Shown here one piece after another: positions 1 to 64,000 of a DNA stretch of 64,000 nucleotides (within the stretch, counting starts at the first letter, position 1; each line of letters opens with the position of its first letter). The DNA comes from an uncultured bacterium (GTDB lineage Bacteria; Patescibacteriota; Gracilibacteria; Absconditabacterales; Absconditicoccaceae): NCBI GenBank assembly GCA_937862565.1, contig CALMFT010000014.1, positions 1 to 64,000 on the forward strand, in the 5' to 3' direction. The notes under the pieces were generated by a model. The model had not been told where the DNA came from and did not search any database. It was given only the letters and a program-made list of their open reading frames with translations. A program made the translations under genes and the position numbers.

Positions 1-237
1 TTGATCCCATTCTTGAGATTTTTTTTCTGATAATCTGAGTTCATTTGCAGCTTCTCTGAGTTTCAAATTTGTTTCACCCAGTATTCTTTCTTTTTGTAGA
101 TCAATCTGTTGTAACTTATGCTCATAATCTTTTTCTAATTCTTTAGACTTAGCAATTTTTTTTACGCTAAATATATACGCCAGCAATCCTCCAATAATAC
201 AACCTACGATTGCTGCAATAATAACAAAACTATCCAT
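1..237 (-). CDS. N-terminal part of a membrane-anchored coiled-coil protein (RmuC- or RNase Y-like)
   Basis: The window edge cuts this gene; only the first 79 codons are visible. It opens with one strongly hydrophobic segment (about residues 4-23), then a Lys/Glu/Gln-rich stretch that looks like a coiled coil up to the edge. An N-terminal anchor followed by a long coiled coil is the layout of RmuC-type recombination proteins and of the endoribonuclease RNase Y. The catalytic domain that would separate them lies outside the window, so the family is a guess. The start is the ATG just before the hydrophobic segment. No UGA codon is seen in the visible part, and a copy of the dispersed 9-mer ATAATCTGA lies at 30-38. 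Confidence 0.6.
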   Translation of the reverse strand, partial: MDSFVIIAAIVGCIIGGLLAYIFSVKKIAKSKELEKDYEHKLQQIDLQKERILGETNLKLREAANELRLSEKKSQEWDQ

Positions 238-309
238 TATGTAAGAAATTTATGATTAAATATAGTTAAATCTATAATTTTTATGACCTTTAATACAAAA
301 TAAAATTTA

Positions 310-2247
310 TTAGAATTTACTTTGCATAAAACTACTAAAATTATTTCGATCAAATATGGTTTCATTACTCAATATTAAAGTTTCATATGTTTTGAGTGAA
401 TTAATGAGTACGGTACGGAAAGTACGTGATGTCATTTCATCTGGTTTAATCTTATCTTTATATTCAGCATTGATGTATAAATTTTGAGTCAATGATCCAA
501 TCACAACGAAGGAATACATTTTTTTGTAAATACTCATGATCTCATCAATATTAGACTTATTTCCGTTTGTATATTTCTGTAGCAATTGACTTACTCTATC
601 ATTGGTATATTGAGAAGGATTCAGAAGAATATTATCAGAAAAAAGTGCAGATAAATCTGATTTTAGACCAAGTTCAAGAGGTAATAAAGCCATATCATAA
701 CCCTTGCTTGAAAGTTTTCCTTCAAACTCTTGAATACTATTATAATATGTTCGTGTAATAAAATTATCAATTCCTTGATCAGTAAAGTACTGCTTCAGAT
801 TATTTACGATTTTCTGGCTATTTGGTTCATCCAAATAAATAATAGTATAATTAGTTTTTTTTGTATTGAGCGTTGAAGTCTGTGGCTTCACACCGTAATG
901 TACTTTCATGGATAATAATTTGTTTTTCACACCATCAAGATATCAATAAACTATGTAGTTATTGACTCATTTTTGAATATTTTTATACTGCACGCTAAAG
1001 TTATATCCGCATGAATTATTTTCTACATCATACGTGTCAGGTGTATATTCGGGACTTCAGTTTGCGGATATTGTAATCTTATCATATTTTGCATCAAATT
1101 TAAATTCAACTAAGTATTTATCTCTTTGTTCATCCAAATAGTATTCTTTAAATTTATTTTTACCAAATATCCAGATATTTTTTGGTAAAAAAGGAAAAGC
1201 AACATTGAGAGTACCTGCGGAAGAACCAGATATTACAGATTGATTAGAAATAATATTTTTGAGAATAATTCCAGTATCATTGTTTTGTAAAGAAAAAATA
1301 TTCTGATTATTATGAATCAAATTATCATAATTTAATTGACTAAGCTGATTGGTGAGTGCTTTTCTTAAACCTTCTCCTACGGTATTTATATTAAAAAATA
1401 AGGTATATAAGGTATTTGTAGGAATAGACTGATCTTGAAAGTAAGGTTTTATCGAACTAAAAACTTCACCCTTCCCAACATCAGTGGCAATAAAATCAAC
1501 TATAGTATCTTTATTTTGTAAGTAAGTAACAGACTCAGTTTCATCAGCGAAAGATTTAACTTGAAGAATTTTTGGGTAATACTGACTACACTCAGTCACA
1601 TCAAAAATATAATTATTATTGTGAGATTTAACAAGATCCAGAATAGCACAGCTTATATAAATAGGCTGTTTAGCAAAAGTCTTCAGATAAAATTCCATAG
1701 TCTGATCTTCTAAAACATGCTTTGGTAAAATAGAATTCGTAAAGAAAAGAATATTATCAACTGATTGCTTGGGAAAAGTCACTTTTAAGGCATTATCTTG
1801 CTTAGTAATTTCTGTTTTCCCATATACATTGAGAGTTGGTATCTTCCAGATATTTTCTTTGAGAATAGTTTGATAGGTGAACTCAACATCATCAAGTGTG
1901 AATGGTTTATTATCCAACCATGCTAACTTTTTGTTTATCCTCACAAAATAGTTTTTGTAATCATTGGTAGTTACTTCACATATATCATCTTCAAATGCGA
2001 TGGTACCAGTCCCATTTGGCTTTGATCTTACGCAAGCACTAAACAATAAACGTTGATAAAATTCATCAGTGCTATTGGTGCTAGTATAAGGAAGATAATT
2101 TAGTTTTCCTAAAACGCCTTCTACAATGGTTCCTCCTTTTGTCGGAACTTTAGCAGATACTTCTTGCACATAGTCATAAGCAAGATGAAAAGAAGTAAAA
2201 ATAAAGATAGCTGAAATAAGAAGAAATACTATTTTTGATAATTTCAT
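310..2247 (-). CDS. ABC transporter substrate-binding protein, peptide-binding family 5
   Basis: A 645-residue extracellular solute-binding protein of the SBP_bac_5 (OppA/DppA-like) type that would deliver peptides or similar solutes to an ABC importer. An N-terminal hydrophobic segment (residues 5-23) acts as signal or anchor. The family opening follows: GGTIVEGVLGKLNYLPY near residue 38, then the hallmark region WLDNKPFTLDDVEFTY near residue 130, equivalent to the usual W-x-DG-x-PFTA-x-DV. The DG of the hallmark is DN here. Three UGA codons, including 1057-1059, are read as Gly in the last third; without them the protein would stop 196 residues early. No permease or ATPase genes lie next to it, so its transporter must be encoded elsewhere. 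It is followed downstream only by the partial gene at the window edge. Confidence 0.85.
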
Positions 2248-2332
2248 TGGACTGCATAAAAAAAGTAATAGGTCAAATACATGACTCTATTACTGATAAT
2301 TATATTTCACTTAATGTCAAATAACTAGGATA

Positions 2333-3739
<1,407 letters not shown>

Positions 3740-3869
3740 AGTAATTCCCGTTATTAAAAAAATTAAATACATTCTGTAAAATTCACTTTATACTAATTAA
3801 CTTATTCACTGTATCAAGCACAACTAACCACACTAGTAATATTTTTTACATATTTGCAATAAAGAAAAA

Positions 3870-3893
3870 GCTCCCGTAAAAACGGGAGCAAAA
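3870..3893 (-). terminator. Intrinsic terminator downstream of the 80-residue unknown gene
   Basis: A perfect 7-bp stem (GCTCCCG / CGGGAGC, 3870-3876 and 3883-3889) with a 6-nt loop. On the minus strand it is followed by a T-rich run, so it works for minus-strand transcription arriving from the gene at 3930-4172 and separates that gene from atpD. Confidence 0.8.
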
Positions 3894-3929
3894 TTTGCAT
3901 CTTGATATTGTTGTATACTACTATTCAAA

Positions 3930-4172
3930 CTAATTCTTAAACTTTTCTTTTAAAATTTCATAAGCAATTTTTAAATCCTTTTCATTACAGGATAGTAATT
4001 CACAAATTTTTTGTTCAAGCAATTTTCGTCGCTGTGCTTCAATCTTTTGCTTATGTTTTTTGAATCTTTCATTTGATGCTCGGAAAGCTTTAATACTAAA
4101 TCCTAGATTAGAAACGTGATCATGACGATCATCTCTACCATTAGGATTCATTTCTGCAAAATAATGTCCCAT
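3930..4172 (-). CDS. Small unknown protein, 80 residues, basic and helical
   Basis: Not recognised. The N-terminal 30 residues are polar with a Gly/Asp/His cluster (NGRDDRHDH). The rest is rich in Lys, Glu and Arg and should form long helices. It ends in TAG, contains no UGA codon and no membrane segment, and has no clear Shine-Dalgarno sequence. An intrinsic terminator follows it, so it is probably a single-gene transcript. It could be a nucleic-acid-binding or ribosome-associated small protein, but nothing in the sequence proves that. Confidence 0.6.
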   Translation of the reverse strand: MGHYFAEMNPNGRDDRHDHVSNLGFSIKAFRASNERFKKHKQKIEAQRRKLLEQKICELLSCNEKDLKIAYEILKEKFKN

Positions 4173-4383
4173 ATTTTTCTTTTTTTATTTTATTGAAATA
4201 TTTTATTCTCTTTTTTACACCATTATAGGTGGATCTATCTTGAGTTATCAACCGATAGATAGGTTGAGTGAGAACGAGTCTGAATCAGACTTTTTCTTAT
4301 AAGATTTTAATGAACAATACCAAAATGCTATATAACATATAAAGAAATTATATACTTTATCAATATTTTATAATGAAAATTTT

Positions 4384-5919
4384 TTATTTTTTCTTCACCT
4401 TCATCCTGACTACACTCAGTGCATTATTCGTAAATCACATCACATCAAAAGTAACAATTTGGTTTTCAGGTCCATCTATAACTTGATATGATGGGATTGG
4501 GGATTTGCTTCCTGTGACTGTATTGTTTTTATTATAGTAAGAACCTTCAAGCGCTACAAATTCTAGATTTTCAGGTAGATTTACAATAGCTTGATTACGC
4601 CAATTGTAGCTAAGACCCAATATATGTTGTTCTCTTGGGGTGAGCACAATATCGTATTGTTTAGTGAGTCAAAATATTTGATCATTATAACTTTGGGGTA
4701 TACTCAGAGTATAGTAAAAATAAAGATCGTAAGTTGAACCATTATCAAGTGCTTTTTTAATTTCTTGTGGATCAAAAATACCATTTTCACTTTCAGCCAC
4801 AACCTGTCCATTTTTATCTTGAAGAGCAAATCTTTTGACTACAAATGAATCGATTTTATTGAAACTCTTATTGAGATTCCACACATATAAATTTTCCTTA
4901 TCATGCACTGTCATCAATCATTGATCAGCTAGGAAAGACTGAAACTGCTGAGTACTTTGAGGAAAGTATAATTGAATATCATGATTTTGAAACAAGGTAG
5001 GTAGATTATTTATAATCTGAGTAAGTAGCGTAGATTTATTTTCATTGAGAAAAGTGCCCATATCAGTGAGATATTTTTCTTTTTTATTCGGCGTAGAATT
5101 GCCTCTAATAAGATCAATACTTGCATTTACAAATTGCCATTCTATAAATTTATTTTTTAATTCAGGAACTAGTTTTTGAAGTACTTCAGATCTAAGCATA
5201 ATAACTCCATCAATATTTTGTCCCGGGAAAAGCTGTTCATAGATATTTTTGATATTCCCACCATCTTGAGCAGTAAAACCATACACATTTGGTGAAATAA
5301 AATTGATATTTTCTTGTCCAAGAATTTTTTGATAGTTCTTATCAAGAAGGATTTGCGCTCCAGTATTTTGATAATAAGCATAGTATGAATCATATATTTG
5401 ATTTTTTATAACCTTTCCTTTTTGGATTTGTACAATAGCATAGGATCAGAAAAAACCTCAATTAGGTCTAATTTCTGCACTATTCATGAGCGCTATCAAG
5501 TAGGTGTGAACTCTATCGGATCACAATAAATTCAGAATATCGTTTTTATATGGCAACCATTGTAATCAGAAATTATAGAGTTTTTGATATGAAGAAGGAA
5601 TATTATCTTTGAGAGTCTGATTATTCTGTAAAGTATCAAAAATAGTATTGATGTCATCTGTATAATTGAGTACCGCTTCTCATGATTGTACCGCTTGATA
5701 AATCCTTCCTGCACTACCAAAAAAATTACCAACCTGTTTATCCACTCACCAAGCTAGTTTTTGTGCCACAAAGGATTGTTGTTCTACAGAACTTTTGGAT
5801 AAAGACTGCAAGGCATAGATTCCATTTAATATCAGAAAAATAACTGCTAAAACTCCCGTAAAGAATATCACAGGTCAGTAAGAAACTTTTTTTTGCTGTT
5901 TTTTATAAAATCAGAACAT
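4384..5919 (-). CDS. DUF4012-family membrane-anchored protein
   Basis: 511 residues. A short basic N-terminus is followed by one transmembrane helix (about residues 14-34); the rest is predicted outside. The DUF4012 hallmark LMNSAEIRPNGGFFGS lies near residue 143, followed by a Gly-rich turn and a later DGVIMLRSE motif. DUF4012 proteins occur in Gram-positives and CPR bacteria, often near LytR-CpsA-Psr cell-wall genes; their biochemical role is not established. The gene is full of UGA glycines, including residue 3 and the segment near 4435-4437, and splits into fragments when read in the standard code. The start ATG at 5917-5919 sits back to back with a consensus plus-strand promoter at 5925-5953. 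Confidence 0.85.
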
Positions 5920-5924
5920 TTTAC

Positions 5925-5953
5925 TTGACAAATTATAGATTATATGTTATAAT
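5925..5953 (+). promoter_or_regulatory. Perfect sigma-70-type promoter
   Basis: TTGACA at 5925-5930, a 17-bp spacer, and TATAAT at 5948-5953: both hexamers match consensus with optimal spacing. It points right, away from the DUF4012 gene, into a stretch with no plus-strand gene for over 3 kb. That is why the small-RNA candidate that follows is listed. Confidence 0.8.
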
Positions 5954-5959
5954 ATTTAC

Positions 5960-6034
5960 GTGTGGAGTGATCCTCAATTCGTCTAGTAATAACTATACGT
6001 CGCATGACTTCTCGTAAAAGAGAGGTTTTTGTTT
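5960..6034 (+). ncRNA. Candidate small RNA between a consensus promoter and an intrinsic terminator
   Basis: Transcription from the perfect promoter at 5925-5953 should begin near 5960 and end at the hairpin ACTTCTCG-taaa-AGAGAGGT followed by TTTTTG (about 6006-6032). The ~75-nt product holds no open frame and no downstream plus-strand gene. It lies between the DUF4012 start and the end of truD, both on the other strand. No known RNA family was recognised. The call rests only on promoter plus terminator. Confidence 0.5.
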
Positions 6035-6143
6035 TAATAAAAGGATTTATCTGTAAATAAAGTTGCAACAAACTAATCCTACTTTAATCAATGTATGCTC
6101 AAATTATAATAGTTTCATTACCCAATAAAACAATTGAAAGATG

Positions 6144-7370
6144 CTATTTTTTCTTGGCTTTTTCAACTTCTACTTTACTCTTTCCTTTTCTATGTTTCTT
6201 AGCTTTTTTCTCTTCTTTGTGTTGAGGTAAAATAATCGGTTCTGTGGATACTGGAACTGCAAGTCTTATCGTATCCAATTTAGTTTTGATAGCTTTCAGC
6301 AACTGATCTACTACCACGGAAGCGTAAGAACCTGCTTCGAGATTGAACTTTAGCACGATATCTTCGTCTAGCCATCTTCGAGTAGGATTAGTCATTTCCA
6401 ATTCTAGCGTTCTTAAAGTTCAGAATATTTTTAACTCCTCATACAATTTCCATTTTTCTGTACTTATCTCATTTTTTCTCATAAAATTATACGTCCATTT
6501 ACCAAAGGAAGTGTCATGATGTGGAATGAGACTATTGAATCCAAACACAGGTAAAATAATCTGATAAGCAGACTTGGGGTTAAATTCGTGTGGAAATGCA
6601 AGTTTTGTGAAGGTAAAGAATTTACCTTTTTGGTGCCGATCGGGTTGGAAGTAAATTTCATCCTGAAAATACAAATACACCTTTTCATTAATGAGTATCA
6701 AATCTCCATCAATCGGTGCTTTCCCTTGTTGTATTCTTCGCTCCAGCATGATATTAAAAAGATGACTGGCATATGCTTGAAGTTTGAACAGACGATCAAA
6801 TCCTGTAATAGATTTATCATGTCCACCCAGTATACGTAGACCTTCATTCACATTACGACCGTTTACTCCAAAACGTTGTTCTCCAAAGTAATTTGGGAAG
6901 GCTGGTTTGGTGAATAAATCTTCAAGTGTCTTGTTTACGATTTCACGTTCTTCAGGAGAAAGTTTATGTTTATTGGATCTCAAGCGTATTACGAAACCAT
7001 TACGAAGATTATCTTTTGTAGTGAGTTTCTTGTCATACCGACCTGTAGCAAGTACTTTACAGATATTTCATAATCAGATAGAGAGTAATTTTTCAATTTT
7101 CTTTGTTCTCAAGGTCATAGAAACGATATCCAAATCAAAACTAAACCACTGGCGAGTAATCCCATGTTTATCTTTGAGTCCAGCAAATCCAATAGAATTC
7201 TTAGGCAGTTTATATGTCTTTAACAAAAAATCTACTATTTCCATAGTAGTTTTTTTTTCTTTCTCAATGTGAACATAAAGAAAAGCTCCCTCAGTTTTTA
7301 ATGCATAAGGCAACTTTTCATCGACTAGAAAGTCTTGTAACTTCTGTTTGAAATCAAATAAATATGCCAT
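6144..7370 (-). CDS. truD: tRNA pseudouridine(13) synthase TruD
   Basis: 408 residues. TruD converts U13 of tRNA-Glu to pseudouridine. The catalytic motif GFAGLKDKHGITRQ is at residues 61-74 with the nucleophilic Asp at 67, and the second TruD signature NYFGEQRFG is at 160-168. Two in-frame UGA codons (7074-7076 and 7068-7070) lie between the two motifs and are Gly. The C-terminus ends in a Lys-rich tail of about 25 residues that the usual family lacks. The gene follows typA on the same strand after a ~100-bp spacer that carries a copy of the 9-mer (7451) and several near-copies. Confidence 0.93.
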
Positions 7371-7474
7371 ATAAGCAGATTTAATAAGTTTTTAAATTGA
7401 TATATTTGTGATTATAAGCAAATTATAAGCAGATTATAAATCGCTACTAATCAGATTATATTTTATATTAAATA

Positions 7475-9274
7475 TTATTTTTTTCTAGCAGACGCTCTTG
7501 CGGAATCTGTAAGATATTTCTTTCTGAGTCTAATTGATTTTGGTGTAATTTCTACATACTCATCATTAGCGATATATCACAATGCATCTTCAAGAGTCAT
7601 ATGTCTGATTGGTTCCAATCTCATAGCTTCATCATTTCCTGCGTTACGTACATTCGTCATTTGTTTATTGATAGTAAGATTTACTACCATATCTCCACCT
7701 TTAAGATGCTCTCCTACGATCATTCCTTCATAAATTTCTTGAGCTGGATCTATGAAAATTGGTCCACGTTCTTGAAGTTTATAAATTCCGTATTTCATAG
7801 CTTTACCTGTTTGAGAAGCGATCATACTTCCTACTCTTCTTTTAGCAATTTCTCATGCCCATGGAGCAAAATGTGAGAAACTATGGAACATCAATCCTTC
7901 TCCTTTCGTGAGTAAGATAAAATCTCCTTTGAGCCCTAGAAGTCCTCTTGTAGGTATTTCAAATTCAATTGTTGTTTGACCATAATCTGTATTCATAGTT
8001 TGCATAAGTCCTTTACGATCTGATATAAGCTGAATAATACTTCCAGAAACTGACTCATCTACTGTAATAACTAAAATTTCAAATGGTTCAAGCTTGTGTC
8101 CATTCTCATCTCTTTTTGTAATTACTTCAGGAGCAGAAACTTGTAATTCATATCATTCTCTTCTCATTGTTTCAATCAATACTCAAAGGTGCAATTCACC
8201 TCTTCCAGAAACTACAAATTTTGTAGGATCAGAAAAATCAATCTTGAGCCCTACATTTACCTCTAGTTCTTTCGTAAGTCTTTCAAAAAGATTTCTACTC
8301 GTTACAAACTTACCTTCTTTCCCCATAAATGGACTGTCATTTACAACAAATTCCATAGTAAGCGTAGGTTCATCAATAGTAATCGGTGGCAAGGCTTCTG
8401 TATTTGGATTATCTGTAATAGTTTCTCCGACATAAATATTTGGGATTCCTGCGATAGTAACAATATCACCACATGTTCCAACCAAGGTTTCTACTCTACT
8501 CAATCCACTTGTTACGAAAATTTTACTTACTTTTCCAGTTCTGCGTACACCTTCATTATCAATAACAGTAACTTGCTGAGCAGCCTTAATAGTTCCTTGA
8601 GTGATACGTCAAATACCAAGTCTACCTAAGAAATCGTCATAACCTAAGTTGGCAACTTGCATTTGCAGTGGCTCATTATCAAGTTTTGGAGCTGGTTGCA
8701 CCAAATCAATGATAGTTTGAAACAATGGAGAAATATCTTTTTGTTCATCGCCTATATTTTTGATTGCAATTCCTTGTTTAGCAATTGCGTAAACTACTGT
8801 AAATTCAGCCTGTTCATCAGTTGCTCCCAAAGATATAAACAAATCAAAAAGTCTATCAATAACCCAATCAGGTCTTGATGTTGCTTTATCAATTTTGTTG
8901 ATGACTACGATTGGCTTGAGACCAAGTTCCAATGATTTTTTGAGTACGAACTTTGTTTGAGGCATAGGACCTTCATAAGCATCTACTACTAATAATACAC
9001 TATCTACCATTCTCAAAACTCTCTCCACCTCAGATCCAAAATCAGCATGCCCTGGAGTATCAATAATATTAATCGTATGATCTTGGTAAATAACAGAAGT
9101 ATTTTTACTATAAATAGTAATACCTCTTTCGCGTTCTTGATCATTACTATCCATAATCAAAGCAGCTCCTTCTTCCACTTTCATAGTACCAGATTGTTTA
9201 AGCAAGGCATCTACAAGCGTAGTTTTCCCATGATCTACATGGGCAATAATAGCAACATTTCTAATATCTAACAT
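7475..9274 (-). CDS. typA: Ribosome-associated GTPase TypA/BipA
   Basis: 599 residues, family length. TypA is a translational GTPase of the EF-G class that binds 70S ribosomes and helps ribosome assembly under stress. G-domain motifs are at the N-terminus: AHVDHGKTT (G1), DTPGHADFG (G3) and NKID (G4). The C-terminus carries the diagnostic [17 protein letters not shown]. Several UGA codons lie in the middle and late domains (for example 8609-8611 and 7577-7579) and are Gly; in the standard code the gene breaks into at least three pieces. The first Met lies directly before the G1 motif, as usual. Confidence 0.96.
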
Positions 9275-9392
9275 AAAAAAATAGGTCTTAATAAAGTAAA
9301 TAGAAAATAATCTGAAAAATACTTATAAAATCAGTTGAAATGAAATTTAACTGGACTAAAGTAAACAATCAGAATATAAATAATTATTTTGT

Positions 9393-10031
9393 ATGGAAAT
9401 ACAACAACTAATCATTATACTTTTTACGATGAAAGGCTCTATCAAACATACAATAACAGTAGTTTGTGATACACAGTACGAACAAACTATCGAAGTAAAC
9501 AAAGAGGAGGAAGTAAAAGCTTCTTACTTTATTTTTTCTAATAATCAAGCTACGTCTTGCAAAGTCCAAGTCAATCTTATGTGAGAAAAATCCTCAGCAG
9601 ATATCAAACTATTTAGCATTATTCATAATGCGTACGAAGTTATAGTAGATGGCACAATTTATATTGATCAATCTGCCAATCATGCATCAGGTCATCTACA
9701 AGAAGAGATTTTATTGATTTGATGAAAAGGTTTTACTACAACTAAGCCAATTCTAGACGTAAGAAATAACGATGTTTCAGCAAGTCATGGAGCTAAAATT
9801 CATAATTTCAACCCGAACAATCTTTTTTATCTTATGTCTAGGTGACTAAGTGAAATGCAATCGAAAGAAGTTGTCTTAAAGGGGTTTATAGATAGTTTAT
9901 TTGATTTAGAAAATTCAGAAATAAAAATAATCTGAGCATCTGAAGATCTCATAAGCAAACCAAAAGAAGAATTGATTACTTACATCATAGAAAAAATTTC
10001 AAAAAATATACTAATCCAAACTGCACATTAG
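9393..10031 (+). CDS. sufD: Short SufB/SufD-type Fe-S cluster assembly scaffold protein
   Basis: 212 residues, about half of a usual SufD. SufD works with SufB and SufC in assembling Fe-S clusters. The central part is beta-rich, and the C-terminal third carries the SufB/D core signature: DVRNNDVSASHGAKIHNF, then LFYLMSRGL, with the conserved His of the SHGA motif. Four UGA codons are Gly. The part that would contain the N-terminal helical domain of SufD is absent, and the residues before the core are short. No sufB or sufC lies in the window. The ATG at 9393 is the longest start; an alternative ATG lies at 9429. Confidence 0.75.
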
Positions 10032-10208
10032 TTTATAATAGTTCAATCGATCAAATATATAAATTATGTCAATAAATAAATAGTTTATTTTATTGTAAAA
10101 CTATTGTATTTGTACTTATAGTCTTTACTATTTAAGTAATTATAAATAGAAAAATAAATTATAAAGATCAGATTATTTAGATTTATTTTGGATATCATCA
10201 AATCGCTT

Positions 10209-10838
10209 ATGGCAGAGAAAAATACGGTCAGATTATCATTGTTTCTTGTTCTTATAGCATTTGCTTTTGTGTATTTTATATTTGCTGATAGAAATCCTGA
10301 TGTTCTGTTTAGGCAACAATGAGTCCTAATGGTAGATAAATCTGGAGAGGAAATAATTGTTGTTGCAACGGGTGAAATTGGTGATGGGGATAACCCTAAT
10401 TATACTGAACAAGATTTATTAGCAAAACTAAAAGGTAGCGACGATCAATCTGGATCGAAATCTTTACTGATTCTTTCAGGAACAAATCTAGCTTATGATG
10501 AACTAGAATCCTTAAACAAATTATGAATAAAAGGCAAATACATACTTAGAGGGAAAGATGATATTTACTTTGTTAATCTGGGTAAGTGAGAGATAGAGCT
10601 CAACTTCAAAGTCTCACAATTTGCAGGAAACATAAAGACTATTACAGACCTCAATGAAATCAAAAAAGGCGGCTTCAATCTGCTTATTATGAATTATATC
10701 AATATTCCATCACGAAAAGATACTTATGTAGTATTTACAACGAAGCAAAATACAGACAATCGACTGGTGCAAGCGCCAGCAAAATCATACTACAACAACA
10801 AGGCATACATATCTGATACTCTCAATTCAACTTATTAG
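10209..10838 (+). CDS. Unknown single-pass membrane protein, 209 residues
   Basis: Not recognised. It has one membrane segment at residues 9-27 and then a soluble, probably external, mixed alpha/beta region. Three UGA codons are Gly. Two copies of the 9-mer lie at or just before its start (10168, 10228). Only 13 bp separate it from the next gene, which ends in a possible actin-like fold, so the two are probably co-transcribed. A bitopic protein plus an actin-like protein recalls the PilM/PilN inner-membrane part of type IV pilus systems, but no pilus motif is visible. Confidence 0.65.
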
Positions 10839-10851
10839 ATTCAAACTTCTC

Positions 10852-11751
10852 ATGACTATTTACTATGATCTAGACAAGTATTTTGCTTTTTATAATACCA
10901 AAAATAATTTATATGAAGAAGTGTTTGATAGCTTAGAGCACATTGCAAGCATTACTGAGGCAAATGATGTTCTTTTACTTCCTGAAGAAAATTTTATTTT
11001 TTCTAATGAATATTGTAGTCATTACTCATCAAGTCCATTTGGGATTAAGCAGTTTAGAGTTTTTCAAGAAAAAAGCATATATAATAATAAGAAAAGAAAT
11101 AAATCTATTGGTCAAATTTTGGATTGTAGTGCAAAAAAGATATTAATAAATGGCATTCCTGATGATTTTATACTAGGAAAAATTGGTAATATACAATTCA
11201 ATCTACAATGTATTTACTCAAATACATATAGTGAATTGTCGGTTGATACCTTGCTTCAAAGAAAAATAACGATTCTTCCTTGTTCCTTTTGAACATTACA
11301 ACAACTCAATATTCAATTCCCAAACGACGACTATTATATTCTTTATATTCATAAAAATTTTTCAAAAATTATTAAAATTAAAGATGGTTTTTATTCCTCT
11401 ACTCAGTCTATTAATCGATGATCAAGGAACCTCAAAACAATGTACGAAGAACAACATATACCTAAAGTATATCGAGACCCGAGCAAAGTTAATCCTGTAA
11501 CTGAAAGTATTATTAAAGAAACGTCCTCTTTTTTTTCACAACAAATTATCAATCGAATCAAAGTACTACTGCCGTCTTGATCAAAAACAGTAGTAATTTC
11601 TGATCTAACTAAAAATCATTTTGTTATGGATTCATTCAAAGAGCTTTACAATAAAGAAATCGGAGGTTTTACTATTCCTTTTTCTTCTTCCAATAATGAG
11701 AGCAGCATTCCTATTGATATTGAAAACTATCTTAAAATGATAGGTAAATAA
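10852..11751 (+). CDS. Unknown cytoplasmic protein, 299 residues, possible actin-like (PilM/FtsA) fold
   Basis: No signal or membrane segment. Around residues 155-190 the pattern YYILYIHKNFSKIIKI followed by a turn and SINRGSRNL resembles the phosphate-2 and following strand region of PilM/FtsA-type actin-like ATPases. The typical Gly-rich phosphate loops are degraded, so this is a weak fold guess. Three UGA codons are Gly. It follows the bitopic protein gene by 13 bp. It could equally be an unrelated lineage-specific protein. Confidence 0.65.
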
Positions 11752-11833
11752 CATTGATTAGGCCAATATATTTGACAAACCAAAAACTTATTCGTACAAT
11801 AAAGTAATTCATTTTATTTTATTCTTTTCTGTG

Positions 11834-13786
11834 ATGAAAAAATTAGTTAAACAAATTGCATTTAGTTTATTGGGAGCAAGTGGATTAGCAATAGGAGTAA
11901 GTTCACTTTTGGGTTCAAACAACAGTCTTCCTGATGTTTTATTTAGAACTCAAAGCAATTATGATATTAATAATTATTGTGAAAATGGAGAACGTGCAGA
12001 AAAATTTGAACTTTTTTCATTAGAAAATCTCAACAACAACCTAACAAAATACATAGATACTCAAGCAGGAAATTGAAATGTTCCGAAATGAATTAAGAAA
12101 ATAACTATGGATAAGTGATACGGATTAGTATCATTTAAAATAGATAGCCAAGCGGAAAGAATGCGAAACAATCTTGATGCTAATATTGCTTTTGTAAGTG
12201 ATGTAGATACTGAAAAAACTCATCCATTAAATAATAATATGCGAGAAACATATGTGATAGCAACCACAATTGATGAAAGCGAGTCATGTGAAGATATCAA
12301 TACTATAAATCAATTTGATACACTGTATCAAAGCACTAGAGACAATAAATTAGCACAACAACGAGGAGGCGAATTTACAGCCTCAAATATGCTTCCATTA
12401 AATACTTTAGTTAAAAATTCAAAACTTTGTTTATATTTCAAGCTTAGTTCTCAACCTTATGGCGTTCCTTATGGATCACCAATAGATAATGATATATTCA
12501 GAACTTTAACTTCATTTGATTATAGCTACTGTCCTAGTAAGCCTGAAACAGACCTTACTATAACAAGTGCAGGATATTGCGAAGAGTGAAACACAAAGAT
12601 TGAATTAAGTATAAATAATATTGGTAATGCTACTGTGGAATGATACCAAGATATTAATATTAATTGAAATATCATAAGTGCTATTGTTGATACAGCTCGT
12701 GGTATCACTATCAATGAATATTCTGCTAACGGCGTAGTATGTCCAAAAGTAGGTTGATTGGGTTGATTAATATTAACAAAAGACCAAAATTGAGCATTTA
12801 AGCTAGGTGGAAAGGGGTTCAATATAGGTTCAAATAAATCATGTAAATATCTTTTGACGATCATACCAAAAACTAATAATATAAGTCGAAATGGAACTAT
12901 AAGCATGACTGATGAAATAAATACTTCCAATAACAGTTTCCAAGGTATAATAGATTTAGACACAGAAGCGAATAAGAGTTGTAATATAACTACAGAAGAT
13001 AGCACTCTTACCTGCGAAGAATTAATATCTTCAATCGGTATCGTAAATTCCAATGGCTCATTGCTTATTCAGCCTATTTTGAAAGATGGATGAGAAAAAA
13101 TAACAAATAACACTCAGCTACCAAAAGGTTATAGTATGAGCTGTAATTATAGTGTAGATGGAGTAAACAAAGGAATAGTAAAAGACTTTAGTATAATTGG
13201 AGCACTTCCTGGTGTGTATAAAGTCAATTGTTCGCTCGAATTTATGTGAAAGAAAGTTGATGACTGCAAGGAAGCTTCATATACGATCACCGTACCTGGT
13301 CAGATATGCTGAGATGGAATCATTCAAGCTACTGAACAATGTGATAACGGTACAGCAAATGATGATTTAGATGGACGATGCACTACTGCTTGTACATTTC
13401 AATGTACGATAGAAACAAAGATAGAAAAACCTCAAGTAACAATTAAACTCATACCAATTCCATTACCAATATGATTATTCGGTAATTGTAACGTAGATAA
13501 TAACCCTGTAGATCTAATATGAGGTATTATAGTCTGAGTGCGAACTCCTTGAGTAAACCATACAATCGAATGCTTTGTGAAAGGTAATTTGCCAGGCGGA
13601 TTTCCTATCAATACTAGTTGTAAAGGATCATTTAATATTTCAAACTTTGGATGATGAACAGATAATAGATTAAATGACACAACAACAAAAACTACAATGA
13701 AAGATATTATAACTAAGCCAATAATTAAAGAAAAAGATTCAAAGCCTACATTAAAGTATCCATCACCAACTAAAAAAATTAAATAA
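11834..13786 (+). CDS. Secreted Cys-rich protein with a DUF4215-type disulfide repeat
   Basis: 650 residues. An N-terminal signal segment (residues 6-27) leads into an extracellular protein with about 20 cysteines. Near residue 490 the sequence CGDGIIQATEQCDNG followed by an Asp-rich turn and paired Cys matches the DUF4215 / Myxococcus Cys-rich repeat. The two halves around it look like repeated beta-sandwich units with Asn/Thr-rich surfaces. The C-terminal 45 residues are Lys/Thr/Pro-rich and could be a wall-spanning or attachment tail. At least 15 UGA codons are Gly. It would act at the cell surface, perhaps in host or matrix contact; that role is inferred from composition only. Confidence 0.75.
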
Positions 13787-13806
13787 AAAAAATTATATTA
13801 AAAAAC

Positions 13807-13840
13807 CAACTCAGCAGACTAAACTGAGTTGAGTTTTTTA
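13807..13840 (+). terminator. Intrinsic terminator after the Cys-rich protein gene
   Basis: An 8-bp stem CAACTCAG / CTGAGTTG (13807-13814 and 13824-13831) with a 9-nt loop, followed by GTTTTTT. It ends the plus-strand transcript 20 bp after the stop codon and also separates it from the convergent gene at 13865. Confidence 0.85.
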
Positions 13841-13864
13841 GAATCGAAATATATCTAATGGTTA

Positions 13865-14419
13865 TTATTTCAATAAATTTACCGCTATTCCAATTTCCCC
13901 TGAAAATCTGTGAGCATGATCTTCCATATGATGTTTGATATCCATTAAAGTACCAATTGTTATATGGTATTCTCTGCCATTGATTTCGAAACCACGGTGA
14001 GCTAAAAGTCCTGGTTGGAACTCTACACCTTCATTACCGATAGCAATCTCTTGCTTGAGGAAAATATTTGTATTAAAGATTTTAAATAACTCTTCCTTGG
14101 AAACAAGAACACACTCATCAATTCCATCTTTATTGAATACTGCTCCGAGTTCCACTCCGATTTCACGATCTCCTAGTTCTTTGAATTTTTTAAAAACCTC
14201 TCCTCAGATTATAACTTTATTTTCTTCGCGATTAAGTATAAGGGATTCTCATATCGCAATATTAAAACTTCTATGTTGTTTTTCATCTTTACGAATATGT
14301 ATTGTTTCACTATGTTCTTCGGTAGTGTAATTTGGCGTATTACGTGTTTCTTGTGCTGATATCTTTCCTACACTCGTTCATGCCAACATGGCCATCGGTA
14401 TTACAAACTTTAACTTCAT
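13865..14419 (-). CDS. Unknown secreted protein, 184 residues
   Basis: A signal peptide is visible (residues 1-21, ending near SAQE). The mature part alternates charged strands and is rich in Glu, Ile and His, with a HHMEDHAH cluster near residue 160. Three UGA codons are Gly; one (14214-14216) is the Gly of an in-frame copy of the 9-mer, read as Ile-Ile-Gly. No family was recognised. It is followed by the convergent terminator at 13807-13840 and lies downstream of secD on the same strand with a short gap. Confidence 0.7.
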
Positions 14420-14495
14420 CTTATGATTAGTATTTTACAAAATTAAAAAACAGACAACAATACTCAATAGATGAGTATAAAATTATTATGGTTAT

Positions 14496-16643
14496 TTAGT
14501 CTTTTGGAAATTGCTTAGAGTTGCCAAATTTAAGAAGCATAATCTTGATTAATGGAACAGAAACAATTAGTAAGATAATAATATTGAGAGACATAGTCAG
14601 ACCAAATCCTTGGAATAAATCTGAACCCAATAATAAGAGTAACAATCAAATTGATAAAGCCGATATTTGTCCACCAAATACTGATGGCCACGCTCTATCA
14701 TAAGCTGTATAAACTGCATCATCAAATCTTAATCCCTTCTTAAGCTCTTCATGCAGTCTTTCATATATCAAAATTGCTGCATCAATTCCCATACCAATAT
14801 TTAAAATAATAGCAGCCATACCTGACAAACTTAGTGCGTATCACATAAGTTTTAATAAAGCTATTAAAACAATAATAAATGATAACAGAGCAACCAAAGA
14901 AATAATTGCTTTTCTCATTCCATATCTCCACATCATAAGAACAGATATCAATATCAATGCCAGTACCGTAGATCACAAGGCTTTTTTCCAAGCATCATCA
15001 CCCAAGGTTGCACTTACTTTACTTTCATTGATTTGAATAAGTTTTGCTGGTAATGCTCATGCATTCAGATCATCTGATAATTTTTTAGCTCAATCAACAT
15101 CATAATCACCATTTATTATTGCACTACCATCACATATTTTAGCTTGAATAACTGGAGCAGTTACCAATTTTCCACCTACAAATATTGCCATTTGTTTTTG
15201 AAGATTTCTTTCCGTGATATTACAGAAAATATCTTTACCCATGTCATCAAGATTGATTTGGACCGAAGGTCTACCCACTTGATCTCTAGTCACTGAAGCA
15301 AATTTGAAATAGGCGCCGTTCAGTATTCTTTTCTTATCATCTTGAGCAGGGATCCAAGCGTTTGTATCTCTAATGAAAATTACATCCAAATTATAAATAT
15401 CATTAGCAACAACATCTTTTACGAAACTATTCGCCTTAACAGAATCTGATACACCTTTAACTAATATATTTCTATAGATTGAAGTATTAGCATCTTTCAC
15501 TTCATGAATTTTAATTACCAATGTTTGACCTCATGTAGTAATTAGTTTTACGCTATTAGCTTCCAAACCAGTTAGATCACTTATTATAGGAAGTTGAGTA
15601 GTAGTTGCCCATTTTTTTTCAACATATTTAACTAATCCTAAAGCTTCTAAATCTGTGTCAAAATTGATACCACTTAAATCTTTAACTTCATTTTCACCAG
15701 GCACGTAAAGATCAAGATTATAAGCTATTTGATTTACAAATGGATCACCAAGATCAAAATTGATAGCTTTAGTCTCTGCATCATAAAATACCCCCGTAGA
15801 TATACTTTCACCTTTTGGATTAGTTTTTGTTTGATTAAACTCATCTTCAACAGTGTATCACAAAGCAACTGCTTTTGAACCTAATTCTTGATCAGACAAT
15901 TGAGTAGCTTGACCTGTAGTTTTTCATAAAGATCTTACTATGAAGAAACCATTTACATCAGTACTTCCACTAACAGTGGTATCAGCAGGTTGAAAATTAC
16001 CAACAATCAACTTATTTAGAACTTCACCCGAAGCAAGCTTTCCAATCTCAGCAGTATCTGAATTGAGAGCTGGAGGCAACTGATTCTTACTTGAATTGGT
16101 AAGAGGAAGATAGTAAATATCATTACTACCTTGATCTCCTATTGTTTTTATTTCATCAGGATTTTTAATAATCTGAGCTAAAAGATCATTAGCTAACTTT
16201 TCTCTAGCTTCAACATTACCCTCACCCACTAATGGATTTGGTAATCCAAATTCCAATTCTACTGTTTTTCAGATTATTTCTCTTGCTTTATCTAGATCAT
16301 CCAATCATCAAATTCTTACAACCACATAATCTTCTGCTCATGCGGTTTGTAACTTAACTTCAGCATCTCAAACTCCTAGAGCATTAACTCTTTTACGGAT
16401 GTTTGTTTCAATAATTTGTTTAGCTTGCAATTTCGCAGTAGTAAGCTCTGCTGCGTTTGCATACAATTCTTTATATTTTGAAAAATCAATTTTATATACA
16501 AACTCTACACCTCCAGCGATGTCGATACCTTTAGTAAACTTACCAACAGATATCACAATTATAAACGATACTATTACAAGCAATCGTCTCCAATCAAATT
16601 TACGAAAAAAACTTATTAATCCACTTTCATTTTTCCTTTTCAT
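14496..16643 (-). CDS. secD: Protein-export membrane protein SecD
   Basis: 715 residues. SecD, with SecF, uses the proton-motive force to help SecYEG translocate proteins. The first membrane helix is at residues 17-34, followed by the GIDIAGGVEFVYKID segment that opens the P1 domain. The C-terminal membrane part carries the SecD signature GMGIDAAILIYERLHEELKKG near residue 610. Its D-A-A-I form corresponds to the usual D-A-N-V. The protein is longer than most SecD because of an enlarged periplasmic region. Many UGA codons are Gly. The start ATG is at 16641-16643. No secF is adjacent, so the usual secDF pair is broken here unless secF lies elsewhere. Confidence 0.9.
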
Positions 16644-16743
16644 GACGTTAATTACCTTATATAATTTAAATAGAACAATGTTAGTGTATGTAAACAAAAG
16701 AATGTCTTTTTCAAAGTATATATCATAGACTTATATATGATGC

Positions 16744-16803
16744 TTGACAAAATAAATAAATATGTTATAAGCATTAGCTCAAAAATCTTTTGAGCTTGTT
16801 TTT
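16744..16803 (+). promoter_or_regulatory. lemA promoter followed directly by a terminator-like hairpin
   Basis: TTGACA (16744-16749), a 16-bp spacer and TATAAG (16766-16771) form a strong promoter. A perfect 9-bp stem AGCTCAAAA / TTTTGAGCT (16776-16784, 16788-16796) with loop ATC starts almost exactly at the expected transcription start and is followed by TGTTTTTC. It is either a terminator that nearly abolishes the transcript or a 5'-end stabilising hairpin on the lemA mRNA, whose start codon is 60 bp further on. Confidence 0.5.
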
Positions 16804-16862
16804 CACGATAAATCCTCTATATATAAATTATATTATGTATTTATATTATAATATTTGTTTAA

Positions 16863-17414
16863 ATGACGTATTTATGATGAATTGGTATAGTAGTAGCTCT
16901 ATTGATAATTTATTCAATTTCGCTCTATAATAAGTTTATTAATTTGGAGACAGGCATTTGAAACGCTATTGGGGATATAGATGTTCAACTCAAAAGAAGA
17001 TCAGATCTTATACCTAATCTTATTGAAACAGTAAAAGGATATGCAAATTTTGAATCAAGTACTCTTGAAAAAGTAATTCAAGCAAGAAACCAGTATGTAA
17101 GTGCAGGAAGTTTTGCTGATAAAACTACAGCTGATAATGCATTGAGCGGAGCATTAAAACAACTGTTTGCTCTTTCTGAAAGTTACCCTGATCTCAAAGC
17201 AAACACTGGTTTCTTAGATTTACAGAACCAACTTAAAGAACTTGAAGATGTTATCCAAAACGCAAGAAGATTCTACAATGCTTCTGTAAGAGACTATACT
17301 ATTCTTGCTAAAAGTTTTCCATCAAATATTATTGCTGGAGTATTTGGATTTGGTAAAAAAGAATTCTTCCAAATAGAAGAGTCTGAAAGAGCTGTTCCAA
17401 AAGTGTCATTTTAA
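16863..17414 (+). CDS. lemA: LemA family membrane protein
   Basis: 183 residues. A single N-terminal membrane helix (residues 5-20) precedes the LemA domain. The LemA hallmark RRSDLIPNLIETVKGYA is at about residues 46-62, followed by long helices with EL.D.IQNARRFYNASVRDY near residue 125. LemA proteins are widespread helical bundle proteins of unclear function, often next to DUF2207 or TPM-domain proteins, as here. Three UGA codons near the N-terminus are Gly. The start at 16863 gives the family length; the promoter and hairpin at 16744-16803 lie just upstream. Confidence 0.93.
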
Positions 17415-17439
17415 AATATTATTTTAAAACCGCTATCTC

Positions 17440-17775
17440 ATGAAACTCATTGATTTCAATCTACAAGAGCCAGATAAAACTCACTTGTTGGAAGGAGAAA
17501 AGACAATTGAGTGTAGACTAAATAAGTGAAAATTTGAACAAGCTAGCGATGGTGATATTTGCATTTTACATAGCGGAGAACAATTCAAAATTATTCGTAA
17601 GTACTTATTTCCTAGTTTTCAGGAGCTTTTTGATCAATTAGGATTCAGAAAAATAGTGCCATATGCAAATTCCAATGAAGAAGGCGTTCTATTGTGTTAT
17701 AGGTTTTACACACCAGATGAAGAACAAAAATATGGCGTAGTGGGAATAGAACTAGAAAAGATAGAGGAAAAATAA
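17440..17775 (+). CDS. ASCH-domain protein
   Basis: 111 residues. The segment LLEGEKTIECRLNKGKF near residue 16, a later DICILHSGEQF strand and the SFQELFDQLGF helix match the ASCH fold (a PUA-like RNA-binding barrel). Some ASCH proteins act on modified nucleosides and others bind RNA; the substrate here is unknown. It has one UGA Gly. It sits 25 bp after lemA and 45 bp before the DUF2207 gene, so the three are probably one transcript. Confidence 0.75.
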
Positions 17776-17820
17776 TATTACTATAACTTATTTTTTCACT
17801 TTATTAATTAATTTTGGGAT

Positions 17821-19638
17821 ATGATAAAATCAAAAATAGGTTTATTATTTTTAGGAATAAGTAGTGTAGCACTTTTCTTATGATTTAATTATACTAATAA
17901 CACATTTGCACAAGAAGGTCCAGATTCACAATATGATTTCTTTATTAATAATTTTGATAGCCAAATTGATGTTCAAGAAAATGGTGATCTAAAAATACAA
18001 GAAAAAATAACTACTACCTTCAATCAAGCAAAACACGGTATTTATCGTAGTATTCCATATCAATATCTACAGTCGGGTGATAAATTAAGAACGCCGATTA
18101 GTAATATATCAGTAGATAATCAAGAATATACAAGCTATAGAGAAGGTGATAATATGATAATCAGAATTGGAAGTGAAGATGTCATTTTACCGTCATGAAC
18201 TACAGTTACTTATAATATTAATTACGAAGTTGGTGGTGGAATCAGATGATATACAGGTTATCAAGAATTATATCGAAATATAATCTGAAACGATCGAGAC
18301 GTCCCAATTCAAACGAGTCAATTTCATATAAACCTCCCTGTCCTATTTACGAAAACAGATACAAACCGATTTGCTTATTTTGGAGATTACTGATCAAGGA
18401 ATATACTCAGTACTGTACAATTCCAAGAGAAAAATATCGAGGGTAGTGAAATCAATGGTCTTAAGCCGCATCAAGGTATTACAGTAGGATTAAAATTTCC
18501 AGATAATACCTTTATACTACCCAAGATGAATCCTATATTACAGTTCTTATTCACCTATATATTTTATCTCATTCCTCTCTGCTTATTTTTATATCTCTAT
18601 AGACTATGGAAAAAATACGGAAAAGACCATCCTCTTCCAGACGTAGTGCAATATTATGCTCCTGACCATCTCACTCCCCCAGAAATAAAAGCTTTTTATA
18701 GTAGAAACATCAGTCCAAATGATATGGTTTCTCTATTATATAAACGAGCTGCAGCAGGATTGATAACGATTGAAAAAAAAGAAGGATGATTTTTGAGTAG
18801 TGATGATTACCTGGTTCATAAACTCAAGGATATCTTTGAGGATACAGAAACCAAGGATTTCGAAAAAATAATGTTTGATAGTATTTTTGCTACTGAAGAT
18901 AGTGTTAATATTAGCGACCGTAAAGATCTCTATAAAGTATTAGAGGCGGGCGCAAACAGCGTATACGCAAAATATTCTCAAGCAGCCAACTATACACCTG
19001 AGTCAAAATCTGCATTTTGGAAAACGTTACTTATAGTGATATTCATGCCAATATCATTATTTGTTCTTCTCATTATACTTTTGTGGATAACAATATATAT
19101 CTTATCATTATCGGTAGATCTAAATATCATGAATGATGTTGGATATACTTTGGATGCAGTAATAGATACACACTTTGGTAGTATCATTCTTATCATTTTA
19201 TTAACAATTGCGATGGGGATATTTTTCCTCTCAATTATTTATGCCAAGACCAGCGAATATGAGATATTGCTCAGTAAAATAAGAGGATACAAGACTTTCT
19301 TGCAAAAAGTGGAGAAACCTAAATTACAAACACTTTTACGTGAAGACCCTAACTTTATTGATAAAGCTTTACCTTATGCAGTAGTATTGTGAGTTGCTGG
19401 TATATTTTTAAAGATAGCAAATGAAGTATTGGAATCATGATATCATCCTAGTTGGTTTATAGGAAATGCATTGTGATCAAACATAGTAAAAGACATAGGT
19501 AAAATAGAAAGTGCAAAATGGACTAGTCCACCAGCACCAAGTGGAGGTGGATCTTTCTGATGAAGTGGATGATTTTCTAGTGGTTGAGGTGGATTCTCTG
19601 GTGGAGGATGAGGTTGATGAGGTTGAGGAAGCCGATAA
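17821..19638 (+). CDS. DUF2207 membrane protein with a UGA-rich glycine tail
   Basis: 605 residues. Order: signal/anchor helix (residues 7-25), extracellular beta-rich DUF2207 domain (to about 235), one membrane helix, cytoplasmic part, two further membrane helices (about 405-430 and 455-480), and a glycine-rich C-terminal tail of the sort DUF2207 proteins usually end with. In the tail (19540-19629) eight UGA codons are mixed with GGU and GGA, which is the clearest evidence in the window that UGA means glycine. DUF2207 and LemA genes are often neighbours; their shared job is probably at the envelope but is unknown. A promoter/terminator unit follows within 60 bp. Confidence 0.9.
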
Positions 19639-19667
19639 TATAGTTATTAAAAAAAGTATAAAAATAA

Positions 19668-19809
19668 TTGACTTTTGATAATAAAAGTTTATACTGCTTG
19701 AAGTAGTTTTCTTATTTTGAGACCTTATTAAGTCTTCTCTAAGTAACTTAAAAAAGTTTAAGCAATTAGAGTATAGCCAGATTTGACTTCAGATCTGGCT
19801 ATTTTTTTA
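19668..19809 (+). ncRNA. Candidate small RNA unit A of three in tandem
   Basis: Promoter-like TTGACT (19668) and TATACT (19690) with a 16-bp spacer. Then a paired CTCTAA / TTAGAG arm (19737 and 19766) and an 8-bp terminator AGCCAGAT / ATCTGGCT (19775-19800) followed by seven T. No open frame is visible. The terminator may also serve the DUF2207 gene. Confidence 0.5.
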
Positions 19810-19841
19810 TATTTAAAAACCTCAATATAATCAACAAAGTA

Positions 19842-19946
19842 TTGTGTTTTACATTAGAATTGATATTTATGTTCTTATAGGCTTAGCTTCTTAAGTCTCG
19901 TTTGGAATCTTAAGAGTCAGGTAATTTTATCTGACTCTTTTTTTTT
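19842..19946 (+). ncRNA. Candidate small RNA unit B of three in tandem
   Basis: A weak promoter (TTGTGT at 19842, TATTTA at 19864) leads to a hairpin built from two CTTAAG copies (19890 and 19909). An 8-bp terminator AGAGTCAG / CTGACTCT (19913-19938) and a run of T follow. No open frame. The sequence differs from units A and C although the layout is the same. Confidence 0.4.
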
Positions 19947-19965
19947 ATTTTCTAGTGATAAGAAT

Positions 19966-20078
19966 TTGCAATTATACAGAACTATTATATATTAAACAAA
20001 CATATAATAATTTTTTGGGAATAGATACTAGAAAAGTCTAGTAGAAAATTAGTCAGTGATTTCACTCGACTACTTTTT
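19966..20078 (+). ncRNA. Candidate small RNA unit C of three in tandem
   Basis: A promoter-like TTGCAA (19966) and TATATT (19988) with a 16-bp spacer lead to a small ACTAG / CTAGT hairpin. A terminator follows, TAGTCAGTG / CACTCGACTA (20050-20072) with one bulge, and six T. The hairpin could also terminate the convergent LCP gene that stops at 20103, so the unit is less certain as an RNA gene. Confidence 0.4.
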
Positions 20079-20102
20079 TATATTCAAGATAAGCTGATAA
20101 GA

Positions 20103-21560
20103 TTAATAGCTAATAGCAGTACCTGTAGCCACAGCGTTACTACCCACCAAGAACATCATGTTTACACCCGTATCAATAGTCCCACTGAAATTGTTAGCTA
20201 ATTGATCCACTCAGACAATTTGGATATCACCTATATTGAGTACATCTTGCATCAATGCCGTATACTGAGCAATTTTTTTTGGTGATAGCGTACCTCCTGT
20301 GAGTAAGATAAGCATATTGTTGGTATGTTTGATGTTATTATTTCACACAGTCTGGATATTTAAACCATTTCTAATAAGTTCTACTCCAAGTTTACTACTA
20401 ATTCCTGCAATATTTCTTGTAGTAGCATTCTTATCTATACCATTATATATTCCCAGTTGAATTTTATTGAAGTCTCTAAGAGGATAGTAAATAGCACGAT
20501 TCACAAAGCGGAACAATTGTGTGTAGTTGGTAACAGATTTAGCAGTTGCGCCCATCGGTAATAATACTGCCGCTCCACCAAAAGCTTCTCTTCCTGGAGA
20601 ATAGAGAACACATCCATGCTGCATTTGATTGATATTTTCAGGACAGTCAGATTGAAATACTACTGTGGTGATTTCCCCAAGTTTAGACACAGCAGGAAGA
20701 TACTTGATAACATCATTGAGTCCAGCATTTGTAGTTACGGTAGCTTGAAAATCATCGTAGAGAGGTTTAATCTTTGATAAAGAGCCCAAAGAGAGTAATT
20801 TATTGAGTACAGCTTTGATGATAATTTGTTGCCTACGACTACGATCAAAATCTGAAGTACTATGTCTAGATCTTGCATAACTCAATGCCTTTTCTCAGTT
20901 CATTATTTGCTGACCAGACAAAATACGCAGGGTACCATAATTGAAATTATCAATAGGGTATGTAGGATCTATCAGTGTTTCAGGCACATTTACATTTAGG
21001 CCACCCAGTGTATCGATAATATGTTCAAATCATTTAAAATCAATAAGCCCATAATAGGTTATATCTTGGCCAATAATATCTCCTACTTTTGTTTTGAGTT
21101 GCTCCATTGCTCAACTCATGGTCATTCATTGAGAATTGAGGTAATACTGGAAAATACTATTTATTCTTCCATAATATCCTTCATCAATTTTTACATACAA
21201 ATCTCTTGGAATAGAAATCATAGTTACTTGTTTGTTGCGAGGATTGTAAGAAGCTACAATCATAGTATCAGTATTGTAAGATCCACGATGCCCTTCTCCA
21301 CCTACTCCTACAATCAGAGCATTTACTATTTTACTATTGGAAACTGAATCTACTTCCTGTTTTACGCTTCCTGTAGAGTTAGTATTAAAAATACTAATCT
21401 TCTCTCCAACTAAGCCAAATACCTTCACTCATGCGAATACCATTGCACAACCTATGAAAAACATAATCACATACAAAGCTATTTGTTTCAGCATAAATCC
21501 TCCACTATATGGTGATTGTGATGATGATTCTTCAATAATTTTTTTTGATTCAAACGTCAT
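20103..21560 (-). CDS. LytR-CpsA-Psr (LCP) family protein with LytR C-terminal domain
   Basis: 485 residues. LCP enzymes move undecaprenyl-linked glycopolymers onto peptidoglycan. An N-terminal cytoplasmic tail of about 24 residues is followed by one membrane helix (26-45). The LCP domain shows NALIVGVGGEG, the DTMIVASYNP strand and the signature ISIPRDLYVKID with its catalytic/lipid-binding Arg. The C-terminal ~90 residues resemble the LytR_C domain (GISSKLGVELIRNGL then strands). UGA Gly codons occur throughout. It is followed on the same strand side by the WecA-like transferase that could make its lipid-linked substrate. Confidence 0.9.
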
Positions 21561-21726
21561 AATACAAGTAACAATACTAAATCTTTATTTTCAATTTCAA
21601 GTCAAGGATGTATAGTAATTATTATAATCTGAAATTCAAAAAGGAATAGGAACTATTTTTTTGAGGAGATCAAAAAACTCATTAACTCAAATGAGTCTTA
21701 GAGAATACTGATTATTGATTTTAGCA

Positions 21727-22824
21727 TTAATCAGTCTGTTTTTTATCTTTTTTAATCAACTCAAAAGGTATTTTTTTAATCCAATACAGATAAATATGAA
21801 GCCCAAAGAAAACTGCTGCAAGCCGTACAAATAAGACCATCTTATCTATACTTCCATTGCCTAACAGTACTAACAACAAAAGCATAGTAAGCGTGAATAT
21901 CCACACCGACACTCTAATTTCAGGTCTTGAAAACCCTATTTTCATAAGCCTATGATGGAGGTGAGTATAATCCCCTTTCATAGGATTTTTTTTCATAATC
22001 AGAACTCTATTGATAAACACCCAAATACTGTCGCAGATAGGCAAAAATAATACCAATAACATAGTACCAAACTTAGCGCCACCCAGCAAAGATAAAGCTC
22101 CAAGCGTAAATCCAATGAATGAAAATCCTACATCCCTCATCACTCCACTTGGTTTATACTCTACCGCAATATATACAAGACAACTTATAGCGAGCAGAAT
22201 ACAGATTTGTGTAATACCATTCATAAGTAAGAGATCTGCTCAACTCACTTGATAGATTACTAATACTACAGTTTGTATAAGAACAGCAACTGCTACATAG
22301 CCAATTCCCGTTACGCCTGCGGTCATACCATTTACTCCATCAAAGAAGTTGATTGCATTGATAAATCCCAATATCCAAAACCAACAGAAAAAGAAACCAA
22401 TAATCGGATTGAGGCTATGATCAAAAATAGTAATAGTCTGATACATTCCGCTTACATACACATATACTCCCACAAACAATATCTGCACACCCAATCTAAG
22501 GTGAGGCGCAATTCATGTCATATCTCCCTTTCGATCGATAATATCATTGATAAAATTGAAAATACCATATCAGGTAGCAAGATATAAAAGCCATGCTATC
22601 TGAGGCACCTCGAGTAAGTGAGGAAACAATAAAAGTAAGGCGATCCAAAATCAGATTATATACACTATACCTTGAAAATTTGGAACTCTAAACAATCTGG
22701 GCGGTATCCAATCATGACCAGGTCTATCAAGAATATTCCATTTTTTGAATAAAAAAAGTCACAACCAAGCGACAGCTCCTACGATCAAAAGATATATTCC
22801 ATATTGAAGATAGTCTGTAATCAT
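21727..22824 (-). CDS. MraY/WecA/TagO-family glycosyl-1-phosphate transferase
   Basis: 365 residues with about ten membrane helices. This family transfers a sugar-1-phosphate to undecaprenyl phosphate. Visible signatures are FINDIIDRKGDMTG near residue 100 (the conserved DD/D-x-D loop region), NAINFFDGVNGMTAG near residue 175 (catalytic Asp-Gly region) and the HLHHRLMKIGFSR motif near residue 285, typical of WecA/TagO rather than MraY. Several UGA codons are Gly, one within an in-frame copy of the 9-mer (22651). It lies directly upstream of the LCP gene, which fits wall-glycopolymer synthesis. Confidence 0.88.
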
Positions 22825-22858
22825 AATCGAGTAATCTTAATAAAATACTAAGCAGATT

Positions 22859-23308
22859 CTAATAATGATAATTTCTTCCCTCTGTCATTTGCTTACATCT
22901 GTATATTTGTTCGAGCAAGACGAGCTTAGCCAAACCGTGAGGCATAGTAATTGCTGCAAATGATAAGCACTCGTGATACGGAACCATTGATTCATCAAGC
23001 CCGTAAGGACCTCCGATCACGAAACACATCTCATGAGATTGATTGCTGTGCTTTTGTATATAATTTTGCCACTCTTCCGTAGTTCGGTTTTTTCCTTCTT
23101 TAGATAATAATATAATCTGATACTCTTTGAGAGTGGATAGTTTTTTTATAATTTCTTGAGTATCTTGTTTGATTATTTCTGGTATGGTATCTTTTTTACT
23201 CGGTTTAAGGTTGATAACATTCATATTTTTACCCAATCTTTTGATATATTCTTCACAGGCTACCGCAAAGTGTTTATCAGAGTCGCTAATACAAAGAATA
23301 GTAATCAT
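22859..23308 (-). CDS. rlmH: 23S rRNA pseudouridine(1915) N3-methyltransferase RlmH
   Basis: 149 residues, close to the usual 155. RlmH is a SPOUT methyltransferase that methylates pseudouridine 1915 in helix 69. The knotted SAM-binding region shows CFVIGGPYGLDES near residue 94 and ITMPHGLAKLVLLEQIYR near 120, and it ends in the short Tyr/His tail typical of the family (NYHY). No UGA codon is needed. The gene lies 18 bp downstream of ebfC. Confidence 0.95.
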   Translation of the reverse strand: MITILCISDSDKHFAVACEEYIKRLGKNMNVINLKPSKKDTIPEIIKQDTQEIIKKLSTLKEYQIILLSKEGKNRTTEEWQNYIQKHSNQSHEMCFVIGGPYGLDESMVPYHECLSFAAITMPHGLAKLVLLEQIYRCKQMTEGRNYHY

Positions 23309-23326
23309 AAGAATAGTTGTGAATAA

Positions 23327-23674
23327 TTAGTTTAATCCAGGAATCTTAGGCATACCTCCTCCCATCATACCACCAAGCATATCTTGTGGATCAAATCCTA
23401 GGATTTCTTTTGTTTTTTCCATAGAGATTTGTTGTGCTTTTGTTTTAGCTTTACGGTATGTATTGATAAAAGCAGTTTCAAGTTTTTCTTTATTTTCTAC
23501 ACTCAATAAAGTTTCATCTTCGATTTTTACATCTGTAATATCCATTTCACCAGACATATCGATCAAAATACCATCTTCTCTAGATCTAATGATCAAGCTT
23601 TTGAGAGCATCTTGTAATTTTTTGTATTTATCATAGAGCTGTTTCATTTGGCCCATTTGGTCAAGCATAGACAT
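23327..23674 (-). CDS. ebfC: YbaB/EbfC family nucleoid-associated protein
   Basis: 115 residues. YbaB/EbfC forms small dimers that bind DNA. The N-terminal helix (MGQMKQLYDKYKKLQDAL) and the strand GEMDITDVKIEDETL are family features. The C-terminus is Gly/Met-rich (GGMMGGGMPKIPG), also typical. No UGA codon is present. It is normally linked to dnaX and recR; here it is linked to rlmH instead. Confidence 0.9.
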   Translation of the reverse strand: MSMLDQMGQMKQLYDKYKKLQDALKSLIIRSREDGILIDMSGEMDITDVKIEDETLLSVENKEKLETAFINTYRKAKTKAQQISMEKTKEILGFDPQDMLGGMMGGGMPKIPGLN

Positions 23675-23781
23675 CGTGTATTTGTGTATAAAAATTAAAA
23701 AGTTGTTGCTGAATAGTAATTTTCTAGGGGCTCAGTGCAAGGGATACAGCAACAGAGGTTTATCATTTTTATTGCATTAGA

Positions 23782-24807
23782 CTAACTGAAACGAGTGTAA
23801 ATCCAATATGCAAATTTATTGAAAGGCAGGTCCCAAGATCAAGCATACTCCACTTTATCACCGCCAAATCCGCTCTTAAATTGAGTTATTTTTTCCAACC
23901 AATCTCCGTTTGTCCCTACTCTGGATGCTCCAAGCAGATCATAGTGAGCAATCTTATTTTGATGTGCATATTCAATAATATAAGCATGAAGATATTGGCT
24001 TATTCCTGCATTACCATAGCGACGATCATTTGCTCCATACAAATAAATAAGATTTTCTCTATCATGTAAGCAGAGCGCTCCACTTATGAGTTTACTTTCT
24101 TGGTCTGTGATCAGGAATAGCTTTCCCTGATCAGATTCGATCAAAAATTCTTCGAGTGATTTCCACATTCTAGGAGTGACCGCTCCAAATCACTTATTTT
24201 CAGCAGTTTGTGAATATAAACTATAGAAATGTTCATAATCTTCTAGAGTTTTTCAAATCCTTATATCTAAAGATCCGCTCTCAATCATTTTTTTTGCTTT
24301 CTTTATTTTCTCTTTTGTGTTTTTACTAATATTACTCATGAGTGCATCTCTATCAATACTACAATCGATCACTATAGTAGCATCAGGTAAATTATGTTTA
24401 CTTGAAGGAAGCAGAACTGGAGTAATATTTTGTTTTAAAAAAAGAGAGTACGATTCTTTAAATTGATCGTTAATAATCTGACTATTTGTTTTGTATTCTT
24501 GTACTCAATATTGTAAAATTACTTGTGTACAACCAAGCTGAATATATATAGGATAGAATTTCTTACCTTGATAATAGATTTTTGCAGCATTCAAAAGTGA
24601 TTTTTGGAACTCATATAGACTCCTAAAGAGTGTTTTATCACTACCTAAAACCTGAAATCGTACGACAATTATTCAGAATATTTTTTTTTCTTTACAAATA
24701 ACCTGGTAAATATGATCTTGAAAATCTACTTCAAAAGTAGGTTTTAAGAATAACTCACTATTTATTTTTTTCCACAATGCAGATTGATAAAAATTATAAT
24801 GATACAT
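23782..24807 (-). CDS. FemAB-family aminoacyltransferase / peptidoglycan bridge enzyme
   Basis: 341 residues. Two GNAT-like halves joined by a helical pair, as in FemX/FemA enzymes that add amino acids from tRNA to lipid II. Visible features are the early YQSALWKKIN opening, NISKNTKEKIKKAKKMI (family helix with R/K) near residue 160, the LISGALCLHD strand near 240, and the Gly-rich end ITQFKSGFGGDKVEYAG. In most homologues the motif FK.GF.G.. is conserved. Three UGA codons are Gly, the last (23839-23841) near the C-terminus. The start was set at the ATG before YHYNFYQ, not the longer upstream frame. Confidence 0.85.
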
Positions 24808-24931
24808 TTTGCAACAATCAATAAAAAACTTTGTAATAAACAAAGTCGAGGGTGAAAAGAGTATAATTATGATGCGCAGAAATACAATATTAGTGAACAA
24901 GGTCTAGGTTGAAAATACATTTATCGAGCCC

Positions 24932-25378
24932 TTAATCTACAATTGAACTAACATTATGAAGTTTAAAATTACCTTTACTATTAGCTACTATAAGATATTT
25001 TTCTTCAGGATTTGATCCTCGTTTTTTACCTTCAAATAATAAACTGAGATCTCCTTTATAATTCTGGAACACTTGAAGTTCTCCTCCAAGGAGATTAACC
25101 TTTTGTTCTACTGAAAAATCTTGAATAGCATTTGCAATTCATCTGTGTCCTTCAGCATCATCATACAATGTAGGATACACCTTATTGAGCTTTTGGAAAT
25201 TATTTTTATTGTACTGAAATCATTTATTATCTAAAATCTTAGCAATTCCTGCTCCAAATCCTGCTCCAGATATTATCTTAGTGGATCCAATGCTGTCTTC
25301 TTGTTTAAGATATTCATTTTGAATTTTTCCTAAATTTGCAGAAGGTTCTTGTTCATAGATTATAAAAGAAAAATGCAT
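24932..25378 (-). CDS. Unknown small protein, 148 residues
   Basis: Not recognised. It is soluble, with a Gly/Ala stretch (ISGAGFGAGIAKI) near residue 36 and repeated short charged strands. Two UGA codons are Gly. It ends in TAA at 24932-24934. It is flanked by the FemAB gene downstream and a small membrane protein upstream, both on the same strand, but with gaps above 100 bp, so it is probably independent. Confidence 0.6.
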
Positions 25379-25496
25379 TTGGGATGAACAAAAAAATTAA
25401 ATACAATAAATTATACTCTACAGCATCCTAGATTGCAAATTAATTGTTTAAAATGATTGAAAAAAATAACTAATAAACTGATTAATATTTATAGTA

Positions 25497-25907
25497 TTAA
25501 TCACAATGGTCATGACAGCAATGATGTTTAGTAGAATCGAAGGCTAAATTGACTCCCAAAACACCAACAAGAAGTATAATGTATTCTAAAAGATGGAATT
25601 CAAATTCTCCCATAATGAGTCCTAAAATCATATGAATAATGAAAAAATCAAAAATTGAATATAATACGATTTCCCCTAGGATTCTTTTTGGAGAATACCA
25701 TCTTGTGGCAGAAATTTTGAGTTTTGATCTCATCATAACATAAAAACACAGTCAAAATAAGGATAATAAAAGGTGAATACCGAGCGATATCCATTCCGAT
25801 CTCAAAAATATCTCTCCATGATACCAGTGAAATCAACCGATAACTAATAGTTCTAGGAAGACCAAACTCATACAACGATTGGCATTTTTTCTCAATAAGG
25901 CGAACAT
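25497..25907 (-). CDS. Small membrane protein with a His/Cys-rich C-terminus
   Basis: 136 residues with four predicted membrane helices (about 15-29, 38-54, 78-95 and 99-117). The last ten residues are KHHCCHDHCD, a likely metal-binding tail. Two UGA codons in the N-terminal half are Gly; without them only the last 79 residues would be seen. No family was recognised. The tail suggests metal sensing or handling at the membrane, but that is inference from composition. Confidence 0.7.
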
Positions 25908-25935
25908 GATCTATGAAATTTGAAAGTAAAAAAGT

Positions 25936-27030
25936 TTATTTTATTTCTTTCTGCATTTGTTTTTTTCTATAGGAATTAGCAAATCTATGAGCTTCATTTC
26001 TCAGATTGATAAGTAATCTATCTATCTCATCGTATACAAATTCCGTAGTACTAATTACTCCATCGTTACCAAGAACATATAGGATTTCTTTTGCTCCGTG
26101 TATTTTTTGTCCTGACTTGCGAGCAGTCCCCTTCCCAAGTGCTGCAAATTGTATCTCTCATACTCCAGCTAACATCTGATTATCAATCAATTTTTTGACC
26201 ACGTTGAGTTGCTCGCGCCCTCCATCAAGTATAAACAGATCAGGGATAAATTGTTTGGAAGCTACAGCACTAGGTTCAGATTCTTCTGCTCATACTTTTG
26301 TATATTTAAATCTTCTCATCACACATTCTTGTAAACTTGCGTAATCATCTCCGCCTTTGCCCTCACTGATCTTATATCTTCTATATCATTTTTTGTATGG
26401 CACCATTCCCACGAGACAGCTAAGACCACCACTCGCCCAGCCTCCAGAAAGGTGAGAAATATCCAGACATTCAATACGATAAGGGTAATTTTTGAGTGCA
26501 TACCTGGTCTGAAGACCTTTGAGTAATTCGTTAGCTATACTATCTTGTTGCCGGCTATTACTCGCGATAAAACTACTGACATAATGATCAAAGTGCATTT
26601 CTAGTTCTTTCCAATCTTTAGCTCTCAGTTTCATTTCTTTGGTGAAATAATATTGAGAGTTGTTCTTCCTTCCCAAAAGTTCTTTTTGAAATTCTATCTC
26701 AATACTAGAAATAATCTGATTCAGCTCTACATCTTCATAATTTTGAAGAGTTCTGATTACATCCACGAGTTTACCATTTTGAAAATGAAGCACAATAATA
26801 ATCCGTTTATTCTCAATATGTACTATCTTGGACACAATACCTGAAATGAATTCTGCAAGAATAACTGTTTGTTTTTGAGTGAATTGTTCTAGGTTATTAT
26901 AAACGTCTCTGAGCTTACCTGCTCGTTCAAAGTTTTGATCTACAATACATTGATCAATTTCCTGCTTGAGAGAGCTTTTAATGCCTTGAGTTTTTCATCA
27001 GAAAAAATCTTGAACTAACTTCATTCTCAT
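25936..27030 (-). CDS. uvrC: UvrC-like excinuclease subunit lacking the GIY-YIG nuclease domain
   Basis: 364 residues against about 600 for full UvrC. UvrC makes both cuts in nucleotide excision repair. Present: the UVR helix region (FFGGKTQGIK, QNFERAGKLRD, near residues 8-44), the RNase H-like nuclease with YRIECLDISHLSG near residue 205 and PDLFILDGGREQLN near residue 275. Absent: the N-terminal GIY-YIG domain that makes the 3' cut, and the linker Cys cluster. In-frame sequence upstream continues for 24 codons to a TAA at 27103, overlapping the htpX stop, and still does not encode it. The short C-terminus also lacks the helix-hairpin-helix pair. Confidence 0.88.
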
Positions 27031-27094
27031 TTGATAATCTTTTAAATAATCTGACTGTAAGGTGGATATGAGCAAAGAAATAGTATTAAATATA

Positions 27095-27982
27095 TTATAA
27101 ACTTATGGATTTTAATCTTTCTATTCTTGATTGTAAAGTAGGATGAGTAGAAAATAATTGTTTGAGTCCTCTCGATCCTATTCCTCAGAATATTTTTAAT
27201 GTAGCTAATTCGTCATGAGAAACTTTAACCCCTGATCAAATTAAACTTAACTTTTCGAGAGCTGCTATCATGGGCTGTTTACCTAGTAATTTTGCAGAAC
27301 CTTCATCAGCTTTGTATTCTCTATGTTGTGAAAATTGATTTACGACCAATGATCAAAGAGTTCAGAATATAAGCTGACCAGCTATTGCTATCCAAGGATT
27401 ATAAAAACTTTTTCCTTCGTTATTTCCTCCCATGGCAAGTACTCTAGATAAGGTGAACACGAATGTATTCATAATTCATTGTAATAATGTCATAGTAACC
27501 ATATCACCATTGCTAATATGACTCATTTCATGTCCCATCACACCCTGTATTTCTTGTGTATTCATTTGACCCAGCAATCAAGTACTCGCAGCAACTAGAG
27601 CTGAAGTTTTACTTGGACCTGTAGCAAATGCATTTGGTTCACCAGATTCATATATACCAATTTCAGGATGTGCTAGGTTTTGTTTGATTGCAATTGAAGA
27701 CACGATACTATAGAACTCTTGAATTTTGGGATCAAATGAACTTAGATTTTTTTTATTAACAATCTGTATATTATACATTCTTTTAGCCATTCCTTTAGAG
27801 AAATACAAACTCACCAATGATCCTCAAAATCAGATTATTACCCCATAAAATAGTATTCATTGAACGTTGGTACCGATCTGAATATCAAAATAACGTTGTA
27901 GGATGAATATAATAATATATACACCTAACATAATCAACGCGTTAGTGATAACCAATAGAGATACACGTTTTAATCGTTGCAT
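27095..27982 (-). CDS. htpX: Membrane zinc metalloprotease HtpX
   Basis: 295 residues, the usual length. HtpX degrades damaged membrane proteins. Two N-terminal membrane helices (8-27 and 40-57), then the zinc motif HEMSH (in [14 protein letters not shown]) near residue 142, two further hydrophobic segments, and the third ligand Glu in the EYKADEGSA helix near residue 225. The end [14 protein letters not shown] is the family C-terminal signature. UGA Gly codons include 27830-27832 (Ile-Ile-Gly of a 9-mer copy). Its stop codon overlaps the extended frame of the shortened uvrC. Confidence 0.93.
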
Positions 27983-28087
27983 ATGGTAAACATTTTAAAA
28001 TTATAAATTATAATCTGAAGATAAAAAATTACCTCCAAGCTTATATACATTGAAGGTAATAATTTAATCTATTTTTACAAGCATTGA

Positions 28088-31000
28088 CTAGTCTATAAAT
28101 TCACTTTCTTTTACGAATACTTCCTCTTCTTCTACATCATAAGGTTCTTTTATTCCCAATGATTTTCTGAAATTAGATCCAATTGGCAATGGTCTACCAA
28201 GAATTACATTTGATTTGAGATCGCTAAGTTCGTCAATTGCACCTTTTAGACTATTTTCAACCATTACACGTACTGTTTCTTGGAACGAAGCAGCTGACAA
28301 CCAACTTGCTCATTCTTTAGCTACTTGAGTAAGTCCGAAAATTAATCTTTGTCCTTGCGGAAGATCTTTACCGTCTGCCGTAAGCGCTGTTGCTACTTTC
28401 AAGTATTCTTCGTATGAAACAATGCTACCAGGAACAAAGCTACTATCTCCTCCATCTTCTACTAAGAATTTACTAAACATTTGTTTTACAACAATTTCCA
28501 TGTATTTTCTATTTACATCTTGCGAAGCTCCTACGTATACTTTTTGAAGTTCATTAACAATATATTTTTGTACTTCTATATCTCCTACGATAGTCTTGTA
28601 TTCTTTGAGATCCAAAGCTCCTGTAGTCAAGATTTGACCTTTATTTACTTTATCTCCATTGTGTACTTTGAATCTTGTACCTGGAGAAACAGTTCTTTTT
28701 TCACTTTTGAACACTCCCAAAATAATTTGATCTTTAGCTACTTCTACTACCACACCATCTTCTTTAACTTTCAACTTTGATTTACCTTTTATAGCATATT
28801 CTGATCATTTTACTAATTGATCACCTTTTTGAACGCATGCAACATAATCGGTTTTCATAAAGTAATGCTTCTTTTCTTCCTCAGCCAATATCTCAATAGT
28901 TTGAAGTTTTCCATCCTGAGTAATTCTAATAACTCCATCAAATGGACTTACAATACCTTTTCCTTTTGGAATACGTACCTCAAGTAATTCATCAACTCTT
29001 GCCAAACCTCCTTGAGTCACATCCTCTCCATCTGCTGATACTCCCTTATTATGTTTGGAATCTAGTGTTAACTGTGTTGTTCTTTCTCCCAAAGACTGAG
29101 AAGCAATAATACCAATCGCAACTCCCAAATCGATAAGTTTTCTCGTACTCAAGTCCATACCAAAACATTTTTGACAAACGCCATTAGCTGTCTTACAACC
29201 AATACTTGATCTTACTTTAATAGTATCAATTTCATCATCTAAAATATTCTGAACTATTTTTCTATCCAATAAGTCACCAGTTTTTGCTAAGACGATACCA
29301 TCATCATTGATAAGATCGCGAGCGAGCGTTCTTCCATAAATAATATCTGAAAGAGTCTCACCTCAAGTCTGTATGCTATATTTATCAAATTGAATATATT
29401 CATCAGTTTCACAATCATGTTCTTTAATAATTACTTCTTGATTACTATCACAAAGTTTTCTTGTGATATATCCAGAATCAGCTGTTCTCAAGGCAATATC
29501 CGTTCTTCCCTTTCTCGAATTATGACATCCCAAGAAGTACTCCAAAGGCGTATATCCTTCAAGATATCCAGATTTAATAGGAAGATCAATAATTTTACCA
29601 CTTGCACCTTGTACCAACCCTCTCATTCCACTTAGATACGAAAGTATACCAAATGATCCTCTGGCTTTACTATCAGTTAACATATAGTAATTATTATCAG
29701 GATGTTCCGAATATAAATCTTTAATTTTCTTTTGAATTTCACCATCAACATCTTGCCAAATATCTTGATTGAGAGATGATTTTTCATCGTTACTGTAAAA
29801 ACCATTATACCAATTATTGAGTAATTTCGTTACTTTCTGATCACCGTTTGCAATAATAGTATCTTTTTCAGGTGGAGTCAAAATATCAAATACGGAAATA
29901 GTTACTGACGATTGTTGCGCATATCTAAATCCAAGTTCTTTCAGCTTATTTGCTGTTTCAGCCAATAAATCTTGTCCTCCGATATCATACACAGCATCCA
30001 TTATAATTTTAATTTCATTTTTCTTGAATTGAGCATTGGTATCGATTTTACCTACTGTAGCAAATTGTAATTCTTCAGGTAATACACTATTTACTACGCA
30101 TCTTCCTACTGTAGATTTCACAAATTCTCCATTGTGTTTTACCAATACGATATCACGAACATTGAGTCCTTGTTTATTGTGGGCAGCTACTACTTCATCA
30201 AATGAACCATAATATCCTGTTACTAAATCTACATCGATAGCAGGAGAAGTAAGATAGTATACTCCCAAAATCATATCCTGACTCAATACGATAGATGGGG
30301 CTCCAGAAGATGGCAACAATGTATTTTTTCTTGATGACATGATTTCTTTTGCTTCCTGTTGTGCTTGTTCAGACAATGGAAGATGTACCGCCATTTGATC
30401 TCCATCGAAATCGGCATTAAATCCACTACATACTAATGGATGGATTCTTACTGTTTTACCAGATACCAATTTTACTTTGAAAGCTTGAATACTCAATTTA
30501 TGTAATGTTGGCGCACGGTTCAAAAGTACATATTTACCTTTAATTACTTCTTGTAAGATATCCAAAGCAATTACTTCCTCTTCTCTGATCATTTTTTCTG
30601 CTTGTTTTGGCGTATTTGCATATCCTCTTTCGATAAGTTTTGAAATTACAAATGGAGAGAATATTCTGATGGCGATATATAATGGAATACCACATTCATC
30701 AAGTTCAAGATTTGGTCCTACAGTAATTACACTACGTCCCGAATAATCAACTCTCTTTCCAAGTAAATTCTGTCTGAAAATACCTTCTTTTTTACTCAAT
30801 TTATCAGTCAATGATTTGAAAACTCTTGCAGTTCCTCCTCTTCCATTTCCGCTTCCTTGTGTTTTATCTCCAATAATCAGATTATTTACTGATTCTTGTA
30901 AAAGTCTGATTTCATTTTTCTTAACTACATCAGGCATACCCACTTGAATCATTTTTTTGAGTCTCAAATTTCTTTGTACAACCCTTCTATAATATTGATT

Positions 31001-32002
31001 GGCATCAGATGTTGCGATTTTACCTCCTTCAAGTGAAATAACTGGTCTAATATCCGGTGGAATAACAGGTAAGTACTTCATCACCATCCATTCTGGTCTT
31101 GTATCTGAAATATATAAGTTGATTAAAAGTCTCAAAAGTTTGAACGTTTTCTTTTTTTCTTCTCCTTTACTTGTATTGAATTTTTCAGCAGCTTCTTGAA
31201 TATTTTTTTCAAGATCTATCTTAGTTAATAAGCTTAGAATCGCATCACTACCTGACATAAACTCAAATATGTGGTTAAACTTATTGAAAAAGTTACGATA
31301 ATCTGATTCTAGTATCGTTGCTCCTGGTTTGAGTGAAGCTATGATTGATTTCATACGAGAATATTCTTTCTCAAGTTCGAGTTTATTATCAGTATAAATT
31401 ACTTCCAAATCAGAAATCATATTTCTCATATCTTGACCATCGTCTTTTTTTTTAGTTTCACTTGCAATTTTTCCATCTTTTCTTGCTCTTTCAAGTTCTT
31501 CAGCGTATACCTCTTCCAAGTCTGCAAGCTTTGATTTATAAGACTCTTCAAGAGTTTGAATCACACTTACTTTTTTCTTATCATCAAAATCAATGGTAGC
31601 GATGTATTTTACGAAATATAAGATTTTTTCAATTTCTGTAACACTAAGTCCCAAAAGTAATCCAATTCTAGAAGGAGTAGTTTTGTAGTACCAAACGTGA
31701 ACTACAGGCGAAGCCAATTCAACGTGTCCCATTCTTTCTCTTCTTACTCTAGCAGAAGCGATTTCTACACCACATCTTTCACAAACGAATCCCTTATATC
31801 TTGCTCCCTTATATTTACCACAACTACATTCATAATTTTTAGTAGGACCAAAAATAGCTTCACAGAAAAGCCCCTTGAGTCTTGGTTTTCAAGTTCTATA
31901 ATTTACTGTATCAGCGAATTCTACACTTCCATGTGACCATTTTAGAATCTCTTCAGGAGAAGCTAATGATACCATGAGCCCATCAAAATCAATCTTTTGC
32001 AT
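28088..32002 (-). CDS. rpoC: DNA-directed RNA polymerase subunit beta'
   Basis: 1304 residues. N-terminal zinc ribbon CSCGKYKGARY...CERCG (from about residue 63), the rudder/lid region, the catalytic NADFDGDQMAVHL with the three Asp that bind Mg2+, the trigger-loop region and the second zinc site CKTANGVCQKCFG near 920. Few UGA codons are present: 789 consecutive residues have none, so conserved core genes use UGA sparingly. rpoB, normally directly upstream, is absent: the upstream neighbours are two protease genes. A promoter-like TTGCAA-16-TATTAT on the minus strand lies in the 200-bp leader. Confidence 0.97.
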
Positions 32003-32206
32003 AACCAAAAAAAACTTATAGAAATAAAGACTTATTATTCCTTAGTTCATTTATTGTCAATTGGACATCACCGTAGGATATAGGCCAAAAGTCAATACAA
32101 TAGATGAATCCGCTTATTCACACACTCTAGATTTTATTGTATTTTATAGTTCGTATAATAACTAATTATAAGCTGATTGCAACTGTTTTTGTAGTTTAAA
32201 TAGATA

Positions 32207-32986
32207 TTATTTTATGAGGGGCTTGATATGTTCTTCGTATTGTTTAACAATAGATCGTGCAGGAAGAAGAGTGGAACGTCCATTCTTAGTACTTCCTTTA
32301 ACTATTCCCTCTAATCAATATTGTGAAATAATAGGTCCGCCACTCATTCCAGGTTTCGAAATCATATCTACGTCGTAATATACCTGTCTATTTGGATCTA
32401 ATTTGGAAGGACTAATATATTGTCTACTATACTGACCAGCCCCCTCATTTTGTGTATAGAGTAGATTTTTAGAAAGCTCATACAAATAGCCAGTATTAAA
32501 AGAATATTCATGATGGAGACCTTCATGAAATTTTCATAGAAAACCTCATAACAAGCGAGGAGAAGTAAAATTCTCACTTATTTTGACTTTAGTAGGGATA
32601 AATCCAAAAGGTTTTTTACAAAGCACAAATGCAAGATCACTTTCTCCTAGAGGAGATTTCAGTATTTTATCAATTTCAAACTCATAAAATCCTATAAGCT
32701 TTTTCTCTAAGTAGATATCTTTTGTCACAGAAACTGTATTGTGATCACTTACATGGTTCGCAGTAGCAATAATTATCTTATCTTTAAAAGAATCTAATAT
32801 AAAGCCTGATCCCACTAAAAAACTACCTTCTTTGTGACCCAAGGAACGAAACTTAACCAGAGGTATAGTTTTATAAGATTCATGGGTATTTTCTACAAAT
32901 TCATCAAATTCAGATTGCAATACCGCAGGATCTGTAATGAGTTTTTTATATCCTTCTGGATAATAAAGTTTGTTTTCTGGGTTCAT
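32207..32986 (-). CDS. Trypsin-like serine protease (copy 1 of a tandem pair)
   Basis: 259 residues without a signal peptide. The catalytic triad is visible: His in TANHVSD (near 75), Asp in SDLAFV (near 115) and Ser in GMSGGPIIS (near 215). It resembles the S1/HtrA protease core without PDZ domain. The next gene upstream encodes a clear paralogue with the same opening (MNPENK) and ending (SIVKQYE.HIK.LI). The start is the second of two adjacent ATG codons, by agreement with the paralogue. UGA codons are Gly. The two genes are 10 bp apart and probably one transcript. The substrate is unknown. Confidence 0.82.
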
Positions 32987-32996
32987 CATAAAAATG

Positions 32997-33767
32997 TTAT
33001 GTAATTAATTTTTTTATATGTTGTTCGTATTGCTTTACTATGGAAGCAATAGGAAGAATAGTAGATCCTACTCAACCCGATCATATTATTATTCATTCGA
33101 TTCAATGCTCTGAAATAACTGGTCCTCAGCTCATTCCACCTTTAGAAATCATATCTGCTTTCAAATAAATTTGTTTATGCAAATCTAACTCAAAAGGATT
33201 TACATTTTTAGAATAAAAATGATTTGAAGATGGATTTTCCATATATCTTAAGTTTTTATTGTGTTCACCAAGAAATCAAGTGTGAAAAGAATAATCGTTT
33301 TGTTTATTTTTAAAAAATGCTCATATCAATCCAGGATTCAAGACGTTACTAACCTGAGCTCTTTTATTTACGAATCGAAAAGGTTTTTTGCAAATAATAT
33401 AAGCTAGATCTTTATCAGACTTCTTAGCTCTCAGTATTTTATCAATCTCAAAATCATGAGATCCCACAAATTTATTAGCCACATATATATCTTTGATGAC
33501 TTTATTGTAGTGTATACTAGAATCATTGAGAACATGATTACAAGTTGCTATTATTACTTTATCTTTGAAAGTATCTAAAATAAAACCTAATCATCACTTA
33601 ACATAATCTGTATTAGATACACGAGATGAGGTTTGTATAACTGACGTTGACTTATAAGAATCGCGATTATTATCTACAAATTTATGAAATTCAGATTTCA
33701 ATAGAATAGGATCTTTATCTAATTTTTTATATTCTGAAGGATAATAAAATTTATTTTCTGGGTTCAT
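32997..33767 (-). CDS. Trypsin-like serine protease (copy 2 of a tandem pair)
   Basis: 256 residues, paralogous over its length to the gene downstream. Triad: His in TCNHVLN, Asp in KDLAYI, Ser in GMSGGPVIS. The first Gly after the catalytic Ser is encoded by UGA, so in the standard code this active site would be cut off right at the nucleophile. It has at least ten UGA codons against two or three in copy 1, so the copies have diverged in codon use. No signal peptide is visible. It was not obvious without code 25, because no long uninterrupted frame exists. Confidence 0.82.
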
Positions 33768-33968
33768 TGATTGCTAATTACTAAAATAATTCTATAAATT
33801 ATAGAATAGGTAAAATAGTATGTTTGTCAATAGTAATCTATGGATAATTTCAATTTATGATCATTTTTATTCAATTATAATATTATCATAAAATCTATTG
33901 ACTTATTGAATAATAAATTTATATAATATTAATTGTCAAAATGTTTTGACAAGGAAAATAGGATTACT

Positions 33969-34583
33969 ATGAAAAATATGAAAAAGTTTATGATTTTGGT
34001 TGTTTTTACAATCACGTTCTTTAACATCGCTCAAGCTCAAAAAACAGAGCCAATGCCAGTTAAAATTACGAATTACGGAACAGGTACCCGTGATGAAGTA
34101 CGTGGCTTGAGGAAAGATTTGAGGTTCTATCTCGAAGAGATTACGACCCTACAGGATAAGCAAATCAGAAATACAAAGGGAGAAACAGATCAGATTATTA
34201 GTGCTATTAGCGGCACTCACGCAGAAACTACCAATCAGATTGAAAGGTTGATAGATGTGCAGGCAACAAATACCAGAAACTTAATAGTTGTAGGATTAAT
34301 ACTCTTATTTCTACTACTAGCTTTCATATGGGCATTTATTGATAATACGATACTACCTGCAATTACTGCTGCACGGCAAGTGGTTGTTGCGCCAGCACCA
34401 GATGATCGCGTTGCTCTAGATGATCTACCAGAAGTAAGTAGAATGGATTATCTATCTTTACATGATGATCTAAATTATGATGTTATGAAAGATAATATCG
34501 TAGCTTCAGGAAGAGGAGTTGCTGTTAAGGCAACTGGGAATGTAACAATTAACAACTATCATTCACAAGCTCAAAAAGAGTAA
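33969..34583 (+). CDS. Unknown membrane protein with coiled coil, 204 residues
   Basis: Signal-type N-terminus (residues 1-23), then a helical, probably coiled-coil region, one membrane helix (about 105-128) and a cytoplasmic tail with Asp-rich and Gly/Val turns. No UGA codon occurs among about nine glycines. The ATG at 33969 has a purine-rich GGA upstream and lies just before the signal segment; a longer frame starts at 33933. An intrinsic terminator follows. The family was not recognised. Confidence 0.75.
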   Translation: MKNMKKFMILVVFTITFFNIAQAQKTEPMPVKITNYGTGTRDEVRGLRKDLRFYLEEITTLQDKQIRNTKGETDQIISAISGTHAETTNQIERLIDVQATNTRNLIVVGLILLFLLLAFIWAFIDNTILPAITAARQVVVAPAPDDRVALDDLPEVSRMDYLSLHDDLNYDVMKDNIVASGRGVAVKATGNVTINNYHSQAQKE

Positions 34584-34603
34584 AAATAAACTTTTTTTGA
34601 GTA

Positions 34604-34636
34604 AAACCCCATTAGCTTTTCTAATGTGGGTTTTTT
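34604..34636 (+). terminator. Intrinsic terminator
   Basis: A stem CCCCATTAG / CTAATGTGGG (34607-34615 and 34621-34630, one mismatch) followed by six T. It ends the transcript of the gene at 33969-34583 and touches the stop of the convergent RodA/FtsW gene. Confidence 0.85.
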
Positions 34637-35741
34637 AATACAACTTTTTCAACTCTTTCCCCTCTACCAAGATTTTATGCAAAAGCACAAGTTCAATCAT
34701 GTTTACCATGATTGCAGTACCGCCGAAAGACACAAAAGGCAGAGTCAGTCCTGTGGATGGAAGTATATTGATGTTTACTCAGATATTCACGAATGCTTGT
34801 AAAATGATCAATGATATAATTCCTACTCCCATTCCTCTCAGATAATCATCTCTAATACCCTTAATACGTGTCAAAAAGTACAAAGCGAGCCATATATATA
34901 AGCCTATCAAAATACTATTTCCAAATAATCCCAACTCTTCACTAAATGCAGCAAAAATATAATCTGATTGCGCTTCAGGGATATAACCAAACTTTTGTAA
35001 TCATTTTCCATATCATTTTCACCATATTCCTCCTCATCCTACTGCTGTCAGAGCATTTTTAATTTGGTAGGTAATTCCTCTTCCACTCGTATCAGCGTCA
35101 GGATTCAAAAAGGCGTCGAACCTATCTCTTACATAATTTACTTGCGATACTACAAGAGATGCTGCCACAATTCCGATACCTATCATTATACCCACAAATC
35201 TTTTTTTACCACCTAGGTACCAATAAGAAATAAGAGATGTTAGTGCTAAAATAAGGATAGTTCCATTATCTCTGAGTAATAGAAATACAAGGAAACATAA
35301 AGAAATTACGATACCAAACTTAATAAATCACCAAAACGACTGCAAAATAAGTTTTTTTCTCACTAACCGATCAGAGATCAAGAGAACGAATCCTAGTTTG
35401 AAGAATTCTCATGGTTGAATAGTCGCCAAGAATGGTACTTGGAGCCATAACCTTGCTCCATTGAGTTCCAAACCGAGTGGAGTAAACAAAAGGAGGGTCA
35501 AGATAAGTACTCAGGCTAAGATAAGGTATCTTCGAGATCTTATTCTCGCAAGAGAGGTTTTATATACGATATATGCTATGATTAATCCTACACCAATATT
35601 TCTGAGTTGTCTCAAAAAGTAGAAGTAATTGCTTGGGTCTCCTGAAGCTAGAGTGAGAGTAAAAGACTCATGAATAGAAACACTATAAAGTGCCCCGAGA
35701 CCATATACCAAGAGCAATCAACCGATATATAATATGTTCAT
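34635..35741 (-). CDS. RodA/FtsW-family peptidoglycan glycosyltransferase
   Basis: 368 residues with about ten membrane helices. SEDS proteins polymerise lipid II into glycan strands. Visible signatures are GARLWLQVPFLATIQPGEFFKLGFVLL (shown in part; family GAkRWi...QPSEfaKl) near residue 90, GYGKGLQKFGYIPEAQSDYIFA near residue 235 split by a UGA Gly, and the final TGLTLPFVSFGGT motif near residue 330. UGA Gly codons are frequent, including at 35718-35720 next to the start. RodA and FtsW cannot be told apart here; no penicillin-binding protein gene is adjacent. Confidence 0.88.
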
Positions 35742-35919
35742 AACAAGATAAAGCGAAAATAAAAAATAATCTGATAATTGTTTCACAAAATAGTGAGTTT
35801 TGTCTTAAAAGCAATGAGTATACCTTAGAATAATAATTTTTGAGATATAAAATACTATAAAAAAGAGAGTATTTACCTAATATGTAAGAATATTTGATTT
35901 AATAATATACAAAAAACAT

Positions 35920-35948
35920 TTGCTTTTTCAAAATCAAATGAGTATAAT
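35920..35948 (+). promoter_or_regulatory. Promoter of the Asp-repeat gene
   Basis: TTGCTT (35920-35925), a 17-bp spacer and a consensus TATAAT (35943-35948). The same pair TTGCTT-17-TATAAT occurs at 48363-48391. The start codon follows 36 bp downstream. Confidence 0.65.
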
Positions 35949-35983
35949 AAGAGTAGAGTTTTTTAATCTTAACTTTTACACAC

Positions 35984-36193
35984 ATGAAAGAATTATTAGA
36001 TTTACTTAATTTGGAATTATTACAACAAGACGAAGAAGAGGAAGAAACTGATGATGATGCAACTGATGATGCAACTGATGATGATGCAACTGATGATGAT
36101 GCAACTGATGATGATGCAACTGATGATGATGACGATGATGATGACGATGATGACGATGATGATGACGATGATGATGACGATGATATGATCTAA
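35984..36193 (+). CDS. Small acidic Asp-repeat protein, 69 residues
   Basis: Residues 1-15 form a Leu-rich amphipathic helix (ELLDLLNLELLQQ). Then comes a Glu run, four to five T-D-D-D-A units, and an uninterrupted run of about 21 Asp. The protein is almost entirely negative (net charge near -45) and has its own good promoter. No family was recognised; comparable poly-Asp proteins bind Ca2+ or other cations. The copy number of the unit should vary between strains. Confidence 0.65.
   Translation: MKELLDLLNLELLQQDEEEEETDDDATDDATDDDATDDDATDDDATDDDDDDDDDDDDDDDDDDDDDMI
36047..36183 (+). repeat. Tandem ACTGATGATGATGCA units then GAT/GAC array
   Basis: A 15-bp unit (12-bp variant included) is repeated about five times, then pure GAT/GAC codons to 36183. 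It is in frame with the Asp-repeat gene and is a likely site for copy-number change by slippage. Confidence 0.85.
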
Positions 36194-36201
36194 TTTTTAG
36201 A

Positions 36202-36777
36202 TTATTCGTCTATCAAATTTAAAATACCGCCAGAAACTCATTTTCTACTCATAACTCCTATAATTCTACCTTCCTCAAAGAAAGGAGAACCGCTTTGGCC
36301 AAAATCTGGCATATAGGATATAAAAATACCTGTAACTTCGGTTGCAGGTATTTTTTGTTGTGAGCCGGAAACAAATGTCACCAGTCCATCAATATCTGTA
36401 GCACAATTCGCAGTAGTAAAGCTTGCTTCGGCTACGATTTGAAATACTCCCCTATCATTTCCTAGGTTCTGCTGACTATGGGTAACAAGACTCAAATCTT
36501 TTTTCTGATTATTATAATTCTTAATCTGCACATTACACTGACCATCACAATCTTCGAGTACATGTTGAGCTGTAATCCAAATATCCCCCGTTCGATAAGA
36601 GGCAACTCCAATCTGAGTTCCATTGGTATTCACGAGAGGGTAAACACAGAGTATTGACTCAGAAATTGGTAAAAAAGTGCTAGCAAAAAATTTAGAAAAT
36701 ATAAAAAAAAGAGCAATCAAAGCCGTAAAAAAAGCGGTTGTTTTAGTTATATCAGATAATTTCAGATTATTTGACAT
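36202..36777 (-). CDS. Membrane-anchored trypsin-like protease-like protein
   Basis: 191 residues. One N-terminal membrane helix (residues 15-36) leads to a small S1-protease-like domain: His in TAQHVLEDC (near 73) and Ser in FGQSGSPFFEEG (near 165). The middle acidic residue is probably the Asp of NDRGVFQI. The domain is shorter than copies 1 and 2 at 32-33.8 kb and not clearly related to them beyond the fold. One UGA (36238-36240) extends the C-terminus by 12 residues, ending with a Gly-rich turn. It lies convergent to the Asp-repeat gene. Confidence 0.7.
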
Positions 36778-36838
36778 CAGATCAGGATTAACTAGTATAC
36801 TAAAAATAGTAGCACAAATTTAATTTTTCAACAACAAT

Positions 36839-38128
36839 ATGCAATCAGTAAAAGGAAATAATTCACTCTTAGACCATTACTTTGATGATCACACCATGTC
36901 GGTACATTTCAAAGCCAATTGCCCTATCATACGAAAAAAATGAAAACCAGGGAAATGGGAATCTGAAATAAGTAAAGATATTGTAAGCAAGGAAGAACTC
37001 GAACACATCTATCGTGAACTCATGCAAGAAGTGGAAGAAAAAGAACAAAGTCGGCTAGAAATAGATCGCAAATATAGTAAAGTACTTCAGATCTGACCTT
37101 ATAGAATCGTAGTAGTAACTGAGCCTTTGGCAGATGGACTAGAATTGACAATAGTAAAACCTGTAAAAAAACTCTCTTTATCAGATTATGATTTGGATGC
37201 GGAGATTATAGATTTAGTGGAAAACAAAGCGAAAGGAATATTGATTAGTGGTTCGCCTGGAAGTGGTAAAACTACCTTTGCACAAGCATTGATCGAAAAA
37301 TATGTAGAAAAAAATAAGATTATAAAAACACTTGAGAGTCCTAGAGATCTTCTGGTAGATGAAAAAGTAGTACAGTACTCTTTTAGTTACGCTCCACACA
37401 GCGAAATAAGAGATATTTTGTTACTTTCTAGACCTGATGTTGCTATTTATGATGAGGTAAGAAATAAAGAAGATTTTGAATTATTTAAAGATCTGAGATT
37501 GACGGGAATTGGGCTTATTGGTGTTATCCATGCTACTGCCCCAGTAGATAGTATTCAAAGATTTATTGGGACCATAGAAATGGGCATTATCCCTCAGGTA
37601 ATTGATACCGTTATCTACATTGAGGATGGTAAAATCCATGAAATTCTTCAACTCAAGCAAGTAGTAAAAATGCCAAGTGGGATGATGTCTGCGGATCTTG
37701 CCAGACCTGTTATTGAAGTAACAAGCTTCTTAGAAAAAAAACTCAAATATGAAATCTATACTTTTGGAGAACAGGTGGTGGTTATGTCACTTGATCAGAT
37801 TATGGAAAATCAATCAACTAAGAAAAATATAATAAACGATGCTGCGAGTGACCATATCACTCAGCTTATGAAAGATATTTTCAGTTTCCCTGTAGAATGT
37901 GAAATCCTAGGACCAAATACCATTAGGCTTACTACGCACACTTCCAATAAAGGAAAAATAATCTGAAGCTGAGGCGCTACTGTGCAGGAGCTAGAAAAGA
38001 AATTTGGTGTGCATATCGACGTGGAAACAAACGATGATTTAGATGCAGGTAAAAAATCTCAATGATCATTCGATCCCAAGAAAAATAGCGGTAAAAAAAG
38101 AAGAAGATAAAACTATATAATATTTAAT
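36839..38128 (+). CDS. PilT/secretion-type ATPase with C-terminal KH domain (COG1855-like, no PIN domain)
   Basis: 429 residues. A charged N-terminal helical region (to about 100) is followed by a P-loop ATPase: Walker A GSPGSGKTT near residue 138, a Walker B-like SRPDVAIYDEVRN near 200, and HATAPVDSIQRF near 240. The C-terminal part carries a KH-like motif whose G-x-x-G loop is I-I-G-S-G-G, with both of the first two Gly encoded by UGA (37964 and 37970). This order fits the COG1855 ATPase family (PIN, ATPase, KH), but the N-terminal PIN nuclease domain is missing. The basic tail ends KKRKKIKLYNI. Confidence 0.8.
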
Positions 38129-38138
38129 TCTATCAATT

Positions 38139-38642
38139 ATGAAACTACCGCCATATATTATTTTTCCAGTACTTGAAGGAGAAAAAGTTACATTGAGAGA
38201 AGTTTGTGATTCAGATATACAAGATCTTATGGAGATCTCATGTTATGATTCTATTCCAGCTAAAAACTTAGAGGAGGCGAAAGAAATGCAAGAAAGAATA
38301 GATAAAGATTATGAAGAAGGAAACACTGTTCATTGGATGATCATTGATAACGCCAGCGGTAAAATTGTGGGAACCTGTGGTTATTATCGTGGTTTTGAAA
38401 ATGAGAGTGGCGAACTAGGATTTATACTCTTAGCTGGATACAGAGGGCAAGGTTTTATGACTGCTGCAATACAACTAGCCATAGATTTTGGAAAAAAAGA
38501 TATGGAACTAAAACGCATTTGGGCAGCAACCAACAGAAAAAATGAAAAATGTATCGCTGTATTAGAGAGATTAAATTTTATTAAAATTGCTATTCTACCA
38601 GATGATGAAATTGAATACGAATACAGAACTGATAATAGTTAA
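38139..38642 (+). CDS. GNAT-family N-acetyltransferase (RimJ/RimL-like)
   Basis: 167 residues. RimJ/RimL-type opening EGEKVTLREVCDSDIQDL, a central beta strand KIVGTCGYYRG, the acetyl-CoA-binding loop LLAGYRGQGFMTAA (R-G-x-G-x-M/A) and the closing NEKCIAVLERLNFI (N..s.~~~ek~GF). The target (rib. protein, peptide or small molecule) cannot be told. No UGA among about 14 glycines. It follows the ATPase gene by 10 bp and may be co-transcribed with it. Confidence 0.9.
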   Translation: MKLPPYIIFPVLEGEKVTLREVCDSDIQDLMEISCYDSIPAKNLEEAKEMQERIDKDYEEGNTVHWMIIDNASGKIVGTCGYYRGFENESGELGFILLAGYRGQGFMTAAIQLAIDFGKKDMELKRIWAATNRKNEKCIAVLERLNFIKIAILPDDEIEYEYRTDNS

Positions 38643-38649
38643 GCAATTA

Positions 38650-38940
38650 CTACTTCTTCATTGGGATATCAAAATTTCTTACTACGACAAACACTAATAA
38701 AGCTATTACTACAAACTTGATAAGATTTGAAATTACTTTTCCTCGTAGAACACCATTTCGAGATAATTCTTCTAAGTTATCTATTTTAAATTTTTTGAAA
38801 AAAGGAGCTAGCAATAAAGGTGTAATAAGATCATCTATCAAAGATCATGCCAAAGCAGTCACTTGAGCACCAATTACCAATCCGATTGCCAACCCGATAA
38901 CATTATAGGTGCTGAGAAATTCAACAAATTCTTGCATCAT
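38650..38940 (-). CDS. mscL: Large-conductance mechanosensitive channel MscL
   Basis: 96 residues, short for MscL (about 130). N-terminal helix FVEFLSTYNVIGLAIG, first membrane helix with the pore-lining GLVIGAQVTALAGSLIDDLI (family LAVGVIIG.AF..iV.SlV.diI.P), a short loop and the second membrane helix (64-83). The C-terminal helical bundle is cut to a few residues. One UGA (Gly of the first helix) is needed. Two adjacent ATG codons start it. Confidence 0.82.
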
Positions 38941-38994
38941 AGATATAAATAATAATAAATAAAACAATTTTTATACCAGTTTAATTGTTATCTT

Positions 38995-39411
38995 ATGAGA
39001 TATTTCAAGTTTGTTTTGATTGTATTGGTACTAGTAGTAATAGATTATGTTTCCAAATTTCTTTTTTATGATATGGGTATAGCGTCTTTGATCCTTCCTC
39101 CTACCTTCAATACGGGTATCAGCTTTTGAATTGCCGTATTCCCTCGATTGGTAAAAACTATTACGATACTTTTTCTGGTTATTATTTCTTATCTTACTTT
39201 GAGTAAAAAAATAAACCTACGAGTGGGAATTTTCTTGATCGCAGGGAGCTTAGGAAACTTTATAGATAGACTTCGACTGTGAGGTGTGAGAGATTTTATA
39301 TGGCTTGGTCGAGGTGCAGTTTTCAATATCGCTGATGTATATATCACGATCGGTGTAGTGCTCGCTTTATGGAAGGAATACCAAAATTATAGACTATGAA
39401 AAACTCAATAA
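38995..39411 (+). CDS. lspA: Lipoprotein signal peptidase LspA
   Basis: 138 residues. LspA cleaves the signal peptide of prolipoproteins in the membrane. Four membrane helices; catalytic Asp pair in GNFIDRL (near residue 92) and FNIADVYI (near 116). The first helix carries D-Y-V-S-K, the family's D..tK. Three UGA codons are Gly. Its TAA ends one base before the stop of the convergent uvrA-like gene, so the two abut exactly. Confidence 0.93.
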
Positions 39412-41004
39412 TTATACAGATTTCCCATTTTTAAGTGTTATTACCTTATCAGCAAATTGTAAGAGACTTTGATCATGTTCAATCATGAGAATCGTGTCGC
39501 CTCTATCCAAGAATTGTTTGAGAACAAGAAGCAGTTTTTGAATATCTTCAGGATGTAAACCTACTGTTGGTTCATCCAAGAAATAGATCGTATGTCCTTT
39601 ATACTGCTTGAGTAAATGTCTTACAAGCTTGAGTCTTTGTGACTCCCCTCCTGAGAGAGTTTGAGCAGGTTGTCCCATTTTGAGATAACCCAAACCAATG
39701 TCACACATCAATTTCAGCTCATCTTGAATAAATCCAATTTCATTGAAGAAAGCATAGGCTTCGTGAACATACATTTGCAAAATATCAGAAATTGTTTTAC
39801 CATTCCATTTTATTCCTAGCACTTCAGATTTGTATCTTTTTCCTTTACAGAGCGAACAAGGAACATAGGTATCAGGCAAGAATTGAAGTTCAATCTTTTT
39901 TTGTCCATACCCTTCACATTCTGTACAGGCTCCTTTTTTACTATTGAAACTAAAATGACCTTCTTTGAGTCCAAGCATCTTAGCATCATTACTTGAAGCA
40001 TATATTTTACGGATATTATCAAATATTCAGATAAACGTCGCTGGGCACGATCTTGGTGTTTTACCAATACTTGTCTGGTCAACATAAATTACGTTTTGTA
40101 CATTTTCTCGTCCTACAATTCCATCTACGTTCAGTTCTTTGTAAAAAGCATCCATGGCTTCTTCTTCTACCTTTTCAAATTCTGCTCTTTTAATGAGCTG
40201 ACCACCTACGATATCACTTCGATTGAGGCCTTTACGGAGCATATGCATACGCACAAAACCTTGTACGTATTTCTGTCTTGATTCCAAAAATCTGAATAAA
40301 GTATGATGGAGAAGAGTCGTTTTACCAGCTCCAGAAGGTCCAGTTATAATTGTGAATGCTCCGAGAGTAATATCTACTTTTGGTAAATCTAAATTGTGTT
40401 TTTGAGCGCCTCTTATGGTAATAATATGATCTTTAATTTTATGATCAAATTTTATATGTACTTTTTTTTCTCCTCTGATATACTGTGCGGTTAAACAATC
40501 TGATTTAAGAAAATCTTCATATGAACCATTGAAAATTACATCTCCACCAAAATCTCCTGATCCCGGTCCTATTTCTGTCACCCAATCGGATGAAGTAATA
40601 AATTCTTCATTGTGCTCTACTACTACTATTGAATTCCCCATTTCTTTGAGAGTATTTATCGCACTGATTACTTTCTTTATCTCTGCGTTATCAAGACCGA
40701 TTGTAGGTTCATCCAATACATAAATAATTCCCGTCAGTTTATTACCCAATTGTTTAGCCAATCTCAATCTTTGTATTTCTCCTCACGACAAAGTTTCCAT
40801 AGCACGAGAAAGATTGAGGTATCACAGTCCCAAAGATTGAATAGTTCTACATCTCTCCAAAAGTGGATTGAGAATCCTTTCAAGAAGCAGAATAGGCTGA
40901 TCTGAAGTCGTTTTATAGGTTTCTAAAATACCAATAAGCTGATCTATAGGAAGTTTTTGCAGATCAGCAATATGGAAAGAATTGGTTTTCTTTTTTATTG
41001 ACAT
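39412..41004 (-). CDS. uvrA: UvrA-like ATPase lacking the first Walker A and UvrB-binding region
   Basis: 530 residues against about 940 for full UvrA. UvrA finds damage and loads UvrB. Present: the end of the first ABC module (signature METLSGGEIQRLRL with one Gly encoded by UGA, Walker B VLDEPTIGLD), then a complete second module with Walker A GPSGAGKTT, a CxxC...CxxC zinc module (CTECEG, CSLCKG), signature TLSGGESQRLKL and Walker B FLDEPTVGLH. Absent: about 400 N-terminal residues with the first Walker A, first zinc finger and UvrB-binding domain. Upstream the frame closes at a TAA 7 codons before the start, and no other frame on that strand continues it. Confidence 0.88.
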
Positions 41005-41132
41005 ATATGATTTTTTAATTATTTAGTTAAATAATAAGTTGATAAGTATCTACAAGGATAATTATCCTTATTAGATTATCAATTGGTATATTGTTTAGAA
41101 ATTCAGTCTATTTTATATATAAGTAAGATGAT

Positions 41133-41666
41133 ATGAAAACTAATGAACTCAAGGATTTATTTGGTCCCAACAAATTAAAAACTATTTACGAAGATATTAC
41201 ACAAATTGATCCTGAAAGATCAGAATTTAAAGGAGTAAGAGGAAAATTATTATTACTCGTAGACTGAGATATAACTGAAGATATATTGATTGAGGATCCC
41301 AAGCGAGAAGTATTTTCAAGAGTTTTTGCTAAGCAAATCGAAGCCATAATAGTAAAAGCTATGCGGGAAAACAAAGAAACAACAGCTATACTTCAAGAAC
41401 AAATATATTTCAATGAAGAAGCGTCTCTCCATCTATTAGGTCAAATAGAAAAAACTTTAAAACTTTATTGTGGAGAAAAAGGTAAAATTTCAAAAAGAAA
41501 ATTAAAACTAAAAGATGCATGAGGAATGAAAAACTATTTAAAAAAGATGAATTTAGAGGAGGTAGAATGTAAAATTCTTGAATTATTGGACATCAATGAC
41601 ATGAACGAAGAAAGCGTTTGGAATCATACAGAACAACTCAGAGATTGGCTTAAGAAATGGAGTTAA
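41133..41666 (+). CDS. Unknown protein, 177 residues, helical
   Basis: Not recognised. Charged, helix-rich protein without signal or membrane segments. Two UGA codons are Gly. It ends at a TAA (41664-41666), but the same frame then stays open for another 80 codons, ending with an acidic DDKD, so the gene may have been interrupted by a nonsense change (see next entry). The start ATG at 41133 is 5 bp after another ATG in a different frame. Confidence 0.65.
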
Positions 41667-41909
41667 ATAAGATGATCAAATGAAAAAATTTTTAATGTTG
41701 CTTTATCTTTAGTATATAGGAGATCAATAGACGCAATGTCATTGAATATAGATGTTGAATGTAGATGAGAGAACCAGAATGATAATTGAGAATGGATAAT
41801 GTCTCCTATTGCTATAAATAAACATAATATCATAAACATTATACAAGAAGAATGAGAATTTGAAAATGATATTACGGAAGCATTTGATCTGGAAGATGAT
41901 AAAGATTAA
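41667..41909 (+). pseudogene. Possible C-terminal remainder of the preceding gene after a UAA
   Basis: In the same frame as the gene ending at 41666 the sequence stays open to TAA at 41907-41909. It has native features: four UGA Gly codons and an acidic tail typical of its neighbours. No start codon or ribosome-binding site lies close to 41667; the first in-frame ATG is at about 41739. Either the parent gene was broken by a recent UAA, or this is a small separate gene starting at that ATG. Confidence 0.45.
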
Positions 41910-41968
41910 TATATTTGACTGAGTAAAAATATAAACTATAATAAGAATTCTATACTAACATTAAAAAT

Positions 41969-42736
41969 ATGAGCAAAGAACAAATCAACAAAAACTATAT
42001 TCAAAAAATCTACAATAGAAATCTTGGAGATAGATCTTTGCAATGAATTTTGTGAGGATATCTAGATGGAACAATAGATGAGCAAACTTTAGTAGACAGT
42101 TCAGTGCGAAAAGAAGCTCATATAAAATATGGTAAGGAATTAGGTAGTATTTTTGGTGAGTACGAAGCACAGGGAAAAGAACAAATTCAAAAAGCACTAC
42201 GAATTGATCAAAAATATGCTCAAGAAGAGATGGATATACTAAAAAATTCCTTAGCTTTTGAGGCTAAAAACAAAGATAACGACATCGTAGAAAGTAATAT
42301 AAAACTTGAAGAAGCAGATATATATTCTCTCAAAATTGAAAATCTTAATGAGCATGAGTGTCATAAAAAAATTCGTGAGTTTTATGAAGCTGTAGACTCT
42401 CCTGATGCTGACTCATGTATTCATTCTTTAAATGAATATATACATAAATATGGTAATCCTGTAGAGTTATTCTGAGTAGGAATATCTATTACATACAACG
42501 ATACCATGTGAGTATTTTGGACTAGCATTAAAATAAAAAATAACTCGTTTGAAACTCATGGAAATTTTAGCTTTAAGTATTTACTTGCTACAGATTCTAA
42601 TAAAATTTTTGAACTACTACATAAATATGCTTATTTTCAAAATCATGTTACTGAGGCACTTCATTTTACAAAGGATTATGAAAGCGAAGACGATGATAAT
42701 TATGATGATACAGATGATAGGTTTCCTAAGAAATAG
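41969..42736 (+). CDS. Unknown acidic protein, 255 residues
   Basis: Not recognised. Soluble; the middle is long helical and charged (EYEAQGKEQIQKALR...), and the C-terminus is acidic (DYESEDDDNYDDTDD). Five UGA codons are Gly. The acidic end resembles that of the preceding open frame (EDDKD), so the two may be related lineage-specific genes. A pair of hairpin repeats follows it. Confidence 0.65.
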
Positions 42737-42761
42737 TTTCTCCCTTGGCTTAGAATAAAAT

Positions 42762-42819
42762 AAAAAAATCGCTCTCTACTTTTAGAGAACGATTATACCA
42801 ATGAAAGCATTGGATTTTA
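42762..42819. repeat. Double-hairpin repeat, copy 1
   Basis: TCGCTCTCT-acttt-AGAGAACGA hairpin, then ACCAATG-aaag-CATTGG hairpin and ATTTTA. A second copy lies at 42887-42948. The A-run before it means a T-run on the minus strand, and the second hairpin is followed by T on the plus strand, so it could terminate in both directions; the plus gene ends 25 bp before it. Confidence 0.6.
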
Positions 42820-42886
42820 GCATAGAACCACCTATGTAACAATATAATTATTGAAACTCATTAAAATTGCAAGATAAACTGAAATG

Positions 42887-42948
42887 AAAAAAATCGCTTC
42901 TCTACTTTTAGAGCCGCGATTTATACCAATGTAAACATTGGATTTTAT
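42887..42948. repeat. Double-hairpin repeat, copy 2
   Basis: TCGCTTCTCT-acttt-AGAGCCGCGA, then ACCAATG-taaa-CATTGG and ATTTTA. It differs from copy 1 in the arms and loops but keeps the pairing, as if by compensatory change. The rest of the 440-bp gap up to trhO (42737-43178) shows no gene and no other feature I can name. Confidence 0.6.
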
Positions 42949-43178
42949 TACTTAAATTGCTTTCAACCAATTTTAATTTTTTTCATAGAGTTTGACTATT
43001 TTAAATCAAAATTAACGATTTAAGTATTAGTATTAAAAGGAAAAAACATTGTAATGCAATAGTATTTTATATTTTCTGAAAAAGATAATTATCTAAAATT
43101 TCTTGTAAATTTTGCAAAGATGCTTATAGTGAAAAACAATCTAAATATTCAAAATTTCTTATTTCCATAACGCCTGAC

Positions 43179-44327
43179 ATGAAAAAAAATAATCTTATTT
43201 TATTGACCTTTTACAAATTTGTAGATATTCCTGATATTCAAGACCACATCAAAGAACATTTACAATTTACTACTGATGTAGGACTAAAAGGAAGAATTTA
43301 TATTGGAGAAGAAGGAATTAGTGCTACGCTTACAGGAAATGCGTGACAGGTTTCTGCTTATAAATTATACCTCAATTCCAAACCCTACTACCATAATATA
43401 GCTGATATTGATATCAAATCTACAAAAGTGGATGAGTATTATTTTGATCGCATGATTGTGAAATACCGCAAGGAAATTGTAGCCCTCAACTACCCTGTTA
43501 CGCCAGCAGAAGTAGAAAAATACAAACAAGAAGCCAGTATCCAGCAAGTAAAATCCATCATAGATAATCGAGATACAGAAATTGATTTCATTATTGGTCA
43601 TGCAGGAAATGATGTGAAAATTCACGGAAAACCAAGTGAACATGTGATCTTACTTGATATGCGTAATAGTTACGAGTATAAGCTTGGACATTACAAACAT
43701 GCAATCCCTTCATGAACGGTTAATTTTCGTGAGATGGGAAAATTTGTGGAAGAATATAAGAAAAAGTTTGCAGGAAAATATGTAATTATGTATTGTACTG
43801 GGGGAATTAGATGTGAAAAGTTAGCGGTCATGCTTCATAAGGGTGGACTACCAAATTTTTATAGTATAGATGGAGGAATTGTAAAATATATCAATAGCGA
43901 AAATGATGGGAACTGGCTTGGTAATCTGTACACTTTTGACGGAAGAATAAGCACGCAGGTGGGAGACAGCAAAACTCATACGACTATCGGAGTCTGTATT
44001 TACACGGATGAACTTACAGACAATATTGAAAACTGTAGATATGGTCCCTGTAATGCTCGCATTATCTGTAAACCCACTGAATATCGCAGACATTTAGGTT
44101 TTTGTTGCAAAGACTGTTATAGCAAAGCTCAAGAAGATTTTAGAGTAAAAAATGCCAATTTTGATAAACGAGATTATCAACGTATTAGAGATGATATCAA
44201 AGTAAATCCCGATAGTATTTCAGAATATCAAACTATTCTCAAGAATTTTTATAATTCAAGGTTAGCAAACATCGACTGGAAACATCTTAGCAGTCAAAAA
44301 GAGGAATACATCGATTGTGAGTGTTAA
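43179..44327 (+). CDS. trhO: tRNA uridine(34) hydroxylase TrhO (rhodanese domain)
   Basis: 382 residues. TrhO makes 5-hydroxyuridine at the wobble position of tRNAs using prephenate-derived chemistry. Order: N-terminal acylphosphatase-like domain with GRIYIGEEGISATLTG, the rhodanese domain with the active-site loop MYCTGGIRCEK (Cys at about 206) and DMRNSYEYKLGHY, and the C-terminal Cys pair region CRYGPCN / CCKDCY. At least two UGA codons are Gly (43344, 43711). The start at 43179 gives the usual N-terminus. Confidence 0.93.
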
Positions 44328-44517
44328 TTTCCCTACTACTCGAATATTCAATAATCTGTATTATACTATTGACTTATGCTCTATATAATTTATTGTAATG
44401 ATATGAGTTTTTTCTCATATGTCGTTCATTAACAGTTTAATTGCTTTAAAAAACAGTAAAAGAAATGTTTTTGAGCACAATCAAAATAAAATAAACAATA
44501 AACCAAAATTACAAACA

Positions 44518-45009
44518 ATGAAAAAGAAGTACATTTACAAAGAAAAAATTATTCGTAGTTATCATGATAACTATGATTTAGCAAGGAAAACGTATTTTGA
44601 TCTTATGTCAAAATATTGTTTAGATAAGAATCTTATCTACAAGAAATGGAATAAAATACTATTCCACTACAAGGCTAATTACAGAGACATCAACTACAAG
44701 ATAAATCATATTGAAGAAGTTATTCTAAAATTTGCTTTGCTCAAAGACAGGGTAAAACATTGGGATGCATTTCTCATTACGCTTTATTATTATGATGTAA
44801 TTCATTCTGATTCAGCTTTGTATGACGCTGAAAAAAGTATGGAGTTTGCTAAAAGTCATCTCTTTTGCCTTAGTGTACCAATTGGTGTTGTGCACTATGC
44901 ACTTCAGTTGATTGATGCTGTTGCTCATCCGCAATGCAAGATGGATAAATTTACGCAATACGCTGTAGATCTGATCATCTCAGCACGATACAAAAAGAAA
45001 ATAATCTAA
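44518..45009 (+). CDS. Degenerate HD-superfamily phosphohydrolase-like protein
   Basis: 163 residues from this start (196 from the alternative at 44419). The pattern KKWNKILFHY, NHIEEVILKF, YYYDVIHSDSALYDAEKSMEFA and LIDAVAHPQC follows the order of COG4339-type predicted HD hydrolases (W..l..Y, Hi..l, HD.vY..~.dNE..SA, lI.aT.H). The metal-binding His-Asp is Tyr-Asp here and the last His is shifted, so catalysis is doubtful. No UGA codon. The longer start lies inside a hairpin (44401-44420), which favours 44518, with the leader style AAACA-ATG shared by nearby genes. Confidence 0.55.
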   Translation: MKKKYIYKEKIIRSYHDNYDLARKTYFDLMSKYCLDKNLIYKKWNKILFHYKANYRDINYKINHIEEVILKFALLKDRVKHWDAFLITLYYYDVIHSDSALYDAEKSMEFAKSHLFCLSVPIGVVHYALQLIDAVAHPQCKMDKFTQYAVDLIISARYKKKII

Positions 45010-45030
45010 AACAAGAAAATCAAAAAAACT

Positions 45031-46008
45031 ATGAAGAAGTTACAAATTTTTAAAATCATGAGTGTTTTTACACTCTTACTGGGTATGAACTCTGTATGGG
45101 GTCAGACTCAAGCTCTGTACATACAAGAATCTGATGGTAATATAAGGGTGTTACAACTATCTATTCAGGATAACAAAGCACGACTATTTTCAAAAACTTC
45201 TTTGTCTCAAGAACTGTATCAGGAATTCTCACGATCTCCTGGCACTAATGAAGAGAAACTCAGAGCAATGAATGATCCAAGAACTGTATTTAGAATTAAA
45301 GATACTCAAAATAAAGTATACTCTAAGTGGGGAATCTGGGTCACTAAGGAACACTATAAAAACACAACTGTGTTTCTTCCTGAGGGACAAATCTTCCATG
45401 AAAAAAGTACATGGGAACGAACTGATAAGGCTAAACCCGCATGGGCAATTATGGCTCTGTATCTAACCCTATTAGTAATCTTTTTAATAATCGGAAGAGA
45501 TGTGAGATTAGATTCAAAACCTTATCCTCCAATAATATTATTCGGTGTTTCTGCACTTTTAATAGCTTTAGAATTAGGCATAGCACTAAATGATAAAATT
45601 CCTTTCGTTTTTCTATTCTTATTTGCACTAATAAGCATATTAGTATTATTAAATCAATATTTGTTTTTTCGAAAAGAAAAAATATTGTTTGGCTTTAAAA
45701 ATCTTGAAACTTCTTTGAGAGCAGTGTGGTCTTTTGGTTTACACTTTTGCATTGTACTAGTATCTTTAGCACGTACTTTGAATAGGAGTGGCAAATTTGG
45801 ATTTGAGTTTGAATTTACTGACAGCTATTTTATTGGTACGATTATCATTATACCTATAATTGCTTTTGCTTTGGGATATTTCTTCGCTAAAACTTCGAAA
45901 GATAAAATGGAAGAAGAAAGAAAAAATGTAATGAATGAAATGACACATGAAGTCCAAAAGAAAGATAATTTTCCTAATATTGGCCCTAATATGACCATAA
46001 TTAGTTAA
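45031..46008 (+). CDS. Unknown multi-pass membrane protein, 325 residues
   Basis: Signal peptide (residues 8-24, ending VWGQ), a 110-residue external domain, then about five membrane helices (139-157, 166-183, 189-208, 230-248, 263-286) and a charged tail. No UGA codon among about 18 glycines, while native genes usually have some. No family was recognised. It starts 22 bp after the HD-like gene and ends at an intrinsic terminator, so the two form one unit. Confidence 0.75.
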   Translation: MKKLQIFKIMSVFTLLLGMNSVWGQTQALYIQESDGNIRVLQLSIQDNKARLFSKTSLSQELYQEFSRSPGTNEEKLRAMNDPRTVFRIKDTQNKVYSKWGIWVTKEHYKNTTVFLPEGQIFHEKSTWERTDKAKPAWAIMALYLTLLVIFLIIGRDVRLDSKPYPPIILFGVSALLIALELGIALNDKIPFVFLFLFALISILVLLNQYLFFRKEKILFGFKNLETSLRAVWSFGLHFCIVLVSLARTLNRSGKFGFEFEFTDSYFIGTIIIIPIIAFALGYFFAKTSKDKMEEERKNVMNEMTHEVQKKDNFPNIGPNMTIIS

Positions 46009-46025
46009 AATTACAAAATTACAAA

Positions 46026-46057
46026 ACACCGTCCAGTATTTCTGGGCGGTGTTTTTT
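46026..46057 (+). terminator. Intrinsic terminator
   Basis: An 11-bp stem ACACCGTCCAG / CTGGGCGGTGT (46026-46036 and 46042-46052, one G-T pair) with loop TATTT, followed by TTTTTC. A copy of the 9-mer (46070) lies just after it. Confidence 0.9.
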
Positions 46058-46144
46058 CACGCTTCAAAATCAGATTATTTTTTATTTATAAGCTAAAAGT
46101 TCATTTTGTTTTGCAAAAAAAGTGAATATTACTACTATCTGCGC

Positions 46145-48358
46145 ATGTCTATAAACAACTTAAAATCATTTTTCAACTATCAAGCAATCACGGATCCCAA
46201 TCCTCAGTTTGTAGTTGATCAGATCAAAAAAACTGCAGGAGAATACCTCAATGCGGACGAATTAGCGCAGGTTCAGACCACTTATGAATATGCTAGAAAG
46301 GCCCATGAAGGTCAGATCAGACAATCAGGGGAATATTATATTTCTCATATCGTACAGGCAACAAGATTTTTGATGATCATACGTCCTGATTTGGAAACAA
46401 TCAAAGGATGTTTGTTGCATGATGTGATTGAAGACTGTGATATCAGCGCGGACGAGATCGAGAAAGAATTTGGTCCCGTAGTAAGGAAACTATGTGAGGG
46501 AGTAACCAAAGTAAGTACGATCAAATATCGTGGAGAAGAAAGACAGATCGAAACGATCAAGAAAACATTTTTTGCAATGTCGGAAGATCTCAGAGTAATT
46601 TTTATCAAACTTGCAGATAGAGTTCATAATATCCAGACTCTGCATTTTCATCCCAAGGTAGAGAAACAAATGAGAATTGTGAATGAAACACTGGAAATCT
46701 ATGTTCCTATCGCCGAAAAACTATGACTTACTGCCTATCAATATCTCCTCGAAAACTGATGTTTCCACATTTCTCATCCTCAAGAATGCACTCAGGTTAT
46801 AGATTATCTCAGCAAACCTATCTACAATAAAGCAAGTGAAAAATGAGTATGAATAATCACCAAAGTACTAGAAAAAGAAGGAATGAAGGATTTTGAAGTC
46901 AAAGGAAGAGTGAAATCTCCTCGAAGTGTATTCAAGAAGCTTACACAAAAACATGGTAGTGCTGATATCTCAAGTATCGCTGGAATCAATGATTTGGTAG
47001 GGTTTAGAATTATTGTAGATACTGTCCCGAGCTGTTACCTCGCGATGGGAATTTTACACAATATGTATACTCCCCTCGTCCACAAGATCAAAGATTATAT
47101 CGTAGTTCCCAAGCCAAATGGTTATCAGTCTATTCATAGTATTATTTTGGGACTTTTTGCCTTTCCAGTAGAAATCCAGATCAGAACTGAGGAAATGGAT
47201 CAATATGCTGAATTTGGTGTCGCTGCTCACTTCGCCTATAAGGAAGTAGGATATGATAAGCAGAAGATGCAGAGTTTTAGAGCAGATAGTAGACAAACTC
47301 AGTGGGTAGGGAAACTACAAGAAATTGTAAAAGAATACCAAGATGATAATGAAGGATTTAAGCAAGAAATGAAGATCGAATTACTGGATGATACTATCTT
47401 TACCTATACTCCAAAAGGTGATATTATTGAACTCAAAAAAGGTTCTACAATCTTGGATTTTGCGTTTAGAATTCATAGCGAGGTAGGACTTAGATATAGA
47501 GCAGGTCTGGTAAATGGTTCTATTGTTCCTCTCGATTTTCAGCTCAAAACAGGAGATATTGTAAATATTACTACTCGAAAAAATCAATATAGTGCTACCC
47601 AATCACGAATTTATCTTCTCCAGACTGCAGGAGCAAGAAACCAAGTAAGTAAGTTTCTCAAGACGAAGATTAGAGACAAATTGCTCACGCAAAGCATTGA
47701 TAATCTGAATGCAAGATTGGTAGAAGAAAAACTTCCACTTTTCAAAAGTGCAGACTGTTTAATCTGGAAAAAATATGAGAAGAAAGAAGAAGAACTAGAA
47801 GGAAAACTTATTGAAATGCTTGATAAAGGAGGTTATGGAAGCTTCATCAATATCTTCTACAAGATAAGTCAAAAGCATACAGCTAAACCAGTCGATGTAA
47901 GCGATCTCAAAACTGCTGAAAAACACAATATTATCATTGATGAACAAAACGATTTGGATTTTGTACTCTGTCCAGAATGCATAAATAGTACAAACCCTCA
48001 GATTATTGCTAAGTCTGGAAGAAATGGACTGAAGATACATCACATCGGCTGTAAGGCTCTGCGCACTGTAAGCTACGAAAAACTCATCTCAGCACATTAC
48101 AAAGATGAAGATCCTTCAATCTATCACTTTTCTCTGACTCTGGAGCTCAATAATGAACCAGGGATTTTACATAAGATTCTTGAATTATTAACGAACTATA
48201 ATCTGAATATCAAAAATATATCTTTCTTGGAATCTACAGGAGATATGACGATAGGAAATATCACCATCGATATAGGAAATCCTGGTAAACTCAACTTTGT
48301 AATCAAAGATCTCGAAAAGAGTAAGATTTTCACCATTGTGGAGAAAAAATTCGTGTAA
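46145..48358 (+). CDS. rel: Bifunctional (p)ppGpp synthetase/hydrolase Rel
   Basis: 737 residues, full length. Order: HD hydrolase domain with SHIVQATRFL, LLHDVIEDCD (HD and ED motifs) and KLADRVHNI; synthetase domain with GRVKSPRSVFKKL, GINDLVGFRIIVD and YIVVPKPNGYQSIH; TGS domain IFTYTPKGDIIELKKGST; a Cys-containing region and a C-terminal ACT domain (LNNEPGILHKILELL). Both hydrolase and synthetase motifs are intact, so it should make and remove the alarmone. UGA Gly codons occur near residue 195 and 225. The start at 46145 was chosen over a longer frame because the N-terminus then matches the family. Confidence 0.96.
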
Positions 48359-48362
48359 ATAC

Positions 48363-48391
48363 TTGCTTTTTTGTATCATACGGAGTATAAT
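48363..48391 (+). promoter_or_regulatory. Promoter for the small anchored protein gene
   Basis: TTGCTT (48363-48368), a 17-bp spacer and TATAAT (48386-48391); the same pair as at 35920-35948. It starts 4 bp after the rel stop codon, so the next gene has its own transcript. Confidence 0.65.
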
Positions 48392-48412
48392 AACGTCATA
48401 CAAGATTCTTTA

Positions 48413-48928
48413 ATGACTTATTCATCTCTTATGAAGAAACTACTCAAAAACTATGTTCATAGCGCAACCTATAAACATACAGTTATAGCGTGAATAATCT
48501 GATTATTATTTGGATTTTCTGCTTTTTTGATATTTAATCCAAGTGTAAGAGTGTGATTATTTTCAGATATTACAGGAAATATTTCTACAAATCGCATTAG
48601 TGGTGATATTGGTTATAGCGCAAGTTCGTCCAAACTTATAGTTACTAGCAATATTAGCAAAGACAATATCAAAAGCATTGAAATTATGATCAGTCATAGT
48701 CCAGAAATCGAAGTTACTCTCAAAACTCCAAATAATAAAGTAACAATCGAAAAACTAGGACCAAGCATGACAAAATATAGCATACCACAATCAAGTGTGA
48801 AAGCTGGTGAAAGTATCGCAACGTTTACACATAACGGGAAATCTGAAGATATTCTTCTTGGTAGCGCGCAGATTATTTCAAATACTAATGAAGTAACAAA
48901 CTTATCAATTAGCAACGCTACTCCATAA
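48413..48928 (+). CDS. Unknown single-pass membrane protein with external beta domain
   Basis: 171 residues. One membrane helix (about 26-45) and then a domain of about 120 residues rich in Ser, Thr, Ile and Asn, with alternating strand pattern (GDIGYSASSSKLIVTSN), as in cohesin- or pilin-like beta folds. Three UGA codons near the helix are Gly, one in a 9-mer copy read Ile-Ile-Gly (48494). An alternative ATG at 48431 would shorten it by six residues. No family was recognised. Confidence 0.7.
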
Positions 48929-48944
48929 TTTACCTATCAGTGTT

Positions 48945-49904
48945 TTAAACCTCATTCAATGTATCAATCTCGATACATTGTTTTTTGTTATCGCAATCGG
49001 TAAATTCCAACTTAAAAGCAGTCAGCATAAGTGGAGAATCTTTTGGAGAAGATGGATGATACAGGTAATCTCCGATGAGTGGGAGACCTATTTCACTGAG
49101 CTGGTACCTAATTTGATGTGTTCTTCCCGTAAGAATCTCGAGCTCAATAGTTACTGTGGGAATATCACTATAATGAGATCATTCTTTGGCTGTAATCTTA
49201 TGATTGAGGATAGTAGATATTCAGAGTTTAGGGTAGCCAAAAACATTGACTTTGGGATGAATCATTGACTCAAGTGTATGAGCTTGAGGGTGTAAATGAA
49301 GCCAGGTTTCACCATGCTTAGTAAGTTCACACACAGCTCTGTAGTATTTGTGGAGTGGTACAGGCTCTGTGGTATTTCACTCTACAGCATTGTGAGATTT
49401 ATCATCAAAAAGTCTTTTGAAATACTGCAATCCTTTTTCTGATTTTGCAATAATCATCAACCCATCCGTGTCTTTATCAAGCCTATGAATAAGTCCTGCT
49501 TTGATGAGATTCCCTGCGTCTGGTAGCTCTCAGAATCTATGATAGAGAAAACCTACCACTGAAGGTTCACTTACGTCAAACAAGGTCTTGGGATGACTCA
49601 GAATTCCTTTTGGCTTATAGATAACCATATAATCTGGAGTTTCTAGTTTGACTTCCAAATCAAGTTTGGGACTCTCTTTCAATATCTGATTATCTTCATA
49701 TCTTTGTAAATCAGGCAAGATAAACTCCTCCCTCCCTTCGAGCGTATAAGATTTTTTTACCACATTCTGCTTATCATTTTTAATCATCTCAATGAGTTTT
49801 CTCTCAAATAACTGATGGAAAAAATTTCTTGATAAAAAAAAATGATCTGATAGAGCTTTATCGATACGGCTTCCGATGTATTGTTCTGGGAGTTGAATGT
49901 TCAT
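48945..49904 (-). CDS. RluA/RluD-family pseudouridine synthase
   Basis: 319 residues. N-terminal S4-like RNA-binding domain ([13 protein letters not shown]... with [11 protein letters not shown]), then the RluA-family core with [16 protein letters not shown], the catalytic [15 protein letters not shown] (Asp near 145) and [20 protein letters not shown]. This fold makes pseudouridine in 23S rRNA (RluD positions 1911/1915/1917) or tRNA. It overlaps functionally with rlmH in the same window, which methylates a pseudouridine at 1915. UGA Gly codons are present. The start at 49904 removes a 15-residue extension without conserved sequence. Confidence 0.9.
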
Positions 49905-49926
49905 AAGTAATTGGGAGAGTTTAAGT

Positions 49927-50973
49927 TTAAATTTCGTTGATAACTTCATACGTGAGGTTGGTATTTCCTACAAAAGCAAATCCGATAATCTTGCCTGCGC
50001 CTTTATCTTTGAGTTTTTTGGCAGTTTGATTGAGTGTAGATCCTGAACCTACGAAGTCATCAATCAAAAGAATTGTGTAATTTTTGGGTATAGTGTCTTC
50101 CTTTACTATAATTGTTTTTTTAGCATTTTCTAGCCTTTGTTCACGATTTTTGAGAGATTTTTGAGGAACAGGAATATCATTCGGAAAATCTTTCACTACC
50201 GACAAGAAGGGAAGCTCTAATATTTCTAGTTTTTTCTTGAGAATCTTGAGAAGCTGATTTTTACGATGAATACTCGGTGGCACTATAGCAATATGATCAA
50301 TCTTGTACTTTCCTACAAGACAGCGAATCTTATGAATAATCATGTCTACAGAAGTATTGATAAGTGAAAGTTTCTGTGATTGTTTTGCATAAAAAGTAAG
50401 TTCCGCAAGTTTTCCCCTTCCAAAATCCATCCACTTATATTGATCTGCATAAAAAATATGATCAAAATACGAATCTCCTGAAATACTATCAAAAGCATCC
50501 GTTGCATCAATGACTCCACAGCTATTGCGAATTTTTTCAATATGATTATAGATAGAAATATAATCCCCTATTTTATCTTGAGGATTGAGCTTTCTATCCT
50601 TACACCATGTATAAAATCACTCTATTCCTTCTTGAATTTCACCACTCGCAGAAAATTTGAAAAAATTATCCTCCATGATTTTCACCTGTGAATAAGGAAG
50701 ATGGTTTTCCTCTTGTGATGAAATTTCGTATTCTTTATCTGAAGTTTTGTTTTCTTGTTTGAATATCTTAATTTGTTCAGGACTCAATTGATAACGCACA
50801 TGAGATCCCAATCCTTGTTTGACCAAAACCCCTTGGCTTACCAGTTCTTTTAGATACCTATGTATTAGTACAGCAGATTTATTGAGTTGCAAAGAGATAT
50901 TGATAGGCTGAAGACTTGAGTCGTCTTTAAAGCAATCGATCACCTGTTGCAAAGAAGAGTTCCTAAATTTCAT
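49927..50973 (-). CDS. Winged-helix / phosphoribosyltransferase fusion protein
   Basis: 348 residues. N-terminal helix-turn-helix of MarR/ArsR type (SLQPINISLQLNKS, then LIHRYLKELVSQGVL, wing GLGSHVRYQL) to about residue 80; a linker; and a type I phosphoribosyltransferase domain with the PRPP loop ILLIDDFVGSGSTL near residue 300. Two UGA codons join what otherwise look like two proteins. The order WH then PRTase recalls Bacillus PurR (a PRPP-sensing repressor), but the PRTase also resembles ComF. It is likely a nucleotide- or PRPP-responsive regulator. The start is ATG 50971-50973 before KFRNSS. A repeat-rich operator-like region lies upstream (51016-51100). Confidence 0.8.
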
Positions 50974-51015
50974 TGTTTTTATAAAGCAATTAAATACTTT
51001 AGTATCAGTTTGGTA

Positions 51016-51100
51016 TGTGTACACTACACACTGTATAGTATAGTATTGTATATTTACACTAAACAGTTTACACTAAACACTATAGTATAAATAGTATACT
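51016..51100. promoter_or_regulatory. Operator-like repeats between divergent genes
   Basis: Two direct copies of TTTACACTAAACA (51053-51065 and 51067-51079, 14-bp period) lie in a TATAGTAT/GTATACT-rich tract between the winged-helix/PRTase gene and the RsmF-like gene. A regulator gene next to a repeat cluster suggests autoregulation. Confidence 0.5.
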
Positions 51101-51146
51101 CAAAACAAAATATAATGCAAGTAAATATCTATATATTCTCTTCCTT

Positions 51147-52580
51147 ATGTCTCATCAAGATTATCTCGATTATATGTCACCTTTTTTCAAGTCTGTATGA
51201 GGATTTGAAGAGTTTTCAGCAAGCATAAATACTCCCCTTCTCAAGTCTTTCTCTTGTGTACAATCTCGCGGGTCGGTACAGACCACGATAGTAAGACTCC
51301 AATCTCAATGATTTAGCGTACAGAAATCAGATTATAATCCCCTCAATTATAAGGTAAATAAAGAAGAGGACGAAAAAACTATAGCTTTAGGTAAAACTCC
51401 TGAGCATATTTTGGGTCAGTTGTATATCCAAGAAACCGCTGCAAGTCTTCCTGCATCCATTATTCCCCTGCCCATGGAATGAAATATCCTCGACATGTGT
51501 GCTGCACCAGGAGGAAAGACGACACAATTGGCGGATAGATGTAAAATAATCTGATCTAAAGCGGTGATTCGAGCAAATGAACCCGATAGTAAAAGAATAA
51601 TCCCTCTTGCGAGCAACCTCACGAGAACGGGTATGCAAAATGTAGTGACTATACAGCATGATGGAAGTAATTTCTGAAACCATGTGCCTGAATTTTTTGA
51701 TAGTATCTTATTGGATGCGCCTTGTAGTGGGGAAGGTACTGGGTTTAAATCTGATTTTGGGACGAAGTTTTGGGATATCAGAAAGGTCGAATCTATCGCT
51801 AAAGTGCAACAACAATTGTTAATCTCTGCTTTCAAAGCTTGTAAGGTTGGTGGAAGTATTTTGTATTCTACCTGTACCAGTAATCCCCTCGAAAATGAAG
51901 TAAACGTGCAGTTATTACTCGATAAATATGGAGATAAATTGGAGCTTCAAGAAATAAAAATAGACTGATTATCTGCTGGTCTAGAAGGTTTTGGAGAAGT
52001 AAGTAAATATAGTAAAAGACTACGACCTCATCTTCATCACACTTGAGGATTTTTCATGTGTTTGATGAAAAAAACTTCTGCAATTGAGCAAACCTTCAAC
52101 CAATCGGTCTACAAACAAAAATGAAAATGAGTGATGAAACCAAAATTCATCGCCTGTGATCACAAAGCAATCACACAACGACTCTCGGATAATTTCCAAA
52201 TATCAGTTCCAGAATATATCCAATTTTCTAAGTCTCAAAACCAAATTTACGCCCACAATACCCTCGATTTTGCTCAACTCAATCAATTCAAAATAGATAA
52301 ACCATGAATATTGGTTATCAAAGGAGATAAACCTTCAAGCTGGAGAGTTACTCACGGAGCGGGTTTGATCTTCGATTTCGCACCTTCCTATCAGATTCAC
52401 CTCAACGAAAAACAGGTCCACAATCACATCAACCAACAAGATATCGACCTAGAACCTGAACAAATTCCTTCATCATTTTCTCCAAGCAATTATGTTCAAC
52501 TCACTTTTGAGGGAAACAAAGCTGGAGTAGGGAAAATAATCTGAACGAGTATCAAGAATAAACTGAGTGGAGTTTTTTAG
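51147..52580 (+). CDS. RsmF/NSUN-type rRNA cytosine C5-methyltransferase
   Basis: 477 residues. SAM-binding core with DMCAAPGGKTTQLA (motif I), the catalytic ILLDAPCSGEGTG (motif IV, Cys) and LYSTCTSNPLENE (motif VI, second Cys). The N-terminal NusB-like domain of RsmB is absent and the C-terminal ~190 residues follow the RsmF layout, so m5C in 16S rRNA is likely. Many UGA codons are Gly, two within 9-mer copies (51546, 52536). The C-terminus overlaps, on the opposite strand, the code-25 reading of the Avd gene. Confidence 0.87.
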
Positions 52581-52946
52581 TGTACTACCCCCCCCCTCAT
52601 ATCACGATTGAGACTTTCTTTCCCAAGCTAACAACTGTTTTGATATAGTTTCTATCGATTCACTCAAAACTACAAATCTTTCTACTGCTATGATATGAAG
52701 ATCCTTTGATAATCTCAATAATACTCTAATTCCTTCCAATGTTGCTCTTGTTTCTATAAGAGATTCTTTTTTATGTAATAAAGTATTAGTTTTATAAAGT
52801 GAAGATATCAACATCAAACAATCCTTTTTGAGTTGTTCACCCAAAGTATATTTAAATTCTTTGGGGAATTTTTTAATCACTAAAAATAAAGAAAGAGTGA
52901 GATCATAACTTGCCTTATAAACTGGAAGATGTTGTGCAAGAGTCAT
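52449..52946 (-). CDS. avd: Avd-like accessory variability protein of the DGR, with a UGA read-through extension
   Basis: Residues 1-114 form a four-helix bundle typical of bAvd (LAQHLPVYKASYDLTL, KEFKYTLGEQLKKD, RATLEGIRVLLRLSKDL, ending LLAWERKSQS). Avd is needed with the RT for mutagenic retrohoming. Its ATG overlaps the RT stop (TAATG), implying translational coupling. The natural family end is a UGA at 52602-52604; read as Gly in code 25, the frame continues 51 residues through a G9 tract (52588-52596) to TAG at 52449-52451, opposite the end of the RsmF-like gene. So either the protein has an unusual tail, or this UGA is a relic stop. The short version is 52602-52946. Confidence 0.78.
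52588..52596. repeat. C9 homopolymer (G9 on the Avd strand)
   Basis: Nine C in a row, exceptional in this AT-rich window, just after the RsmF stop and inside the extended Avd frame. Slippage here would change the extended tail of Avd. It could also mark an assembly seam. Confidence 0.7.
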
Positions 52947-54109
52947 TATTTATTATTAAGTTTTGTAAAAGGAGAAGAAATAGGATAGCTCTCTGGAAGA
53001 AGAGATGTTATTTTTTTTCTTTGTTTAAAATTTCTATAATGCTGCATCATCCCTAAATAAGAATGGATTGTAGAATGAGCCTGAGATGTCTCGTATTTTG
53101 TATAAGATCAAAAATTATTTCTTATGCTACGAAAAGATCTTTGTGCGTTGCCAATAATCCTACGATTGATATAAATTCTATAAGGTTTAAGGTAGGATCC
53201 AAGAAATTTAACTCCTTTAGTATAATGCTGAAGGTATATTTTTTTAGGATGAAGGGTAAGTCCCAGCTCTTGTGCTAAGTAATTCTTAATCAAAGGAATA
53301 ATAGAAGTAAGAAAATTTTTATCCTGATGTACTATCACAAAATCATCTACATATCTTCCGTAGTATGCACATCAAAGAACTTGTTTGACTCGTAGATCAA
53401 AAGGATGAAGATAAATATTAGCGAATAATTGACTGGTAAGATTACCAATAGGAATACCACATCAGGGGGAAGAAGTAAATAAAGATTTATCAGAAGGAAT
53501 ATGCTTATATAATTTTCTAGAGCCAATAAACTGATAAAATTGCGTAGGATCATGAAGAGTAACTTTTTTGATAAGATCCCATAATCGCATAAAGTACTCC
53601 TCTGCATCAATTCCTCCTCAGCTTATCAAAGATTTTTTGGATGCTAAGGTTTGCCGTATAAGGTAAAGTAACACTTCTTTATCTATATTCATAAAGAATC
53701 ATTTGATATCAAGTTTGAGGATTCGGCTATCACGAGAATAGTTAGCGCTAGAGGATCTTACAAAATGATCAAGTCTTTTTACTCCATAATGAGTTCATTT
53801 CCCAATTCTACAGCTATAACTATCATGAATGAATCACGTATCACAAATATCAGAAATTTTATTAATAATCAGATGATGTACTACTCTGTCACGAAAATCG
53901 GGAGCAAAAACCTCTCTAGGAACAGTATCACAAATCAAAAAACAAATATTTTTACTAATAGTATACGTTCCGTCTATAAGTTCCTGACATAAGGTAATCA
54001 AGTTACTTTCATAATGTAATTCAAATTCCAGTTGACTCAAAGAGTTTCTCTTATTACGACGAGCATCATAGTAAGCCACAAAAAGATCAGTAAGTAGTCA
54101 TGCGTGCAT
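52946..54109 (-). CDS. DGR reverse transcriptase
   Basis: 387 residues. Visible: the N-terminal ARRNKRNSLSQLEFE region, VPREVFAPDFRDRVVHH (RT2a-type), KLDIKGFFMNID (motif 3), SSPGCGIPIGNLTSQLFANI near residue 216 and YVDDFVIVH near 253 (catalytic Asp pair). The IGNLTSQ form (where other RTs have QG..xSP) marks the diversity-generating clade. Seven UGA codons, including the Gly of LDIKG, are spread along the gene, so it is adapted to code 25, not freshly imported. It is a component of the cassette VR-TR-RT-Avd. An out-of-frame frame (53347-53610) inside it is not a gene. Confidence 0.95.
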
Positions 54110-54134
54110 ACTATTTATTTAGTATATAAAAGGA

Positions 54135-54155
54135 AACCAGTCATATTGACTGGTT
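54135..54155. repeat. Perfect 9-bp hairpin between TR and RT
   Basis: AACCAGTCA-TAT-TGACTGGTT. It lies between the TR and the RT start and could form in the TR-containing RNA, where structured spacer RNA is needed for cDNA priming in studied DGRs. Confidence 0.6.
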
Positions 54156-54160
54156 ATTCT

Positions 54161-54335
54161 TTGGAGTGCTAAACGAGCAAGCGCAAGGGTCGAGCGTACT
54201 CACGATTGTAGTCATCTAATTTACCTTTTGATTCATCCCATTTGCACGCCCACGCGTTGTCAGAGTCAGACTCAGAACGTGACCACAGATAGCCATACGA
54301 GCCACAGTTCTCTCGCTCACCACCGTTACGGTAAC
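54161..54335 (-). repeat. DGR template repeat (TR)
   Basis: A 175-bp repeat of the VR at 54638-54812. It lies upstream of the RT gene, on the same strand, and would be the RNA template. Its sense sequence has AAC/AAT-type codons at the diversified sites (N, D, E, K and Y codons). Compared with the VR it differs at 14 positions, all T on the plus strand, i.e. adenines on the sense strand. A further C/G difference at 54168 lies just after the shared stop codon and marks the IMH*/IMH boundary. It can be read as the end of a 60-residue frame, but it is a template, not a gene. Confidence 0.95.
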
Positions 54336-54520
54336 ATACACTAAAAATCATACTTAACCTTTGTCAGTCAGTCATATTTCATTCTTACTGATCTTTTACT
54401 ACTCACGAGAGCTATCCGATAGCCATCGTCAGTGTATGATTGAACTCCAATTACACACTTTTGTAATCCTTAGATTTACAAAATTCTGGTATAGTCATAT
54501 AGTAATTAACTAGTAAAAAA

Positions 54521-54554
54521 ATTCAATAAAAATTTTTATTCAATAAAAATTTTT
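54521..54554. repeat. Two tandem 17-bp repeats between TR and VR
   Basis: ATTCAATAAAAATTTTT occurs twice head to tail (54521-54537, 54538-54554) in the 300-bp spacer separating TR from VR. Apart from these and a short GCTAT-ccg-ATAGC hairpin near 54411, the spacer shows no gene. Confidence 0.8.
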
Positions 54555-54619
54555 CGCACACCCGAGGGGCTTACTCTAGCCTTATCCATGCGAGCCCAAA
54601 ATTGTCATAAGTGACGAAT

Positions 54620-54634
54620 CTTCGCTTTGCGAAG
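54620..54634. repeat. Hairpin just past the VR (target-site cruciform candidate)
   Basis: CTTCGC-TTT-GCGAAG, a perfect 6-bp stem with 3-nt loop, 3 bp beyond the VR repeat end and 11 bp beyond the target gene's stop codon. Studied DGRs need a similar hairpin/cruciform next to the IMH for efficient retrohoming. Confidence 0.7.
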
Positions 54635-54637
54635 GTT

Positions 54638-54812
54638 TTGGAGTCCTAAACGAGCAAGCGCAAGGGTCGAGCGCACCCACGAAAGTAGTCATCTAATCTA
54701 CCTTTCGATGCAACCCATTTGCACGCCCACGCGCTGTCAGAGCCAGACTCAGAACGCGACCACAGATAGCCATACGAGCCACAGTACTCTCGCCCACCAC
54801 CGTAACGGTAAC
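54638..54812 (-). repeat. DGR variable repeat (VR)
   Basis: A 175-bp copy of the TR forming the last 55 codons of the AAA+ gene plus its stop. The 14 differences from TR change 11 amino acids (for example Asn to Tyr, Ser or Phe; Asp to Gly or Val; Glu to Gly or Ala; Tyr to Cys) and are silent at two Ser codons. The fixed frame (CGSYGYLWSRSES, AWACKW, ARPLRLLV) matches the C-type-lectin fold used by DGR variable proteins. Confidence 0.96.
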
Positions 54813-57648
54813 CTGACATATCAGTACCAAGAAGAATGCTCATAAGTTTTGCTGATCCTGTCTCTCGACCCGTAGAAGTTGGAGAACTTGGTGGAGTTCC
54901 AGTTGGTCCTCCGGGTAAAGCTGTAAGAGTTTTTCGCATATCTTGATAGCTAGGAACTTTAGCTTGTTTTTCTTTTACTATTTTATCTACCATTGCGTAA
55001 TTAAAGTAATCTTCATCAGCATAAGCTCCTTCTCCTTTGAATACATGAGCTTGGGTTCAATCTGCTGGATTATCTTTATCATCTACAGTATAAGTGAGTC
55101 CAAAATCACTGGCTTTAGTATTTTCATGTGCTCGTGGTATTCCTCCAATAGTAATAGATTCCTTAGTAAACTGTACATTATTGATCATTGCTATATATGC
55201 TGGAGTTTCCATCTTGTTATCTTTGAGGAATTGGAAGGCTTGGGATTTACGTTGTTGCTCAAGCTCGGAAAAATTAGCATTAGATTTTGCTACATTATTA
55301 GCCTCAATATGCTCCTCATATTCATATTGTTTAAAAATATCCTTTGCTTTTTGCTTTTGCTCCTCCTTGATTTTCTGATTTTTATCTTGTTCACTAGTAT
55401 CTTCGAGTAATTTATTAAGTTGTTCAAAGAATCACCATGCAGGATTATTATCATACTCTTGCAGATAGTGAGCATTATCATTTTTTATAGCAGTATCAGT
55501 CGATGATCGATCTCTATCCAAATTTAATTGATCCTGACATACAGCAATAAGTTTTTTTATATCTTCTTCAGAAAATTGAGACTGTTTATCAAGTACATCA
55601 AGAAGAGTTAAGATACTCACATCTCCTCCATATTCATCAATCAGAAGTCAGATTATTTTTTTTATCTCTTTTTCTTTCTTAGTCATATGAATCGTATCAC
55701 TCAAGGGAAGTTTACTAATACTAGGATAAAGAGCTATTAAAAGTTGGGTAATATCTGTTACTTGTAAGGCTCCTTTATTTCATTTTACCACTTTATCTGA
55801 GGTAGAAACGAGGTTGAGTTTAGCAAGGGTGATATTATTTTTATCTTTCTTAGCCAACTCTTTTGATCTAGTCGTAAGATACTCTTCGTGCTGCGAATCA
55901 ATCAAACCTTTAGCAGAGAAAACTCTGAGTAAAATACATTGATCTTTGATATCAGCTTGATTACTAATAAAATCACAAATTTTGTGGGCGATAATAGTAT
56001 CATAACTGCTATCTTGTATAATTTGTAATCTTTCAGTTTCATCCCAATTTCGTAGTTCCAGAAATCTTTTAGTATCAAGGAGAGCCTGATTGAGGGTTCA
56101 TTTTGTTTCCATAAAATCTCCAGCTGAATTGAGTTTTGAAGAAAAATAAGTTTGTTCTTTTCTCGCAAATCTCAAATCTTCAACTTCGGGAATTACTTTA
56201 ACCAGATTATCAAGTAAGCCATTTTCCTTGAAGGTAGAAGCTCCTACATAAGGAATATATCATGGTTTATACATTAGTTTTGCAGAAACAAGAAGCTTGA
56301 GTTCATCTCCCCCAATATAATCTACAGGAATTGGTGAAAACTCACGAGCTATATAATCTGCAGGAATAAGACCATATTGTTCTCATCGATTGGTAGTACC
56401 AATAAAATTCACAGACTTAATATCTATCTGATCACCATTACTAAGCGTTAATTTTTCTCCTGGTTTACGAGATCGGAAGAATTTGAGATAGGCAAGTGCA
56501 GATTCAGGATATCTTAAGAATTCATCAATAATAATAGGTAATCCCATTTTACAAGCTAATTCTAACTTGCTCATAGCGAAGTCAAACATGGGTTTATCTT
56601 GTGCTTGATCACGAACATGTGAAAGTTGATCAGGTGATTGTTTGGTTAAAGGAACAATTTTACCTAAAAATTCATTTTTTGTAGCATCAGGATGCCCAGA
56701 TAAAGCTGGAACATCTTGTGAAAGTAATTCAAATTCTTCTTTGGAAATTTGCTCACGATTCATAAGCATATTGAGAAGTTTTCTTACCGTATACTTTGCA
56801 AGTTCTGTTTTCCCTGTACCCGCTGGACCTGTGAGCACGCTATTTTTTCTGTCTAAAATATTGTGAAGAATACTGTCTACGATTTTTTCTCTACTTGCTA
56901 AACCTTCTACTACTAATCATCCATTAGTAGCCTGTTGTTTATGAATATTTCATAATTGTCTATACAATACTGCAAGTTTTGTATCCTTATAGCTTTCTGT
57001 TTGCTCTGCTAATGATTGTTGAAGAATGGAAATAATATTAGTGAGATACTCTTTTGCTGACTTGAGTGGATAAGACTGTTTTGATATTCTACTCAATTCA
57101 TCGTGATAGGTAAATCGATCTATATCCAGAATAAGTTGTTGTAGAGAAGCAATAGAAGATTGGAAAGAAGAACTACGATTATGTAAAGTAATGAGATTTT
57201 TGATAGATTTTTGCAATTGACTCACAACAGAATCAAATATAGACTTGGCATGGGGAGAATTGAATTCAGCTTTTTTTAAATTCTGTATTGCTCCTTCACC
57301 ATTCTCTTGTATTTCAGCTTCTATGAGGGATCGATCAGTATATTCTTTTTCTGGTATGGGAGTAAGATTTCTCAATTTCTTTTCTCCCTTCTCAAGAAGT
57401 TGAAGATGTGGTTTTCTCTTAGTAATTTCACGAGAAAGTTCAGGAGAAATAGGAAAATCAGTATTTGTTTGACCCAAATAGATATCTGTGAAAGAATGTT
57501 GTGTGAGAGTAGCAAGATCTGCTGAATTAATAATCTCTTGAAGAGATGATGTATGTAAAGTAGATCAAAGTTCATCCACTTGTTGCTTGTGTTTACGTAT
57601 GGACTTACGTTGGTCCAAAGAGAGTGATGAAGGAGAGTGATTAGTCAT
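54646..57648 (-). CDS. MoxR-type AAA+ ATPase with a DGR-diversified C-type-lectin C-terminus
   Basis: 1000 residues, joined across at least eight UGA codons. Order: helical N-terminal region (1-260); AAA+ module with Walker A GPAGTGKTE (273-281), Walker B LPIIIDEF (370-377) and sensor FIGTTNRG (415-422); a helical middle with charged repeats; and a C-terminal FGE/C-type-lectin domain whose last 55 residues are the VR. MoxR ATPases remodel partner proteins and pair with vWA proteins; the gene lies 26 bp after such a partner. The diversified surface would be the recognition part. UGA codons at 56950, 56383 and 55432 are needed to join the domains. Confidence 0.92.
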
Positions 57649-57674
57649 TAGAGAAGAGAATAAGGTAAATATAT

Positions 57675-59930
57675 TTAAATTTGTTTCAGTCAATTGATAA
57701 GTACTTCTTGCATTTTAGAACCAAGATCTGAAGGTTTTTCACAAATAATTCCAGATCCCTGACCAGAGTCAACTTTGCCGAAAAGATCTTTCATAGGAGA
57801 CCCATCGCTTGTGATACCAATTCCAGAAGTAATAACTCCCAATGCACGTAATTGAGCAATCATATTTACAGCAAGCTGTTTATCAGAGGTTTGACCATCG
57901 GACATCACGAGTATTATATATTTTTCTTTTCATTGGGCTACTTTTTTCTTATAGTCTTCAGTCAATAATTCAAAATCTTCATACACTTTTTGAAGTGCTC
58001 CACCGATATTAGTACCCCCATCATCAATAGATAGCCCTTCCAAAGAATGTATAACATCTTCACTTGTCCAGTCATTGGATGCTGATTTCCATTCCTGAAT
58101 CTCAGAACTTCCATCAAATATTAATCCTTGAGACCAAATATCAGGTAATTTATTTTTATCTATCTGATTATCTCGTCATCCTGTTGCATCCAGAAGCTTA
58201 TCACTAAGAAGCTTGAGCGCATGCATAATGAGGAGGCTATTAATCTTTTGGTCATGATTTTTAATACCTTGCATACTTCCACTTCCATCACAGACTAGTA
58301 CAAAATGAAAACCTGTTACGAGTTGTTGTTCAAGTATTTTACGGTAATCTTTTTGTCGAGCAAGCGTTTCTGTGATATCTTTACCCAAAAGATTATCTAT
58401 ATAAATCTCTACTGTTCCACCATCATGAAGTTCTCCATTTCCTCTATCACTATCTACTGGTCATTTATTACGTATTCTTTGATTAGTTCTTTTTGATTTT
58501 ATATTCTCAAAAATATCAGTAAGAATTACATCAATAACACCACTATAATCTGATTCTATTTTCGGTAAGATATCTTCGTTGTACTCTTCAAGTAATTTGA
58601 CTAACTTATCTCGTTCACGAGGATCGGAATTTTCTAGATCTGCATATTTTGTTTTTCTGAGTTGAGATTCAGCTTTTTTAGTAGAGTTAGATTTTGCCTC
58701 TTCTTCATATTTTTTCTCAATAAGTTCATTTATTTCTTCTTGAAGTTTTTGGATATCATCTGATTTCAATCCTTCTTCTTCCAAGACATGAGGCATATCA
58801 TTTATCTTTTCATACCACTTTGCAAAAGGATCATCTTCTAATTCACTATCATTTTGATCATTTCAAGCAGATTGACTAGGGTCTCCTTCTTGTGTTCCTT
58901 GTGGCTTTCCTTCACCAGGTTTTCACTGATTTTCCCCTTCCTGTTCTCATTGCTCTCATTCCTCTCCTCATTGTCATTGTCACTGCTCTCATGGTAACTT
59001 ATCCTGTTGAGTAGAATCTTTTGAATCCTTGTTAGTAGTATTATTCTGAATATCTTCTTCGTAGAGTTCTTTAAATTTATGATATAAAAATAGGATATAA
59101 GGAAGTCTCACAGGTAGTGAGATAGAAGTGTCAGTAGCGTGGCCTATAATATCGCTTCTAGAACGATTGTATAAATCAATTAATGACTGTACTTTAGGAT
59201 CAAGAATTACTGGACTTCAAGGAGTCATTTTTTGTCTTAAAATACCCTGCCCAAACTGCAAATGTAAAGGCATCAATCCTCCCAACTCTTCTTGATTAGT
59301 CCAATCGTCTCCAGGAAAACACCAATCACGATAATTATCCTCAAGAGTTTGACTAAGAGCAAATATTCACTGTTGGTAATCTACACTGCGTTTATTCACA
59401 TACACATCTCTCATTCGATTTTCGAAGGTATGGTATAGTTTTTCCTCTGCAATGAGATTTTTTCTTTTATCCAAAAGAGTATTTCCAGGAAGAGCATTGA
59501 ATCATCTTGCAACAAAACTTGGAAGTGTATGTTTGAAATGTTGTGAATAATCTAAAGAGTTGGAAATTTTATTTCATCGATATTCTAGCTCAGCATTTTC
59601 ATACAGATGTCACAATTCATGTAATGATATTTGAATAAGCTGATTGAGGGTAGGATACTTTTGAGTTTGAGAATGAATAATTTTTGCCAAACTCGGTAAA
59701 TTTATGAAAATAGACTTTTGTGATTCTTTATGAGCTCCCACATCATCTTTTACTCGAGCTATAGCATCATTTTGTGAGTCATTCAAAAACTGTATCTGGA
59801 TAGCTTTACCCAGACCATGTGCATACCCCTGTGTTCGAGAATTTATTATTTTTTTCTCTGAATCATTGAGCATATATTCATAACTATTTTGTTCGTCCTT
59901 TTGCATACTCTTATGATACTCAACAGCCAC
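57675..59930 (-). CDS. vWA-domain partner protein of the MoxR AAA+ ATPase
   Basis: 751 residues. N-terminal helical domain (1-260), a Gln/Gly/Glu-rich linker (about 290-350, many UGA), an acidic helical region, and a C-terminal vWA domain with a complete MIDAS: DGSGS (548-552), Thr in GGTNIGG (640) and Asp in MSDGQ (677). The arrangement resembles CobT/ViaA-type partners of MoxR ATPases, where the vWA domain binds the hexamer or the substrate. It is the first gene of the cassette. The start is a GTG at 59928; an ATG nine codons later (59904-59906) is an alternative. Confidence 0.88.
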
Positions 59931-60138
59931 AATTAATGCAAATTTATGTATAGCTTGTTATCATTTTTTGCTTTAACAAATCGGATTATACATTATATAT
60001 AAAATGATATATCTCCTATGAGTTAAATAGGTAAGATAAGAGGTAATTTTATATAAAACTTAAAATAAACTTGTGTTATATGATTAAATAATTATAATAA
60101 TTTCATATTCAGAATATTTTATATTCTTATTTTTTGAT

Positions 60139-60807
60139 ATGAAATTACTTACTCTTACTCAACAAACTTATGAACAGGAATTTAAAACACCAGAGAAGAA
60201 TGACAATAAATCAGAAAAATTGGAGGAGAAAGATTATGGTTTAAATATAAAGGAGAATATTCAAGATAATTTTGAGAAGAAAGAAAGTATCGAAACCCCA
60301 CTAGAAAAATTAGGCTTTGAGGTTTTCAAAAGATTTTATAATGATTTTGGAGTTATTAAAAAAGAAGATGGAAAGATAGCAGATCCACTTATTAGTGATA
60401 AGTATATTGACTGAGTAGGATGTGCAAGACAATATCCAGGTGAGGTTATTGTAAAGTTTAGATTATTTTATAATAGTAATGAGACAAAAATTCACGAACG
60501 AGGAACTTTCAAAACGGACCAAGAAGAATATGATTGGCACAATCAAAACAGCAATGCACCAAAAGGAATTATCGCAACCACTAAAACTGATAATAAAGGA
60601 TTCAGAAGAGATACCATATACGATATGGCCACAAAAACTCTCACAACTAACGAATACCAAAATAATGACTTTACTAAGAAAATAAGCTCCAAAACTATTG
60701 AGGATGAAGCTTCTATTACAGGATTCTTAGACAAGGTACAATGAAGCGTTTCAGGATTCGTAAGGGATGATGATAGATGAGGAGAAAGTCAAAAAAAGAA
60801 TCAATAA
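60139..60807 (+). CDS. Unknown protein divergent from the DGR cassette, 222 residues
   Basis: Not recognised. The first 60 residues are Lys/Glu-rich and disordered-looking; the rest has short strands (GEVIVKFRLFYNSNETKIHE) and a Lys-rich end. Five or six UGA codons are Gly. It starts 209 bp from the vWA gene and is transcribed away from it. It converges on rlmE with a 13-bp gap. Whether it belongs to the cassette is unknown. Confidence 0.6.
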
Positions 60808-60820
60808 AAGAAATAAGAAA

Positions 60821-61429
60821 TTATCTCCACTTCACAATATAGATCTCTTTACTCAAATCTCTACATGCTTTGGGTTTAATAAGCTTGATGTTGGTAGCTC
60901 ATCGAGTTTTTTTACAATCACTCACGAACTCATCAAATCAAGGTCCCATAAATATTTTCATAGCAAATTTACCTCCTTCTTTGAGATAAGTTTCATACAG
61001 CCAGAGTGTATCTTCAAGTACTGCAATACATCTCATAGCATCTATACCTTTGAAGCCAATGGTATTTGGTGCTAGATCAGAAAGAATACAATCAAATTTT
61101 TCTACATTATATTCTTCAAACAATTTTTTACAAGCTTCACGATCGGTAGCATCTACTACAGCTGTTACCACTCATCTCAAATTTACTTTAACTGGTTGTA
61201 TGTCAAGTCATATAGTAAGAAAATCAAGATTTGCTCATAGTTTTTTGGAAGTATATTGTAATCGGCTACCTGGACTACATCATATATCCAATACTTTTTT
61301 GACTGACTTGTCTAAAAGTTTATACTTCAAGTCAATCTCCTCGAGCTTATAAATTGATCTTGCAACAAAATTCTCTCATTTTGCTTTTTTGAAATAATGG
61401 TCTTGAGGTTTGAATCAGTGGTCAGCCAT
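60821..61429 (-). CDS. rlmE: 23S rRNA 2'-O-methyltransferase RlmE (FtsJ/RrmJ)
   Basis: 202 residues, family length. RlmE methylates the 2'-OH of U2552. It shows the SAM motif VLDIGCSPGSRLQYTSK, with the first Gly encoded by UGA, then DCILSDLAPNTIGFKGID, the catalytic Asp/Lys set and GGKFAMKIFMGPGFDEF. At least seven UGA codons are Gly. The first ATG (61427-61429) opens the family's N-terminal KAKGENFVARSIYKLEEID, containing the first catalytic Lys. Confidence 0.95.
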
Positions 61430-61553
61430 AATACGAATACCGAAATAGAATAGCTTATACTATAATTTAATTGAGTAGTAATACAATATTTGCTTATCGC
61501 TATTCTCCCAAATCATATGATTCAGATTATTTTTAACCTTACAATTACCCAAT

Positions 61554-63056
61554 ATGTATATTCGTCAAATAAACAAAGAATCCAAAAAATCAAATACTAC
61601 GTTGTGGACAATTGTAGGAATATGCGCTGGTATAGCAATCACGGCTGCTGCATATGGTATCTTCAATCTGTCATGGGGAACGCCGTTGGGAACATCTCAA
61701 TACGATACAGGAACGAATAAAGGTATTATTCCTAGTATTGGTGATTATCTATTTGGTGATGCGAGTGGTGAATTATTTAGTGGAGATACCAAATCAGGCA
61801 CAATAGTTAATACATGAATATCACTTACGTGAGCAATTACAGGTGATATTTTGACTATCTACCCTACTGGTTATGTAGATCAATTCAACAAAGCTGTGAT
61901 GATTTTACAAAATGATTCATTGGTAAATACGTATGTAGATACTGACAATCTCACGATGAGTGGCTATACTAATATATCTATCAATAATATTCCCAATACT
62001 GTGGTCTCTCCAAAACTCTTACTTCAAGGTAAAGTTAGCCCGACTATTGAGAATCTTTATATTCTAGGTACCACTGCGGACGGCGCATTTTTATTTGAAC
62101 CAATAAACTTTAAAGATAATACTTGGGCTTTTCAGCTTGATCCAAACAATGATAACATCAAACCATGAATTAATAATTATTATATAATCTGAAAAAGAGA
62201 AGACAATATGTATAATATACAATATGCTATAGTAAAAACATATGAAACAGATGAATTTTCTGCGACTCTTGATAAGATCTGTCTTCTAGATCTGTGCAGC
62301 GATCCGAGTCTTAGCAAAAAAACTCAAGCAAATAGTACTACAATTTTACAACAAAGCGATGATGCCAAAACAGTTATTCAGATTATTCCCAATATATCAA
62401 TTATAAAAGGCACAAAGTGTGCAAATTGAGATGTGGCATTACAACAAGTCAAAAAAATTGGAGATAATTATCTAAGAGTAAGTAAAGGTTGTGACTACGA
62501 ATCACAAGGAGTAAGTCAGTCTTTTGTGGACAAAAACAACATCCCTGTCACTTCGAGCAATGCTAACCTTGGAAATATTCCAAAAGTTCTTCAGTTCGGA
62601 AATATCAAATATATACCAACAATAACGTTTTCTAGGAAACCAAGCCCGTTTACCAAGATCAACCAAATAAATAGTAACTACATCATTAAAGACATTTTCG
62701 ATAAAAAATATTTAGAAAATGAATATAGATTTGAACTTCCTGATAATTTATTCGTGTACTACACTCTCGATAAAACTCAACTCAATTACATGAGACCTTC
62801 AATCAGCAATGGTATGTATAAAGTTATACCTAAAGCGGTATCACGAATGAATAAAAATATTGTATATACTGTTTCTTCTTCAGATATTGGCTTACATGAT
62901 GCTATTGTAGCACATTTTAAAGGCAGTACAATCTCCAATCCTACTAACTGTTCAAATGCTAAGCCCAACGATGATCCACTTGCTAAATTTGGTATACGAC
63001 CAATCGATGCAAACTATGACGTGATAGGTTTCCGAGACTGCTATGGAGTTCAATAA
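61554..63056 (+). CDS. Large single-pass surface protein, unknown family
   Basis: 500 residues. A short basic N-terminus, one membrane helix (about 17-36) and an extracellular remainder rich in Thr, Ser, Asn and Ile with many strands, in the style of cell-surface beta proteins. A CANGDVALQQV segment and three Cys-containing loops suggest disulfide pairs. At least five UGA codons are Gly, one in a 9-mer copy (62184). No family was recognised; it could take part in contact with a host or other cells. Confidence 0.7.
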
Positions 63057-63184
63057 AGACTATTGACAAATCATTTCAAATAATAACTATCAACTCCCTC
63101 AAGTTTTCTTGAGAATGTTCTTTAACAGTTTTACTACGCAGTAACAAAAGGTATTTTCAAATAACAAACAAAAAAAACAAAACT

Positions 63185-63493
63185 ATGTCGAGATTAAAAG
63201 AATTATTAGAGTTAAAAAACATTACAACAGAAGAACAAAAAAAAGAAGTAGAATTTTTTATAGGATATTTGGCTGACACCAATATAGATGCTATGAAAGA
63301 GCAATATGAATTAGAAAATGAGGTTAATGCTCTCAAAGAAGATCTGGAACAAAAAGCATCAAATCCTTTTCGTAATCCAGAAGTAGCAAGAATATATAAT
63401 AAAATTATTAAAATTGATTACAAAAATGACATTAGATATCAGAACTGTATCAAACTAAAAAAATTATTAAACCAAGAAGTTAACGTAAATTAA
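63185..63493 (+). CDS. Small coiled-coil protein, 102 residues
   Basis: Not recognised. Almost entirely Leu/Glu/Lys-rich heptads, so a coiled coil, with a short loop (SNPFRNPEVAR). No UGA codon. It starts after an A-rich leader ending AACT-ATG and is followed 16 bp later by another small coiled-coil gene with which it is probably co-transcribed. Confidence 0.65.
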   Translation: MSRLKELLELKNITTEEQKKEVEFFIGYLADTNIDAMKEQYELENEVNALKEDLEQKASNPFRNPEVARIYNKIIKIDYKNDIRYQNCIKLKKLLNQEVNVN

Positions 63494-63509
63494 GTTAAAT
63501 AAAGAAACT

Positions 63510-63902
63510 ATGCCAGGACTACAAATTTTGATCGAGAAATTATTGAACAATATAGATTCAGTAAACGCTGAACTGAAAGTTGCATTAGACTTTAGGTTGT
63601 GTGAATTAAAATCCTCTACTGAGGAAGATAAAGAAAATTACAAAAAGGAAATATCAGCATGTATGGTACTCTTAATAAGGAAAGAAGAATTTACTAATGC
63701 TAAATTGCACAGAGTAACTTGCAGTGTCAATAGCTTAGAAGAAAAAGCTAAGGAGAATCATATCAATGTCTCTAAAGATCCCGTTGTTCTAAATTTAAAA
63801 AATGAACAAACGCGTCTAAAAAAACAAAGTGATGAGTTAGGAACTTTATGGGAAAGACTGAGAGGTCTTTTGCCGTTAGTGAGAAATAACAGAACTTGGT
63901 AG
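63510..63902 (+). CDS. Small coiled-coil protein, 130 residues
   Basis: Not recognised. Charged heptads predominate, with a single Cys-containing patch (RVTCSVNSLE). No UGA codon among three glycines. It has the same A-rich AACT-ATG leader as the preceding gene and ends at a strong intrinsic terminator, closing the two-gene unit. It resembles its neighbour only in composition. Confidence 0.65.
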   Translation: MPGLQILIEKLLNNIDSVNAELKVALDFRLCELKSSTEEDKENYKKEISACMVLLIRKEEFTNAKLHRVTCSVNSLEEKAKENHINVSKDPVVLNLKNEQTRLKKQSDELGTLWERLRGLLPLVRNNRTW

Positions 63903-63919
63903 TAAAACTGAAAAGAAAA

Positions 63920-63953
63920 AACCTCCGCATGATTACATGATGGAGGTTTTTTA
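63920..63953 (+). terminator. Intrinsic terminator of the coiled-coil gene pair
   Basis: A stem AACCTCCgCAT / ATGaTGGAGGTT with loop GATTAC, followed by TTTTTATTTT. The last 47 bp of the window hold no start codon that can be judged. Confidence 0.85.
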
Positions 63954-64000
63954 TTTTATTTTAAAGGAGAAATTAACTTGTTCCGAGGTATTTCAATCTT

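Follow-up and report, generated by a model that had tools for sequence, protein, structure and literature searches.

In the genome of an uncultured Absconditicoccaceae bacterium (Patescibacteriota, Gracilibacteria), a DGR rewrites the C-terminal end of an AAA+ ATPase whose gene neighbours that of a vWA-domain protein. Both the DGR chemistry at this locus and the ATPase chemistry of the AAA+ protein are well supported. On balance, we lean towards reading the locus as one unit, an intracellular AAA+/vWA machine with a DGR-diversified lectin as sensor and a peptidase- or transglutaminase-like output; its ligand, complex formation, enzyme activity, intracellular site and defensive outcome are presumed. 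AAA-lectin DGR targets are common in CPR bacteria and were previously without a clear role, and finding them in an operon that is conserved, includes a peptidase-like vWA partner and was joined by more than one DGR lineage would make of 'AAA plus lectin' a definite machine whose input and output can be tested. Its recurrence in many bacteria with small genomes makes the gene set a candidate for a rapidly evolving intracellular sensor.

The DGR and its targets

The window, meaning the whole 64,000 nt analysed (GCA_937862565.1, contig CALMFT010000014.1, positions 1–64,000), had its open frames called under table 25, with TGA read as Gly. On this reading, 52449–59930 encodes, all on the minus strand, a vWA protein (57675..59930; 751 aa, GTG start), an AAA+ ATPase with a C-terminal variable lectin-like domain (54646..57693; 1015 aa from TTG), a template repeat (TR; 54160..54335, located by repeat comparison between the AAA+ and RT genes), a DGR reverse transcriptase (RT; 52946..54109, 387 aa) and the accessory protein Avd (52449..52946, 165 aa). 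A first-pass annotation had described a single strand, which is correct, and gaps of 26–485 bp, which do not apply to the vWA and AAA+ genes because these overlap by 19 nt when the TTG start is used. The 1000 residues that it gave for the AAA+ protein match an alternative start, the ATG at 57648.

The RT (Pfam RVT_1, 1e-14) carries YVDD and IGNLTSQ, the latter being an example of the xGxxxSQ motif of DGR-type RTs, and its nearest relatives are the RTs of other loci with adenine-biased TR/VR pairs. Avd matches bAvd above the cut-off (6e-16) and NCBIfam DivGenRetAVD below it (4.7e-14). The variable repeat of the AAA+ gene (VR1; 54637..54812, minus strand) runs 9 nt beyond the stop codon and is 91% identical to TR over 176 nt. 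Fourteen of the 15 differing positions (of 176) fall at TR adenines (eight A>G, five A>T and one A>C; given 43 adenines among the 176 nt, the hypergeometric p is 5.3e-9), while the fifteenth is a C>G change just downstream of the stop codon. The original proposal that a DGR rewrites this C-terminus is borne out. Chance repeats or relics were also considered, and were rejected because of the adenine bias together with the conserved gene set. No second genome of the window's genus was found, so that strain-to-strain variation of VR1 was not seen directly.

A DNA search of the whole genome returned as strong matches exactly TR, VR1 and a further copy, VR2. The latter had been missed by the first-pass annotation and belongs to a second, stand-alone lectin target on contig C32. 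It differs from TR at 32 positions, and because 17 of these are non-A sites its tie to the present TR is loose. The hairpin CTTCGC-AAA-GCGAAG that directly follows VR1 (54620..54634, minus strand) is found also after VR2 and is absent after TR, which is directly followed by a 9-bp hairpin seen in the sequence (54135..54155, minus strand).

According to the L014 alignment, the lectin-like module common to both targets covers residues about 812–1015 of the AAA+ protein (54649..55260, minus strand). Its profile matched Lcl_C/Fib_succ_major DGR targets (hhalign 66.7%, E 5e-5, from small alignments of our own). A structural model of the lectin end built without relatives was useless (mean pLDDT 36.6); one built with 29 DGR targets aligned reached a mean pLDDT of 59.4 and weakly matched the C-terminal domains of Lcl and Bd2740, but because the aligned rows are themselves Lcl_C/Fib_succ_major-like, the match to Lcl is not independent. 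Searching PDB sequences with the lectin profiles returned 0 matches with A9 and no meaningful ones with A8, the profile of the f5-type lectin ends. A8 also showed no profile link to classical targets or to the window's lectin end, so the lectin fold of the f5-type ends is drawn solely from their position and VR.

The AAA+/vWA pair and its distribution

The AAA+ protein has a Walker A motif, GPAGTGKT (56806..56829, minus strand), that is kept in 30/30 relatives, and a Walker B motif, LPIIIDE (56521..56541, minus strand), with a Walker-B-type E in all 30. By a crude hydropathy scan, neither a signal peptide nor a membrane segment is likely in the AAA+ and vWA proteins of the window or in the VR2 protein; thus neither of the features named beforehand as arguing against an intracellular AAA+ role, a signal peptide or unconserved ATPase motifs, was encountered. 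Taken alone, the window protein matches AAA_22 (4e-4) and AAA_5 (0.0085) below the Pfam cut-offs, and it is the AAA_5 match in 28 of the 30 family members that makes the assignment firm. The AAA+ protein belongs to the AAA_5 clade, so that the earlier label 'MoxR-type' is acceptable in the broad sense. The best solved relatives in a PDB search were midasin, McrB and CbbQ/NorQ; midasin, CbbQ and NorQ work with vWA domains. The sole PADLOC match at the locus was a partial one, of the AAA+ protein to PDC-S68 (6.5e-9).

In the partner protein, the vWA domain (Pfam VWA, 6e-7) occupies residues 545–709 (57804..58298, minus strand) and includes the previously described MIDAS, DGSGS (residues 548–552; 58275..58289, minus strand), whose D and second S occur without exception in 37/37 vWA proteins. 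Towards the N-terminus, HELGH (HExxH; residues 104–108; 59607..59621, minus strand) marks a putative zinc-peptidase domain. An HExxH is present at residues 87–124 in 12/37 vWA relatives, whereas 17/37 have a transglutaminase-like domain and 15/37 a transglutaminase-type C..H..D pattern. No Pfam peptidase model matched the HExxH region of either the window protein or its relatives. This HExxH/transglutaminase-like domain had escaped the first-pass annotation, as had the lectin copies encoded on their own and the presence of several RT lineages.

Relatives of the vWA protein occur in 15/353 genomes of the class, and a search of the phylum added 21 new places (one, G455:C54, was left out of the examined loci). 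The AAA+ gene adjoins the vWA gene in 30 of the 37 vWA loci examined, loci lacking an RT among them, and this, together with the overlap of the two genes in the window, identifies the pair as a unit of its own. The same gene order, which it had been suggested to look for in other genomes, was found in code-11 Patescibacteria too; the pair is Patescibacteria-wide, and the notion of a code-25 member, in the sense of a code-25 peculiarity, falls away. A DGR-type RT lies within the same stretch as the vWA gene in 15/37 loci, and an adenine-biased VR is found at the AAA+ C-terminus in nine of the 37; in 22 of the 37 no RT was seen, some of these loci being cut by contig ends. Searches for a TR gave no match in three cases: the G046 AAA+ (searched in the RT contig of G046), the G297 VR (in two RT contigs of G297) and L055 (against L056). 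L222/L106 has a TR-like copy with a mild A bias only.

In the RT tree, the AAA-vWA loci are divided between lineages, with the window's RT apart from most of the others, and constraining it to one clade with the other 12 AAA-vWA RTs was rejected (p-AU 5e-39). It follows that DGRs joined the vWA-AAA+ pair more than once. The tree came from a quick search on 104/221 RTs (all 64 from Patescibacteria, plus a random draw of 22/79 genome-contig and 18/78 viral rows), with L056 on a long branch; like the hhalign and HMM analyses, it was built on small alignments made for this study.

Control loci were retrieved with the same RT only; in these, the vWA profile matched 0/80 genome-contig and 0/80 viral loci, and the AAA profile 1/80 (weakly) and 0/80, respectively. 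A phage origin was considered and rejected, as the RT-seeded viral loci are without AAA or vWA; two scans of viral contigs likewise found no relatives of the AAA+ protein.

Possible functions of the diversified end

In the mechanism we favour, RT and Avd would copy TR with adenine mutagenesis, and the product would rewrite the lectin-like AAA+ C-terminus (VR1) and, at some time, the stand-alone lectin encoded on another contig (VR2). Binding would fall to the diversified lectin, and the AAA+ ring with the vWA protein could form a remodelling pair of the MoxR/vWA or midasin kind. The ligand would be something changing and inside the cell, most likely a protein of a phage or other invader, and once it was bound, ATP-driven remodelling might hand it, or a signal, to the N-terminal part of the vWA protein. 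That part is the likely output, through HExxH here and the transglutaminase-like domain in many relatives. More tentatively, and we would think this doubtful as a whole, it could be speculated that a Patescibacteria-wide machine uses a hypermutated lectin to select invader proteins that the AAA+ component feeds to an HExxH/transglutaminase-like vWA partner, several DGR lineages having been recruited repeatedly and RT-less versions perhaps using the paralogue arrays next to them instead.

An unlikely but serious alternative is that the lectin end recognizes molecules of the partner cell of an epibiont or predator, the AAA+/vWA pair acting in attachment, export or delivery. CPR DGRs are usually discussed as diversifiers of host attachment (PMC10221324, PMC10907252); on the other hand, AAA+ ATPases are intracellular workers, the hydropathy scan points the same way for all three proteins, and there are no secretion genes among those of the operon. 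Dore 2024 (PMC10907252) argue that their clade-5F CPR DGRs have no ties to domains of conflict systems and may act in interactions with a host, a view that counts against the intracellular-sensor explanation.

We regard it as improbable that useful diversity resides in the stand-alone lectins, with AAA+/vWA as one machine and the fused copy as a shared docking or assembly site. Stand-alone VR targets do adjoin the AAA+ gene in loci L109, L250, L251, L252 and L257, the window's genome has its own second target, and paralogue arrays lie next to the RT-less vWA-AAA+ pairs of L258, L259 and L262. However, VR1 is nearer to TR than VR2 is (15 against 32 differences), and the fused copy has therefore been rewritten more recently. 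An ordinary MoxR/vWA chaperone, serving assembly of or metal insertion into one complex and carrying the DGR as a passenger on a handy C-terminal lectin, seems a little more improbable still: it accords with the RT-less pairs and with the assembly factors (midasin, CbbQ, NorQ) among the closest solved relatives, but a fixed client leaves unexplained why more than one RT lineage is involved and why nine loci carry a VR at the same AAA+ end. A DGR that is now inactive is very improbable, for although VR2 has many non-A differences and G025 retains an RT remnant between AAA+ and vWA, the window's RT and Avd are intact, VR1 still differs from TR almost wholly at adenines, and both VRs are set apart from TR by the hairpin and by the C/G difference beyond the stop codon.

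Comparison with known systems

DGR-linked MoxR-vWA systems have already been published (Kaur et al. 2020, PMC7159879), and the earlier remark that linked MoxR-vWA proteins with a diversified lectin were known from other lineages was accurate. These ternary conflict systems (PMC7159879; Dore et al. 2024, PMC10907252) share with the present locus a MoxR-clade ATPase, a vWA protein and a DGR-diversified lectin-like domain, and include, rarely, transglutaminase-like and metallopeptidase domains; their lectin is mostly on the vWA component, whereas here it is on the AAA+ protein, and they have a third component (VMAP, iSTAND or others), of which none was seen here. Neither the operon proteins nor four nearby genes contained VMAP, iSTAND, FtsH or a beta-propeller; two of those neighbours lack a Pfam match and two are RNA methyltransferases. 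The bpMoxR model fell short of its cut-off of 27 with 12.3 bits. A lectin or effector fused to the vWA component, as in the systems of Kaur et al. (2020), is likewise not the arrangement here, the lectin being on the AAA+ protein. The peptidase-like domain on the vWA protein and the patescibacterial lineage are further differences.

AAA ATPase-lectin DGR targets of CPR bacteria have been published as well (Paul et al. 2017, as cited in PMC10907252). As represented there, they are AAA ATPases ending in a C-type-lectin VR, a design that the window's target, with its putative lectin fold, would share; here, in contrast, the AAA-lectin protein is half of an operon with an HExxH/transglutaminase-like vWA protein, and there are also lectin targets encoded on their own and RTs of several lineages. 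A vWA-peptidase partner of such targets was not found in the literature searched, Paul et al. (2017) itself lying outside it. The present locus would connect CPR DGRs with the MoxR-vWA conflict systems described from multicellular bacteria, two subjects formerly kept separate. By implication, diversified intracellular sensors may also be run by bacteria with tiny genomes that are not known to be multicellular.

NorQ/NorD, RavA/ViaA and midasin similarly combine an ATPase of the AAA_5 clade with a vWA partner or domain that has a MIDAS but, unlike the window, are without a diversified lectin or DGR. The classical DGR loci of Bacteroidota and Chlorobiota, with Fib_succ_major and Lcl_C targets, differ in the opposite way, lacking the AAA+/vWA machine (0 vWA matches in 80 loci); they share the window's RT lineage and the motif pattern of its variable end.

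Gene order and retroelement signature at the locus

Read with NCBI table 25, the minus strand at 52449-59930 carries, in order of transcription, a vWA gene (57675-59930), an AAA+ gene with a variable end (54646-57693), the template repeat (TR, 54160-54335, delimited by repeat comparison), an RT gene (52946-54109) and an Avd gene (52449-52946). Under table 11, TGA interrupts the vWA, AAA+, RT and Avd genes (17, 10, 8 and 3 codons, respectively), in agreement with the first-pass annotation, which had seen the locus only after UGA recoding. The TR and the variable repeat of the AAA+ gene (VR1) differ at 15 of 176 sites, 14 of them TR adenines (p 5.3e-9), which bears out the claim that a DGR diversifies the C-terminus of an ATPase beside a vWA gene: the terminal part of this ATPase is, or has been, rewritten by a retroelement that mutates adenines, and the MIDAS vWA protein encoded with it has a peptidase-like head. 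The sole non-adenine difference, C in TR and G in VR, lies immediately 3' of the stop codon.

When the window's genome (46 contigs) was searched in translation, a protein of 312 aa emerged on contig C32 (around 111060-112007; L014:1498-2436 in the stretch fetched from it) as a second target. Over its C-terminal half it shares 59% identity with AAA+ residues 714-1015, the common block being almost unbroken from about AAA+ residue 812, and it has no AAA+ domain, i.e., it is a stand-alone lectin protein acting as a DGR target in trans. Its variable repeat (VR2) bears the DGR mark (p 0.0017), but since only 15 of its 32 differences from the TR (177 sites) lie at adenines, it was probably rewritten longer ago, or from an earlier template. 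By eye, one flanking gene resembles the tail of a topoisomerase gene and the other a radical-SAM gene.

Strong DNA matches to the TR across this genome were limited to the TR, VR1 and VR2. Both variable repeats carry the post-stop G and are followed, at a distance of no more than 3 nt, by an identical hairpin (6-bp stem, 3-nt loop); the TR has neither. These features fit the known role in DGR targets, as in the Bordetella phage system, of an IMH/IMH* difference and a post-VR hairpin. A different, 9-bp hairpin directly follows the TR (54135-54155), and may act as an RNA signal in the TR transcript.

The ATPase, its partner and the variable end

By itself, the AAA+ protein gave only sub-cut-off matches to AAA models, and the family assignment comes from its relatives, AAA_5 in 28 of 30 members. 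By sequence profile, the closest solved structures are midasin, McrB and the CbbQ/NorQ ATPases. The intracellular ATPase role first proposed would be weakened by poorly conserved ATPase motifs in homologues or by a signal peptide; Walker A and the Walker-B-type E are both present in 30/30 members, and neither a signal peptide nor a membrane segment was seen in the window proteins.

The vWA protein combines its MIDAS (DGSGS) with a HELGH motif at residues 104-108. Among 37 vWA relatives, 12 have HExxH at residues 87-124 and another 17 match Transglut_core (a C..H..D pattern occurs in 15/37), so the partner appears to carry one of two unrelated heads, peptidase- or transamidase-like. The HExxH heads had no match among the Pfam peptidase models, and their putative peptidase nature therefore rests on the motif. 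In the literature searched, which did not extend to Paul 2017 itself, no description of a vWA-peptidase partner was found for CPR.

A profile of the lectin end (window and three nearest kin) matched a profile built from 13 classical DGR targets (66.7%, E 5e-5); a Pfam scan of five of these targets assigned them to Fib_succ_major or Lcl_C. A model of this end (30 rows, mean pLDDT 59) had its best PDB matches in Legionella Lcl (C-terminal domain, E 0.025) and in Bd2740 of Bdellovibrio (Z 5.6), with C-type lectins lower in the structure-match lists. This is suggestive of a lectin-like fold and not proof of it, because the model's alignment itself contains Lcl_C-type rows. Profile comparison of the lectin ends of code-11 loci (AAA-vWA loci without UGA recoding) with classical DGR targets or with the window's lectin end gave no link. 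An Lcl_C variable end is fused to a TIR domain in a Chlorobiaceae DGR target (L145:5537-6922).

We infer that the AAA+ and vWA proteins assemble into a complex of the kind known for NorQ/NorD and RavA/ViaA, in which the lectin end would pick a changing ligand and ATP use would turn binding into action of the vWA protein's head. Since no signal peptide or membrane segment was seen in the window proteins, the ligand is most likely cytoplasmic, and hence an invader product would be likelier than a surface partner; a role in defence would be putative. MoxR-vWA ternary conflict systems were described by Kaur 2020 (PMC7159879), where CPR were excluded from multicellularity statistics, and DGR-diversified sensors were proposed in such systems by Dore 2024 (PMC10907252). 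The latter study names the fusion of AAA ATPase and lectin as the commonest CPR DGR target (from Paul 2017), and holds its clade-5F CPR DGRs to be unconnected to conflict domains.

Distribution and reverse transcriptase lineages

Of the 353 class genomes, 77 matched the RT profile and 15 (17 places) the vWA profile. The vWA profile also matched 22 of 379 genomes sampled from the phylum, the window's genome and G180 being in both sets of vWA matches. The 37 vWA loci examined comprise the 17 class places and 20 of 21 new phylum places, with L054 and L055 counted, by inference, as two halves of one locus. An AAA+ gene adjoins vWA in 30/37, the stretch fetched includes a DGR-type RT in 15/37, and an adenine-biased VR ends the AAA+ protein in 9/37 (window, L056, L108, L109, L244, L246, L250, L251, L257). 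Code-11 genomes (L108, L109, L246, L250, L251) show the order vWA, AAA+/VR, TR, RT again, with all four on a single strand; the earlier suggestion had been of a code-25 member or a new arrangement, and the gene set is not a peculiarity of code 25. Stand-alone lectin targets, as in the window's genome, adjoin AAA+ in L109, L250, L251, L252 and L257.

Conversely, the surroundings of 72 RTs from the class (the window's and 71 others) were read, and five of these loci contain a vWA gene (window, L056, L106, L108, L109). Among 80 control loci from GTDB genomes, retrieved with the same RT query and mostly Bacteroidota and Chlorobiota, there was no vWA and one weak AAA match, and 80 viral loci had neither.

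A tree of 104 RTs includes 14 AAA-vWA RTs, of which 12 fall within a Patescibacteria-only set; L113 and L114, two of the 14, owe their label to a VR-bearing gene truncated by the contig end, with an AAA+ match in L113 only. A Patescibacteria-only DGR clade was placed by Roux 2021 (PMC8144416). The RTs of the window and L056 fall in a broad set, among those of Bacteroidota, Chlorobiota and viruses. A single clade of the window RT and the other 12 AAA-vWA RTs was rejected (p-AU 5e-39). The RTs nearest to that of the window belong to DGRs of its own family, of which L061, L066 and L067 have small lectin-like VR targets without AAA+. The simplest account would be that local DGRs became attached to a pre-existing AAA-vWA pair more than once, the alternative to such repeated recruitment being RT replacement.

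In the same-family loci L061, L063, L064, L066 and L067 the RT neighbours are small proteins without AAA+, and an A-biased VR was detected in those of L061, L066 and L067. L055 (979-1314 and 1378-4941) has a 111-aa RT remnant flanked by a vWA gene and by an AAA+ gene that bears two lectin-like ends in tandem, and is a decayed DGR at the same AAA-vWA machine. At L069:12843-20000, a protein of >2386 aa (code 25) has two internal VRs, with 19/21 and 23/28 mismatches at TR adenines. RT-less vWA-AAA pairs lie amid arrays of paralogous small proteins at L258:1-7485, L259:3393-14574 and L262:1-6040 (vWA only in L262); the array proteins have a conserved end and a variable part, all those of L262 sharing one C-terminal tail, and are perhaps another supply of variable clients.

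Follow-up and report, generated by a model that had tools for sequence, protein, structure and literature searches.

The window, that is, the whole stretch of 64,000 nucleotides analysed here, very probably carries a complete cellular diversity-generating retroelement (DGR) on the chromosome of a bacterium of the Absconditabacteria, which uses genetic code 25. On the minus strand, the parts of the element follow one another in the order partner gene (59930–57675), target gene VP1 with the variable repeat VR1 at its 3′ end, template repeat (TR), reverse transcriptase (RT) gene and Avd gene. Translation with table 11 interrupts the frames of the window, whereas table 25, in which TGA is read as glycine, leaves them open; in-frame TGA codons number 8 in the RT and 10 in VP1. 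The surroundings of the locus consist of housekeeping genes, with an rRNA methyltransferase gene adjacent and genes for RNA polymerase, ATP synthase and others elsewhere in the window. The locus provides a complete, well-resolved DGR from a CPR lineage with a recoded genetic code, and its relatives are numerous enough to reveal the conserved sequence features. Elsewhere in the window, two trypsin-like protease genes with a GMSGGP motif lie in tandem at 32207–33767, and a third similar frame lies at 36202–36777.

The TR (54161–54335, minus strand) has 175 nt, including 42 A, and VR1 (54638–54812, minus strand) forms the 3′ end of VP1. A repeat search of the region from 50 to 60 kb found a single direct-repeat family, made up of 54160–54335 and 54637–54812, with 176 nt, 91% identity and no gap, and the spacing between TR and VR1 is approximately 300 nt. 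The match extends one base (54160/54637) beyond the limits given in an earlier note on this DNA, whose hand alignment of two collinear, gapless repeats was reproduced by this search and by a base-by-base comparison run by program. On the sense strand, the comparison gave 15 differences in 175 nt, 14 of them at A of the TR (8 to G, 5 to T and 1 to C) and one from C to G. With the latter, the marker base, set aside, VR1 was changed at 14 of the 42 A of the TR versus 0 of the 132 other bases, in agreement with the earlier claim that the 14 differences are all A on the sense strand. The probability that all 14 fall on A by chance was 2.1e-9 (binomial) or 3.1e-10 (hypergeometric), and Fisher's test gave 3.4e-10. 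The codon-by-codon comparison returned the very count of coding effects made before: twelve of the A changes altered 11 residues (TR to VR1: N to Y, E to G, N to Y, D to G, N to S, D to V, E to A, K to R, N to F through two changes, E to G, and Y to C), and the other two were silent, both TCA to TCG. Twenty-three of the 54 TR codons are able to alter a residue through A.

The DGR RT (52946–54109, minus strand, 387 aa) begins approximately 50 nt from the TR and contains the motifs IGNLTSQ and YVDD. It matched RVT_1 (1e-14) and phrog_1423 (1e-89), and the best solved match to the RT family profile was PDB 8ub7 (E = 1e-51), which we take to be the bRT of BPP-1, the record itself being titled 'Reverse transcriptase'. 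In the Avd gene (52449–52946, minus strand), the homologous part covers approximately 115 aa (52602–52946) and matched Pfam bAvd PF22296 (2.2e-16) and phrog_3206 ('Avd protein of DGR', 1e-19); the NCBIfam Avd match (1.6e-14) lay under the model's own cut-off. Under code 25 this frame is 165 aa long and exceeds its relatives by approximately 50 aa (52449–52602), running across a TGA toward a convergent RsmB/F gene. In PADLOC, the RT matched RT models and VP1 matched one candidate model, PDC-S68 (6.5e-9), with no other matches.

RT matches were found in 12 of the 49 genomes of the order, the host included, two of the 12 being fragmentary. A tree of 86 RTs grouped the sequences of the host (G000) and of G027, G018, G035 and G012, representing four genera, in one clade with support of 98/87, so that the element has evidently been established in the family for a long time. 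Four further TR/VR pairs of the family exhibited changes at 11 of 35 A (L020, in G027), 31 of 69 A (L022, in G035), 19 of 66 A (L023, in G012) and 29 of 52 A (L158, in G062). Together these pairs contain 90 changed A and two non-A differences, with at most one of the latter each, and the five pairs including that of the window contain 104 changed A and three non-A differences. The proposal that A-only change marks the locus as a DGR has thus gained the RT, Avd, the IMH, a stem-loop and homologous TR/VR pairs in four other genomes. At L021 (G018:C9), the variable 3′ end of the target, upstream of the RT, continues directly into a TR-type IMH* (GCACTGC) and the TR hairpin, as if VR–TR recombination had occurred with loss of the intervening stretch; a second RT in this genome, on contig C3, is broken. 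Stop-prone codons (AAA, AAG and AGA) are commoner in the TRs of the window, L020, L022, L023 and L158 (6–16% of codons) than in 52 standard-code TRs (mean 3%). The idea that reading TGA as glycine shields VRs from nonsense was set aside as a small effect, simulated nonsense for this TR being 18% versus 17%.

The sole non-A difference between TR and VR1 sits in the first codon past the stop, where the TR has C at 54168 in the motif GCACTCC and VR1 has G at 54645 in the motif GGACTCC, both on the minus strand. L020 and L022 likewise have a single non-A difference each, and it is this same one, C in the TR and G in the VR, so that the three non-A differences of the family, from G000, G027 and G035 in three genera, concern one base, with GCACTSC in the TR and GGACTSC in the VR. 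The marker base of a third copy, VR2, is likewise G; GCACT is also present in the TRs of G012, G018 and G069, the G012 VR reads GTAACTCC at the marker motif, and G062 has A in the TR and G in the VR at this position. The earlier guess that 54168 represents the IMH*/IMH boundary is strengthened by these comparisons, because the other two non-A differences are an identical C to G change in an identical motif. On these sequences, 54168/54645 looks like a one-base IMH*/IMH marker, with a presumed function and from a small sample. A one-base difference recurring in three genera would make a vague boundary a testable template-protection switch.

Behind VR1, a predicted stem-loop (54620–54636, minus strand; CTTCGC-AAA-GCGAAG) lies in a region of 48 nt, 46 of which are identical behind VR2. 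Behind the TR and 5′ of rt, a hairpin of 9 bp with a T-rich tail (54135–54155, minus strand; z = −3.9) is a candidate for either a minimal spacer RNA or a terminator. A strong hairpin just behind the TR was present in all eight family loci inspected, with a loop of 13 nt in L021; it was also present in half of 56 other DGRs versus 5% of shuffles, and the TR 3′ hairpin was thus rejected as a speciality of the family. Upstream of the TR, a conserved motif (54391–54404, minus strand) reads GAGTAGTAAAAGAT in the window, and its family form, GNARTMAAAGAT, lies approximately 58–72 nt upstream of the TR in six loci (the window, L020, L022, L023, L158 and L159). This motif is a candidate 5′ element of the TR RNA. 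A search of Rfam returned nothing relevant.

The target VP1 (54646–57693, minus strand) is a protein of 1015 aa with a predicted MoxR-like AAA+ core at approximately aa 270–460 and a variable C-terminal domain. Its Walker A (GPAGTGKTE) and Walker B (LPIIIDEF, containing IIIDE) motifs are both kept in three homologues. Matches to AAA families in Pfam were weak, and the structure model was confident in the AAA core alone and poor elsewhere. Foldseek with the model of the core returned AAA+ proteins such as ClpB, NorQ and McrB, and those aligned over most of their solved chain were NorQ, alone and in complex with the VWA domain of NorD (probability 1.0, TM by target approximately 0.45). Motifs and model together suggest that the VP1 core adopts a MoxR-like AAA+ fold. 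The variable C-terminus looks like a lectin domain of the DGR type (GYLWSRSES..AW), and its profile comparison with canonical DGR targets of the Lcl_C/Fib_succ_major type gave E = 3.6e-4 with a probability of 37% over 42 columns. The AlphaFold model of the variable domain was poor (pLDDT 59) and gave no significant Foldseek match. The domain might have a C-type-lectin fold, for which the support is weak.

The partner gene (57675–59930, minus strand) overlaps the start of VP1 and encodes 751 aa with an N-terminal HELGH metallopeptidase motif and a C-terminal VWA domain (6e-7) containing a DGSGS metal-site motif. This VWA protein is not a member of the VMAP family. Pairs of a MoxR gene and a peptidase-VWA gene also occur at L160 (G069), where order and overlap are alike, at L058 (G029) and at L029 (G025), the last of which flanks an RT fragment. 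At L058 (G029:C66), the MoxR-like gene has its 3′ end (8326–8563) repeated 1.6 kb downstream at 9911–10149, with 93% identity over 239 nt and an identical core. The copies enclose two frames resembling an AbiEi/AbiEii pair, and the G029 genome yielded no RT. Neither a transmembrane segment nor an evident hydrophobic signal was seen in VP1, VP2 (the target that ends in VR2) or the partner. The operon has no third component, the next gene upstream (60139–60807) being on the opposite strand and matching no family. By analogy, VP1 may act in the cytosol as an AAA+ sensor that binds changing ligands through its variable C-terminal domain and cooperates with the metallopeptidase-VWA protein, a proposal that we consider evenly balanced. 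The combination of such a partner with a cytosolic AAA+ ATPase that carries a variable domain bears on the purpose of DGRs in CPR bacteria.

A search of the host genome with the TR returned three copies in all, the third of which, VR2 (G000:C32:111061–111235, 82% identity), forms the 3′ end of the gene for VP2, a protein of 312 aa (7070–8008 of locus L004). The common part of VP1 and VP2 is only a cassette of approximately 690 bp, within which similarity extends from near 55277 to near 54588, with 35% identity beyond. Identity in the cassette is 89% in the upstream flank, 80% in the VR and 96% in the 48 nt behind the VR that contain the stem-loop. Compared with the TR, VR2 has changes at the marker base, at 15 of the 42 A and at 15 of the 132 remaining sites, so that A sites are enriched among its changes (Fisher 6e-4), and its non-A divergence of 11% equals the 11% divergence of its upstream flank. 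Enrichment at A together with non-A divergence equal to that of the flank suggests that VR2 was once diversified, and not by the present TR since the copies separated; judged from these substitutions, VR2 is not a recent product of the TR of the window. No second TR for VR2 was found in the host assembly, which is 93% complete and holds the three copies only. An IMH motif on contig C33, considered as a second TR, was a chance match with no repeat around it. In G035, G012 and G027, no dispersed VRs of their own TRs were found, save one match of 31 bp in G035. A repeat at 13612–13961 of L004, picked up in the scan for A bias, consists of A-rich copies with three non-A differences and has no RT, and it was not accepted as a DGR. 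Also in L004 (8104–10945), topoisomerase I appears to be divided between two frames, which enclose a small frame resembling an Ogt-type methyltransferase.

Other origins of the repeats fit these data poorly. A plain tandem or gene-end duplication followed by neutral divergence would be in keeping with two repeats that are 91% identical and lie approximately 300 nt apart, yet every coding difference falls on one base of one copy (p = 3e-10), RT and Avd adjoin the repeats, and the same A bias recurs in four other genomes; the A-only bias combined with the RT already refutes this explanation, and its probability is practically negligible. The best-known DGR is phage-borne, and a prophage element diversifying a phage receptor-binding protein might on that ground be proposed. 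This origin is disfavoured as very unlikely, as housekeeping genes flank the locus, neither the target VP1 nor its 3′ end had a match in IMG/VR, and the PHROG matches comprised only the RT, Avd and a weak helicase match.

The present state of the element and the role of its target leave more room for alternatives. That the DGR worked until recently and is now silent, with VR1 frozen, has a modest chance of being correct. VR2 has diverged at non-A sites (15 of 132, with 11% in the upstream flank) like ordinary DNA, meaning that the TR of the window has ceased to rewrite at least one target, and in G018 a VR is fused to a TR tail (L021) and the second RT is broken. Against silence in the window itself, however, code 25 leaves the frames of RT and Avd uninterrupted, and VR1 contains no non-A coding change, suggesting that it was written by the TR of the window not long ago. 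As for the target, a life on host cells is assumed for CPR bacteria, and the roles proposed for their DGRs include attachment (PMC10221324), so that VP1 might be a surface adhesin or host-attachment protein diversified to follow host cells. This role is unlikely, given that VP1 is an AAA+ ATPase in which both Walker motifs are intact and that neither it nor VP2 nor the partner has a transmembrane segment or an evident hydrophobic signal.

For a cellular DGR with an intracellular target, we propose the following course of events. By extrapolation from BPP-1, TR RNA would be reverse transcribed by an RT–Avd complex with misincorporation opposite A, and the 3′ IMH and the stem-loop would direct the cDNA to the 3′ end of VP1, where it would take the place of the VR. 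The TR may be spared because its 3′ end has C instead of G at the marker base. VP1 may then sense a changing ligand and act through the ATPase and the peptidase-VWA partner, by analogy with MoxR–VWA systems. Taken as one reading, tentative and somewhat doubtful as a whole, DGRs of the Absconditabacteria would guard the template by a single conserved base (C in the TR, G in the VR) and use a minimal TR RNA with a conserved 5′ motif and one 3′ hairpin; here, the DGR would feed a two-component intracellular sensor, consisting of a hypervariable domain fused to a MoxR ATPase and a metallopeptidase-VWA partner, and would have seeded a second target by moving a C-terminal cassette of domain, IMH and stem-loop.

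A literature search found no paper on DGRs of Absconditabacteria, their IMH marker, the peptidase-VWA partner or a detached second VR. DGRs and AAA–lectin targets in CPR bacteria are already known, according to a passage of PMC10907252 that cites a 2017 paper, and the present element resembles the DGRs of candidate phyla radiation bacteria (Paul et al., 2017; Roux et al., 2021, clade 2; PMC8144416) in its CPR host and cellular location. The marker base, the short TR RNA, the partner and the detached VR are the features worth following. With the DGR of Bordetella phage BPP-1 (mtd-avd-TR-brt), the element shares A-specific TR/VR differences, RT, Avd and IMH/IMH*. An inverted repeat or stem-loop behind the IMH and the mechanism of retrohoming have been described for BPP-1 (PMC12875486); the stem-loop at 54620–54636 is like the one behind the BPP-1 IMH, and the hairpin at 54135–54155 occupies the position of the BPP-1 spacer RNA. 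Unlike BPP-1, the present element is cellular, uses code 25 and has the order target-TR-rt-avd, its TR–rt spacer is only approximately 50 nt long with one hairpin, its IMH and IMH* differ by one base, and its target is an AAA+ protein rather than a tail fibre. DGR-diversified MoxR–VWA conflict systems have been described from multicellular bacteria, and there it is mostly the VWA protein that carries the variable domain (PMC7159879). The present locus is like the MoxR–VWA ternary conflict systems with a DGR (Kaur et al., 2020; PNAS 2024 e2316469121) in that a MoxR AAA+ protein and a VWA protein are co-encoded and a C-terminal domain is DGR-diversified. However, whereas the variable domain of those systems mostly belongs to the VWA protein or to a distinct target, in the present locus the MoxR ATPase itself carries it as a fusion, the VWA protein has a metallopeptidase motif, and no VMAP, iSTAND or other third component was found in the operon.
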